A stretch of DNA of 39,844 nucleotides, taken from the IMG/VR virus record IMGVR_UViG_3300024520_000022, positions 1 to 39,844 of that record. The stretch is one strand, 5' to 3'. Within the stretch, counting starts at the first letter, position 1, and each line of letters starts with the position of its first letter. Shown in pieces: positions 1 through 39,844 of this stretch. The notes under the pieces were generated by a model that had not been told where the DNA came from, made no database searches, and saw nothing but the letters and a program-made list of their open reading frames with translations. The DNA is from a virus. The translations under genes and the position numbers were made by a program.

Positions 1-127
1 AGTATTTATACGGGGACACTAGAGGAATTAGAAATCCAAGGGAACTTCAATGATAATCCTCCTTCTTATGGTATACGGAGAAGAAGTTTATATATACTTA
101 CGGGTAGTCCTATTACTGCTCAAGTAG
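1..127. repeat. Terminal direct repeat, left copy (circular overlap)
   Basis: The first 127 bases are identical to 39718-39844. The reading frame of the adaptor gene continues unbroken across the joined ends, so this is the overlap of a circular or circularly permuted assembly. A length of exactly 127 matches a common assembler k-mer, so it is probably not a biological terminal repeat. Confidence 0.95.
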
Positions 128-426
128 ATGGGCTTCGTTTATGGAGTAAAATATACCCTGCTAACTTTGTTGATCTTACGTTAGCTGAGGATATAGCTGT
201 AGATCCAACAAGTATCTCAGTAGGACTTCCTAGACAATTCCATGAACTCTTAGCGAGAAGGGTTGCAATAGCATACAAGCAATCACGAGACAGACTTACA
301 CCGCCTGTCGAAATGGAGCAGAGGTTTGATGTAGACTTCGGTCGTGCATTAGACGCTATAGCAGAGGGAAACCTTGATACTTTCAATACAGTGGTGTTAC
401 CTGTAGATGACGGATCTAATTACTAA
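1..426 (+). CDS. Head-tail adaptor protein, C-terminal part (gene spans the circular junction)
   Basis: This is the 3' part of a gene that starts at 39436; joined across the 127-base overlap it encodes about 235 residues. Frame 1 is open from base 1 to the TAA at 424-426. The protein is soluble-looking and follows major capsid protein and a small gene, the usual place for the connector that closes the head on top of the portal. It has a helical N-terminus, a short beta-rich middle containing the motif VGQRQYSLPDEWM, and a helical C-terminus with ARRVAIAYKQ, a pattern known from podoviral adaptor (gp6/gp11-type) proteins. The role is inferred from order and length; no catalytic motif is expected. 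Confidence 0.7.
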   Translation, partial: SIYTGTLEELEIQGNFNDNPPSYGIRRRSLYILTGSPITAQVDGLRLWSKIYPANFVDLTLAEDIAVDPTSISVGLPRQFHELLARRVAIAYKQSRDRLTPPVEMEQRFDVDFGRALDAIAEGNLDTFNTVVLPVDDGSNY

Positions 427-433
427 TAACATT

Positions 434-964
434 ATGGCAAAAATTAATATGAGAGAGAATGTAACTCATGAATTACGAGATAAAAACGGAAAGATAAAAC
501 CACTATGGAAAGCAAATTTCCTTGGGCGTTTAACAGGACTACAGTTTCCTTTTATGGGGAAATGGGTAGATAAGTTAGTAGTAAGTAATATCATCACTGA
601 TGCTGGTAGAGCTGCTGTAGCTGCACGTATGATGGATAATGGTACAGAAGCACAATTTGATTATATCGCTATCGGAACTGATGCTACTGCTGAGGCTGTA
701 GGAGATACTGCACTTGGAGCAGAGGTTACGACTGGAGGTGGAGCGAGAGCACAAGGAACAACACAACGGATAACAACAGACACGACTAATGACACTTTAG
801 AGGTTATCTTAATATATACATTCTCAAGTTCTTTTGCTTTGAGAGAGGTAGGGTTATTTAATGCAGCAAGTGGTGGTACAATGTTAGCAAGACAGGTACA
901 TGGACAAGTGAGTGTGAATAATCTTGATCAGTACACGGTGACATGGCGAATAGACGTAGATTAG
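434..964 (+). CDS. Virion-associated protein, tail or fibre-like
   Basis: The protein has 176 residues from the ATG at 434, chosen because it lies 8 bases after the adaptor stop; an in-frame ATG at 407 would overlap that gene. A basic N-terminal stretch is followed by a beta-rich, Thr/Gly/Ala-rich body (YIAIGTDATAEAVGDTALG and later FALREVGLFNAASGG). The pairing of an IGTG-like segment with an LREVGLF motif is common in phage tail-fibre or baseplate-type proteins. It sits in the plus-strand structural block between the adaptor and a larger fibre-like protein. Exact function is unknown. Confidence 0.65.
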   Translation: MAKINMRENVTHELRDKNGKIKPLWKANFLGRLTGLQFPFMGKWVDKLVVSNIITDAGRAAVAARMMDNGTEAQFDYIAIGTDATAEAVGDTALGAEVTTGGGARAQGTTQRITTDTTNDTLEVILIYTFSSSFALREVGLFNAASGGTMLARQVHGQVSVNNLDQYTVTWRIDVD

Positions 965-979
965 TAACATAAGAAAACA

Positions 980-2113
980 ATGACAGTACTATTAGATCCA
1001 GTAAAAAACTTTGCAGTAGTGACGGTCTTCGGACTCCATACTGCTGGCGATACAGCTATACCTTTAAATACAAGTGAAGGAGTAAAACTTCCTGATCCAG
1101 TAGGAGACGGGGATTTTAATCTTGTATGGTGGGATGCTACGGTATACCCAAACCCATCGGATGATCCAAATAAAGAGGTTGTACGTGCTACATTAAAAGT
1201 TGGTGATACGATTACTGTTACAAGAAACCAAGAGAGTAGTGGAGCTTCAACGAAAAACACACCAGGATCTACATACAAGATGATGGTGACGATGACGAAA
1301 AAAACTTACGATGAAATAGATGCTTCACTTCTTACTACCGTTCAGCTTGCGGATCTCACGGATGCTGGTGACAGTACTTTACATTACCATGCTTCTGACA
1401 GGGATAGGGATAACCACACTAATACACAAACTACTGCGACATTAAACCAAACAGGTACGGCTGGTGAGACTCTTGCTGCTGGTGACTACGTCTACAGACG
1501 AAGTTCTACAGGTAAGTACCACAAAGCAGATAAAGATGTTACAGCTCAAGCTGAGTCTTGGAATATAGTAGGAGTAATAGTAACGGGAGGGATTCTAAAC
1601 GATCCTATCAAGTACCAGCCTTTAGTAGGTGAGTATACTACTTCAGGGCTTACTAGTGGAGCTACGTATTACCTTGGTGCTGCTGGTGCCATAACTAGTA
1701 CACATCCTGCTGTAGACGATCCTGACATCATTCCTATTAAGGTAGGAGATGCAGTGAGTACAACGAAGATTCAGTTTGATAGACAGAGAATAAAGAGAAG
1801 AGTAATAAAAGGTAGTGGTATAGGTGGAGTTGGTGTAGATACTATTACTGTAGGATTCCCTATAGGATTTGTAGAAGCACATGCTGGCGTTCAATTTAAG
1901 CACACGACAAGTGGAGGATTTTATGATGCTGTATCTGGTGTACAACTAACACCTGGAGGTGGAGGTGCTATATTACTTATAATAGGTGAGTTGAGTGGTA
2001 CTGCTGCTGCTACTGCCTCATTGAATGGTCTTGATCTTGATCTAACATGGGCATATACGATATCACCTGCGTATGCTATCAACTACGTTTTACATATTGA
2101 AGAAAAAATCTAA
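980..2113 (+). CDS. Structural protein, fibre/decoration-like
   Basis: The 377 residues are Gly/Thr/Asp-rich and beta-rich, with no transmembrane segment or enzyme motif recognised. The middle part (about 155-285) carries repeated GDYVYR / GATYYLG-type turns, as in the capsid-decoration or fibre-shaft folds of phages (AAGDYVYRRSSTGKYHKAD). The C-terminus has a glycine cluster (TPGGGG). It lies 15 bases after the preceding structural gene, and its stop overlaps the next start (TAATG). It is probably a virion appendage; a decoration or tail-fibre role is inference from composition and position. Confidence 0.65.
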   Translation: MTVLLDPVKNFAVVTVFGLHTAGDTAIPLNTSEGVKLPDPVGDGDFNLVWWDATVYPNPSDDPNKEVVRATLKVGDTITVTRNQESSGASTKNTPGSTYKMMVTMTKKTYDEIDASLLTTVQLADLTDAGDSTLHYHASDRDRDNHTNTQTTATLNQTGTAGETLAAGDYVYRRSSTGKYHKADKDVTAQAESWNIVGVIVTGGILNDPIKYQPLVGEYTTSGLTSGATYYLGAAGAITSTHPAVDDPDIIPIKVGDAVSTTKIQFDRQRIKRRVIKGSGIGGVGVDTITVGFPIGFVEAHAGVQFKHTTSGGFYDAVSGVQLTPGGGGAILLIIGELSGTAAATASLNGLDLDLTWAYTISPAYAINYVLHIEEKI

Positions 2114-2418
2114 TGTATGGAGGAAATGTTTATGGCACAGCGGAGTTAGGTTCACATACTCAGAATAATGCTGCTGAGTTACAGTTAGGAATCTATGAAG
2201 TGATTATCCTTGCAGATACGTATTTTCCTGCATGGTCTTTGTTGTATAAGCAGGGACTTGTAGTAACGGATACATTACAGAAACATCCACTGAAGATATT
2301 CTTAGAAAAAATAACTCCTATAGATAGAATACGTCTCATCCTTAATGGAGTGATGGCTGGTGTATGGAGGAAAATCGATAAAATAAAATCTGTTTGGACA
2401 CGTATAATAAAATTCTAA
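2113..2418 (+). CDS. Hypothetical protein in structural operon
   Basis: A 101-residue protein whose ATG overlaps the previous stop (TAATG). It has a polar N-terminal part with NVYGTAELGSH, then a hydrophobic segment (YEVIILADTYFPAWSLLYKQGLVV) too broken to call a transmembrane helix with confidence, and a basic C-terminus. It is not recognised. The tight coupling on both sides suggests co-expression with the tail proteins. Confidence 0.6.
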   Translation: MYGGNVYGTAELGSHTQNNAAELQLGIYEVIILADTYFPAWSLLYKQGLVVTDTLQKHPLKIFLEKITPIDRIRLILNGVMAGVWRKIDKIKSVWTRIIKF

Positions 2419-3837
2419 ATGCCTGAAATAATCTTAGAAAACTTTTTCTTATCGGAAGCACAAGACAGTCCGCTTGTGTCTAGCACAAACACGCTTACGA
2501 AGATGGTGGGTTGTAATGCTCATCGGAGACTAGGTGTTGTTGGTACGAGTGAAGAAGCTGTACAGATAAATGATACTCTTACAGAGGTGAAGGCGATTGT
2601 TCCTGTGGATGAAGAACATGTATATATTTTCAGTAGTAATAATATTATTAAGCATAATGTATTTACGAGTACATTTACTCCGATACATACTATAGTACCC
2701 GTTGGTACGATAAATGCTGAATACTTTGATGGATACGTATATTACTCTACGGGAAATAAACTAGGACGTTTTAGAGCTATCACGGACGATATGATAGATG
2801 ATTCGTTTGGTACGTTTAATAATAATGTTCCTAGTGAGCAGAAGCCGATGTTTGTATTGGACCAGAATCTTTATATAGGAGACCAGGATTTAGTGGCTCT
2901 TGTAGATTCATTTGGTGCATTTACGCCTGATGCTTTAGACGTAGATAAGGATTTCAAAGTTACTGCTCTTGGTAATATAAGGAATGAGCTTGTTATAGGA
3001 ACGGCTCCTAAGAATAACTGGTCTTACTGTAAGGTGTTTAGATGGAATACATGGAGTGCTTCATTTACAAATGAGAGTATTGTTGAATCAGATAGAATAA
3101 ATAATTTTTATAGTGATGATGGTAAGTTATATTTCATTGCTGGTGGTAGAAATTTAAAGGTATATCAATATAGTGAACCATTTTCTCCTGAAGTATTACG
3201 TATACCGTCTAATACAACAGGGTGGTTTCAACAAGAATCAGAGGGAATTATACTCCCGTCAGCTCAAGCTATCTTTAATAATAGAGCTTACTTTGGTTTA
3301 TCGAATCTAATTAATGGAGGTGATTATGATTCTGGTATATACACGGCTACTTCAGCGAAGAGAGGGTTTCCATTAATGGTATCTATGGATTATATACCTA
3401 CACCTGGGAACTTCTTCAAGACTCAGATTACTGCGATGGGTGCGTTACGTGATAATTTATTCTTCGCTTGGCATGATGTTACTACTGGTGACTGGGGAAT
3501 AGATAAGATTACTTTAGGTAAGGATCCAAGAGTAAATGATGCATTTATTGAAACAAACTGGATTAGTTTAGATAGATTAAACAATAAAGACTTTTCTGTT
3601 TATATCACGTACGCTAATCCGTATGTACCTGGAATGGATGTATCTTTGGTAATAGATAGAAACTACAGTGATAATAATGAATCATTTTATGAGGTAAGAC
3701 ATGATGCTGACAGGAAGTATTTTTATACGCAGGCTGATGTAGCTGGTGCTCATTCGGTAAAGTTTAGAGTAAATATCCAAAACGCTAATTCAATAGTACC
3801 GTTACAGATAGAAAAGATTATTATTAAATTCATATAA
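2419..3837 (+). CDS. Tail structural protein, beta-propeller-like
   Basis: A 472-residue beta-rich protein starting directly after the previous stop. It shows repeated blades of the type VYIFSSNNIIKHNVFTSTF, LYIGDQDLVALVDSFGAFTP, KLYFIAGGRNLKVYQY and NRAYFGLSNLI, spaced about 50-60 residues apart, as in propeller domains of podoviral tail nozzle or hub proteins. The C-terminal 80 residues look like a separate beta-sandwich. Position downstream of the adaptor and upstream of the ejection proteins fits a nozzle or tail-tube component. The fold is read from repeats only, so the role is inference. Confidence 0.6.
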   Translation: MPEIILENFFLSEAQDSPLVSSTNTLTKMVGCNAHRRLGVVGTSEEAVQINDTLTEVKAIVPVDEEHVYIFSSNNIIKHNVFTSTFTPIHTIVPVGTINAEYFDGYVYYSTGNKLGRFRAITDDMIDDSFGTFNNNVPSEQKPMFVLDQNLYIGDQDLVALVDSFGAFTPDALDVDKDFKVTALGNIRNELVIGTAPKNNWSYCKVFRWNTWSASFTNESIVESDRINNFYSDDGKLYFIAGGRNLKVYQYSEPFSPEVLRIPSNTTGWFQQESEGIILPSAQAIFNNRAYFGLSNLINGGDYDSGIYTATSAKRGFPLMVSMDYIPTPGNFFKTQITAMGALRDNLFFAWHDVTTGDWGIDKITLGKDPRVNDAFIETNWISLDRLNNKDFSVYITYANPYVPGMDVSLVIDRNYSDNNESFYEVRHDADRKYFYTQADVAGAHSVKFRVNIQNANSIVPLQIEKIIIKFI

Positions 3838-3839
3838 TC

Positions 3840-4256
3840 ATGGCTTTATTTGATGATGTACAGGATTTAAAGACTGAAGTACGTAAGTTACAGGATGAAC
3901 TTCAGCGTTTAAATGCGAAAGAAGAAGAGATACGGAGACGTGAGGAACGTATAGCTGGTATGGAGAATCAATTAGAGAACCTTACTGTAAAACTAAGTCT
4001 TGGAATCCTTGATGAGGTCAAAGAGTTTCGTCTAGGGGTGAAGGATGATAGTATCAAGATGGACAGACAAGGGCTTTGGGTAGGAAAGAATACTTTCTCT
4101 GAAGCTGTAAATATAGGAATTAATGGTGTGGATGGAGGAGCAATCGCTATAGATGGATCATTTTATCCAAAAGGCGGTGTAAGTGGCCTCTTTGTAATAA
4201 GCGGTGGTGGCCCTGCTGTTACCGTCACAAATGGTATCATAACTAATATTGTATAA
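3840..4256 (+). CDS. Coiled-coil virion protein
   Basis: A 138-residue protein. Residues about 5-50 form a strongly charged heptad coiled coil (EVRKLQDELQRLNAKEEEIRRREERI); the C-terminal 80 residues are Gly-rich and beta-like (GGAIAIDGSFYPKGGVSGLF). This helix-then-beta layout suits a trimeric short fibre or a head/tail plug. Its stop overlaps the next start (TATAATG). Function is not established. Confidence 0.6.
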   Translation: MALFDDVQDLKTEVRKLQDELQRLNAKEEEIRRREERIAGMENQLENLTVKLSLGILDEVKEFRLGVKDDSIKMDRQGLWVGKNTFSEAVNIGINGVDGGAIAIDGSFYPKGGVSGLFVISGGGPAVTVTNGIITNIV

Positions 4257-7009
4257 TGGCTGAGACAAGAATACGTAATGGAGAATCACTAGAGCAAGTA
4301 GCTGGTAGAACAGGTACTCCAGTAAATGAACTAGAAATAAATAGTGGAAGACCTATCACTGGAGCGAAGGTAAAGTTCGGTGGTGATCCTGCTAGTGGTA
4401 GAACATTAGATGGTCCTAAGACAGTTGACGCTGCTGAAAGAAGTATCGATGTAAATGTTGATGCTCCATCTCCTCAAGAGTTTGCTGCTAAAAATAGAGC
4501 TGCTAGTACATTAGGAGCTGATAGGGCTAAAGCTGGTGTTCAAAGTGTTACTCCAGTGGGTACATTAGAAAGACCTACACCTACGAGAGATACGATTGCT
4601 ACAAGTCCTATAGCTGGATTTAGTGATGTAAGACAACCAAGAGGTGGGTTCTTTGAGCCTGATCTAGTTACTCCAGTACAAACAACGAATCTATTTAATC
4701 AATTAAAAAGTGGTCAATTAGATCCTAGAGATTTACAGACAAAGAAAAATATAACTGAATCAGAGAGACAAGCTCTTGCTATACATAGTAGTTTTCAAGG
4801 ACATAAGAATTTAACAGGTGAAGAATTATTTCAGTCGATACAAAATGGTACTATTACTCCTGATCCTGATAATGTTTTATGGAACGCATTATACGATGGT
4901 GGAGCCCCAACAGAGTCTCAGATTGAAGCATTCGCAAAATGGGAGAAACTACAAGATAAAACTCAAGACAGACAAGCATTCTTAAAAGGAGAATTAGTAG
5001 AAGAAACAGTAGATGATAAATTAAATAAGACTCAGGATGAATTAAAAGGAAAAGAAGATGCTGGTGATGTTCCTGTAGATGAAGCTGTTGATATTGTAGA
5101 AGAAGGCGTTGGTTCTGGTGATGGTGGGACTTCTGGTGATGATTTTGTTATTACTAATGAAGATCTACGTGGAGCTGCTGATCGTCTTATAGGAATGATT
5201 AATGCTAAACCCTTACCTGCTTCTGATTTTGAAGCGAACCAAAGAAGACTTCTTGGTGAGTTTGGTATTAATGAAAGAAACGCTCGGATCTCTGATATGA
5301 GACAGGAGCTTATAGGTCTTGATGAAAACAGACGTGCTAGAACAAACGCACAGAAAGACAAAACATTATCTATGGGTGTTATTTCTGGGAGAATAGGTGA
5401 AATAGAAGCACAAGAAAACGAAAGAAGAACTGTATTGAGTGATGAAATCCAAGCTGAAACAGATGCTTTGAATGCTGCATTTAATGTATCTCAATCAATA
5501 CAACAAGCTCATGGATTAGATTACAATAGTTCTATAAAGAATTATCAGACAGAGTTCCAGAACGCTCTTGCTGGTATAAATCAATTACAGTCTCTTAGTG
5601 TAGAAGATAGACAACGGTTTGCTCAGAAGAGAACACTTGAGAACCAAAGACGAGATGATGCACGTGCTAATATGCAGGTTCTTTATAATAATGTGGGCAC
5701 TGGGGCTTTAAGTTTAGAGGATCTTACACCAGAGCAAACAACACAGATCAGACAAATAGAAGCACAGGCTGGATTACCTGCTGGTACATTCCAGACATTA
5801 AAATCTATTGCTCCTGATTCTCAAATAGTAGGACAAGGAAAACAACGAGTAAAAGAGGATGGGACTATTGTATATGACTATGTGATGCAGGATTCTGATG
5901 GAAAATTATCTGTGAAGAGTGTAGAAACTGGTCAGGATTTCTCTAAGATGCCAGCGGATAAAGCTGAACAAGCTAAAGAAATAGGTGATGCTGCTGTAGC
6001 TGAATTACGTGTTGCTCTTGATAGTGGTAACTTTAGAGGTCAAAAACTTAGTGATGATGAAAGAAGAGTTATCGAACTTACATTAAATGAAATAGATGCT
6101 GCGGTACAAGAACGTGGAGGATTAAGTGAAAAAGAATTCGAGAATTTACAGAAAGAACAATCTAAGACAGTTACTGCTTTAAATACGAGAAAAAATAAAC
6201 TTATTGATGATATAGATAAAATAAGAGCAGAGAAGACTAAGACAAATCAATTTGGAGTAATGGTTCAACTAAGTCCAGCGGCAAAGAAGGCTATAGATGA
6301 AAGAATTAAAAGTAAACAAGATCAAGTAGATGCTATCGATGAAGAGATCGAAGGGGTAAAAAAAAAATCTAAACTTATAGATTTACCTGATAATTTCCAA
6401 TCTAACACCTCTGATTTCTTTGGAAACTTTGGTGTTATTACTGGTCCACAAGGAAGTCCTAAATGGAAAGCTGGATTAGATATAGACTTAAAAATAGGTG
6501 ATCCTGTAGTCTCTCCAGTAAACGGGAAGATTATAGCTGTTGAACCAGGTAATAATGGTGGCTTCGGTAATAGAATAAAAATCCAGGATACTAGAGGTAA
6601 TGAAATATGGCTCTCTCATTTAAGGAATAAAGGTTTCGCCGTTGAAGTAGGTGATGCTGTTTCTGCTGGTGAAGTGGTTGGTCTTGGTGGAAACACGGGA
6701 TCTGTTATTAGAGGTCCTGGGGGAGATGGATCACATCTTGATATCACTATCCTAAAATCTGGTAGGGAACCTAACTTCTCTAACAAAGGAGCGAATGATT
6801 CTTTCTTTACTGCTCCTGAAGTAGATGCATACGTACGTGAGAACTATGGATCTGATGTAGCATTTTCTGATAGTATCCTTACTGGAGACCGTGATACATC
6901 TCAGTTCGAATTATCTAATATAGTTAGTGAGGCACTCTCTCTTTTACCGCAAGGTGGTGCAGTTGATACGGCGGAAGACTTCTTTTCAAAACTTGATTCA
7001 ATAGAATAA
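4256..7009 (+). CDS. Large virion protein with LysM-like N-terminus and degenerate M23 peptidase-like domain
   Basis: A 917-residue protein. Residues 1-43 (RNGESLEQVAGRTGTPVNEL) resemble a LysM peptidoglycan-binding motif. Residues about 300-700 are mostly helical and charged, with likely coiled coil. Residues about 735-840 match the lysostaphin/M23 layout: AGLDIDL, GDPVVSPVNGKI, LSHL, GDAVSAGEVVG, GNTG and SHLDI. In active M23 enzymes the metal ligands come from H-x-x-x-D and the last His of HLH. Here the first His position is Lys (WKAGLD) and HLH reads HLD, so the fold is kept but the zinc site looks altered. It directly precedes the giant ejection protein; a virion-borne wall-binding or wall-opening role is inferred. 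Confidence 0.75.
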   Translation: MAETRIRNGESLEQVAGRTGTPVNELEINSGRPITGAKVKFGGDPASGRTLDGPKTVDAAERSIDVNVDAPSPQEFAAKNRAASTLGADRAKAGVQSVTPVGTLERPTPTRDTIATSPIAGFSDVRQPRGGFFEPDLVTPVQTTNLFNQLKSGQLDPRDLQTKKNITESERQALAIHSSFQGHKNLTGEELFQSIQNGTITPDPDNVLWNALYDGGAPTESQIEAFAKWEKLQDKTQDRQAFLKGELVEETVDDKLNKTQDELKGKEDAGDVPVDEAVDIVEEGVGSGDGGTSGDDFVITNEDLRGAADRLIGMINAKPLPASDFEANQRRLLGEFGINERNARISDMRQELIGLDENRRARTNAQKDKTLSMGVISGRIGEIEAQENERRTVLSDEIQAETDALNAAFNVSQSIQQAHGLDYNSSIKNYQTEFQNALAGINQLQSLSVEDRQRFAQKRTLENQRRDDARANMQVLYNNVGTGALSLEDLTPEQTTQIRQIEAQAGLPAGTFQTLKSIAPDSQIVGQGKQRVKEDGTIVYDYVMQDSDGKLSVKSVETGQDFSKMPADKAEQAKEIGDAAVAELRVALDSGNFRGQKLSDDERRVIELTLNEIDAAVQERGGLSEKEFENLQKEQSKTVTALNTRKNKLIDDIDKIRAEKTKTNQFGVMVQLSPAAKKAIDERIKSKQDQVDAIDEEIEGVKKKSKLIDLPDNFQSNTSDFFGNFGVITGPQGSPKWKAGLDIDLKIGDPVVSPVNGKIIAVEPGNNGGFGNRIKIQDTRGNEIWLSHLRNKGFAVEVGDAVSAGEVVGLGGNTGSVIRGPGGDGSHLDITILKSGREPNFSNKGANDSFFTAPEVDAYVRENYGSDVAFSDSILTGDRDTSQFELSNIVSEALSLLPQGGAVDTAEDFFSKLDSIE

Positions 7010-7010
7010 T

Positions 7011-10000
7011 ATGGCACAAAGTAAATTACTAAGATCAGCTATAGAGGCAGCAATAAGTGCTTCTAGAGATAAAGCATCTCGTGAGGCTGATATAGAAGAA
7101 CGGACAACTGGGGCTATTTCTCCTGTTAGAACTAAAATAGAATTCTCACGACAAGCACAACAAGAACGAGAAAGTGAACAACAGAGAAATACTGCTCTAC
7201 AAGATCTTCTTGGTGTTGCTACTGCTCCTATAAGAGCTGTTGGTGAAGCAGGTAAGTTTGCTGCTGAGACAGGATTAAGAACATTAGGACAAGGTCTTGC
7301 TGTACCAGTAAAGGCTGCATTAGGAACTACTCAGACACTTATACAAGAGACTGCACGTGCTGAGAGGGCTATAGCAGAGACACCTGAGATATTTGCTAAA
7401 GAGTCACAGAAAGAGGGTGTTATTCCTGGTAATGTTAGGGGTAGTATTTCAGCTATAGCGAATGTGGCTAAAAGGGGAATATTTGATCCAGTGGGTACGG
7501 CTGTTAGTGCTCCGTTTCTTGCAGGATTAGATCTAGTAAAAGAAACTCCGATCGTAGGAAAGAAAGCTCGATCTATTATTGATACTGTATTAGGTGGTGT
7601 GATGGAAGCGGGTGCTGGATTTACTGCGGATCAATTAAATAATACTATTCCATTTACTGACTTTACACTACGTGATGTTCTGGGAGAAGAGGGTTCAAAG
7701 GTTATAGAAGAAGCAGGAGGTGAAGCAGTTTTAGGATTTACTTTGTTTGGTGGAGCTAAAGGAATAAAAGTATCTCGTCATGTTGCTGGAGTGTTAGATG
7801 AAGTAGTAAATACTCCTGAATTTAAGGAAGCATATAAAGGTGCTGCTCGATCAGGTGATCCTATATTCGCTTCTAGTTTTCCAGGAGGTCCTCAGTTATC
7901 GAGGTTTGTTGATAGTTTTGTGAAGGCTAAAAGAGAGATAAAAGAAAAACTTGGAGTTTTAGATTCTGTTTTTACGAGAGAAGCAGAGAAATTTACTAAT
8001 GTTGAAGATTTTATTTCATCTCAACAGACTTTTTTTACTGGTCGAGGAAAACCTGTAAAAGACTTTAATAATGTGCGTTCTAGAGATATATTCTTTACAA
8101 AAAACAAAGATGTAGCAACATATTATGGGGGGGTTGTTGAAAATGTAACTGAGGCATTTATAGATCCCACAAATTTTAAAGACTTATCTACTCAACAAAA
8201 GAAAACGCAGTTTGTGATAGATAATTTTGGTAAGGATGATGTTTTAAAACTTTTCCCAAAATTTGAACCACCACAACGGTTTATAAAGGAATTTAAAGAA
8301 AAAGCTACAGAGGATTTTGTTAAAAAACAGTTGGAGTTTTTAAAGGATGAATCGTTTTTTGGTGGGAAAAAACAGAAGTTTCTCCTAGATAAACTACGAG
8401 AACTTGGTTTTAGGGGTGCTATTTTGGGGGATAAAGCATTGGGTGATAAAGGCACATTTAAAGACACTAGTTTTGTGGTTTTTGATAGGAACTCGATAAA
8501 AACTAAAGATCAGCTTGTTGATATATTTAATAAGTCTAGAGAAGTAAGAGATGCAAGTCAGTTACTAGATATAACAAAACAAAATGTATTCAGTAGAGTA
8601 CGTGATGTAACGGAAGCTCCTGTGATACAGGGTCCAAAGAGAGAGTCAGCGTTTATAAAAGGATTAATAGATGAAAATTCTGGGAGTGATGCTTTAATGG
8701 CTGCAATAAGAGAAAACCCACGAAAGACATATAATAAAGCTAACAATAAATCAGTAGAGGACGCTGTAAATCAAATGGGAAGAGATGAATTATTTAGATT
8801 AGCTACTGATGAATCACGTCCTATTGATTCAATTACAACAGCATCAGCGGGAAGACTTATTAAAGAATTCGATAGAGAGGGAAAGACTGCTATTTCCACG
8901 CAAATAATAGAGAGCTTAGCTGGAAGAGCTACGGGAGCTGGACAGTTTATACAGTTCTTCTCAGTACTTAAAAACCGTACAACTAAAGGAATACTCGATC
9001 AGCTTGATAGTGAAGTAGATAAAAGAAAACAATCTGGTCAAAAGAAAGCACGGATACTTCCAAGAGATCGTATTGAAATAGAACAATTACATAAAGAGTT
9101 CTTAGAGCTACCAGAAGGTTCTCAGAACGCAGAAGTAAAAGCACGACAATTACAGTCTAAATTAGAATCTGCTGTACCTAAAACATTCGGGGAATTATAT
9201 TCATCTCTTATACAAGGAGGAATACTTGGACCGTCTTCTTTAGAGAGAAATGTAGTAGAAAATACTTTATTTTTACCAGTAGAAGGTAGTTCAAGAACGG
9301 TTGCTGTAGGTGCAAATGAAATAGCACATAAGCTCGTTGGGGCTGAAAAAGTAAATGCATTATCTACTGGATTTAATAAAACATTCGCTAATAAAGCAAA
9401 GGAAGCATTAAAATTTCCATTACAAAGAATAGCTGAAGCAAAGAAACAAGGTAAGAATTTCCCAGAAATGGTAGCGCTAGGTGAAACAATGGAGTTTATA
9501 TTTAATCAATCTCCTTCTGCTGATAAGTTCGATATAAGAACGAATCTTCATCCTGTTATGGCTGGGAAGAAGTTCTATCAAGGAGTAAAAAATAAAGATA
9601 TTACATTAACTGAAGCGAGTAAATTTTTAATGGAAGCCACTCTCGGTATGTATCCTAAAGCAATGTTCGCAGGATTAACAGGGGGTGATAAACCTACTTT
9701 TTCTTTTCATCATTCTAGGGGAATAGATGAGAAGGCTACATTACTAGCTATAAAAGAAACAAAGGATCTTCCAAAGGATATAAGGCAGCAAAAATTTAAA
9801 GAAACAAAAGATAATCTTCTTGGAGAACCTACGAGTGAGATGATGGAATTTGCTACGAAAGAAGCTAAAATGGGTACATTTATGCAGAGGGGTATTGTTG
9901 CAGATTCATTAAATCAGTTTAAGAAAGGAGTAAAAAAGATTCCATTCGTTGGTAATATAGCTGGTCCAGCGGTGGAAGCTGTTGTTCCATTTGTAACTAC

Positions 10001-11327
10001 GCCAGTAAATGTTGTGTCGAAATTACTTCAATATAATCCTAGTATCGGGTTTTCTAAATCAGCACTAGATTTTATTAGTTCTCAGTTCCAAGGAGAAAGT
10101 AAAGCAGCTATCCAAAAGAAAAGAGATGGATATATGGCTATGGGACGTGGTATGACGGGTATGTATCTTACAGCAATGGGTGAGACATTCGCCGAAGAGG
10201 GATTAGTTTCTTCATCATTAAGTGATAGTAAAGAAGAAAGAGAATTAGCTTTTGAAGCTGGTAGACCGCCGAACCACTGGAATATTGATGCTACTATAAG
10301 ATTTATGCAGACTGGTGAATCAGGTGGGTGGCAAAAAGGTGATTTTATTGTAGATGCACGACCATTAGGACTCGCTGGTAATACTATGATCGCTGAAGCT
10401 GATCTAAAGAGATTAGAAGAATCTGGCGAAATAGAAGGTGGACTTGATAGGGAAACAGAAAAGATATTTGCATCCTTACGTAACTTAAAAGAGAACACAT
10501 TTCTTAGAGGATTTGATGATTTTATAAGTGCACTTGATGGTCAGTTTGAAGGAGAAAAATTTATAAAGAATTTTTTAAGAACACTTACTGCACCGTTTTC
10601 TCCTCAATTATTAAAGCAAACAAGTAGAGCTTCTGATCCTTTACTACGGGATAGTAAATCAGACAGCTTAGAACAAGGTCTTACTAATATGGCTAAAGAA
10701 GGATCATTTATGGGAGAGGATTTAGTACCAAGACTTAGTGTGCTCAATAGAACTATTCCAAAAACACCTGAAGGTAGAAATGCTTATGTATATGGACTCT
10801 TCGATATATTCAAAGGAAAGAGGGTACAGAATGATCCACTAGCTACTGAATTACTAAAACTTACTGAGAAATTACCTCAGTCTGAGAGAAATAGTGTTAT
10901 CCCAAATCATATTCCACAAAAATCACCTGGAAAAGAACGTCTTACAACACGAGAATACTTTGAGGTAAACCAGGCCTTTGGTGAGTTATTAAATCCACGA
11001 CTCGAGCAAATGTTTGAAAGTGATTTTTACCAAGATTCACCTGTAGACATACAAGCTGCTATGGTAAAAGATATTACTAGTAAAACTAAAAGAGAATATA
11101 ATGCTACCCGTACAGACAGAGGAATACAGAAGGAGGGAGAATCAGCTTTACAAACTAGTGAATTCTTTAATAACCTAGAAGATAGTCAGATAGGTGGTAT
11201 ACGAGCGAAGTATAGCGACCTTAAACAGAAGGGAAACTCTCATGAAGTAGCCTCTGAAAAATTATTAGACGTGTTTTCACAAAATGGTCTAACACAAAAC
11301 GACTTGGACACTTTCGAATTACAGTAA
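7011..11327 (+). CDS. Giant internal virion (ejection) protein with ADP-ribosyltransferase-like insert
   Basis: A 1438-residue protein that starts after the previous TAA. Residues 55-240 are Ala/Gly-rich and helical. Residues about 335-505 (FFTGRGKPV, DIFFTKNKDVATYYGG, LRELGFRGAI, FVVFDRNSIKT) follow the layout of the ADP-ribosyltransferase-like domains found in phage polyvalent proteins. Residues about 990-1290 (VTTPVNVVSKLLQYNP, GRPPNHW, GDFIVDARPLG, NDPLATELLKL) resemble the LPD38-type large polyvalent protein-associated domain that occurs in podoviral ejected proteins. Length and position fit the largest internal protein injected with the DNA. Domain names are by motif recall, not by search. 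A terminator follows the stop. Confidence 0.75.
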   Translation: MAQSKLLRSAIEAAISASRDKASREADIEERTTGAISPVRTKIEFSRQAQQERESEQQRNTALQDLLGVATAPIRAVGEAGKFAAETGLRTLGQGLAVPVKAALGTTQTLIQETARAERAIAETPEIFAKESQKEGVIPGNVRGSISAIANVAKRGIFDPVGTAVSAPFLAGLDLVKETPIVGKKARSIIDTVLGGVMEAGAGFTADQLNNTIPFTDFTLRDVLGEEGSKVIEEAGGEAVLGFTLFGGAKGIKVSRHVAGVLDEVVNTPEFKEAYKGAARSGDPIFASSFPGGPQLSRFVDSFVKAKREIKEKLGVLDSVFTREAEKFTNVEDFISSQQTFFTGRGKPVKDFNNVRSRDIFFTKNKDVATYYGGVVENVTEAFIDPTNFKDLSTQQKKTQFVIDNFGKDDVLKLFPKFEPPQRFIKEFKEKATEDFVKKQLEFLKDESFFGGKKQKFLLDKLRELGFRGAILGDKALGDKGTFKDTSFVVFDRNSIKTKDQLVDIFNKSREVRDASQLLDITKQNVFSRVRDVTEAPVIQGPKRESAFIKGLIDENSGSDALMAAIRENPRKTYNKANNKSVEDAVNQMGRDELFRLATDESRPIDSITTASAGRLIKEFDREGKTAISTQIIESLAGRATGAGQFIQFFSVLKNRTTKGILDQLDSEVDKRKQSGQKKARILPRDRIEIEQLHKEFLELPEGSQNAEVKARQLQSKLESAVPKTFGELYSSLIQGGILGPSSLERNVVENTLFLPVEGSSRTVAVGANEIAHKLVGAEKVNALSTGFNKTFANKAKEALKFPLQRIAEAKKQGKNFPEMVALGETMEFIFNQSPSADKFDIRTNLHPVMAGKKFYQGVKNKDITLTEASKFLMEATLGMYPKAMFAGLTGGDKPTFSFHHSRGIDEKATLLAIKETKDLPKDIRQQKFKETKDNLLGEPTSEMMEFATKEAKMGTFMQRGIVADSLNQFKKGVKKIPFVGNIAGPAVEAVVPFVTTPVNVVSKLLQYNPSIGFSKSALDFISSQFQGESKAAIQKKRDGYMAMGRGMTGMYLTAMGETFAEEGLVSSSLSDSKEERELAFEAGRPPNHWNIDATIRFMQTGESGGWQKGDFIVDARPLGLAGNTMIAEADLKRLEESGEIEGGLDRETEKIFASLRNLKENTFLRGFDDFISALDGQFEGEKFIKNFLRTLTAPFSPQLLKQTSRASDPLLRDSKSDSLEQGLTNMAKEGSFMGEDLVPRLSVLNRTIPKTPEGRNAYVYGLFDIFKGKRVQNDPLATELLKLTEKLPQSERNSVIPNHIPQKSPGKERLTTREYFEVNQAFGELLNPRLEQMFESDFYQDSPVDIQAAMVKDITSKTKREYNATRTDRGIQKEGESALQTSEFFNNLEDSQIGGIRAKYSDLKQKGNSHEVASEKLLDVFSQNGLTQNDLDTFELQ

Positions 11328-11341
11328 ATTTTGATAAACTA

Positions 11342-11381
11342 GGAGCGTAGCAACGTGGAATGCTATACTCCCTTTTTTTTT
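11342..11381 (+). terminator. Rho-independent terminator after the ejection protein gene
   Basis: Arms GGAG-CG-TAGC (11342-11351) and GCTA-TA-CTCC (11362-11371) pair as two 4-bp helices around a 2x2 internal loop. A run of eight or nine T follows (11373-11381). It lies between the ejection protein stop and the HNH start, so it would separate the virion genes from the HNH/lysis genes. Confidence 0.7.
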
Positions 11382-11383
11382 CT

Positions 11384-11875
11384 ATGCGTAAAAAGAAGTA
11401 TGGCGTTGAACATCGTGAGGCTAAGCAGGAGAAGGCTATTAGGACGGAAGGTGAGCAGGAATGCCAGGTAACTGGTAAGAAAGAATGCTTAAATGCACAC
11501 CACAACGTTCCTAAGTTTTTTAATGGACCAGATATGTCGTCTAACTACATCATGTTAGACGAGTCTTTTCATCGTTATTTACATTATATTTGTAATGTAA
11601 CAAAGAATAATTTAGTGGGGCAACGTATCATGCTCACTAATAAAATCAGTAAGCATATCCATGATGACTCAAAGGTATTAGATACATTGAGAGAAATGGA
11701 TAAGGTGGATGATAAGCTTATTCCTGAGTATATCCACAATATGATGCATGGTATGCCTGAGTCAGTACAGGAATTACTGACATTTCATTCTCTTGTTTCC
11801 TGTTTTAAGACTATACGTGATATGCGTGTAAAGATTATGCAGTTGGAGGCAAAGGGAGCTTCAGTAGTAATTTAA
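11384..11875 (+). CDS. HNH-type nuclease-like protein
   Basis: A 163-residue protein from the ATG at 11384; the in-frame ATG at 11360 lies inside the terminator and is less likely. The core is C27...C35, HH39-40, N54 and H63-H67 (CQVTGKKECLNAHHNVP, then SSNYIMLDESFH), the order of an HNH/beta-beta-alpha-metal nuclease. The flanking CxxC zinc knuckles usual in phage HNH proteins are absent. The C-terminal 90 residues are helical and unrecognised. It sits just behind a terminator and ahead of the endolysin, so it may be a separately acquired cargo or a homing nuclease. Activity is not certain. Confidence 0.65.
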   Translation: MRKKKYGVEHREAKQEKAIRTEGEQECQVTGKKECLNAHHNVPKFFNGPDMSSNYIMLDESFHRYLHYICNVTKNNLVGQRIMLTNKISKHIHDDSKVLDTLREMDKVDDKLIPEYIHNMMHGMPESVQELLTFHSLVSCFKTIRDMRVKIMQLEAKGASVVI

Positions 11876-11885
11876 CCCCTATTTT

Positions 11886-12641
11886 ATGTTGTACATCGGA
11901 GCAGGACACGGAGGTAAAAACAAGCGAGGTGTGATTGATTATGGAGCATTTGGAAATAACACGAATGAATTTCTAGAATGTTCAAAGATTGTCGAAGAAA
12001 TGTTAAATAAATATAAAGGAAGAATAAGTGTTGTGAAGCAACGTACTGATCTACGTTCTCGTATTAAATGGATCAATGATAATTTAAAATCAGATGATAC
12101 GTATTTCGAGCTTCATTTAAACGCTGCTGGATCATCACTAGCTCATGGAGCTGAAGTATTCTACAGAGCTGCTAATAATGAATACAAAGTACAGGCTACA
12201 GAATACGCTCATCTCTACACGAAGAAGATGGGACTTTGGAACAGAGGAGCTAAACCTGATACGCAGACACGATTCAAAAGACTTGGAGTAATTAGAGACG
12301 TTAAATGTAAATCATTCCTTGTTGAACTAGGTTTTATTTCTAATAAAGATGATCTTATGATTGTGAGAAGCCAGGCTGTAAACGGGCTAGCGCACATGTT
12401 AGGTCTCGAAAGATTTGAAATCCCTGAGTGGGCACAGGAGAGTGTAGAGAAGGCGAAGAAGAGTGGATTAATAACAAACTGGGATAATCCAGAAGAAATT
12501 GTAGCGGGTACAAGATTTGAGCACATGTGCAAAAAAGCTGGAATCTTTACAGGAGTGTCTGGAGACGGTATCGTTCTTTATAGAGCGGCCGTGTTATGGG
12601 ATCGCTTAGGTATACTTGATAAATTATTACAAGATGAATAG
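11886..12641 (+). CDS. Endolysin, N-acetylmuramoyl-L-alanine amidase (Amidase_3)
   Basis: A 251-residue protein that cleaves the amide bond between muramic acid and L-alanine of peptidoglycan. The Amidase_3 signature is complete: H8 in GAGHGG, E28 in TNEF, H77 in FELHLNA and catalytic E147 in FLVELGF. The catalytic domain covers about 1-180. The remaining 70 residues (EWAQESVEKAKKSGLI, then GTRFEHMCKKAG) resemble a single S-layer-homology-like wall-binding module. There is no signal peptide, so release depends on a holin. The stop overlaps the next start, which encodes a membrane protein, as expected for a lysis cassette. Confidence 0.9.
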   Translation: MLYIGAGHGGKNKRGVIDYGAFGNNTNEFLECSKIVEEMLNKYKGRISVVKQRTDLRSRIKWINDNLKSDDTYFELHLNAAGSSLAHGAEVFYRAANNEYKVQATEYAHLYTKKMGLWNRGAKPDTQTRFKRLGVIRDVKCKSFLVELGFISNKDDLMIVRSQAVNGLAHMLGLERFEIPEWAQESVEKAKKSGLITNWDNPEEIVAGTRFEHMCKKAGIFTGVSGDGIVLYRAAVLWDRLGILDKLLQDE

Positions 12642-12861
12642 AATTGATCTTCTAATGGAGAAACTGCTCAAGACACCTAAAGGAAAGAAGAGGGCACAGT
12701 CGCTTGCGATGAATGGTGCTTTGCTTCTTTATATGATTGGAGGATATTTGTTTATGGAGAAGGAGTATTTGATCGCTATCTTAGCGATAATCGTAGGGTA
12801 TGGGATGATAGAGACGAGGGAATTGTTTAAGATGTATTTTGATCTAAAGAAAAAGAAATGA
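12634..12861 (+). CDS. Small membrane protein, holin candidate
   Basis: A 75-residue protein from the ATG at 12634, which overlaps the endolysin stop (ATGAATAG). A basic N-terminus (TPKGKKRAQ) precedes two hydrophobic stretches (LLLYMIGGYLFM and LIAILAIIVGYGMI) separated by a short MEKEY turn. The C-terminus is highly charged (YFDLKKKK). Two transmembrane segments with both ends inside suit a class II holin. The function is inferred from topology and from its place directly behind the endolysin. Confidence 0.65.
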   Translation: MNRIDLLMEKLLKTPKGKKRAQSLAMNGALLLYMIGGYLFMEKEYLIAILAIIVGYGMIETRELFKMYFDLKKKK

Positions 12862-13142
12862 TTGAAGGATTAGTTCAAACATCCGTACCGTTGAATATAG
12901 CATTATTGAGCACTCAAGTGGCGGTTCTGGGTGCTCATTATTACTGGTTAAGAAAGGATAGTAAGTCACATAAAGAAAGACTAAACTCCCATGAAAAAGA
13001 AAGTGATGAGTACAAACGAGAAATAGATAGAAGAATAGACCGTATCGAAAGAGAGAACCATCAGACTGCTTTATTCGTGAAAGAAATGCATACAGATATT
13101 AAATGGATAAAGGATCGTCTACAGGATTTACCTTCTAAATAG
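12858..13142 (+). CDS. Membrane-anchored coiled-coil protein, holin or spanin-like
   Basis: A 94-residue protein overlapping the previous gene by ATGA. One hydrophobic N-terminal segment (NIALLSTQVAVLGAHYYWL, about residues 13-31) is followed by a long charged coiled coil (residues about 35-75) ending in KDRLQDLPSK. This layout occurs in i-spanins and in some phage holin-associated or antiholin proteins. No partner outer-membrane lipoprotein gene was seen nested in or after it. It is part of the lysis group. Confidence 0.6.
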   Translation: MIEGLVQTSVPLNIALLSTQVAVLGAHYYWLRKDSKSHKERLNSHEKESDEYKREIDRRIDRIERENHQTALFVKEMHTDIKWIKDRLQDLPSK

Positions 13143-13146
13143 ATCT

Positions 13147-13515
13147 ATGGAACAAGTACTTGTTATACGTGATGAATTATGCGATTTAAATACGTATATA
13201 AACGCCGAGAGAAGTAATAGGTTCTACGGTGCCACAATTAAGAAGAAATGCACTCAGTACGTTATAAACGCTATTGAGAGCAATGATAAATTAGAGCCTA
13301 TAACGGAGAAACAAGATTTCTCTTTTTGCTGGTATCAGAAGAATAAAAGAAAGGATCCTGATAATATAGCCTTTGCTTGTAAGTTTGTTTTTGATGGTTT
13401 AGTGAAGTCGGGTATTCTCCCTAATGATAACCAAGCATTTGTAGGACGAATACATCATACGATTTTAATTGATAAAGAAGATCCACGTGTCGAAGTTATT
13501 TTTTTTGCTAGCTAA
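13147..13515 (+). CDS. RusA-like Holliday junction resolvase
   Basis: A 122-residue protein, close to the usual RusA length. The RusA signature is present at about residues 72-97: KRKDPDNIAFACKFVFDGL followed by SGILPNDN, giving the conserved DPDN and ND acidic positions that bind metal and cut four-way DNA junctions. RusA proteins resolve branched replication or recombination intermediates, which would help make packageable concatemers. It is the last plus-strand gene before the convergent terminator and sits with lysis genes, not with the recombination genes on the minus strand. Confidence 0.85.
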   Translation: MEQVLVIRDELCDLNTYINAERSNRFYGATIKKKCTQYVINAIESNDKLEPITEKQDFSFCWYQKNKRKDPDNIAFACKFVFDGLVKSGILPNDNQAFVGRIHHTILIDKEDPRVEVIFFAS

Positions 13516-13589
13516 ATGGGGTGTAGCAGTGCTGCTTTGTTATGTAGTACTAGATTATTACCTGGATGTGTTGTTTCATTTTGCACAAT

Positions 13590-13620
13590 AAAAAAGGGAG
13601 GTTTTACGCTCCCGTCTTTT
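13590..13620. terminator. Bidirectional terminator between convergent operons
   Basis: The stem GGGAG (13596-13600) pairs with CTCCC (13609-13613) around an 8-base loop. Six A precede it and four T follow (13617-13620), so both strands read a hairpin followed by U-rich sequence; the minus-strand version has the stronger U run. It lies between the RusA stop (13515) and the stop of the leftward early block (13625). Confidence 0.75.
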
Positions 13621-13624
13621 GGAT

Positions 13625-13855
13625 TCAGATTTGAGTCCCAGGCAAATAGTTTATCACTTTTCCTAAAACTCTTTGGTATGGTTGCATAGCTTCCCAAGCC
13701 TTCATCCTCCACTGTTGTTCTGTTATTTGTTTGAATGCTGCTGCTACTGTTGCTGAGTGAGAACGTTTTTGATGTTCGTTCATAGCTGGCCAACGGTTTG
13801 TTAGTGCTTCACAAAGCATCTTTATATTCTCAACACGTTCCATATTACTTGGCAT
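13625..13855 (-). CDS. Hypothetical protein, last gene of early operon
   Basis: A 76-residue protein from the ATG at 13855, preceded by a strong ribosome binding site (AAGGAGGAG). A longer in-frame start at 13882 exists but would overlap the neighbour more. The sequence is helical, with W34, W58 and W63, ending in GKVINYLPGTQI. It is not recognised. Its start lies inside the end of the preceding gene, so the two are translationally coupled, and it is followed by the convergent terminator. Confidence 0.6.
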   Translation of the reverse strand: MPSNMERVENIKMLCEALTNRWPAMNEHQKRSHSATVAAAFKQITEQQWRMKAWEAMQPYQRVLGKVINYLPGTQI

Positions 13856-14147
13856 CTTCTCCTCCTTCATAAGCGATATCATTAATTTTCATAGATATAA
13901 CTTGAGCTAGAGTTTCAGCCATTGATTCGTCTTTCACCATAGCCATAGCACTTGTGACTTTACTAAGTCTAGCAGTACGTTCATGTGTTTTAAGACTCCA
14001 CCATTCTATTTGAAGATTTGTCATCAGGTCGATAGCCTTCTGATAATACTTCACGTCTTCGTGTGGTGACATTGTAATATCCTCCTTTTTGATATCGGGT
14101 TGTTCACCCATGAATAAGTAATTCATTTCGTCTATATGGTCATTCAT
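13845..14147 (-). CDS. Hypothetical protein
   Basis: A 100-residue acidic, helical protein (YYQKAIDLMTNLQIEWWSLK in the middle). The upstream sequence is purine-rich (AAGGAGGAAG). It overlaps the 30-residue membrane peptide upstream by 8 bases and the next gene by 11 bases. No known family is recognised. It resembles its downstream neighbour in length and in having a central helical W-rich stretch, but I do not claim paralogy. Confidence 0.6.
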   Translation of the reverse strand: MNDHIDEMNYLFMGEQPDIKKEDITMSPHEDVKYYQKAIDLMTNLQIEWWSLKTHERTARLSKVTSAMAMVKDESMAETLAQVISMKINDIAYEGGEDAK

Positions 14148-14232
14148 CTTCCTTTTCTTCCTCCTTTTCTAGCATCATCGTTGCAAATTCTAATCCAGCC
14201 CATCCTACAAAAAATATTAGAATCCATTCCAT
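14140..14232 (-). CDS. Small single-span membrane peptide
   Basis: A 30-residue protein. The ATG at 14232 overlaps the previous stop (TGATG) and has a GGAGG ribosome binding site six bases upstream. Residues 2-20 (EWILIFFVGWAGLEFATMM) form one hydrophobic segment, followed by an acidic/basic tail rich in Glu and Lys. The start and stop couplings on both sides support a real gene. Function unknown. Confidence 0.55.
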   Translation of the reverse strand: MEWILIFFVGWAGLEFATMMLEKEEEKEDE

Positions 14233-14435
14233 CAGCTATCCTCCAGCGCTTTATTTATTTTATCTTTTATTTCATTCCTTTTATCACCGTTTTGTATTTT
14301 ATCAGCCTTATTGAGAAGCCGATAATATATTTGATCCTTGATTATTCCATTTCTCATTTTATGTGCAGTTTCTAAACTAGTGTTTATTTTCTGCACGAGA
14401 ATATCGTCGTGAGACCAGTGGTCATAAGTAGTCAT
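14232..14435 (-). CDS. Hypothetical protein
   Basis: A 67-residue charged, helical protein with no recognised domain. The ATG lies directly after the stop of the upstream basic protein, with AAAGGA upstream as a possible ribosome binding site. Its own stop overlaps the membrane peptide start. It is part of the tightly packed end of the early operon. Confidence 0.6.
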   Translation of the reverse strand: MTTYDHWSHDDILVQKINTSLETAHKMRNGIIKDQIYYRLLNKADKIQNGDKRNEIKDKINKALEDS

Positions 14436-14615
14436 TTATCTATCCTTTCTGTTTTGTTTTAGTCTTCGGTCAGTTGATCGAAACATCTCATAATCAGCAT
14501 GTTTAGCTAAGTTATTCAATTTCTTTCGTCTGTCTTTCTTGATAGCAGCGTGTTTGTTTTGTTGAGCTACTCTCGCTTTTCTTGATACATTTTTTACATG
14601 TTCAAACCTGTTCAT
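14436..14615 (-). CDS. Small highly basic protein
   Basis: A 59-residue protein in which Lys, Arg and His make up about 40% (VKNVSRKARVAQQNKHAAIK, then DRRLKQNRKDR). The ribosome binding site AAGGAG lies eight bases before the ATG. It overlaps the deoxyribosyltransferase-fold gene by 14 bases. The charge suggests nucleic acid binding, but no motif confirms this. Confidence 0.55.
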   Translation of the reverse strand: MNRFEHVKNVSRKARVAQQNKHAAIKKDRRKKLNNLAKHADYEMFRSTDRRLKQNRKDR

Positions 14616-14958
14616 GTTTATTTCTCCTTTTTGTTAGTTCTGGCATTATTTGTCCTAGCGTAATGATAGGTATACCAAATTCTTTTGCAAAAGCTATTTC
14701 TTCCCATACACCTGTCGAAACATTCGAACAGATAACGAGATAATCACATTGTGCTACTAATGCTGTACATACTGCCATAATCCTGTGTCGATCTTCTTCG
14801 TCATTCATTCCTGTAGACTCGATGATCTTTGCGGGATTAATAAGCATGTGACCTTTCATCAGCATTAGTTCTGCTATAGCATTAAGTTCATTGATGTTTT
14901 CAATAAAATCTCCTGCTGTAGCAATTTGATGTGATAAGTAGTAAAGCTTTCTTTTCAT
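14602..14958 (-). CDS. Nucleoside 2-deoxyribosyltransferase-fold protein (DUF4406-like)
   Basis: A 118-residue protein. The N-terminus KLYYLSHQIATAGD, an alpha helix with NAIAELMLMKGHMLINPA (residues about 24-44), MAVCTALVAQCDYLVICSNV and STGVWEEIAFAKEFGIPI (residues about 80-98) follow the layout of the small deoxyribosyltransferase-like family (DUF4406/DUF1937), where the Asp of the CDxL segment and the Glu of the VWEE segment line the nucleotide site. Such proteins may cleave or sense nucleotides; the substrate here is unknown. It lies just downstream (transcriptionally) of the tRNA-like element. Confidence 0.75.
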   Translation of the reverse strand: MKRKLYYLSHQIATAGDFIENINELNAIAELMLMKGHMLINPAKIIESTGMNDEEDRHRIMAVCTALVAQCDYLVICSNVSTGVWEEIAFAKEFGIPIITLGQIMPELTKRRNKHEQV

Positions 14959-14991
14959 TTTTGTTTTTCCTTTCTTATGTCCTCAAACAGA

Positions 14992-15098
14992 GAGGTAATG
15001 ACCAAGGATTCGAACCTTGGAGATGTTTAACTGTTACCAGCCATCCCTCCTCTGGAGCCCTGGCTAATGTATTAGTCTTTCTCCGCCATCATTACCTC
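14992..15098 (-). ncRNA. tRNA-like structured RNA, non-canonical
   Basis: On the minus strand a perfect 10-bp outer helix joins 15089-15098 with 14992-15001. Right inside its 3' side is a T-arm-like hairpin: a 6-bp stem CCAAGG/CCTTGG (15002-15007 and 15015-15020) with the canonical loop TTCGAAT. Coaxial acceptor plus T-arm is a tRNA hallmark. The remaining about 65 bases form a hairpin around AGCCA/TGGCT with an inner CTCC/GGAG helix. I could not fit a 5-bp anticodon stem with a U33 loop, so no amino acid is assigned. It may be a degenerate tRNA or a tRNA mimic. Confidence 0.45.
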
Positions 15099-15121
15099 CC
15101 TATTAAAGAACACGAGCATAT

Positions 15122-15277
15122 CTACCTTACCGTACAAATTCCCTCTTTATACATACTACAAAGTTCAAGTGTTTTCATTTTCTCCTTATGTAATTGTATA
15201 CCTGTAAAAATAACAAGAATAACAAAAGTAGCTATTATTATAACCCCTAAACTAAATATTAAATCATTATCTTTCAT
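15122..15277 (-). CDS. Small single-span membrane protein
   Basis: A 51-residue protein. Residues 6-26 (LIFSLGVIIIATFVILVIFTG) are one strong transmembrane segment; the C-terminal part is short and contains two cysteines (ELCSMYKEGICTVR). The ribosome binding site is not evident. It lies between a 96-residue hypothetical gene and the tRNA-like element. Function unknown. Confidence 0.5.
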   Translation of the reverse strand: MKDNDLIFSLGVIIIATFVILVIFTGIQLHKEKMKTLELCSMYKEGICTVR

Positions 15278-15293
15278 ACAAGTAAGTTAAAAA

Positions 15294-15584
15294 TTATAAT
15301 CTCGGCGGTAACCTCATCTCCTCTTCCCTTAGTTTCTCTTGATCTTCCTTAACCCTCCTATATGCATCTTCCCACCCCTTATCATACGCTTCTTTCATCT
15401 TATCATTAAAGAGATCCTGCATTGCATCAAGAAATTCAGTTATAGCTAAAGGATTCTCTTTATTAGCTACTATCCAGGCGGATAAGTCTTTAAGTCTATC
15501 TGGTGGTGTTGCTTGCACTATGTAGTGGATATCTTTTATTGTGTCCATTGTATCATATTTATAAGGTACCTTTATATCCGTCAC
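15294..15584 (-). CDS. Hypothetical helical protein
   Basis: A 96-residue protein if the GTG at 15584 is used; an ATG at 15548 would give 84 residues and avoid most of the overlap with the preceding 46-residue gene. The C-terminal half is charged helix (DAMQDLFNDKMKEAYDKGWE), ending in MRLPPRL. No family is recognised. Confidence 0.55.
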   Translation of the reverse strand: MTDIKVPYKYDTMDTIKDIHYIVQATPPDRLKDLSAWIVANKENPLAITEFLDAMQDLFNDKMKEAYDKGWEDAYRRVKEDQEKLREEEMRLPPRL

Positions 15585-15699
15585 AATTGTTTGAAAACGT
15601 AATACTAGAACTGTTTTTAAACACTAACTTCTTACCATCTAACTCATATTCTTCAAACTCATATTCTTCAAAAACACTACTTAGTTCATCTAGTCTCAT
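15559..15699 (-). CDS. Small acidic hypothetical protein
   Basis: A 46-residue protein. Its ATG overlaps the previous stop as ATGA. Residues 9-19 contain a short direct repeat (EEYEF-EEYEL) that is also visible in the DNA as two adjacent 15-base copies. The rest is polar. Coupling to the previous gene supports translation; function unknown. Confidence 0.45.
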   Translation of the reverse strand: MRLDELSSVFEEYEFEEYELDGKKLVFKNSSSITFSNNCDGYKGTL

Positions 15700-16010
15700 A
15701 GGATTTCATTCACATCATAATTATAATCATCTATAATAATGTCTTCTTCATTATTAAAACACTGGCTACATTGTGGAGGGTTTGATGTGAGGAGTCCATC
15801 ACATACATGGTCTTCAGTTTCTTCCCTAACCTCCTCCCAGAGAGAGTTGTTTTCTATATTACATAGATTTATAAATCCATTATAATTACCTAAACTAGTC
15901 GTAATATAATAAGTTTTTTCACCTTCAAGATCTCCTGACTTTTTAGTAAGTTCTATTATGGTGCCTTTCGCGTGAAAGCATGTATCCTCCTTTAATCTGT
16001 ATTTCTTCAT
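15696..16010 (-). CDS. Hypothetical protein with C-terminal cysteine cluster
   Basis: A 104-residue protein. The N-terminus KKYRLKEDTCFHAKGTIIEL, with KTYYITTSL after it, looks like a small SH3-like beta domain. The C-terminal third has CDGLLTSNPPQCSQC, three cysteines that could form part of a metal site, then an acidic tail. It overlaps both neighbours by ATGA-type couplings. Not recognised. Confidence 0.6.
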   Translation of the reverse strand: MKKYRLKEDTCFHAKGTIIELTKKSGDLEGEKTYYITTSLGNYNGFINLCNIENNSLWEEVREETEDHVCDGLLTSNPPQCSQCFNNEEDIIIDDYNYDVNEIL

Positions 16011-16150
16011 ATCTTTCCAATAGTTAATAAAATAAGCGTAGCAAAAGTGGTACTAACAATAATTATTCGTATAGTGCTATCAGCCACTTTCTCAATTTTC
16101 TTAGTTATCGCTAGGTATTTTGTAGTATCTGAAGATTGGTTTTGCTCCAT
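16007..16150 (-). CDS. Small tail-anchored membrane protein
   Basis: A 47-residue protein with a polar N-terminus (EQNQSSDTTKYLAITKKIEK) followed by one hydrophobic segment (residues about 27-45, IRIIIVSTTFATLILLTIG). The stop overlaps the next ATG. It overlaps the upstream gene by about 50 bases in another frame, which is the main doubt. Function unknown. Confidence 0.45.
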   Translation of the reverse strand: MEQNQSSDTTKYLAITKKIEKVADSTIRIIIVSTTFATLILLTIGKI

Positions 16151-16256
16151 TCTTTAATCTCTTATTGAATGATTTTAGGTTGTAGTCTAACTTTGCATTT
16201 TCTATTGTCTCACAAGTAGCATACACCTCACTTCTGTAATTATCCCAAAGTTCCAT
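16101..16256 (-). CDS. Hypothetical small basic protein
   Basis: A 51-residue protein from the ATG at 16256 (MELWDNYRSEVYATCETIEN), chosen because it lies 13 bases after the previous stop. An in-frame ATG at 16334 gives 77 residues but overlaps the previous gene by 65 bases. The C-terminus is basic (SFNKRLKNGAKPIFRYYKIP). Not recognised. Confidence 0.45.
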   Translation of the reverse strand: MELWDNYRSEVYATCETIENAKLDYNLKSFNKRLKNGAKPIFRYYKIPSDN

Positions 16257-16269
16257 AGCTTTCTCATAA

Positions 16270-16530
16270 TCAAAATTCTGAAGAAGTCTCCTTCTTCGTT
16301 TGAATTCGCTGTTCCTGTCGTTTAGTGGTCTCATGTAGGTGGGTGTTTGTGATGTTTTTTATAGCATCGTTCACATCTTCAAGCTCCGTATAAATCAGAT
16401 CAATACCCTCATTGGTATAATTCTTCATTCGCTTCTTCTTACCCATTCTCTCATACTTCTCTATATCTTTCGAGAGTTCTAATCCACACCTATCTAAATC
16501 CTTTCTATCTAGTTGTTCTGGTTTATTCAT
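16270..16530 (-). CDS. Hypothetical helical protein
   Basis: An 86-residue protein from the ATG at 16530, which lies just after the HTH gene stop; longer in-frame starts at 16554 and 16584 overlap that gene. The sequence is charged and helical (DRKDLDRCGLELSKDIEKYE; TELEDVNDAIKNITNTHL). No family is recognised. It lies in the regulator section of the early operon. Confidence 0.5.
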   Translation of the reverse strand: MNKPEQLDRKDLDRCGLELSKDIEKYERMGKKKRMKNYTNEGIDLIYTELEDVNDAIKNITNTHLHETTKRQEQRIQTKKETSSEF

Positions 16531-16532
16531 AT

Positions 16533-16928
16533 TTATTTCCAAAATTGATACCATTTCTTTTTCCTTTGTAGTTCTGTATAACAAAACACCTCCAGGTTAT
16601 AAAGCCGTTCTTCAACAATATCTAAGTAACTTTCCATAATATCATATGGTGTATCTTTTTTCTTCTCTGTTTTTTTCTTTTGTGTACTAATTTTCTTTTT
16701 CTTAAATAGTTTCTTCATAGAGTCTTTTATAAATACCTCTTCAAGAGCTTTGTATACCTTCTTCGTCACCTTTTCTTTTGATTTCCGTATAAGCTGACTA
16801 ATAGTCCCTTGAGATAATCCAAGCTGCTTAGCAAGTTTCATCTGACTTAGATTATTTTTTGCAATACTCACCTGTAATCCAAGAGCTACACGTTCTTTAT
16901 CCGTAATAACATAATATGTTTTCTGCAT
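16533..16928 (-). CDS. HTH (XRE-type) regulator with basic linker
   Basis: A 131-residue protein. Residues 12-55 (GLQVSIAKNNLSQMKLAKQL, then GLSQGTISQLIRKSKEKVTK) form a clear helix-turn-helix of the XRE/Cro class. It continues with a very basic Lys-rich stretch (about 70-93), then an amphipathic helix and a C-terminus rich in Trp and Lys (KKKWYQFWK). The basic tract may add non-specific DNA binding. First of three HTH genes in a row counted from the operon's distal side. Likely a regulator of phage transcription; its operator is not identified. Confidence 0.7.
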   Translation of the reverse strand: MQKTYYVITDKERVALGLQVSIAKNNLSQMKLAKQLGLSQGTISQLIRKSKEKVTKKVYKALEEVFIKDSMKKLFKKKKISTQKKKTEKKKDTPYDIMESYLDIVEERLYNLEVFCYTELQRKKKWYQFWK

Positions 16929-16949
16929 AGGAAAGGGGGTTAAGATATA

Positions 16950-17198
16950 TTATGCAGTTCGTTCTTGTTTTGTTCCTTTTGGTTCACTCACTAACTTACG
17001 TAAGTGCTTAGGGTTTCTCCTGTATTTACCTAAAAAAGCACGTATCTGAGCCATCTCCAACATATCGAGGTTGTATTCTCCGTCCATCATATCCATATAC
17101 TTCCACTTTGATAAACCTATAGCCTCACAAAGCTCCGTATCAGACCATCCTAGTTTTTCTTTGATCTCAAAGAGCTGAGATCGGTTCGCCCATATCAT
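16950..17198 (-). CDS. HTH-type DNA-binding protein
   Basis: An 82-residue protein from the ATG at 17198; an upstream ATG at 17237 would overlap the previous HTH gene by 71 bases. Residues about 8-45 (LFEIKEKLGWSDTELCEAIG then LSKWKYMDMMDGEYNLDML) read as an XRE-like helix-turn-helix with a recognition helix around LSKWKYMDMM. The C-terminus is basic (GKYRRNPKHLRKLV). It probably cooperates with or antagonises the neighbouring regulators, by analogy with other phages. Confidence 0.6.
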   Translation of the reverse strand: MIWANRSQLFEIKEKLGWSDTELCEAIGLSKWKYMDMMDGEYNLDMLEMAQIRAFLGKYRRNPKHLRKLVSEPKGTKQERTA

Positions 17199-17451
17199 CG
17201 ATTTCTTGTGGTGGATATAAAATTTCTGGATCAACATACAACACCTCTGACATATGCTTGAGATTCTTAGGGTGAGGCTTCTTTATACCTCTCTCCCAGT
17301 TAGATATCACAACATCACCTGAGACCTTCAAATGCTTCGCTAACTCCTTCTGTGAAAGACCAGCACGTATCCTAAATCTTCGTACCTGGTTCTTAATACG
17401 ATACTTCTTATACTTCACCCTATCTGCTAGTTTTGGATTCTCCTTCGTCAT
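17167..17451 (-). CDS. XRE/Cro-CI family transcriptional regulator
   Basis: A 94-residue protein. Residues about 24-75 are a textbook HTH_3 domain: VRRFRIRAGLSQKELAKHLK, then VSGDVVISNWERGIKKPHPK and LKHMSEVLYVD. A basic N-terminal arm (KYKKYRIKNQ) precedes it. No C-terminal protease or dimerisation domain of CI type is present, so it is Cro-sized. It follows the helicase gene on the same strand after a 52-base AT-rich gap. Confidence 0.8.
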   Translation of the reverse strand: MTKENPKLADRVKYKKYRIKNQVRRFRIRAGLSQKELAKHLKVSGDVVISNWERGIKKPHPKNLKHMSEVLYVDPEILYPPQEIDDMGEPISAL

Positions 17452-17503
17452 TATATAAGATAAATAAATTACTACACCTAGTATATAGAAAGATAATAAG
17501 AGG

Positions 17504-18397
17504 TCAAGTAAAAAGTAAGTCGAAAGGATTCTCGTCCTGGAAGACCCCTTTATGAAAGAATACTCTCCGTATACAGGGAGAAAATTCTCTTGTTTCCATT
17601 ACTCGTATGAATGTCTGAGCAGAATTAAACTCTCCTTCATCATTCTTTTCTCTAGCAACATAGACAACCATATTAGCGTCATGAGAGAGTTTTCCTGTAC
17701 CTGATAATGCGTCTGTTGATCTGAATGTTCCTTTAGGTCCTTCAGGCGCTTTTTTAAAGTGATGGATGAGAATAACAGGGTAGAGGTACTCATTGGTAAA
17801 GTGGAGTAGGGTGTTTGAGACATCCTTTTGTTTCTGGAAATCATCTTGTTTGGGTTTATTATCTATTTTATCGAGGTTGTCTATAATAACGAGATCAGCA
17901 TCTTTATGTTTTAGGATGATGTTGAGTATACTGTCTATGGTGAGGGTTTCCCCTAAACGTTTCCCATAAATATGTAGGGTATTATAGTTTTGCAACTCGT
18001 CCTGTTTTCTTTTAAAGGGGGAGTCCTTACCGTTTGGATACACGCCTGTTTGTAGGTACTCTCTTTCTTCTAGGGGTTCTATACCAGCATAAGCACGTGC
18101 GATATTATCTATCAGTTGGTCCTTCGTCATCTCCAGGGTTATATACAGGATCTCTTTCCCTTGCTGGACGTTCTTTACAGCGAGATCAAAAGCTACGGTA
18201 GATTTCCCGCTCTTTGTTTCACCTGCTAGCACCATATAACAGTAATTCTTTATAACAGGAAAAGCCGCATCCATGTGCGGCGTGTTCCAGTTGATAGGAT
18301 CGTACACTTTCCCCTTCTTTTTTCTATGCTGGGATACACTATTTATATCATGAACATATGCAAGCTTCTTTTGTAGATAGTCCCGCATATTATCCAT
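17504..18397 (-). CDS. DnaB-like replicative helicase (RecA-fold domain only)
   Basis: A 297-residue protein that should unwind the replication fork. Walker A is GETKSGKST at residues 59-67, Walker B is DLVIIDNLDKI near residue 175, and an H-H-F sensor-like VILIHHFKK with a KLSHDANMVVYVAR segment follows, as in DnaB C-terminal domains. The N-terminal DnaB collar (primase-binding) domain is missing, so it is shorter than a full DnaB (about 450). The start overlaps the stop of the 110-residue gene before it, a likely loader partner. Confidence 0.85.
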   Translation of the reverse strand: MDNMRDYLQKKLAYVHDINSVSQHRKKKGKVYDPINWNTPHMDAAFPVIKNYCYMVLAGETKSGKSTVAFDLAVKNVQQGKEILYITLEMTKDQLIDNIARAYAGIEPLEEREYLQTGVYPNGKDSPFKRKQDELQNYNTLHIYGKRLGETLTIDSILNIILKHKDADLVIIDNLDKIDNKPKQDDFQKQKDVSNTLLHFTNEYLYPVILIHHFKKAPEGPKGTFRSTDALSGTGKLSHDANMVVYVAREKNDEGEFNSAQTFIRVMETREFSPCIRRVFFHKGVFQDENPFDLLFT

Positions 18398-18729
18398 TAG
18401 AAGAGTGTATTAGTAATTCTATCAATTATCTCTTGGGGGAGATGTTCTATCTTAGTATACACTTCCCCCATAGATTTTCCTTTGAAGTGTTCTTTTAGTT
18501 CTTGCCCGTTCATCTGTTCTATTTTCTTCTTCTCTTTCACGTAGATATCACGCCATCCATGAACGATAGAGCGATCTAACTCATGAACGAGTTCATCATC
18601 AGTATATCCTTGGCTCTGTAGTACCCCTATTTTGCGTCGGAAACGTCTTTCAGCAGTAGGAGTCATCGGGAATTTCCCTTCACTCCTGTACGTGATAAAA
18701 TCCTGTATGATTTCTTCTAGTTCATTCAT
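18397..18729 (-). CDS. Replisome-organiser or helicase-loader-like protein
   Basis: A 110-residue protein with an N-terminal helical part, then YTDDELVHELDRSIVHGWRD (residues about 42-61). That segment resembles the short motif ending in GW-x-x-I/Y found at the C-terminus of phage DnaD-like replisome organisers. It overlaps the helicase start by one base (TAATG). A helper role for the helicase is inferred from coupling and motif; no ATPase motif is present, so it is not a DnaC/DnaI-type loader. Confidence 0.55.
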   Translation of the reverse strand: MNELEEIIQDFITYRSEGKFPMTPTAERRFRRKIGVLQSQGYTDDELVHELDRSIVHGWRDIYVKEKKKIEQMNGQELKEHFKGKSMGEVYTKIEHLPQEIIDRITNTLF

Positions 18730-18795
18730 CTAAACATAGGTGAGTCTGGCAAATTTGCAAATGGCGACCATATAAATATAAAAATAGCTAGCATA

Positions 18796-19170
18796 TTAAA
18801 ATGGTATTTCATCAATAGATACATCAGCAGGTGCAGCTTCTTTCTTGTCTAAGAGAATATATTTCTCCAGGACGATCGTAGCTTTGTATACTTTCTTTTT
18901 TGTTTCTTTATCTTCCCATGATTCTGTTTTGAGTCTTCCTTCAACGTATACCCGTGAACCTTTCTCAGCGCTTGTAGATAAATACTCAGCAGAATCACCC
19001 CATACAGTGATGTTATGAAATTCTACCTCTTCTAACCATTTATCATCCTTCTTCCATGATCTATTTGTTGCAATAGACAGGTTGAGTAACTTCATCCCAC
19101 TTCCTACCTCTTTCAATTCAGGGTGTTTTGTTAGTCTCCCTATAATCTGAACTTTGTTTAAGTCCTTCAT
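18796..19170 (-). CDS. ssb: Single-stranded DNA-binding protein
   Basis: A 124-residue OB-fold protein that coats single-stranded DNA during replication. The N-terminus NKVQIIGRLTKHPELKEV, the strand LLNLSIATNRSW, EVEFHNITVWGDSAEYLS and KGSRVYVEGRLKTESWEDKE follow the bacterial SSB fold in order. The C-terminus ends in DEIPF, the acidic tip used to recruit partner proteins. It is preceded by a hairpin-U-run terminator, so it may be at the head of its own transcript or be read through from upstream. Confidence 0.92.
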   Translation of the reverse strand: MKDLNKVQIIGRLTKHPELKEVGSGMKLLNLSIATNRSWKKDDKWLEEVEFHNITVWGDSAEYLSTSAEKGSRVYVEGRLKTESWEDKETKKKVYKATIVLEKYILLDKKEAAPADVSIDEIPF

Positions 19171-19181
19171 GTATATATTAT

Positions 19182-19220
19182 TAAAAAAATAAAGGAGTAT
19201 GCGTTTCCAGACATACTCCT
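19182..19220 (-). terminator. Rho-independent terminator upstream of ssb
   Basis: A 9-bp perfect stem AGGAGTATG/CATACTCCT (19193-19201 and 19212-19220) with a 10-base loop. On the minus strand it is followed by a T-rich run (complement of 19182-19192). It lies after the 51-residue membrane gene and 12 bases before the ssb start, so it would limit reading from the recombination genes into ssb. Confidence 0.75.
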
Positions 19221-19277
19221 CAATTCGGTGTGTTATTCCTTAACTGAGTGGAGTATATCTTTTGTTATCTTATTTGT

Positions 19278-19433
19278 CTATAGTTTCCCTGTTAATTGAG
19301 TAATTCTGTACTCATGTTCTTCGAGTTCGTTCCGTATATCTAGTACAACGCCCTGCATCAGCATAATAAAAGCTACTTGTATAGCTAAGAGTGCAAATAG
19401 TAACGTGTAGATATACACATCATCTCTAGTCAT
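19278..19433 (-). CDS. Small membrane protein
   Basis: A 51-residue protein whose ATG overlaps the end of the nuclease gene. Residues about 8-31 (IYTLLFALLAIQVAFIMLMQ) are one transmembrane segment, followed by a short charged helix (DIRNELEEHEYRITQLTGKL) that may form a coiled coil. Not recognised. Confidence 0.5.
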   Translation of the reverse strand: MTRDDVYIYTLLFALLAIQVAFIMLMQGVVLDIRNELEEHEYRITQLTGKL

Positions 19434-20328
19434 TATCGATTGTAGTTAAAAATTCTTTCCAGCTTGCTGCACCGCTCAGCATATCAAAGGGATTCGGGAT
19501 AGCTTGAAAGTCACCTGTATCAGGATCATAAAGACTCTCTCCTGTTATTTCCTTACAAATACGCCGTATCATCGTACAGAACGCCATAATAATCTTATCG
19601 TCTGGGAGTTCTATAGTAATAGGTCTCACTTGAGAGGGTATATACGGTTTTTGCTCATCACAACAATCAACATATTCCTTGTCCTTCTTCTTTGATTTAT
19701 TCAGTACCTTCTCACAACTCTGGCACTGTGTGCGGTTCTTCGTCTTCTTGATCTCATAGAAATGCATCCGAGCTGGATACTCTCCATATACCGCCTTACA
19801 TAACAAGAAATACATGATCGATTGTATCCTGTAAATAAGTGGGTCTTTATCTGGACTTGAAAACCCAGCTACCGTCTTCCAGTCTATAATCTCCATTTGT
19901 CCGTCTTTGATCGTTATAGCGTCCAGTTTCCCTTTCATGGGTATTGGGAGGGTAAAACCGTCAGGATCTGTTACAAGGGAGTTGAGTGTTACTTCTGAGT
20001 CTTGTACATCTCCTACATCAGGACGATCTTTGATAAAAAACTCGATGGTCTGTTCCATGGTTCTCCTGGATTTCTCAGGACTCCCGTTTTTACCGTAGTC
20101 TGTAGATGAGCCTCTATACGTGCAATCATCGATCATCGTATCTATATCTTGCTCAGGTTGTTCCTTTAGGATTCTATCTATAGCATGATGCACTACTGTA
20201 CCCTCAAGCATCGCTGCATTCTTCAGGTCTGAGTACTCTTTCTTTATGTATGTTTTGTAAAACATCGCTCTGTCACTGCAATACGTCCGTACAGAGGAGT
20301 ATGACAGATGTTCAATGGGAAAATTCAT
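19426..20328 (-). CDS. PD-(D/E)XK nuclease (Cas4/RecB-like)
   Basis: A 300-residue protein. The N-terminus LSYSSVRTYCSDRAMFYKTY is the usual start of the PDDEXK_1/Cas4-like fold, followed by EGTVVHHAID. The catalytic core lies at about residues 130-155: GKLDAI, then MEIIDWKT, giving the D...(I/V)DxK arrangement, and a Q-motif-like helix YRIQSIMYFLL follows. A lysine-rich insert contains four cysteines (CQSCEK...CC) that could form a metal site. It is adjacent to the Rad52-like gene, so it probably acts as the exonuclease partner that makes single strands for annealing. Confidence 0.8.
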   Translation of the reverse strand: MNFPIEHLSYSSVRTYCSDRAMFYKTYIKKEYSDLKNAAMLEGTVVHHAIDRILKEQPEQDIDTMIDDCTYRGSSTDYGKNGSPEKSRRTMEQTIEFFIKDRPDVGDVQDSEVTLNSLVTDPDGFTLPIPMKGKLDAITIKDGQMEIIDWKTVAGFSSPDKDPLIYRIQSIMYFLLCKAVYGEYPARMHFYEIKKTKNRTQCQSCEKVLNKSKKKDKEYVDCCDEQKPYIPSQVRPITIELPDDKIIMAFCTMIRRICKEITGESLYDPDTGDFQAIPNPFDMLSGAASWKEFLTTIDND

Positions 20329-20337
20329 ATTCTTAGG

Positions 20338-20880
20338 TTAATTTAAATCACTAGGCTTGTACTTCTTCTTGCAGTCTACACAAGCATACATGTCAGGTTC
20401 TCCTTCTTTACCTTTATAGAGTTTCATTTCATCCTTACATTCAGGGCAAGGCTTCGTGTTTGCTATTTGTTTCTTTACCGCTGTAGGTGTAGGCTCGTTC
20501 TTCCATATATGGAGGCCAATACCTAACTTTGAACATGCTTTTGTAAAGGCATCCGTCTCAGCTCCTTTGTATGCGTCTCCTCTGTCTGGATTATCGTTTC
20601 CACCGAAGGCAGTCACAACAAAAGTAGGGTACTCAGGGAATGCGATAGTAATATGAACAACAATCATCTTATCGCCTGGCGTTGCTTCTACTACTTCAGC
20701 CTTCACCACCCAGCCACCTACGCCGAAAACATTATTCATTCTTTCTATAACGTATGCAGGGTTGATAGTCGTCAAATACTTCTTCGAGGGGTGCTGCTTG
20801 AGCGCTTCCTTAGGTAAAGGCTCATTCAACATGTCTTTCATCTCATGTGAGAGCTTCTTGATTTCTTCTTTCTTTTCCAC
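20338..20880 (-). CDS. Rad52-like single-strand annealing protein with zinc ribbon
   Basis: A 180-residue protein from a GTG at 20880. Residues about 28-125 match the Rad52/Rad22 fold: PSKKYLTTINPAYVIERMNN, VFGVGGWVVK, VVHITIAFPEY, then GDAYKGAETDAFTKACSKLG, the signature helix of this superfamily. The C-terminus has CPEC and CVDC, a treble-clef or ribbon zinc site. Such proteins anneal complementary strands in phage recombination. With the neighbouring PD-(D/E)XK nuclease and SSB it makes a complete annealing-type recombination module. Confidence 0.85.
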   Translation of the reverse strand: MEKKEEIKKLSHEMKDMLNEPLPKEALKQHPSKKYLTTINPAYVIERMNNVFGVGGWVVKAEVVEATPGDKMIVVHITIAFPEYPTFVVTAFGGNDNPDRGDAYKGAETDAFTKACSKLGIGLHIWKNEPTPTAVKKQIANTKPCPECKDEMKLYKGKEGEPDMYACVDCKKKYKPSDLN

Positions 20881-20944
20881 GGTAGAATATTATGTATAAA
20901 ACATAAATAGAATAACAAAAAGATTGGTAACATCAAGCTATAAC

Positions 20945-20970
20945 TAAAAAACCCCCAGTTATTCTGGAGG
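20945..20970 (-). terminator. Rho-independent terminator overlapping a stop codon
   Basis: On the minus strand CCTCCAG (20970-20964) pairs with CTGGGGG (20958-20952) with one T-G wobble and a 5-base loop. Six T follow (complement of 20946-20951). The upstream arm encodes the last residues (PPPE) of the 76-residue gene and the loop contains its stop codon. Confidence 0.8.
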
Positions 20971-21189
20971 CGGTTTAGAGTAAAGCAGTGTATACGTGAG
21001 TAAGTGGTGTTTTGACTTACGTGAAAGCTGATCTGTACTGTGGTTTGGGTAGGCTTCTAGGTACTCGATGAGTAATGCTTGATAGTCCTGGTGGTACTCT
21101 GGATCAATAAGATTGAACGGGCAATGTCCCAGTTCTTTGCTTACTCTAATGTCAAAGTTTTCCAGGTTCCTGGCTAGTGTGTATTTCAT
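20959..21189 (-). CDS. Hypothetical protein
   Basis: A 76-residue protein. It is polar and His/Tyr-rich in the second half (YPNHSTDQLSRKSKHHLLTY) and ends in PPPE inside a terminator stem. It begins one base after the stop of the zinc-ribbon gene. Not recognised. The terminator implies that the group of small leader-headed genes ends here as a transcript unit. Confidence 0.55.
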   Translation of the reverse strand: MKYTLARNLENFDIRVSKELGHCPFNLIDPEYHQDYQALLIEYLEAYPNHSTDQLSRKSKHHLLTYTLLYSKPPPE

Positions 21190-21190
21190 A

Positions 21191-21382
21191 TTAGTATTCT
21201 ACATCATAGGAAGTAAGATCGTCCACCATCTCATCACATCGAGCGCAGTATGCTTCTTCGTCGATTGTATCTTTTATTTCATGTTCAAATAAAAGTGATT
21301 CTCCATCTATAACAAAGTAATGTCTGTCGTGTACTCTTTTATAGAAACGGACGGAGGACTCGCAAAACGGGCAAACAAACAT
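21191..21382 (-). CDS. Small two-CxxC zinc protein
   Basis: A 63-residue protein with CPFC at residues 4-7 and CARC near residue 46, spaced as in a zinc ribbon or treble clef. Between them is a beta-hairpin-like segment (FYKRVHDRHYFVIDGESLLF). The acidic C-terminus ends in SYDVEY. It probably binds one zinc and may interact with nucleic acid or the host machinery; no specific family is recognised. It carries the most distal copy of the hairpin leader. Confidence 0.6.
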   Translation of the reverse strand: MFVCPFCESSVRFYKRVHDRHYFVIDGESLLFEHEIKDTIDEEAYCARCDEMVDDLTSYDVEY

Positions 21383-21440
21383 AGGTAAGGATTAAAAAAC
21401 AAACGCCAAAGCCCCGTAAGGCTCTAGCATCTGGCTTTTA
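21383..21440 (-). promoter_or_regulatory. Intercistronic hairpin leader, copy 6
   Basis: On the minus strand CTAGAGCC (21427-21420) pairs with GGCTTTGG (21413-21406, two G-T wobbles). The hairpin is followed by a T-rich run and the leader box AATCCTTAC ending just before the ATG at 21382. It matches the family found before the next four genes upstream, but here the T run makes it terminator-like. Confidence 0.6.
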
Positions 21441-21890
21441 TTAGTTAGTTCTAAAGAGATAATACAAGTTGCCGTTTATTGTACTTTCTTCCTCTGAACC
21501 GTCGTATGGTGAAAGTGTATGTCCATAACCATCATAGCTACAATCTTTCATGAACTTTTCACTGTCAAAATAACATCTGTATGCCTCTGGTAATTCACAA
21601 AGCACGCAATCATCAATGTACTGGTCAATCTGGTCTTCCCATTCTTCTAATGTTTCTCCATCAGTAAGCACTCTATAATCTCCCTCTGACGTTTCTACTT
21701 CGTCGAGATGTTCTTCATTATAGAAATGTTCTTCAAGTTCAAGCCTTTCTTCTTTTGGAAGTGTTACATGTTCAAATAACATATCCAGTTTTTCACGTAC
21801 AATCGGATCCATAAGAATCTTTTGAGGATCGTTATTGAAAACGTCCTGTAAAGTTTTAGGCTTCAAGCCTTTTTTAAAGGTTTGCTTCAT
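21441..21890 (-). CDS. Acidic hypothetical early protein
   Basis: A 149-residue, strongly acidic protein (LELEEHFYNEEHLDEVETSE; EWEDQIDQYIDDCVLCELPE). It starts with a basic segment KQTFKKGLKPKTLQDVF. No domain is recognised. High acidity and early position are seen in DNA-mimic or host-takeover proteins, but that would be speculation here. Its start is preceded by a hairpin leader. Confidence 0.6.
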   Translation of the reverse strand: MKQTFKKGLKPKTLQDVFNNDPQKILMDPIVREKLDMLFEHVTLPKEERLELEEHFYNEEHLDEVETSEGDYRVLTDGETLEEWEDQIDQYIDDCVLCELPEAYRCYFDSEKFMKDCSYDGYGHTLSPYDGSEEESTINGNLYYLFRTN

Positions 21891-21948
21891 AGTGTATTTA
21901 GTTAAGGATAAAACACTAACGCCAAGGACAAGCCCTAGCGTTAAGGTT
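21891..21948 (-). promoter_or_regulatory. Intercistronic hairpin leader, copy 5
   Basis: On the minus strand AACGCTAGGG (21942-21933) pairs along 10 positions with CCTTGGCGTT (21927-21918) with a CTTGT loop, including T-G and G-T wobbles. The leader box GTGTTTTATCCTTAAC follows, then ACACT directly before the ATG at 21890. No Shine-Dalgarno sequence is present. Confidence 0.65.
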
Positions 21949-22290
21949 CTATACAGTCATCATCTCTTGAAATAATGTTTCTTTTATAAGTGTTCCACAT
22001 TCTCCATACTTTTGTACTATCCACTCAAAATCACGTTGTATCAATTTTGTATTGTAGTCCAAGTTCTCATTTATAGCCGTTTTTGTTGTTACCGTTCTAT
22101 AGCCCTCAGTTCGTAGCACCTTTTCGCCATTCTCTTTTTCCAGGACTATCTCAGTCAAATGAAGCCAGTGACCAATATCACTATCTGGATAGATTACTCG
22201 GTGTCGATTGTTTCCATCTTTTGTGATAGTACAGTAAGGAATGTTTCTTGACTGTAAAAACGCTCTCAATGCCGTTTTTGTCGTTCTCAT
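21949..22290 (-). CDS. Hypothetical early protein
   Basis: A 113-residue protein from the ATG at 22290, which lies right after the leader box; an in-frame upstream ATG at 22329 would run through the hairpin leader. The N-terminus RTTKTALRAFLQSRNIPYCT is helical; the middle is beta-rich (HRVIYPDSDIGHWLHLTEIV). Not recognised. Overall it looks like a small soluble early protein. Confidence 0.6.
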   Translation of the reverse strand: MRTTKTALRAFLQSRNIPYCTITKDGNNRHRVIYPDSDIGHWLHLTEIVLEKENGEKVLRTEGYRTVTTKTAINENLDYNTKLIQRDFEWIVQKYGECGTLIKETLFQEMMTV

Positions 22291-22354
22291 AGTGTTAGTT
22301 GTTAAGGATATAAACACCTCACAAGGCACAAGTAGTTTGTACCCTGTTAGCTAG
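22291..22354 (-). promoter_or_regulatory. Intercistronic hairpin leader, copy 4
   Basis: On the minus strand AGGGTACAA (22345-22337) pairs with TTGTGCCTT (22331-22323) over 9 positions with an ACTAC loop. It is followed by GTGTTTATATCCTTAAC and then AACACT directly before the ATG at 22290. Confidence 0.65.
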
Positions 22355-22585
22355 TTATATTATATCGAGCGTCTTCATTGCTTTGATTAGCTCATTGTTG
22401 ACGTTGGAAACGTTAGCTTGAATCATTTCTATACCTTGGACAAAGTCCCATTTTTCGCACATTTCAATACGTACCGCTTGCATATACTGAAGGAAACTCG
22501 CTTCTTTTGGCTTCATATTCTCAAGCATTCCGAGAATGAAATCCATACTTTTGACCTCTATAGCAGGCCCCTGTAAATTATTCAT
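22355..22585 (-). CDS. Hypothetical early protein
   Basis: A 76-residue, mainly helical protein (DFILGMLENMKPKEASFLQY; EMIQANVSNVNNELIKAMKT). No family is recognised. It follows a hairpin leader and precedes another. The length and lack of cysteines or charged tails suggest a compact helical bundle. Confidence 0.55.
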   Translation of the reverse strand: MNNLQGPAIEVKSMDFILGMLENMKPKEASFLQYMQAVRIEMCEKWDFVQGIEMIQANVSNVNNELIKAMKTLDII

Positions 22586-22645
22586 AGTGTTAGATAGTTA
22601 AGGAAATAAACACTCTCCAAGGCTCCTAGAAGCCCTAGAGGCTAT
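22586..22645 (-). promoter_or_regulatory. Intercistronic hairpin leader, copy 3
   Basis: On the minus strand CTCTAGGGCT (22640-22631) pairs with AGCCTTGGAG (22624-22615) over 10 positions with a TCTAGG loop. The box GTGTTTATTTCCTTAAC follows and AACACT touches the ATG at 22585. Sequence differs from the other copies in the arms while pairing is kept. Confidence 0.65.
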
Positions 22646-22930
22646 TTACTTTTTCCATGATTTGAAATCAATGTAATATGAGAGATTTTCACCACTCACT
22701 TTATCAAAAAAATCTATAGCCTGGTCTGCATGTTTTTCTTTCGTTGAATGTCTTTTAGGTGGACTTTCGTTGTATACGATTGTAAATATCATTTCTTTTT
22801 TAGGTACATATTTATGCACTATTGCATAGAATTGCTTTGAAATGTGATTCACATAAGTTGCGCCAGAGTAAGTCGTGCATACTGTTCTAACATCATAATC
22901 AATATCAGATATTGTTTTACAAGTGTTCAT
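22646..22930 (-). CDS. Hypothetical early protein
   Basis: A 94-residue protein from the ATG at 22930, directly after the leader box; the in-frame ATG at 22969 lies inside the hairpin. Beta-rich N-terminal half (AIVHKYVPKKEMIFTIVYNE) followed by SPPKRHSTKEKHADQAIDFF. It contains two cysteines near the N-terminus. Not recognised. Confidence 0.55.
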   Translation of the reverse strand: MNTCKTISDIDYDVRTVCTTYSGATYVNHISKQFYAIVHKYVPKKEMIFTIVYNESPPKRHSTKEKHADQAIDFFDKVSGENLSYYIDFKSWKK

Positions 22931-22989
22931 GTTGTGGAAGTTAAGAAACAAACATGTGACAAGGCTCATGACTGAACCCTGTTAACTGT
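22931..22989 (-). promoter_or_regulatory. Intercistronic hairpin leader, copy 2
   Basis: On the minus strand AGGGTTCA (22980-22973) pairs with TGAGCCTT (22968-22961) over 8 positions with a GTCA loop. The leader box is slightly diverged (TGTTTGTTTCTTAAC) and is followed by CACAAC and the ATG at 22930. Confidence 0.6.
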
Positions 22990-23100
22990 CTATTTATACT
23001 CATTCGACATACTAGCCAAATACTTTATAAACTGTTTACCTCTTCCAAGCGTATACCCCAGGAGGAAAAAGAAAGAATAAAAGATCATTGTTGTAAACAT
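22990..23100 (-). CDS. Small membrane peptide
   Basis: A 36-residue protein with one hydrophobic segment (residues 5-18, MIFYSFFFLLGYTL) then GRGKQFIKYL. Its start is preceded by a leader box without the hairpin (TTTATTTCTAACTACAAT), the same box as before the 61-residue gene upstream, which supports expression. Function unknown. Confidence 0.45.
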   Translation of the reverse strand: MFTTMIFYSFFFLLGYTLGRGKQFIKYLASMSNEYK

Positions 23101-23130
23101 ATTGTAGTTAGAAATAAATAAATTTTTTAT

Positions 23131-23316
23131 CTATAAGCAAAGTTCTGGTATTAGTCCGGCTTCCTCAAGTATCTCATTACGTTGCTTGATAGTGAAATTC
23201 TTTCTGTTACTCACTAACTCTATTAGTAAGTTCTCAGCCTGCTCAGAATCTAATTCATTTAATTCAAATTCACTGTATCCAAAATAATCAATTAGTGTTG
23301 CGTCGATGTCATGCAT
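23131..23316 (-). CDS. Hypothetical first early gene product
   Basis: A 61-residue acidic protein (DATLIDYFGYSEFELNELDS then EQAENLLIELVSNRKNF), first gene of the leftward operon. The short helical repeats resemble small phage host-interaction proteins in size only; no family is recognised. Preceded by the first hairpin leader and the leftward promoter candidate. Confidence 0.55.
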   Translation of the reverse strand: MHDIDATLIDYFGYSEFELNELDSEQAENLLIELVSNRKNFTIKQRNEILEEAGLIPELCL

Positions 23317-23369
23317 AATATTGTAGTTAGAAATAAATATCTAAAGACCTATACATTGTACAAGCCCTT
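23317..23369 (-). promoter_or_regulatory. Hairpin leader, copy 1 (head of early transcript)
   Basis: On the minus strand AAGGGCTTGTA (23369-23359) pairs with TATAGGTCTTT (23353-23343) over 11 positions (several wobbles) with a CAATG loop. It is followed by ATATTTATTTCTAACTACAAT before the ATG at 23316. It would be the 5' part of the early messenger. Confidence 0.55.
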
Positions 23370-23483
23370 AGTTATCGATTTGCCTAGTTGTGAAGGAGCA
23401 AGCTTTGTAGTTGTCTGTTGCTTTGTATGTATAAGATATAGGAGAGTATTATCTTATGCAAGTGGTTTAGTGATTAAAAGGAT

Positions 23484-23512
23484 AATATAAAGAGGCAATT
23501 GCGTAAAAACAA
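23484..23512 (-). promoter_or_regulatory. Leftward early promoter candidate
   Basis: On the minus strand a -35 like TTGTTT (23512-23507), a 17-base spacer and a -10 like TATATT (23489-23484). It points toward the early operon start at 23316, leaving a leader of about 160 bases. It overlaps the rightward promoter, so the two may compete. Confidence 0.45.
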
Positions 23513-23527
23513 GTTAGATAGTATACT
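23499..23527 (+). promoter_or_regulatory. Rightward promoter candidate for terminase small subunit
   Basis: A -35 like TTGCGT (23499-23504), a 17-base spacer and a -10 TATACT (23522-23527), about 27 bases before the expected start codon region of the TerS gene. It overlaps the leftward promoter candidate. Confidence 0.5.
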
Positions 23528-23560
23528 TATACATATATTGACTTAATATTATCTTGTTGC

Positions 23561-23980
23561 ATGGAAAACATACTACCAGTACAGAAAAATAAAGGAGGAA
23601 GACCTAAGAAGTTTGCTTCTCCTCAGTGGATGAAAAAGCTTGCACAAGACTTCTTTATAAGATGTCAGAATGATGAAACAACGCCAACTGTCCTCGGATT
23701 CAGTTTACACTTAGATATACCTTATAGAACATTGTTGGATTATGGCAATGATGAAGAGTTTTCACCAGTGGTGGAGATGGTGAAGAGTAGATGTGAGAAC
23801 TGGTTGTTGCAGGATATGTTGAAAGGAAAGAGCAATGCAGCTACTGGGATGTTTATATTAAAGAACTTAGGTAAAGATAGATGGAAAGATAAGCAAGAAA
23901 TACAGACAAGTGGCACTACAGACCACATTATCAATGTTATGCAGTACAGTAAGAAGCTTGAAGATTCCAAGGACACTTAG
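23561..23980 (+). CDS. terS: Terminase small subunit (GP3-package-like)
   Basis: A 139-residue protein that recognises phage DNA for packaging. The N-terminus KNKGGRPKKFASP is the basic arm typical of the gp3-type small terminase family. Next come a helix-turn-helix-like LDIPYRTLLDYGNDEEFSPV and the central oligomerisation helix, then SNAATGMFILKNLGKDRWKD, the conserved A-x-x-FxLKN-xG-W end of this family. It lies about 8.6 kb upstream of the large subunit with fibre genes between, an unusual separation. Confidence 0.8.
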   Translation: MENILPVQKNKGGRPKKFASPQWMKKLAQDFFIRCQNDETTPTVLGFSLHLDIPYRTLLDYGNDEEFSPVVEMVKSRCENWLLQDMLKGKSNAATGMFILKNLGKDRWKDKQEIQTSGTTDHIINVMQYSKKLEDSKDT

Positions 23981-24358
23981 TACCTTGGAGTAGTCCAGGA
24001 TGCATTACAGAGCATTTAAATAGGTTACAGTATTATCACCTATTACATATATGAGTGAATGATACTTTGCACAAGATATGTTGTGCGAAGTCTAATCGAG
24101 AGGGTATTGTTTTGTATAGTGTTTACTGTAGCCATTTATAATATATGTATATTTGTGGTGTATTTACTTATGTTGACTATAATTGTATAATACTATTATT
24201 ATAAAACATTTATAGCGGGGGGTGGGGGTTCCGCCTCGTCTCCTTATATATAGTTATTATGTCCCACTAAATTTTTCCCCCCATTTTTCAAAACACCTAC
24301 TTAAAAACACTCCACACTTTTGTCAAGTAACCTTATATTCTTTTAAACATTTCATTTG

Positions 24359-24405
24359 TTTTTCACTCATTGCCCCATACACATTGACACAACTTCTTTT
24401 TATTT
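24359..24405 (+). repeat. Direct repeat R1 containing TTGACA
   Basis: This copy aligns with 24514-24560 at roughly 80% identity by eye (shared blocks TTTTTCAC, CATTGC, ATTGACACA, ACTTCTTTT). TTGACA at 24384-24389 is followed 16-18 bases later by CATTATAA, so it can act as a sigma70-type promoter. Confidence 0.6.
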
Positions 24406-24513
24406 CATTATAAGAGTAAAGCAAATAACCCCTAAAGAAGTCCGAAGATTTCCTTTGGGGTATATTTATTCTAACAAGTCTATGAAAACCTATCATAGTT
24501 ATTTTACACGAAT

Positions 24514-24560
24514 TTTTTCACCCATTGCTCCTTATGTATTGACACATACTTCTTTTATGT
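24514..24560 (+). repeat. Direct repeat R2 containing TTGACA
   Basis: Second copy, 155 bases after R1. TTGACA at 24539-24544 is followed 16 bases later by TATGTG, a weak -10. Such a pair could be a duplicated promoter/operator or protein-binding repeats. Confidence 0.55.
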
Positions 24561-24625
24561 TATGTGTTTATATATACTAACTTGTTATGTAGTATCTCTT
24601 TTTATATAGAAGGATACAAAGAAAC

Positions 24626-24652
24626 AAAAAAAAGCCCCCGTTTATAGGAGGC
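24626..24652 (-). terminator. Rho-independent terminator for the exported protein gene
   Basis: On the minus strand GCCTCC (24652-24647) pairs with GGGGGC (24639-24634) with one T-G wobble, followed by eight T (complement of 24626-24633). It lies about 40 bases after the stop at 24695. Confidence 0.8.
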
Positions 24653-24694
24653 TGAGAGCATACAGGGTAAAAGTGGTGGGAATCAAAGGGATAT

Positions 24695-25045
24695 CTACTT
24701 GGTAGATGGTTTCTTTAATTTACAGTCTCGATCCCAGGAATGGCCCCAGAAGTTTAATTGTCTGCGCCATGATTTTATTTGTTGCTCGATTATAGGTTTT
24801 TGTTTGGTGTATTCTTGCAGCATTTTGTTTTTCTGTAAACCTTCTTGTTTTAAGAGAAGATCCATTTGTTTTTTCATATTCCCCATAAAGTACAGCATCC
24901 CGTCCATTTCGATGAGATGATCGTATACGCCTTCGCAGGAAAGTGTTTTGTACTCAGGTGCAGGTCCTACGTCTTTTAAGTCATCAGCGTAAGATATACC
25001 CCCAACAATAAGTGACATACAGATAATGAGTAATAATGTTCTCAT
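24695..25045 (-). CDS. Exported protein with signal peptide and coiled coil
   Basis: A 116-residue protein. Residues 1-21 (RTLLLIICMSLIVGGISYA then DD) are a classical signal peptide with a signal peptidase I site after SYA; no lipobox. The mature part has C37 in LSCEGVYDHLIEMDG, a helical coiled coil over residues about 55-100 (MKKQMDLLLKQEGLQKNKML) and a second Cys near the end (DRDCKLKK). The two cysteines could form a disulfide in the periplasm or outside. It is the only leftward gene inside the rightward block and has its own terminator, a moron-like arrangement. Function unknown. Confidence 0.7.
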   Translation of the reverse strand: MRTLLLIICMSLIVGGISYADDLKDVGPAPEYKTLSCEGVYDHLIEMDGMLYFMGNMKKQMDLLLKQEGLQKNKMLQEYTKQKPIIEQQIKSWRRQLNFWGHSWDRDCKLKKPSTK

Positions 25046-25086
25046 TAGATTATTCCTTTCGTTTTTGCTAGTTGAAGTATAAAGGG

Positions 25087-25115
25087 TTGACGAGAAAAGA
25101 CAAGTGGGTTAATTT
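25087..25115 (+). promoter_or_regulatory. Sigma70-type promoter for the structured RNA
   Basis: TTGACG (25087-25092), a 17-base spacer and TAATTT (25110-25115). The predicted start falls near 25122, exactly where the first arm of the structured RNA begins. Confidence 0.6.
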
Positions 25116-25121
25116 AAGAGT

Positions 25122-25445
25122 GCATTCATTATCTACAGATTAGTAAACGATCCTTATAGGGTTGTAGAACATCGTCTGTAGAAACGGTGAATGCAACTGC
25201 AACTCTATAAGGATTTTTTACTGGGTTGTAAGACGGAAGCAAGGTTGTCATCAATACCTTTTGTACAACGTCATTAAATAAGCAGTACAACAAAGGATGA
25301 CCTGGGACTCGAATCTCATTCGTCGATAGCTACCTTCCAATGACTCAGACATCTTTCTGGGTAGGGCTAGGGACTAGGACAAGGAGAAGCAATAACCGCA
25401 AGGGCACTACTGTTATCGAGGAATAGATTAAGATCCCAGAGAGGG
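25122..25445 (+). ncRNA. Structured RNA locus with interleaved stems (pseudoknot or attenuator)
   Basis: Stem A joins GCATTCA (25122-25128) and CTACAG (25133-25138) with CTGTAG (25176-25181) and TGAATGC (25188-25194). Stem B joins ATCCTTATAGGGTTG (25150-25164) with CAACTCTATAAGGAT (25200-25214), 15 pairs with one wobble, followed by six T. A and B interleave, so they form a pseudoknot or are alternatives (antiterminator and terminator). Downstream, 25247-25301 forms a 15-pair hairpin. Bases 25302-25328 pair with 25414-25439 in a long helix (CTGGGA/TCCCAG, AATC/GATT and ATTCGTCGATA/TATCGAGGAAT with one mismatch) enclosing smaller hairpins. No reading frame explains the region. No known RNA family is recognised. 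Confidence 0.6.
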
Positions 25446-25477
25446 CATTATAGTATTACCTTAGTAACTACCATAGT

Positions 25478-25630
25478 ATGAAGAAAGAGAAGTTTCATTA
25501 CAGAGTATTCAGCTACAAGCTACATGAAGGCACGGCTGAGTTATTAAAGAAGCAGAAGATAGAGAGTGGCCTCAGTTGGAACCGTTTTATATATCAACTA
25601 ATAACTAAGGATGAAGAAAAAGAAACGTAA
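25478..25630 (+). CDS. Small ribbon-helix-helix-like protein
   Basis: A 50-residue protein. The pattern FHYRVFSYKLHEGTAELLKK then SGLSWNRFIYQLI fits a short strand followed by two helices, as in Arc/MetJ (ribbon-helix-helix) DNA-binding proteins. It overlaps the HNH gene start by 20 bases, so the two are probably co-translated. It may regulate the HNH/RNA locus upstream. Too short for firm family assignment. Confidence 0.5.
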   Translation: MKKEKFHYRVFSYKLHEGTAELLKKQKIESGLSWNRFIYQLITKDEEKET

Positions 25631-26111
25631 ATTTGTTGATTACTATGAATATATAAAGAGTGATGAGTGGAATGAGAGGAGATTAAAGTTTATGAACTCT
25701 AAAAAGGGCAGAGGATGCTGTAGAATCTGTAAGACGAAAAAGAATCTACATGTACACCATACAACCTACAAAGACCTAGGAGACGAAAAAGATCATCATT
25801 TAACAACACTGTGTGCTGAACATCATAAAGGAGCACATGAGTATATATGTGAGAAAGAAAAAAGTATCTATCAAGGAACTTCTGAATATATATACTCTAT
25901 GACAAAGGGTAAGCATGGAACAAACCCTGTTAAAAAAAGTCAAACCAAGAAGAAGGGTAAAAATAAGGAGTGGTCTAAGAAAGAATACCTCCTTTTATTT
26001 GACACAATGAATGAATATCTTATAGAAGTACGAGATACAATAGATACTGAGAAAAAAATACAGGTGAATAAGCTAGTAGGTAAATTAAAGAAGAAGTTGA
26101 AGTTCAAATAG
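25611..26111 (+). CDS. HNH endonuclease
   Basis: A 166-residue protein. The HNH core is clear: YEYIKSDEWNERRLKFM, C37-R-I-C40, then LHVHHTTY (H49, H50), LGDEKDHHLTTLC (H62/H63, C68) and H71-H72/H76, with CxxC and CxxH knuckles holding a structural zinc. The third position is His-rich rather than the usual Asn. The C-terminal 80 residues are Lys-rich and probably bind DNA. It follows the structured RNA locus and lies downstream of terS; free-standing homing or a packaging-associated nick are both possible. Confidence 0.85.
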   Translation: MKKKKRKFVDYYEYIKSDEWNERRLKFMNSKKGRGCCRICKTKKNLHVHHTTYKDLGDEKDHHLTTLCAEHHKGAHEYICEKEKSIYQGTSEYIYSMTKGKHGTNPVKKSQTKKKGKNKEWSKKEYLLLFDTMNEYLIEVRDTIDTEKKIQVNKLVGKLKKKLKFK

Positions 26112-26140
26112 TTGACACAACCACTTGAACTACATACCAT
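26112..26140 (+). promoter_or_regulatory. Promoter candidate behind the HNH gene
   Basis: TTGACA (26112-26117), a 17-base spacer and TACCAT (26135-26140). It begins directly after the HNH stop and would drive the fibre-region genes. Confidence 0.5.
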
Positions 26141-26168
26141 ATAGGTGAATACATTATCACTACTACCT

Positions 26169-26342
26169 ATGTATACACAAGCAACGTACAGGATTGAGGC
26201 AAATCGTCTAAAGAATCAAATGAGGGACCTTGTTCATCTTACGTATGAGGAGAGAATGCTTCTTATAGAGTTGTTAGAAAATTCTATAGCAACTAAGGAG
26301 ACGTATGAGCTTTGTGAGAAAATACAAGCATACAACGACTAG
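26169..26342 (+). CDS. Hypothetical small helical protein
   Basis: A 57-residue protein from the ATG at 26169; a GTG at 26145 in the same frame gives 65 residues but coincides with the predicted transcription start. Helical and charged (RIEANRLKNQMRDLVHLTYE, then ERMLLIELLENSI). Not recognised. Confidence 0.5.
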   Translation: MYTQATYRIEANRLKNQMRDLVHLTYEERMLLIELLENSIATKETYELCEKIQAYND

Positions 26343-26412
26343 GATTGTTAAACATTTGCGTGCGACTAACACCGTGGTACATTGATTATAGGTACATTAT
26401 AATTGATGAGTT

Positions 26413-26754
26413 ATGCCAGGTTCAGCCGCGAATTTAAAGAAAGATAAGGACAATAACCTTTTGCATATAGCGAGAGGGATGAAGACTGCTGATATAAGCG
26501 GATCTCCTAAACTATCTCCATTTACAGTAGGAGCTTCTATAGAGGAGTTCGTATTTCCTACGGATTGCGTAGAGATGATTATTGTAAATACAGATGAGGA
26601 TTTACGTGTATCACAAGATTCTACGATGACTTCATATATCGTAGTACCTGCATTAACAGGATGGGTTAATCAAGCATCGGACCGAGGAAATATATATATG
26701 CAACGAGATGGCGCTTCTAGTTGTGTTGTTTCTTTTATGTATAGCGCTCTTTAA
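26413..26754 (+). CDS. Small virion-associated protein, beta-rich
   Basis: A 113-residue protein: helical N-terminus, then a beta-rich body (SIEEFVFPTDCVEMIIVNTD; SYIVVPALTGWVNQASDRGN; SSCVVSFMYSAL). Lengths and strand pattern resemble small phage head-decoration or fibre-tip proteins, but no family is recognised. It opens the fibre gene cluster after a TATAAT at 26398-26403. Confidence 0.55.
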   Translation: MPGSAANLKKDKDNNLLHIARGMKTADISGSPKLSPFTVGASIEEFVFPTDCVEMIIVNTDEDLRVSQDSTMTSYIVVPALTGWVNQASDRGNIYMQRDGASSCVVSFMYSAL

Positions 26755-26763
26755 CAGTAATAT

Positions 26764-26934
26764 ATGGCTCTTAGAGGACGAAGAAGAAGAGGTTTAGGAC
26801 TACATTTAGGGTTGGGGATTACTTCCTTCCTTACGGGTCTTATACGAGAGAAAATAACTACTATTACAAATTTTATCCTAAAGGAAGATGGATTTTATCT
26901 TCTTCAAGAGAATGGAGATAAACTAATATTATAA
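26764..26934 (+). CDS. Small basic protein with short hydrophobic segment
   Basis: A 56-residue protein starting RGRRRRGLGLHLGLGITSFL; a Gly/Leu-rich stretch then a C-terminal FILKEDGFYLLQENGDKLIL, which has an internal repeat of the form (F/Y)xLxEDGF / LLQENGD like the short C-terminal beta repeats of phage fibre-associated proteins. Start is 10 bases after the previous stop. Function unknown. Confidence 0.5.
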   Translation: MALRGRRRRGLGLHLGLGITSFLTGLIREKITTITNFILKEDGFYLLQENGDKLIL

Positions 26935-26945
26935 ACTAACGACTT

Positions 26946-27299
26946 ATGGCAGACACGAAGATTAGTGCATTAGTAGCGGTTACAACCCCCTTAGCGGGTA
27001 CAGAAACCCTCGCTATGGTACAAGGAGGAGTAACGAAGAAAGTGACCGTACAAGAATTTGATGATGCAGTTTCTGCTATAGGATTTTTCCATGACGAATA
27101 TGTTTCTGGGGTAGCTCAGACAGTATTCTCAGGATTTTCAGGTACATATACAATAGGTTCTAATAGATTGCAGGTGTGGAAGAACGGTATCCTTATGCGT
27201 AAGGGTGCTACGGAAGACTATCAGGAAACTAGCTCCTCAAGTATCACATTTAACTTTAACTGTGATTCTGGCGATTTTATAACTATACATCACGTGTAG
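26946..27299 (+). CDS. Tail-fibre-associated protein
   Basis: A 117-residue protein. The N-terminus ADTKISALVAVTTPLAGTET with LAMVQGGVTKKVTVQEFDDA is the short fibre N-terminal motif seen in many phage tail proteins. The C-terminal part (QVWKNGILMRKGATEDYQET then SSSITFNFNCDSGDFITIHHV) matches the small beta domain that closes fibres. A very similar C-terminal pattern (HVFLNGMKLYVGAGNDYTIS) occurs at the end of the next gene, suggesting a shared domain. Confidence 0.7.
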   Translation: MADTKISALVAVTTPLAGTETLAMVQGGVTKKVTVQEFDDAVSAIGFFHDEYVSGVAQTVFSGFSGTYTIGSNRLQVWKNGILMRKGATEDYQETSSSSITFNFNCDSGDFITIHHV

Positions 27300-27332
27300 T
27301 ACCCCTTTTTATATCTTGTCACATTTTAAAAC

Positions 27333-28637
27333 ATGGCAACAACACAAATCCCGTCGAAACAAATTTTGGACGGATCAATCGTGGACGCGGATATCAACGG
27401 ATCAGCAGCGATAGCTCTCAGTAAATTGGCTGAGTCAGTTATACAGGCTGATGGTGGTCAAACGTACACGGCGAGTCAACCTATGGGTGGATTCAAACTA
27501 ACTGGTCTAGGAGCACCAACGGCTGCATCAGATTCTGCAACGAAAGCTTACGTAGATGGTCTTACGCTTGGTCTTTCTTGGAAAGGTAAAGTTATAGCAT
27601 CACCTACAGGTAATATTAACTTGGCTACTTCGGTAAGTCCGAATCCAGTTGATACTACTGTTACTCTAGTTGATGGAGACAGAGTTTTACTTCAAAACCA
27701 AACAGCTCCTGCTGAGAATGGTATCTATGATGCTGTTACAGCTATAGACCCTGCTACATGGACACGAGCAACTGATATGGACATTTGGGCTGAAGTACCA
27801 AGTGCTGCTGTATTCGTAGCTGAAGGTACTGCAAATGGAGACAGAGCATTCAACTGTACATCAGATGATGGTGGAACATTAGAAACAACAGCTATTACTT
27901 GGGTTCAGTTCGCTGGATCAGGTGCTACTACTGCTGCTGCTGTATCTTATGACCCAACAGGTGATCTTGTAATCACTAATTCTACTGTACAAGACGCTCT
28001 TGGAGATCTTGATACTGCTATCGGAAACAGAAACTATACAGATTCACTTATCCTTACAGATAGTCAAACTGTTACTGCTTCCCTTGAGGCATTGAATGTA
28101 GCTTCTGGGAACCAAACATACACGAATGATTTCGTGGTGACTGACTCTCAAAGTTTTACTGCTTCAGTAGACGCTCTTGATACTGCTGTTGGATCTAGAC
28201 TTTATACAACAGAGAATAAGATCGCTGACTCACAAGCTATCAGTACTTCACTAGAAGCACTTGATAACGCATTTACTGCACTAGAAGCTGTAGGTGCAGG
28301 TACAGAAGGTGTGACTAAGGTTGGAGACCGAGCTGCGAGATACTCAAACTTCACTGGAGGTGCGACATTAGCTGCTACTCTTACTGGAATCGATACAGCA
28401 CTTGGAGGATTTGATCCTGCTGAGACTGCTGCTGAAGAAGAAAGAAGTGGTTCTACTTCTCAAACGTGGATACTATCTGCTACACCTAATACAACAAAAG
28501 GAAACCTCCATGTTTTCTTGAACGGTATGAAGTTGTACGTAGGTGCTGGTAACGACTACACTATTTCGACTGCGACTATTACTTTCAACCCTACACTTGT
28601 AACGGCTGATAGAGTTGTAGCTTCATATTATAGCTAA
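27333..28637 (+). CDS. Tail fibre protein with tandem repeats
   Basis: A 434-residue fibre. The N-terminus (IPSKQILDGSIVDADINGSA; ALSKLAESVIQADGGQ; GFKLTGLGAPTAASDSATKAY) is the common phage fibre attachment region. Residues about 235-320 hold three copies of a 27-residue repeat around DSQTVTASLEAL, DSQSFTASVDAL and DSQAISTSLEAL. The C-terminal 70 residues are a beta domain (NLHVFLNGMKLYVGAGNDYT). Expected role: receptor recognition as a trimer. A terminator follows. Confidence 0.8.
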   Translation: MATTQIPSKQILDGSIVDADINGSAAIALSKLAESVIQADGGQTYTASQPMGGFKLTGLGAPTAASDSATKAYVDGLTLGLSWKGKVIASPTGNINLATSVSPNPVDTTVTLVDGDRVLLQNQTAPAENGIYDAVTAIDPATWTRATDMDIWAEVPSAAVFVAEGTANGDRAFNCTSDDGGTLETTAITWVQFAGSGATTAAAVSYDPTGDLVITNSTVQDALGDLDTAIGNRNYTDSLILTDSQTVTASLEALNVASGNQTYTNDFVVTDSQSFTASVDALDTAVGSRLYTTENKIADSQAISTSLEALDNAFTALEAVGAGTEGVTKVGDRAARYSNFTGGATLAATLTGIDTALGGFDPAETAAEEERSGSTSQTWILSATPNTTKGNLHVFLNGMKLYVGAGNDYTISTATITFNPTLVTADRVVASYYS

Positions 28638-28648
28638 ACGATACTATA

Positions 28649-28673
28649 GGGGGGATGATTGGGTCCCCCCTTT
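28649..28673 (+). terminator. Terminator after the tail fibre gene
   Basis: GGGGGG (28649-28654) pairs with CCCCCC (28665-28670) around a 10-base loop, followed by only three T. The stem is very stable; the short U run makes full termination uncertain. Confidence 0.6.
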
Positions 28674-28699
28674 CAATACATAATTAACGGAAACTACTT

Positions 28700-28945
28700 A
28701 TGGGTAAAAGAACAGTAAATACGCCTGATAAAAGAATTTCTTCAGGAAAGATCAATACACATATCGAAAGACTCACGGAAGAAATAAATGATCACAAGAA
28801 CGTAGTGGCTATGGGTAAGGATAAAATAAGAATAGCGACGGAATCTGTGGAGAACGTAGCTCGTCTACAGGAACAAAAAGAGGCTCAGGTAACTATTTTA
28901 CACGAATTATTAGGAGAAGATGACACAGACAAGGAGACCAGCTAG
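28700..28945 (+). CDS. Small coiled-coil protein, fibre chaperone or linker candidate
   Basis: An 81-residue protein, basic N-terminus (GKRTVNTPDKRISSGKI) then a long helix with heptads (HIERLTEEINDHKNVVAMGK; NVARLQEQKEAQVTILHELL). It overlaps the start of the spike gene by 26 bases, so the two are probably coupled. A structural or assembly role for the spike is inferred. Upstream is the recurring start context CGGAAACTACTT. Confidence 0.55.
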   Translation: MGKRTVNTPDKRISSGKINTHIERLTEEINDHKNVVAMGKDKIRIATESVENVARLQEQKEAQVTILHELLGEDDTDKETS

Positions 28946-31067
28946 ACATATATACGACCTAGAAGTTACTGATGGAGGTGGTTTAACAGTAAACGTTAAT
29001 CTAGGTAATATAGATGAACAAGGAAATGTTACTAATTTCACAGGAGTTTCAGCTCAAGTAGTTACTGATGCTACAACAAACTACGTAGAAATAATCTCGG
29101 GTTCAGTGAGTATTAATACGACTGGATTCACGGAAGGATCTGTGAGGCTTGCTGAAGTAGTTACTGCTGCTGGTTCAGTATCATCTATCACTGACAGGAG
29201 AGTGCTTTTTACGTCCGCAGGTGCAGCCGAGGCTAATACGGTAACAGTAGGACCAAAGAAAGAATACACGACGATACAGGGAGCTATAAACAGTATTACA
29301 ACTGCATCTATATCTAATGTATTTATTGTGGATATAGAGCCAGGAACGTATACAGAGAATTTGACGTTAAAGGATTGGGTGTTTCTTAAAGGAAGAAGTC
29401 AGTCATCAAAACTCTCAGGAAAAATAACACATGGAGGAAGCGCTACAGTAGAGATAGATAATCTCTTTATAGAGACTTCGGATGATTTCGCAGTTAATAT
29501 GAATGGAGCGGCTGATACATGTACACTGAAAATAACGAGATCACTTATGAATTGTGACTGGTCAGGTGACGCTTCACAGTTTCAAGGAGTATGTAGTCTT
29601 ACGAGAGGTCAGTTTGTTTGTTACGGGAATGATTTGAATATGGTAAAGACAACATCAGACGCTACGGCAGACCAGCAAAACACGGTCTTCTATGTATCTG
29701 GTGCAGAAAAAGTAGAACTAGACTCGTTTAATTGTATACAAAATATCCTTACGCAGGATTTGAATGCGGATGTATCTCTTCTTCACTCAAGGAATACTGA
29801 TGTGGAATCAAAGATGTTTGTGAAGGATGGGTTCTGTACGATACTTCTTCAGTCTACGGGATTACATGCGAATATAGTGACAACGTTTGAGATGGAAGCG
29901 GCTCAACATAGAAGTACATGTTCTGGAAATCTTGTGAGATGGGAGGCAGTAAACGCTACGGCTGCTGGATTAAAGTTCTTAGGAGCTCAAACAACTAACT
30001 CAGGAGTATCTACAGCGACGATGTTTATAAGTGATAACAGGTTCTTATGGGAAGGTGCTGGGATTACTGACAGTGATATATTCCTAGGATCTTCTACGCA
30101 CGCTAATGACAGGATGTATATGGGAGATAATATCTTCTTTACGACGGCTGACGTTATTCCAACAAGAGATACGGCTGTAGGATCATCTGGTCTTATGGAG
30201 TTCCTTGTAACGAACGGACAAGGTTCACAACAGGCTAGTGGAGGGTATACCTCTTCAGGCTCACTTACGGTGAACTCAGACTTCACTGGATCGAATATAG
30301 CTCAGTTTATAGGAGATAGTTTAACGACTGCTCAGTTAGCGAGATTCTCAAGTAATTCAGCAGATACAAGTACACGAAACTTAGTAGAAATAGTAAATGA
30401 TAACACGGCTGCTACAGGAACAGTACCTTTTAGAGTACAACAAGATGCGGTCGTTAATACGAACTTCAAGAAAGTTATCTCTATAGATAATATTATACAA
30501 TTTAAATCAGATGGTACAACTCCAGAAGGGAATTTATCGGGTGCTCTTGGTGACGTGTGTTTCAATGGTCCTAATGGGTTTATGTACAGATGTCAGGGAG
30601 GAACTACGTGGCAGAAGCTTACGCCGACAACGAATGATTATGCCTTTGCATCTGATGGAACAACACAAACTATAGCTGTAGCTACTACGTGGCAAGCTGT
30701 GACGTTTGATTCTAATACAACATTAGACGGATGGACTCATACTGCTACTACATCACCTTTTACGTGTCCAGAGAATGGGATATATCATTTTACTGTGAAT
30801 ACTTCTATAGAGAAGACGGTTGGAGCTGGTGGAGTGACGGGTGGAATACGTGCTACATTTAACGGCGCTATTATAGCTGGATCCCCTATGGGTACTACTG
30901 TTGGTGGTACTAATGCTCTTAGGAATATGTCTACTTCTGGGATATTCACTGGAGTATCTGGACAAGATTTTCAAATAGAGATTGTTGGTAGTACAGTAAA
31001 TGTTCAGATAACTACTGGATTTGCAGGTGCTGAATCGATTAATTTAACAATAACGAGAATACAATAA
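28920..31067 (+). CDS. Tail spike with beta-helix and C1q/TNF-like C-terminus
   Basis: A 715-residue protein. The N-terminal about 110 residues form an attachment domain. From about residue 118 (KKEYTTIQGAINSI then FIVDIEPGTYTENLTLKDWV) the pattern is that of right-handed beta-helix, pectin-lyase-like spikes, continuing to about residue 450. The C-terminal 140 residues (TTWQAVTFDSNTTLDGW; FTCPENGIYHFTVNTS) match the C1q/TNF jelly-roll layout used by phages as a trimer tip. It likely binds, and possibly cleaves, surface polysaccharide; no catalytic residues could be assigned. The stop overlaps the next start. Confidence 0.8.
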   Translation: MTQTRRPARHIYDLEVTDGGGLTVNVNLGNIDEQGNVTNFTGVSAQVVTDATTNYVEIISGSVSINTTGFTEGSVRLAEVVTAAGSVSSITDRRVLFTSAGAAEANTVTVGPKKEYTTIQGAINSITTASISNVFIVDIEPGTYTENLTLKDWVFLKGRSQSSKLSGKITHGGSATVEIDNLFIETSDDFAVNMNGAADTCTLKITRSLMNCDWSGDASQFQGVCSLTRGQFVCYGNDLNMVKTTSDATADQQNTVFYVSGAEKVELDSFNCIQNILTQDLNADVSLLHSRNTDVESKMFVKDGFCTILLQSTGLHANIVTTFEMEAAQHRSTCSGNLVRWEAVNATAAGLKFLGAQTTNSGVSTATMFISDNRFLWEGAGITDSDIFLGSSTHANDRMYMGDNIFFTTADVIPTRDTAVGSSGLMEFLVTNGQGSQQASGGYTSSGSLTVNSDFTGSNIAQFIGDSLTTAQLARFSSNSADTSTRNLVEIVNDNTAATGTVPFRVQQDAVVNTNFKKVISIDNIIQFKSDGTTPEGNLSGALGDVCFNGPNGFMYRCQGGTTWQKLTPTTNDYAFASDGTTQTIAVATTWQAVTFDSNTTLDGWTHTATTSPFTCPENGIYHFTVNTSIEKTVGAGGVTGGIRATFNGAIIAGSPMGTTVGGTNALRNMSTSGIFTGVSGQDFQIEIVGSTVNVQITTGFAGAESINLTITRIQ

Positions 31068-31198
31068 TGGCAATTAATGAAGAATATATATGTTTTGATG
31101 ACACGAATTTTATTATTCTATCATCTCCTGACAATACAAAATGGAAGTTAGTTGTCGGTAACGATGGAGTTTTATCTACTGAAGAAGTAACTGAATAA
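31067..31198 (+). CDS. Small hypothetical protein
   Basis: A 43-residue protein whose ATG overlaps the spike stop (TAATG). It contains FIILSSPDNTKWKLVVGNDG, a beta-hairpin-like unit resembling short tail-tip modules often found behind fibre genes. Function unknown, but the overlap and lack of gaps support it. Confidence 0.5.
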   Translation: MAINEEYICFDDTNFIILSSPDNTKWKLVVGNDGVLSTEEVTE

Positions 31199-31199
31199 T

Positions 31200-31439
31200 A
31201 TGCCTAAACACTACGCACTAGGAGAGAACGTACAGCATAAGACAGTATCATTTAATAATACAAAGGTGGTGAGTATTTCTTTTGATAAATCATTCTTAAA
31301 GAAACCTATGATTCAAGTAACGATGGGTGATAGTGGGACTGTTCCTGTATATAAAACGAATATAACTACAACTGGTGTGAAGATACGGTTTAAGACAAAA
31401 TGGACAGGAGAAGTAGATCTTTTAGCAATTGAACGATAA
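31200..31439 (+). CDS. Fibre-tip-like beta protein
   Basis: A 79-residue protein (KTVSFNNTKVVSISFDKSFL; KKPMIQVTMGD; NITTTGVKIRFKTKWTGEVD) with the alternating pattern of the H-type beta domain used at ends of phage fibres and in receptor-binding tips. Two bases after the previous stop. Role inferred from pattern and neighbours. Confidence 0.6.
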   Translation: MPKHYALGENVQHKTVSFNNTKVVSISFDKSFLKKPMIQVTMGDSGTVPVYKTNITTTGVKIRFKTKWTGEVDLLAIER

Positions 31440-31443
31440 TACC

Positions 31444-31653
31444 ATGGCAGTACTAACATTATGTCTAAATACAATCACTGAAGCTGATTATGATGGTGTA
31501 AATGAAACGAATAAAGAGTTATGTGGTGATATAGATGGGGTAAAACTTGTAGAGATGTGGATCGAAGAAAGTACTGTCTCTGACACTGATTGTAAAACAA
31601 ACTTTAAAACACATCTTACGTCTCTTGGATACACGTGGGATAGTGAAGCTTAA
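31444..31653 (+). CDS. Small hypothetical protein in fibre cluster
   Basis: A 69-residue acidic protein from the ATG at 31444, four bases after the previous stop. It has three cysteines (LCLNTITEADYDG; ELCGDIDG; DCKTNFKTHL) and a helical C-terminus. Not recognised. It might be a cap or chaperone for one of the fibres. Confidence 0.5.
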   Translation: MAVLTLCLNTITEADYDGVNETNKELCGDIDGVKLVEMWIEESTVSDTDCKTNFKTHLTSLGYTWDSEA

Positions 31654-31672
31654 ATAATAACTGCTCGAATAG

Positions 31673-32377
31673 ATGGCTGTAACAAAACTTAGTGTAGATA
31701 AACAAGCACAAGAAAAACTAGATGTAACTAACGGAGGTACGGGTGCTGCTACTTTAGCTGATCATGGAGTCCTTCTTGGTTCTGGTACGGGAGCTGTTTC
31801 TGTTACGGGAGCAGGTACATCAGGACAAGTTCTTACGTCTAACGGAGCTAGTAGTGATCCTACGTTTCAAGATGCTGGAGGAGGTGGTGGTGGGATGTGG
31901 ACGTTCGTAGAAACTATCACTTTTTCAGGATCAAGTACTCAGCAGGATTCATCCGTGTTTTCTAGTCCTAGTAGTGCTGCTGCGTATAAAGTATTAGTAG
32001 ATATAAAGAATGACCATACTGCAAGTAATAATGTGAGAATGTTCCTTAATGGTCTTACTGGATCTATTTATAGTTCTGCGAGAATACAATGGACTGCGTT
32101 CTCTGGATCAGCACTTAATCAAACTGGTGGGTGCCATGTTTGGGCGGGTAATTCACAAGATCTAATTCTTGTAGGAGAAATTCTTATAGGAAACAGAAAG
32201 GATGCTTCTGGTAGAACACCTATAACTGCTAATCTTGGTTCAACTGGTACTAATTCACAGGTATTATTTAAAGGAATGGTAGATATAGATCCTGATACAG
32301 CGGTGGATCAAATAGGGTTCTCCGCACAAAGTGGAAACATCACAGGAACATTTAAAATTTTTAGACACGATACGTAA
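31673..32377 (+). CDS. Short tail fibre with glycine hinge
   Basis: A 234-residue protein. The N-terminal half (LDVTNGGTGAATLADHG; GSGTGAVSVTGAGTSGQVLT) is the NGGTG / GQVLTSNG module that phage fibres use for shaft repeats. A six-glycine hinge follows near residue 70, then a C-terminal globular beta domain (WTFVETITFSGSSTQQDSSV; AAYKVLVDIKNDHTASNNV) resembling receptor-binding heads. Third fibre-type gene in the cluster, so the phage may carry more than one adhesin. Confidence 0.75.
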   Translation: MAVTKLSVDKQAQEKLDVTNGGTGAATLADHGVLLGSGTGAVSVTGAGTSGQVLTSNGASSDPTFQDAGGGGGGMWTFVETITFSGSSTQQDSSVFSSPSSAAAYKVLVDIKNDHTASNNVRMFLNGLTGSIYSSARIQWTAFSGSALNQTGGCHVWAGNSQDLILVGEILIGNRKDASGRTPITANLGSTGTNSQVLFKGMVDIDPDTAVDQIGFSAQSGNITGTFKIFRHDT

Positions 32378-32386
32378 CCATTTATT

Positions 32387-32551
32387 ATGAATACAAAGAT
32401 TAAATTAATGAGGTTCAAGACTATTGTTGGTTTTGAAAATGGAGTAAATGAATTCATCAAAACATTAGGACCAGATAATTTTATAAAACTTGATTTTATA
32501 CCAAAGACAACGGCTGATTATTATATAGCAATAGTGACGTACTTCGCATAA
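32387..32551 (+). CDS. Small hypothetical protein before terL
   Basis: A 54-residue protein (TKIKLMRFKTIVGFENGVNE, then FIKTLGPDNFIKLDFIPKTT). It has a ferredoxin-like strand/helix pattern by eye. Nine bases after the fibre stop and 16 before terL. Function unknown. Confidence 0.5.
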   Translation: MNTKIKLMRFKTIVGFENGVNEFIKTLGPDNFIKLDFIPKTTADYYIAIVTYFA

Positions 32552-32567
32552 TAACTAAGGAAACTGC

Positions 32568-34925
32568 ATGGAAATTGATTTACCATATAACTTCGAGCCT
32601 AGGGACTACCAAGTTCCTTTATGGTCTGCGTTCGATGATGGGTATAAACGTATAATGTATGTCTGGCATAGGCGTGCGGGGAAAGATATTAATAGTATCA
32701 ATCTTTTAGCGCGTGCGATGTACCAGAGGGTAGGAACCTACTTCTATCTTTTTCCTACGTATAAACAGGGGAAGAAGATTCTTTGGAATGGGATGAATAA
32801 AGACGGGTTTAAGTTCTTGCATTATATCCCGCCTGAACTTGTGGTACGGAAAGACAACACAGAGATGATCCTACAGACCACAAACGGCTCTATGATGCAG
32901 GTTATAGGTACAGATAATATGGACTGTTATGATGATGAGACTGAGATACTAACAAAAGATGGGTGGAAGTATTTTAAGGATATAGAAAAGGATGAAGTAG
33001 TAGCGACATTATCAGAAGATAATAATTTAGAGTATCACACAATAAATGAACGTGTATCATATAATTATGAAGGTGAAATGTATAAGGTGAAGAGTAAGGC
33101 GATGGATCTTCTTGTAACACCAAATCATAAGTTTTACGTAGAATCTAGGAAGGGTCAGAAGAAGTTTAAAGTGATCTCTAATGAAACAATTATAAATGAT
33201 GCTATTCCATCAACATGTTCTTGGCTTGGAAAAATAAAGAAGACCTTTTTATTACCTTCGGTAGAAAGGAGTAAGAACGATCACCATTCATTACAGAACC
33301 AGGAGTTTGATATGAAAGACTGGTGTATGTTTCTTGGTATCTATCTTTCAGAAGGGAGTGTATATAAAACTAAGAGTGGTGATTATAGAGTGTATATAAC
33401 ACAGAAGGATGAAGATAAGGGTGGAGTAAAGGGAAATGTATATGAAAAAATAAAAGATCTTTTAGATAGGATGGGATTAAAATATTCTTACGATGGGAAA
33501 AGTTTCCTTATAAATAATCGTGAGTTACATCTTTACTTAAAACAATTTGGGAATGTATATGAAAAACATGTTCCAAGAGAGATATTAGAATTAGATAAAG
33601 AATATTTACAATGTATTTTTGACTGGTTAGTATATGGGGATGGTTCTATACAAAAACATGGACAGGTAGATTATTATTCAACGTCAAAACAATTAATTGA
33701 TGATGTACAGGAACTTATTATAAAACTTGGGTACTCTGGAAATATACGTGTGAAGCAACAAAAACCTTCATATATTAATGGTAGAAAGATTGAAACAGAT
33801 AAACCTATGTATCAAATTACGTTACGTAAGAGTAAATATAAGAGGTTTTGTACATCTAAGGAATCATATATATCAAAAGAAGAATACAGGGGGAAGGTGT
33901 ACTGTGTAGATGTGAAGAATCACGTAATAAAAGTAAGGAGAAATGGGTTTGAAACGTGGTGTGGTAACAGTATCGTAGGAACGAATCCAGTAGGGTGTGT
34001 GTTCTCAGAGTACTCTCTACAGAATCCTGCGGCTTGGGATTTTATCTCTCCTATTTTAGCTGAGAACGGAGGTTGGGCTATCTTTGAGTTTACACCTAGA
34101 GGAGAGAATCATGCGTATGATCTCTTGAAGTATGCTGAGAACAACAAGAACTGGTTTACACAGGTACTTACTGTAGAAGACACGAAAGCTATACCAAGAG
34201 ATATCTTAGAGGAAGAACGGATGAACTTAATGCAGAGGTATGGAGATGATGCTTTTTACCAGCAAGAGTATATGTGTTCATTTAATGCACCACTACAGGG
34301 AGCATATTATGCTACGCAACTACAACAAGCTGAATCTGATGGTAGAATAACAAAAGTCCCACATGATTCTGCTACTGAGGTACATACATCATGGGATCTA
34401 GGGATGGATGACTCTACAACGATCTGGTTCTTTCAAGTTTGTGGACGTGAGATTCATTTTATTGATTACTTAGAAGAGTCTGGAGAAGGTCTTCAGTTTT
34501 ATGTAGAGAAATTAAAAGAAAAGAAAGATGCGGGTAAGTGGATATATGGGAAACATTATTTACCACATGATGTAGAGGTACGTGAAATGGGTACAGGAAA
34601 GAGTAGACGACAAACATTACAAAGTTTAGGTATCACGAATATAAAGGTAGTTCCAAGAATCCCTAGTATCCAGCACGGGATCCAGCAGGTACGTAATATC
34701 TTATCGAGGTGTTGGTTTGATAGGGAAAATTGTAAGACAGGAATTAACGCTATGAAGGCGTACAAGAAAGAGTATGATGAAAAAAACCAGGTGTATAAAT
34801 CACGTCCCTTACATGACTGGTCTTCTCATGCTGCTGATGGATTCCGTACATTTGCTTGTGGGTATAAAGATATCATTCAACAGGTAGTGGAGCATGTTCC
34901 TATGGAGTTTGATCCATATGACTGA
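32568..34925 (+). CDS. terL: Terminase large subunit interrupted by an intein
   Basis: A 785-residue precursor; removing the intein (residues 120-467) leaves a 437-residue packaging motor. The ATPase has WHRRAGKD as Walker A (about residues 33-40) and GCVFSEYSLQNP with the Walker B acidic residue just after the splice point. The nuclease half has TSWDLGMDDS, YLPHDV and LHDWSSHAADGF, the RNase H-type metal residues that cut concatemers. It is followed by the portal gene, its docking partner. The start context AAGGAAACTGC is shared with other late genes. Function depends on splicing. Confidence 0.92.
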   Translation: MEIDLPYNFEPRDYQVPLWSAFDDGYKRIMYVWHRRAGKDINSINLLARAMYQRVGTYFYLFPTYKQGKKILWNGMNKDGFKFLHYIPPELVVRKDNTEMILQTTNGSMMQVIGTDNMDCYDDETEILTKDGWKYFKDIEKDEVVATLSEDNNLEYHTINERVSYNYEGEMYKVKSKAMDLLVTPNHKFYVESRKGQKKFKVISNETIINDAIPSTCSWLGKIKKTFLLPSVERSKNDHHSLQNQEFDMKDWCMFLGIYLSEGSVYKTKSGDYRVYITQKDEDKGGVKGNVYEKIKDLLDRMGLKYSYDGKSFLINNRELHLYLKQFGNVYEKHVPREILELDKEYLQCIFDWLVYGDGSIQKHGQVDYYSTSKQLIDDVQELIIKLGYSGNIRVKQQKPSYINGRKIETDKPMYQITLRKSKYKRFCTSKESYISKEEYRGKVYCVDVKNHVIKVRRNGFETWCGNSIVGTNPVGCVFSEYSLQNPAAWDFISPILAENGGWAIFEFTPRGENHAYDLLKYAENNKNWFTQVLTVEDTKAIPRDILEEERMNLMQRYGDDAFYQQEYMCSFNAPLQGAYYATQLQQAESDGRITKVPHDSATEVHTSWDLGMDDSTTIWFFQVCGREIHFIDYLEESGEGLQFYVEKLKEKKDAGKWIYGKHYLPHDVEVREMGTGKSRRQTLQSLGITNIKVVPRIPSIQHGIQQVRNILSRCWFDRENCKTGINAMKAYKKEYDEKNQVYKSRPLHDWSSHAADGFRTFACGYKDIIQQVVEHVPMEFDPYD
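32925..33968 (+). mobile_element. Intein with LAGLIDADG homing endonuclease inside terL
   Basis: A 348-residue insertion in frame. Block A begins with Cys (CYDDETEILTKDGWKYF). Block B is LLVTPNHKFYV with the TxxH motif. Two LAGLIDADG-like helices follow (WCMFLGIYLSEGS and FDWLVYGDGSI). The end is block F (KVYCVDVKNHVIKV) and NGFETWCGN, then Ser as +1 residue. The penultimate residue is Gly instead of the usual His, a rare but known change. The site separates Walker A from Walker B. It is a mobile protein intron; both splicing and DNA cleavage appear intact by motif. Confidence 0.92.
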
Positions 34926-34984
34926 AAACTTTACAGAATGGGTATACAAACGTATTGTAAGTATGAATATATAATTGATGATGT

Positions 34985-36925
34985 ATGGCTGAGATAGACA
35001 GCAATTTAAAAAAAGAACTAGAGGATTTAGAGAATATGGATAATATAAATTTAATCGGGCAAGTTCAAGCTGAACACCAGGTTTCTTTTGATTACATGGA
35101 TTCCAAGAGAGATAAATGGAAATCTCTTATGAAGATTTATAATAATCAGAAAAGAGATAAGAACGCTATTGGAGATCCATTGATGTTCACGATACTACAA
35201 ACAGTTATAGCATCATTATATGATGATAAGATGGCAACGGAGTTTATTGGACGAGAAGAGGGGGATCAGAGCGCAGCAGATAATTTAACGTCTCTTGCGC
35301 TCTTTGATTTTGACGTGATGGACAAAGATCTCTTAGATTATGATTGGACTTTTGATGCAGCTTTCTTTGGGAAGGGTTTTCTTTTGTTTAATGAGTTTAA
35401 CAGGAAACTAAAGACACCTATTCCACATAAGATTAATCCTATGACATTCTTACATGACCCACGGGCTGTGAGTATGGATGGTCATTTCGGTGACGGAGCA
35501 GCACGGTTTTGGGGAAGAGAGATTATGTTGACGAAACGTCAAATGAAGATGAACCCTGCGTATTTTGATATAGATGAATTAGTACCAGGAGAAGAATTTA
35601 ATTCTCTTACGAAAGATGAGCAACAAGCACGTGATGATCAACAGGGTATGGAGTCTCAGACAGAACAAGATCTTGTATTACCTTCTAGCGAGAATGATTA
35701 CTTCAATCTCCTTGAGTGGTATACATATATAGATGGAAAGAAGCATATTGTGACGTTAGGTAATGAAAGAGGTCATGTAGTACGTGTACAAGAATTAAAA
35801 GACCAGGATACATGGGGAGTTATCGAAAGACAGATATACCCTACATCTGGTAGTTTTTGGGGTACAAGTATACCAGATCTAGTAGAAGACAAACAAAGAC
35901 TACGGGCAAAACTACAAAATATAGCAGCGAAGAGTGTAGAGTTTAATACATTCGGGATGTATATGTACGATAACAATAGGATCACTAATATCTCAGAACT
36001 AGCGAGACCTGCTCCTAATAAACTTATCGGTATAGATGGTGATGTAAACGGAGCTATCCAACCTATTCCTAGAGACCAGGTGAAACAGGATGTTCAGTAT
36101 CTTATGGATATCTTAAACGCAAACGCTGAGAAGTCGACAGCGACACCTGCTATACAACAAGGAGCGACACCAGACACAAGTAGAACAGCGACAGAACAAG
36201 TAATACAGAGACAGTCTGTAGATTCACGTTATGGTTTAGCTGCTAAGATGTTTGGTAACTCTGAGAAGAGGTTCTGGAGACGTTGGTATCAGTTATACAA
36301 GAATCACTTTAAGTCAGGAATAGATGAGAAGATCCTTCGTGTTACTGGTCCTTTAGGGTATGAGTGGAGACCTCTTCATAGAGAAGATATCGTTTCAGGA
36401 AAGAATGATCCAGATATTAGAGTACAAAGTAAGGTTATTTCTGAAGCTGAGAGACTTACGGAGTTACAAGCTATGTCGAATGTTCAACAGATTCTGGCTC
36501 AGAACCCTAATTTAAATAGGAACTTTATGGACAAGAGACTTGCTAAACTTTCAGGTATGACACCTGATGAGGTGAAGCTTCTTATTCCACCTACGGCTGA
36601 GGATTTACATGCAGAACAAGAAAATCTTGCGTTGAATGAAAACAAATCACCTAAGGTAAGTATAGAGGATGATCATATGGCTCATTTAGAGATCCATAAT
36701 AAATCAAGTGATACGGCAGCGAAGAGAGCACATATCGCCATACATTTGAAAGCGATGCAAGAAGCACGTACAATGAAAGAGCAACTACCTATAACAGAGG
36801 AAGGAATAGCAGGAGTCCCAGGAGAGGAACAGGCTACTGGACCACAACCGACAGCTCCACAAAACCAAAACCAACAACAAATTTCACCAACACGTTTGAA
36901 CTTTAATGACTTATCAAAACAATAA
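34985..36925 (+). CDS. Portal protein
   Basis: A 646-residue protein, a typical podoviral portal length. It follows terL and precedes the scaffold. It has an acidic helical N-terminus, the portal core (GDPLMFTILQTVIASLYDDK; AFFGKGFLLFNEFN; PMTFLHDPRAVSM), a wing region with QIYPTSGSFWGTSIPDLVED, the long helix around TATEQVIQRQSVDS (stem/crown boundary), and a Gln-rich C-terminal tail. The dodecameric ring forms the DNA entry point. The stop overlaps the next start (TAATG). Confidence 0.88.
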   Translation: MAEIDSNLKKELEDLENMDNINLIGQVQAEHQVSFDYMDSKRDKWKSLMKIYNNQKRDKNAIGDPLMFTILQTVIASLYDDKMATEFIGREEGDQSAADNLTSLALFDFDVMDKDLLDYDWTFDAAFFGKGFLLFNEFNRKLKTPIPHKINPMTFLHDPRAVSMDGHFGDGAARFWGREIMLTKRQMKMNPAYFDIDELVPGEEFNSLTKDEQQARDDQQGMESQTEQDLVLPSSENDYFNLLEWYTYIDGKKHIVTLGNERGHVVRVQELKDQDTWGVIERQIYPTSGSFWGTSIPDLVEDKQRLRAKLQNIAAKSVEFNTFGMYMYDNNRITNISELARPAPNKLIGIDGDVNGAIQPIPRDQVKQDVQYLMDILNANAEKSTATPAIQQGATPDTSRTATEQVIQRQSVDSRYGLAAKMFGNSEKRFWRRWYQLYKNHFKSGIDEKILRVTGPLGYEWRPLHREDIVSGKNDPDIRVQSKVISEAERLTELQAMSNVQQILAQNPNLNRNFMDKRLAKLSGMTPDEVKLLIPPTAEDLHAEQENLALNENKSPKVSIEDDHMAHLEIHNKSSDTAAKRAHIAIHLKAMQEARTMKEQLPITEEGIAGVPGEEQATGPQPTAPQNQNQQQISPTRLNFNDLSKQ

Positions 36926-37203
36926 TGAGATTATCTGACCACGGGTTTACCGTAGAAGGAGCGCTTCATACATTGAAACATTTAGAGAAGAGTGAGGGAT
37001 GGAAGTTAATGAGAGTAATTATCTCAGAGGGATTACGGGGTATAGAGCACGAGATGTTTGAAAAAGAGGATATAGATGTTGCACGACTGCATCGTCTACG
37101 TGATAAGAGAAAAATGTTATTTGATTTACTTAAACTCCCAGAGACGTATATAGCGTTACTGGAGGATAATACGGAAAAGATCGATATGGATCCGTACGAG
37201 TAG
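36925..37203 (+). CDS. Hypothetical protein between portal and scaffold
   Basis: A 92-residue helical protein (GALHTLKHLEKSEGWKLMRV; EDIDVARLHRLRDKRKMLFD) with its start coupled to the portal stop. Proteins of this size at this position are often head-assembly helpers, but no family is recognised. Followed by a 140-base gap with hairpins. Confidence 0.6.
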   Translation: MRLSDHGFTVEGALHTLKHLEKSEGWKLMRVIISEGLRGIEHEMFEKEDIDVARLHRLRDKRKMLFDLLKLPETYIALLEDNTEKIDMDPYE

Positions 37204-37217
37204 AACATTTGAATGGG

Positions 37218-37287
37218 GGGTGGTATGTGCTTTTTGAGCAGTTTCCACGTATACCACTCTCCTTTCAAGCGTTTTACTACGCTTTTA
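37218..37287 (+). other. Two hairpins upstream of the scaffold gene, the second terminator-like
   Basis: Hairpin 1: GTGGTAT (37220-37226) pairs with ATACCAC (37251-37257), extended by GTG/CAC across a 2-base bulge. Hairpin 2: AAGCG (37267-37271) pairs with CGCTT (37280-37284), followed by a short T run. They lie in the 140-base gap before the scaffold/capsid genes, so they may set the relative level of portal and capsid transcripts. Confidence 0.5.
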
Positions 37288-37343
37288 TCTCCACCAACGT
37301 ATCGTTCGCCACGAGATACTACGGTGTGTAATGGAAACAACTT

Positions 37344-37997
37344 ATGGCTGAAGAACAAAACCCAGTAGTAGAAGAGCAATTACAGGCTGCTCCTGAAGTT
37401 ACTGAGACGGTAGAAATACCAACACAAGAAGATGTCCCTGCTGAAGTTTCTCCTTTGGATACTACCGAAGTGATACAGGAAACTGATGAGGATACACCAC
37501 CTGTTAAGAAGACTCCCAATGATTTTATCTTGGAACGTCTGGCTAAAAAGAAGAAGGAAGCACAGGACGAAGCTGAAGTTCTCAAGCAGAGACTAGCTGA
37601 CCTGGAAAACCAAAAATCAACAGAACAACTTGCGAATGAAGCAACGAATGAACTGGTCCAACAAAACCAACAACTCCAACGACAAATTGATGTACGAAGG
37701 TTCGTGGAAGAACAACCTGACTTCAAGAAGTACGAGGAGAAGATGAATAAGTGGTCCGAACATCCGTCTTACGCGAATATCCCTGTCCAACAACTAGCAT
37801 TTGCTGTTGCGGGTACGGAACTTATCCGAGTAGGAGCCAACCAAGCTGCACAGGCAGATATGGAGGCTGCATCCACGCATGTATCTGGAAATGTCTCTCT
37901 AGCACAGACAAACAAAACTCCTAAACTTGCCAGTGAAATGACAGACGAAGAGTTTGAAGCTGAGGTAAAAGCCATAAAGAGAAAAGGCTTTAACTAA
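37344..37997 (+). CDS. Scaffolding protein
   Basis: A 217-residue protein directly before the major capsid gene. It has an acidic Glu/Pro/Val-rich N-terminus (residues 1-55), a long charged coiled coil (about 60-120: LAKKKKEAQDEAEVLKQRLA then ELVQQNQQLQRQID), and a C-terminal SEMTDEEFEAEVKAIKRKGF with a basic tip, the helix-turn-helix end that binds capsid protein in other phage scaffolds. Composition and position agree; no sequence family name is claimed. Start context TGGAAACAACTT. Confidence 0.8.
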   Translation: MAEEQNPVVEEQLQAAPEVTETVEIPTQEDVPAEVSPLDTTEVIQETDEDTPPVKKTPNDFILERLAKKKKEAQDEAEVLKQRLADLENQKSTEQLANEATNELVQQNQQLQRQIDVRRFVEEQPDFKKYEEKMNKWSEHPSYANIPVQQLAFAVAGTELIRVGANQAAQADMEAASTHVSGNVSLAQTNKTPKLASEMTDEEFEAEVKAIKRKGFN

Positions 37998-38013
37998 TAT
38001 ACTATTTTAAAAA

Positions 38014-38976
38014 ATGGCAACTACTACAACGACTCAAATCACTCCTGAAGTGAATAATTATTACGATACACTTCTTCTTAAAAGAGCTGTACCGAAATTC
38101 CTTCACATGATGTTTGGGCAACAAAGACCTATTCCTAGTAACTCAGGAACTAAGGTAATCAAATTTAGACGGTACGGAAATCTTTCAGCAGCTACTACTC
38201 CTCTTACTGAGAGTATAACTCCTGGTGGAAGTTCTCTTAGTGCTACTGAAATCACTGCTACTGTTGATCAGTACGGAGATTACGTAACTGTATCTGACGT
38301 ACTTGATTTCACTTCTAAGGATGCTGTACTTACTGAAGCTACAGAAATTCTAGGAGACCAAGCTGGAGATACTCTTGATCAATTAACAAGAGATGTTCTT
38401 GCTGCTGGTACAAGTGTGCTTTACCCAGGTGCTATCGTATCAAGGGTAACTGTTACTGGTACTGATCTTATCGACACTGATATGATCGACCGAGCTGTAC
38501 GAACTTTAAAGAACGGAGAGGCTATGCCTTTCACTCCATTGATCTCTGCATCTATGATGATCAATACTGGAGCTGTACAACCTTCATACTGGGGACTTGT
38601 ACATCCAGACACTACTTTCACTCTTCAAAACCTTAATGGTTTCCAAAAAGCGAAAGACTATGCATCTCAGACTGCTGTTATGCCTACTGAAGTAGGAGCA
38701 TATAACGGAGTAAGATTCATAGAAACAACTAACACTAAGATTTTTGCAGGAGCTGGTGCTGCTGGTATTGATGTATACGCAACTCTTATCTTCGGAAAAG
38801 ATTCATACGGTATTACTGATATCACTACACAAGGACTTATGTCTGTGAGAAAACCTTTCGGTTCTGCTGGTACTGCTGATCCATTAGATCAAAGAGCTAC
38901 TGTAGGATGGAAAGCTACTCACGTTTCTGAGATTCTCAATGATAACTTCATGGCTAGATTAGAACACGCTGCTTAA
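38014..38976 (+). CDS. Major capsid protein, N4-gp56 family
   Basis: A 320-residue shell protein. The N-terminus ITPEVNNYYDTLLLKRAVPK then FLHMMFGQQRPIPSNSGTKV and KFRRYGNL is the highly characteristic opening of the N4-gp56 (HK97-fold) family. It continues with the P-domain stretch QYGDYVTVSDVLDFTSKDAV, and the C-terminal GKDSYGITDITTQGL. Length is normal for a shell protein without an added decoration domain. It would form the icosahedral head. The leader ends in TTTTAAAAA before the ATG, without a Shine-Dalgarno sequence. Confidence 0.92.
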   Translation: MATTTTTQITPEVNNYYDTLLLKRAVPKFLHMMFGQQRPIPSNSGTKVIKFRRYGNLSAATTPLTESITPGGSSLSATEITATVDQYGDYVTVSDVLDFTSKDAVLTEATEILGDQAGDTLDQLTRDVLAAGTSVLYPGAIVSRVTVTGTDLIDTDMIDRAVRTLKNGEAMPFTPLISASMMINTGAVQPSYWGLVHPDTTFTLQNLNGFQKAKDYASQTAVMPTEVGAYNGVRFIETTNTKIFAGAGAAGIDVYATLIFGKDSYGITDITTQGLMSVRKPFGSAGTADPLDQRATVGWKATHVSEILNDNFMARLEHAA

Positions 38977-39018
38977 TAGCAACTGGAAACTGCTCATTAT
39001 TTTTAAATTAAACTGCTT

Positions 39019-39432
39019 ATGGATACTATAAAAAAAGAAGTAAATATGGAAAAAACACCTACGTTAAAACCAGTTCAGCCTGAGAAAAAAGTTGAGAAAG
39101 TAAAAGCTGAGGTTATAGAAACAAGTAAAGGTCTCACGAAAAAAGGAATAGAAGATCTTAAAAACAAGAACTTCCCTAAATATGTTGAACATATGATAGA
39201 GAACGGACCAAAGATAAAGATGATGATCCCTTATAAAGGAACAGGATCAGGTAAAGGACAGGTACAACCGTTCACTGTACAGGGTGTTCAATTCGTATAT
39301 CCTGTAAATGAGATCGTTGATCTTCCTATACAATTCGCTGAAATGGTAGCTGAGAGATTCGGCATCACTTCCTCAGAATTATCTGATAGATACAGTCTCA
39401 CAAAAAACCCTAAACTATCTGAAGGATTATAA
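39019..39432 (+). CDS. Small head-associated protein
   Basis: A 137-residue protein with a Lys/Glu/Val-rich, low-complexity N-terminal third (KTPTLKPVQPEKKVEKVKAE) and a compact C-terminal domain (IKMMIPYKGTGSGKGQVQPF; TVQGVQFVYPVNEIVDLPIQ). An in-frame second ATG (MEKTP) is 10 codons on. It lies between major capsid and the adaptor, a place often held by head decoration or head-completion proteins. Function is not established. Confidence 0.6.
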   Translation: MDTIKKEVNMEKTPTLKPVQPEKKVEKVKAEVIETSKGLTKKGIEDLKNKNFPKYVEHMIENGPKIKMMIPYKGTGSGKGQVQPFTVQGVQFVYPVNEIVDLPIQFAEMVAERFGITSSELSDRYSLTKNPKLSEGL

Positions 39433-39435
39433 AAT

Positions 39436-39844
39436 ATGCTATACACAGAATTTGCAGATCATGTGAGATACCTCACGAAGACGAATACTACTACACTTAC
39501 AGATGCGGAGATTCTTCGTTTTTCTAATATATACAAAGATGATTTCGCTGATTCTATAGAAGAAAGAAACGAATCTTATTTTGATATGGAGATGGTAACT
39601 GATCTTATTGTTGGTCAAAGACAGTATTCTCTTCCTGATGAATGGATGAATCGTATTATACGTTTATCTGTAAATCTTGATGGTACGGATGAGGTAGCTG
39701 CAAAACCTATAGATCTCAGTATTTATACGGGGACACTAGAGGAATTAGAAATCCAAGGGAACTTCAATGATAATCCTCCTTCTTATGGTATACGGAGAAG
39801 AAGTTTATATATACTTACGGGTAGTCCTATTACTGCTCAAGTAG
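39436..39844 (+). CDS. Head-tail adaptor protein, N-terminal part (continues at base 1)
   Basis: Begins at the ATG four bases after the previous stop and is open to the end of the window. The last 127 bases repeat the first 127, so the gene continues in the same frame at 1-426, giving about 235 residues. The N-terminus LYTEFADHVRYLTKTNTTTL is helical, with TDAEILRFSNIYKDDFADSI following, as in connector proteins that bind the portal. See the entry at 1-426. Confidence 0.7.
   Translation, partial: MLYTEFADHVRYLTKTNTTTLTDAEILRFSNIYKDDFADSIEERNESYFDMEMVTDLIVGQRQYSLPDEWMNRIIRLSVNLDGTDEVAAKPIDLSIYTGTLEELEIQGNFNDNPPSYGIRRRSLYILTGSPITAQV
39718..39844. repeat. Terminal direct repeat, right copy (circular overlap)
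   Basis: Identical to 1-127. Only one of the two copies should be counted; the unique genome length is 39,717 bp. Confidence 0.95.

Follow-up and report, generated by a model that had tools for sequence, protein, structure and literature searches.

A reiterated hairpin leader in the intercistronic gaps of a small-gene operon of a tailed phage

Bacteria that lack Shine-Dalgarno (SD) sequences, and their viruses, mark and regulate translation starts in ways that are poorly understood. In standby-site or open-leader initiation, a hairpin adjoins single-stranded RNA on which the 30S subunit can settle, the classical cases also having an SD, and in the early region of phage T7 the hairpins between genes are cut by RNase III. 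The T4 protein RegA acts on about 30 mRNAs through sites that lack clear structure, and the gp43 operator of T4 and RB69 is a hairpin with a conserved loop that serves a single gene (PMC3014915). Here we describe a leader that is reiterated within one phage operon and thus provides natural replicates for establishing which bases and pairs matter.

The source is a 39,844-base IMG/VR virus record, analysed over its whole length (the window), from a tailed phage with terminase, portal and capsid genes. We identified a minus-strand operon of eight small open reading frames (ORFs), spanning about 23450 to 20945, which starts at about 23.4 kb and ends in a terminator-like hairpin. Its genes are probably early, judging from gene order and from what they encode, one of them having a weak match to ArdA antirestriction proteins; profile searches assigned no confident families to the operon's early proteins. 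The element, or its box, occupies every gap of the operon but the last, where stop and start codons touch. Stop and start codons also touch at many ordinary genes of the window, and no such leader is present there. The hairpins (H1) listed below were identified by folding. The covariance model R1 was trained on copies c2 to c6, and the whole window was scanned with it without filters.

23341 to 23371, minus strand: H1 of c1, in the leader of the first gene; 14 bp with 4 G.U pairs and a diverged core, AGGG/TCTT; weak R1 match (11.6 bits)
23318 to 23339, minus strand: box of c1, TATTTATTTCTAACTACAATAT; exact 22-nt repeat of the c1b box
23131 to 23316, minus strand: ORF A, the first gene of the operon, 61 aa; no confident family
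23099 to 23120, minus strand: c1b, a box without a stable hairpin (gap 23099 to 23130), preceding a 36-aa ORF; exact 22-nt copy of the c1 box
22959 to 22982, minus strand: H1 of c2, 10 bp
22940 to 22953, minus strand: box of c2, GTTTGTTTCTTAAC
22615 to 22640, minus strand: H1 of c3, 10-11 bp
22597 to 22611, minus strand: box of c3, GTTTATTTCCTTAAC
22321 to 22347, minus strand: H1 of c4, 11 bp
22301 to 22315, minus strand: box of c4, GTTTATATCCTTAAC
21918 to 21942, minus strand: H1 of c5, 10 bp, extendable to 12
21901 to 21914, minus strand: box of c5, GTTTTATCCTTAAC
21441 to 21890, minus strand: ORF F, 149 aa, headed by c5; weak ArdA antirestriction similarity (E 5e-4, below the Pfam cut-off; phrog_2059, E 1.2e-3)
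21400 to 21433, minus strand: H1 of c6, 14-15 bp, directly followed by TTTTTT; the most terminator-like copy
20951 to 20971, minus strand: intrinsic-terminator-like hairpin at the operon end, CCTCCAG..CTGGGGG TTTTTT, from a terminator scan

The six hairpins named in a preliminary description of this DNA were recovered at, or within a few nucleotides of, the coordinates given there. Their stems proved longer than the 8-11 bp claimed, at 10-15 bp, with no mispairs and 2-4 G.U pairs each. An inner AGGG...CCTT pairing had been described as conserved throughout; this holds for c2 to c5, but c6 has AGAG/CTTT and c1 has AGGG/TCTT, giving the consensus AGRG/YYTT. The spacing is regular, with 5-7 nt from the upstream stop codon to H1 in c2 to c6, and 27-30 nt from H1 to the ATG in c2 to c5 (17 nt in c6). 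An AU-rich single-stranded stretch lies 3' of each hairpin. The pyrimidine-rich box, also 3' of H1, reads TTTATnTCCTTAAC in c3 and c4 with variants in the other copies, and stands 15-17 nt from the ATG in c2 to c5. The box had been called near-constant, which fits three copies: GTGTTTATnTCCTTAAC is exact in c3 and c4 only and one base shorter in c5, but the box is diverged in c2 and c1 and poor in c6. A seventh gap, c1b, which carries the box without H1, had been overlooked. As a separate observation, TTTCCTTA of the c3 box (22597-22604, minus strand) can pair through 8 nt with TAAGGAAA, which lies in the leader of the terminase gene (32550-32567, plus strand); the match is possibly due to chance.

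The gaps folded with z-scores between -2.4 and -4.8, and of 300 dinucleotide shuffles 0-7 were equally stable. In all six copies the mRNA strand (-14.2 to -24.4 kcal/mol) was far more stable than the opposite strand (-3.4 to -12.6 kcal/mol), a difference to be expected where RNA tolerates G.U pairs or selection favours them. Because each stem contains 2-4 G.U pairs and the gaps fold far better on the mRNA strand, H1 is an RNA-level feature of that strand, and by stability above shuffles and G.U-based strand specificity it behaves as structured RNA. The view that a reiterated RNA element occupies this operon thus stands, since the hairpin is confined to the mRNA strand of the gaps between genes in this operon. 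The strong R1 matches in the window are c2 to c6 only, as follows from the construction of the model, and c1 and c1b score at noise level.

Compensatory change within one genome had also been proposed, and the outer arms do vary while pairing is kept. This evidence is nevertheless thin. Copies c2 and c4 have one stem version in common and c5 and c6 another, so that the arms within each of these pairs are interchangeable and there are about four independent stem versions, not six. Across c2 to c6, 97.2% of cells are paired and two pairs are changed on both sides, but 41 of 500 shuffles do as well. The covariation of H1 is real but modest, suggestive, and confined to one genome.

No copy of the element was found outside the window. 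Comparison with Rfam, a check suggested in the preliminary description, yielded no covariance-model match above the gathering threshold anywhere in the window; the FopS family matched at c3 (E 2.3) and c4 (E 5), but on the opposite strand and at chance level, and these hits were discarded. Two exact pattern scans of IMG/VR and a blastn search of 50,697 phage records returned no copy of the element, and megablast or distant blastn searches against phages gave nothing or a chance match of 33 nt. The covariance-model search of related phages that had likewise been suggested produced no significant match in 1.48 Mb (best 17.6 bits, E 0.83). Relatives were sought with several proteins. The ArdA-like protein retrieved no close relatives; the Rad52-like early-gene protein retrieved one distant contig, in which R1 finds no copy; relatives by the major capsid protein (L002 to L025) have essentially only the capsid gene in common with the window phage. 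The portal protein retrieved 80 contigs with 38-49% identity that share the structural module, but none of the operon's ORFs has a homologue at these 80 loci. As far as we searched, the leader appears to be private to this phage. One related contig, within a metagenome-assembled genome labelled Verrucomicrobiota, contains a group I intron (L051:11473-11661).

Many of the portal relatives carry a different hairpin upstream of the portal gene, which closes on or includes the portal AUG and has the loop GGAAAUCGCC(A).

L066:3354-3383, upstream of the portal gene: portal-gene hairpin
G057:C1:2828-2857, upstream of the portal gene: portal-gene hairpin
L062, L104, L063, G029, G043, L069 and others: portal-gene hairpin at the same place

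The stems of this hairpin differ while pairing is kept (CATAACTTG..CAAGTTATG, ATAGTTGG..CCAACTAT, CATAATTGG..CCGGTTATG), and among 42 elements none of 5000 arm permutations pair as well as the elements' own arms. It is the best covariation evidence in this analysis and an element distinct from H1; the window's own portal leader lacks it. It looks like an undescribed translational operator in an SD-less phage family, and its covariation support makes it suitable for building a covariance model and for binding tests. Several relatives have their own reiterated boxes before small genes with no conserved hairpin. On the minus strand of G070:C1, AATAACAATAAGAGAT directly precedes the ATG of three small genes (starting at 29888, 30191 and 30630), and on the plus strand of G063:C1, AAGTCCTYAATAAGAATAATTAAA occurs three times, before small genes near 23567, 24465 and 24929.

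Two further features of the window were noted. The segment 14994-15098 (minus strand) resembles a tRNA in its matching ends (GGTAATG/CATTACC) and in a T-arm-like GGTTCGAATCC, and drew no ARAGORN or Rfam call. In the large terminase subunit gene (32568-34925, plus strand), profile matches to phrog_85 and phrog_12229, families known to bear inteins, precede the terminase part; by these matches the subunit seems to carry an intein.

The absence of an SD, reported as a property of the leaders, is correct in that none is present. In the window, however, every gene group does without one, and most of the related phages lack it too. The absence is therefore a trait of the whole genome and of most relatives, and is uninformative about the element. 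The motif AACACT does touch the ATG in c3 and c4 (ACACT in c5), as had been described for the best copies, but a similar AACnnCTTATG heads four late genes. These four starts (26938-26948, 28692-28702, 37336-37346 and 39011-39021, plus strand; 0.48 expected by chance) suggest a possible late-gene start box, and two of them read GGAAACnnCTTATG.

We tentatively read each gap as a cis-acting RNA leader that may serve as a translation-start module for its gene, a reading that we consider plausible though somewhat short of probable; regulation by the leader, like the earlier claim of a regulon, is unproven. Read from the 5' end, such a module would consist of the stop codon of the preceding gene, a spacer of 5-7 nt, H1, a largely unpaired pyrimidine-rich segment of 17-30 nt that holds the box, and the AUG. 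H1 would sequester the RNA next to the upstream gene, while the box and the AUG would remain accessible for the 30S subunit to land on, and in a host and phage clade without SD each small gene could start translation independently. In most copies, H1 would sit just beyond the expected initiation footprint. A ribosome terminating upstream would open the 5' arm of H1, and re-initiation could then depend on upstream translation. More speculatively, the AGRG/YYUU core with its G.U pairs, together with the UCCUUAAC box, may bind a phage or host factor.

Consistent with such a module, the predicted openness of positions -16 to +3 has a mean of 0.72 in the genes with the element. The mean falls to 0.61 when H1 is scrambled; the window's other genes stand at 0.56 and random positions at 0.49. 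The effect is modest, however, and absent in c6, and in silico deletion of H1 leaves the region open in four of the five copies besides c6. Such a leader is also missing from many ordinary genes of this phage, and there is no homologue among our search results against which conservation could show. Hairpins in the relatives, on the other side, speak for the module: ahead of gene starts, strong ones outnumber those in dinucleotide shuffles about 3.5- to 7-fold whatever their position, and weaker ones show a mild peak where the 3' end falls 16-23 nt upstream of the ATG.

Several H1 copies bear terminator-like U-rich tails, and leaky intrinsic termination is a strong rival to the translation-start module, even if we consider it rather unlikely in itself. 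H1 and its U-rich tail would end some transcripts and thereby grade expression along the operon, possibly with an antitermination override. Copies c1, c3, c5 and c6 satisfy a lenient terminator rule, the region holding 6 such sites where 1.3 are expected, and c6 is followed by a run of six T. Yet c2 and c4 fail even the lenient rule, tails such as GAGGTGTTTATATCC contain few consecutive T, and a clearly better terminator lies at the operon end (20971-20951). Termination, moreover, would not require what c2 to c5 have kept, a box downstream of the U-rich part at a conserved distance from the ATG.

The conserved core and box also suggest specific recognition, for which plain insulation of a start site has no need. 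A translational operator regulon, in which a phage RNA-binding protein acts at the H1 core, the box or both and represses or activates the early mRNAs together in the manner of RegA or gp43 of T4, is a further reading to which we give a low probability. A bound phage protein would best explain why the core and box are conserved while the stem arms vary, and the portal hairpins of the relatives, with their conserved loop, close on an AUG. In a variant of this reading, closure on the AUG could come from a weak second hairpin, GUGUU/AACAC and variants. It appears when the gap is folded alone, and in five copies its complementary arms flank the box, but it is poorly stable in context: in the copies besides c1 and c1b its pairing probability within 160 nt is 0.0-0.11, and closure on the AUG was accordingly demoted to a possibility. 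Its 3' arm also resembles the start context of other genes. Among the early proteins, to which profile searches assigned no confident families, no candidate binding protein was recognised.

A broader conjecture, which we likewise doubt, is a phage-specific start code replacing the SD. One trans-acting factor (a phage protein or a modified ribosome) would recognise H1 and the box and switch all genes of the operon together, and the relatives would use other reiterated boxes and the AUG-sequestering portal hairpin.

RNA processing is distinctly unlikely. A host RNase would cut H1, or the AU-rich segment after it, to yield monocistronic messages, as might befit a single hairpin per gap among small genes with an AU-rich single strand following each; stems of 10-15 bp are, however, short for RNase III, processing is less needed in the 5' leader, where c1 lies, and the c1b gap has no hairpin. 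An element of double-stranded DNA (operators, stoperators or promoters in the gaps) is very improbable, because, although GTTTATTTCCTTAAC is near-palindromic and c3 has inverted arms AGTGTT/AACACT, the half-site spacing varies by several nucleotides, the conserved G.U pairs would not form a palindrome in DNA, and promoter-like -35/-10 matches are at chance level (11 against 9.9 expected in the region).

Compared with known systems, the leader resembles intrinsic terminators and intercistronic attenuators in having a short hairpin and, in some copies, a T-rich tail, but its T-tract is weak in most copies and its core and box are conserved. As at the RNase III sites of the T7 early region, a hairpin lies between successive genes; here the stems are shorter and regular, and a conserved box follows. 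The combination of hairpin and open stretch is that of a standby site, here repeated along one operon of a genome without SD. With the gp43 and RegA systems of T4 and RB69 it has in common RNA sites near gene starts, which in those systems lie next to or overlap the AUG (PMC3014915); in the present operon, a hairpin stands 17-30 nt upstream of six AUGs, with the box outside the hairpin, as a candidate operator only. Termination-reinitiation coupling (PMC6728339) similarly links neighbouring stop and start codons, whereas here a folded spacer of 58-64 nt lies between stop and start.
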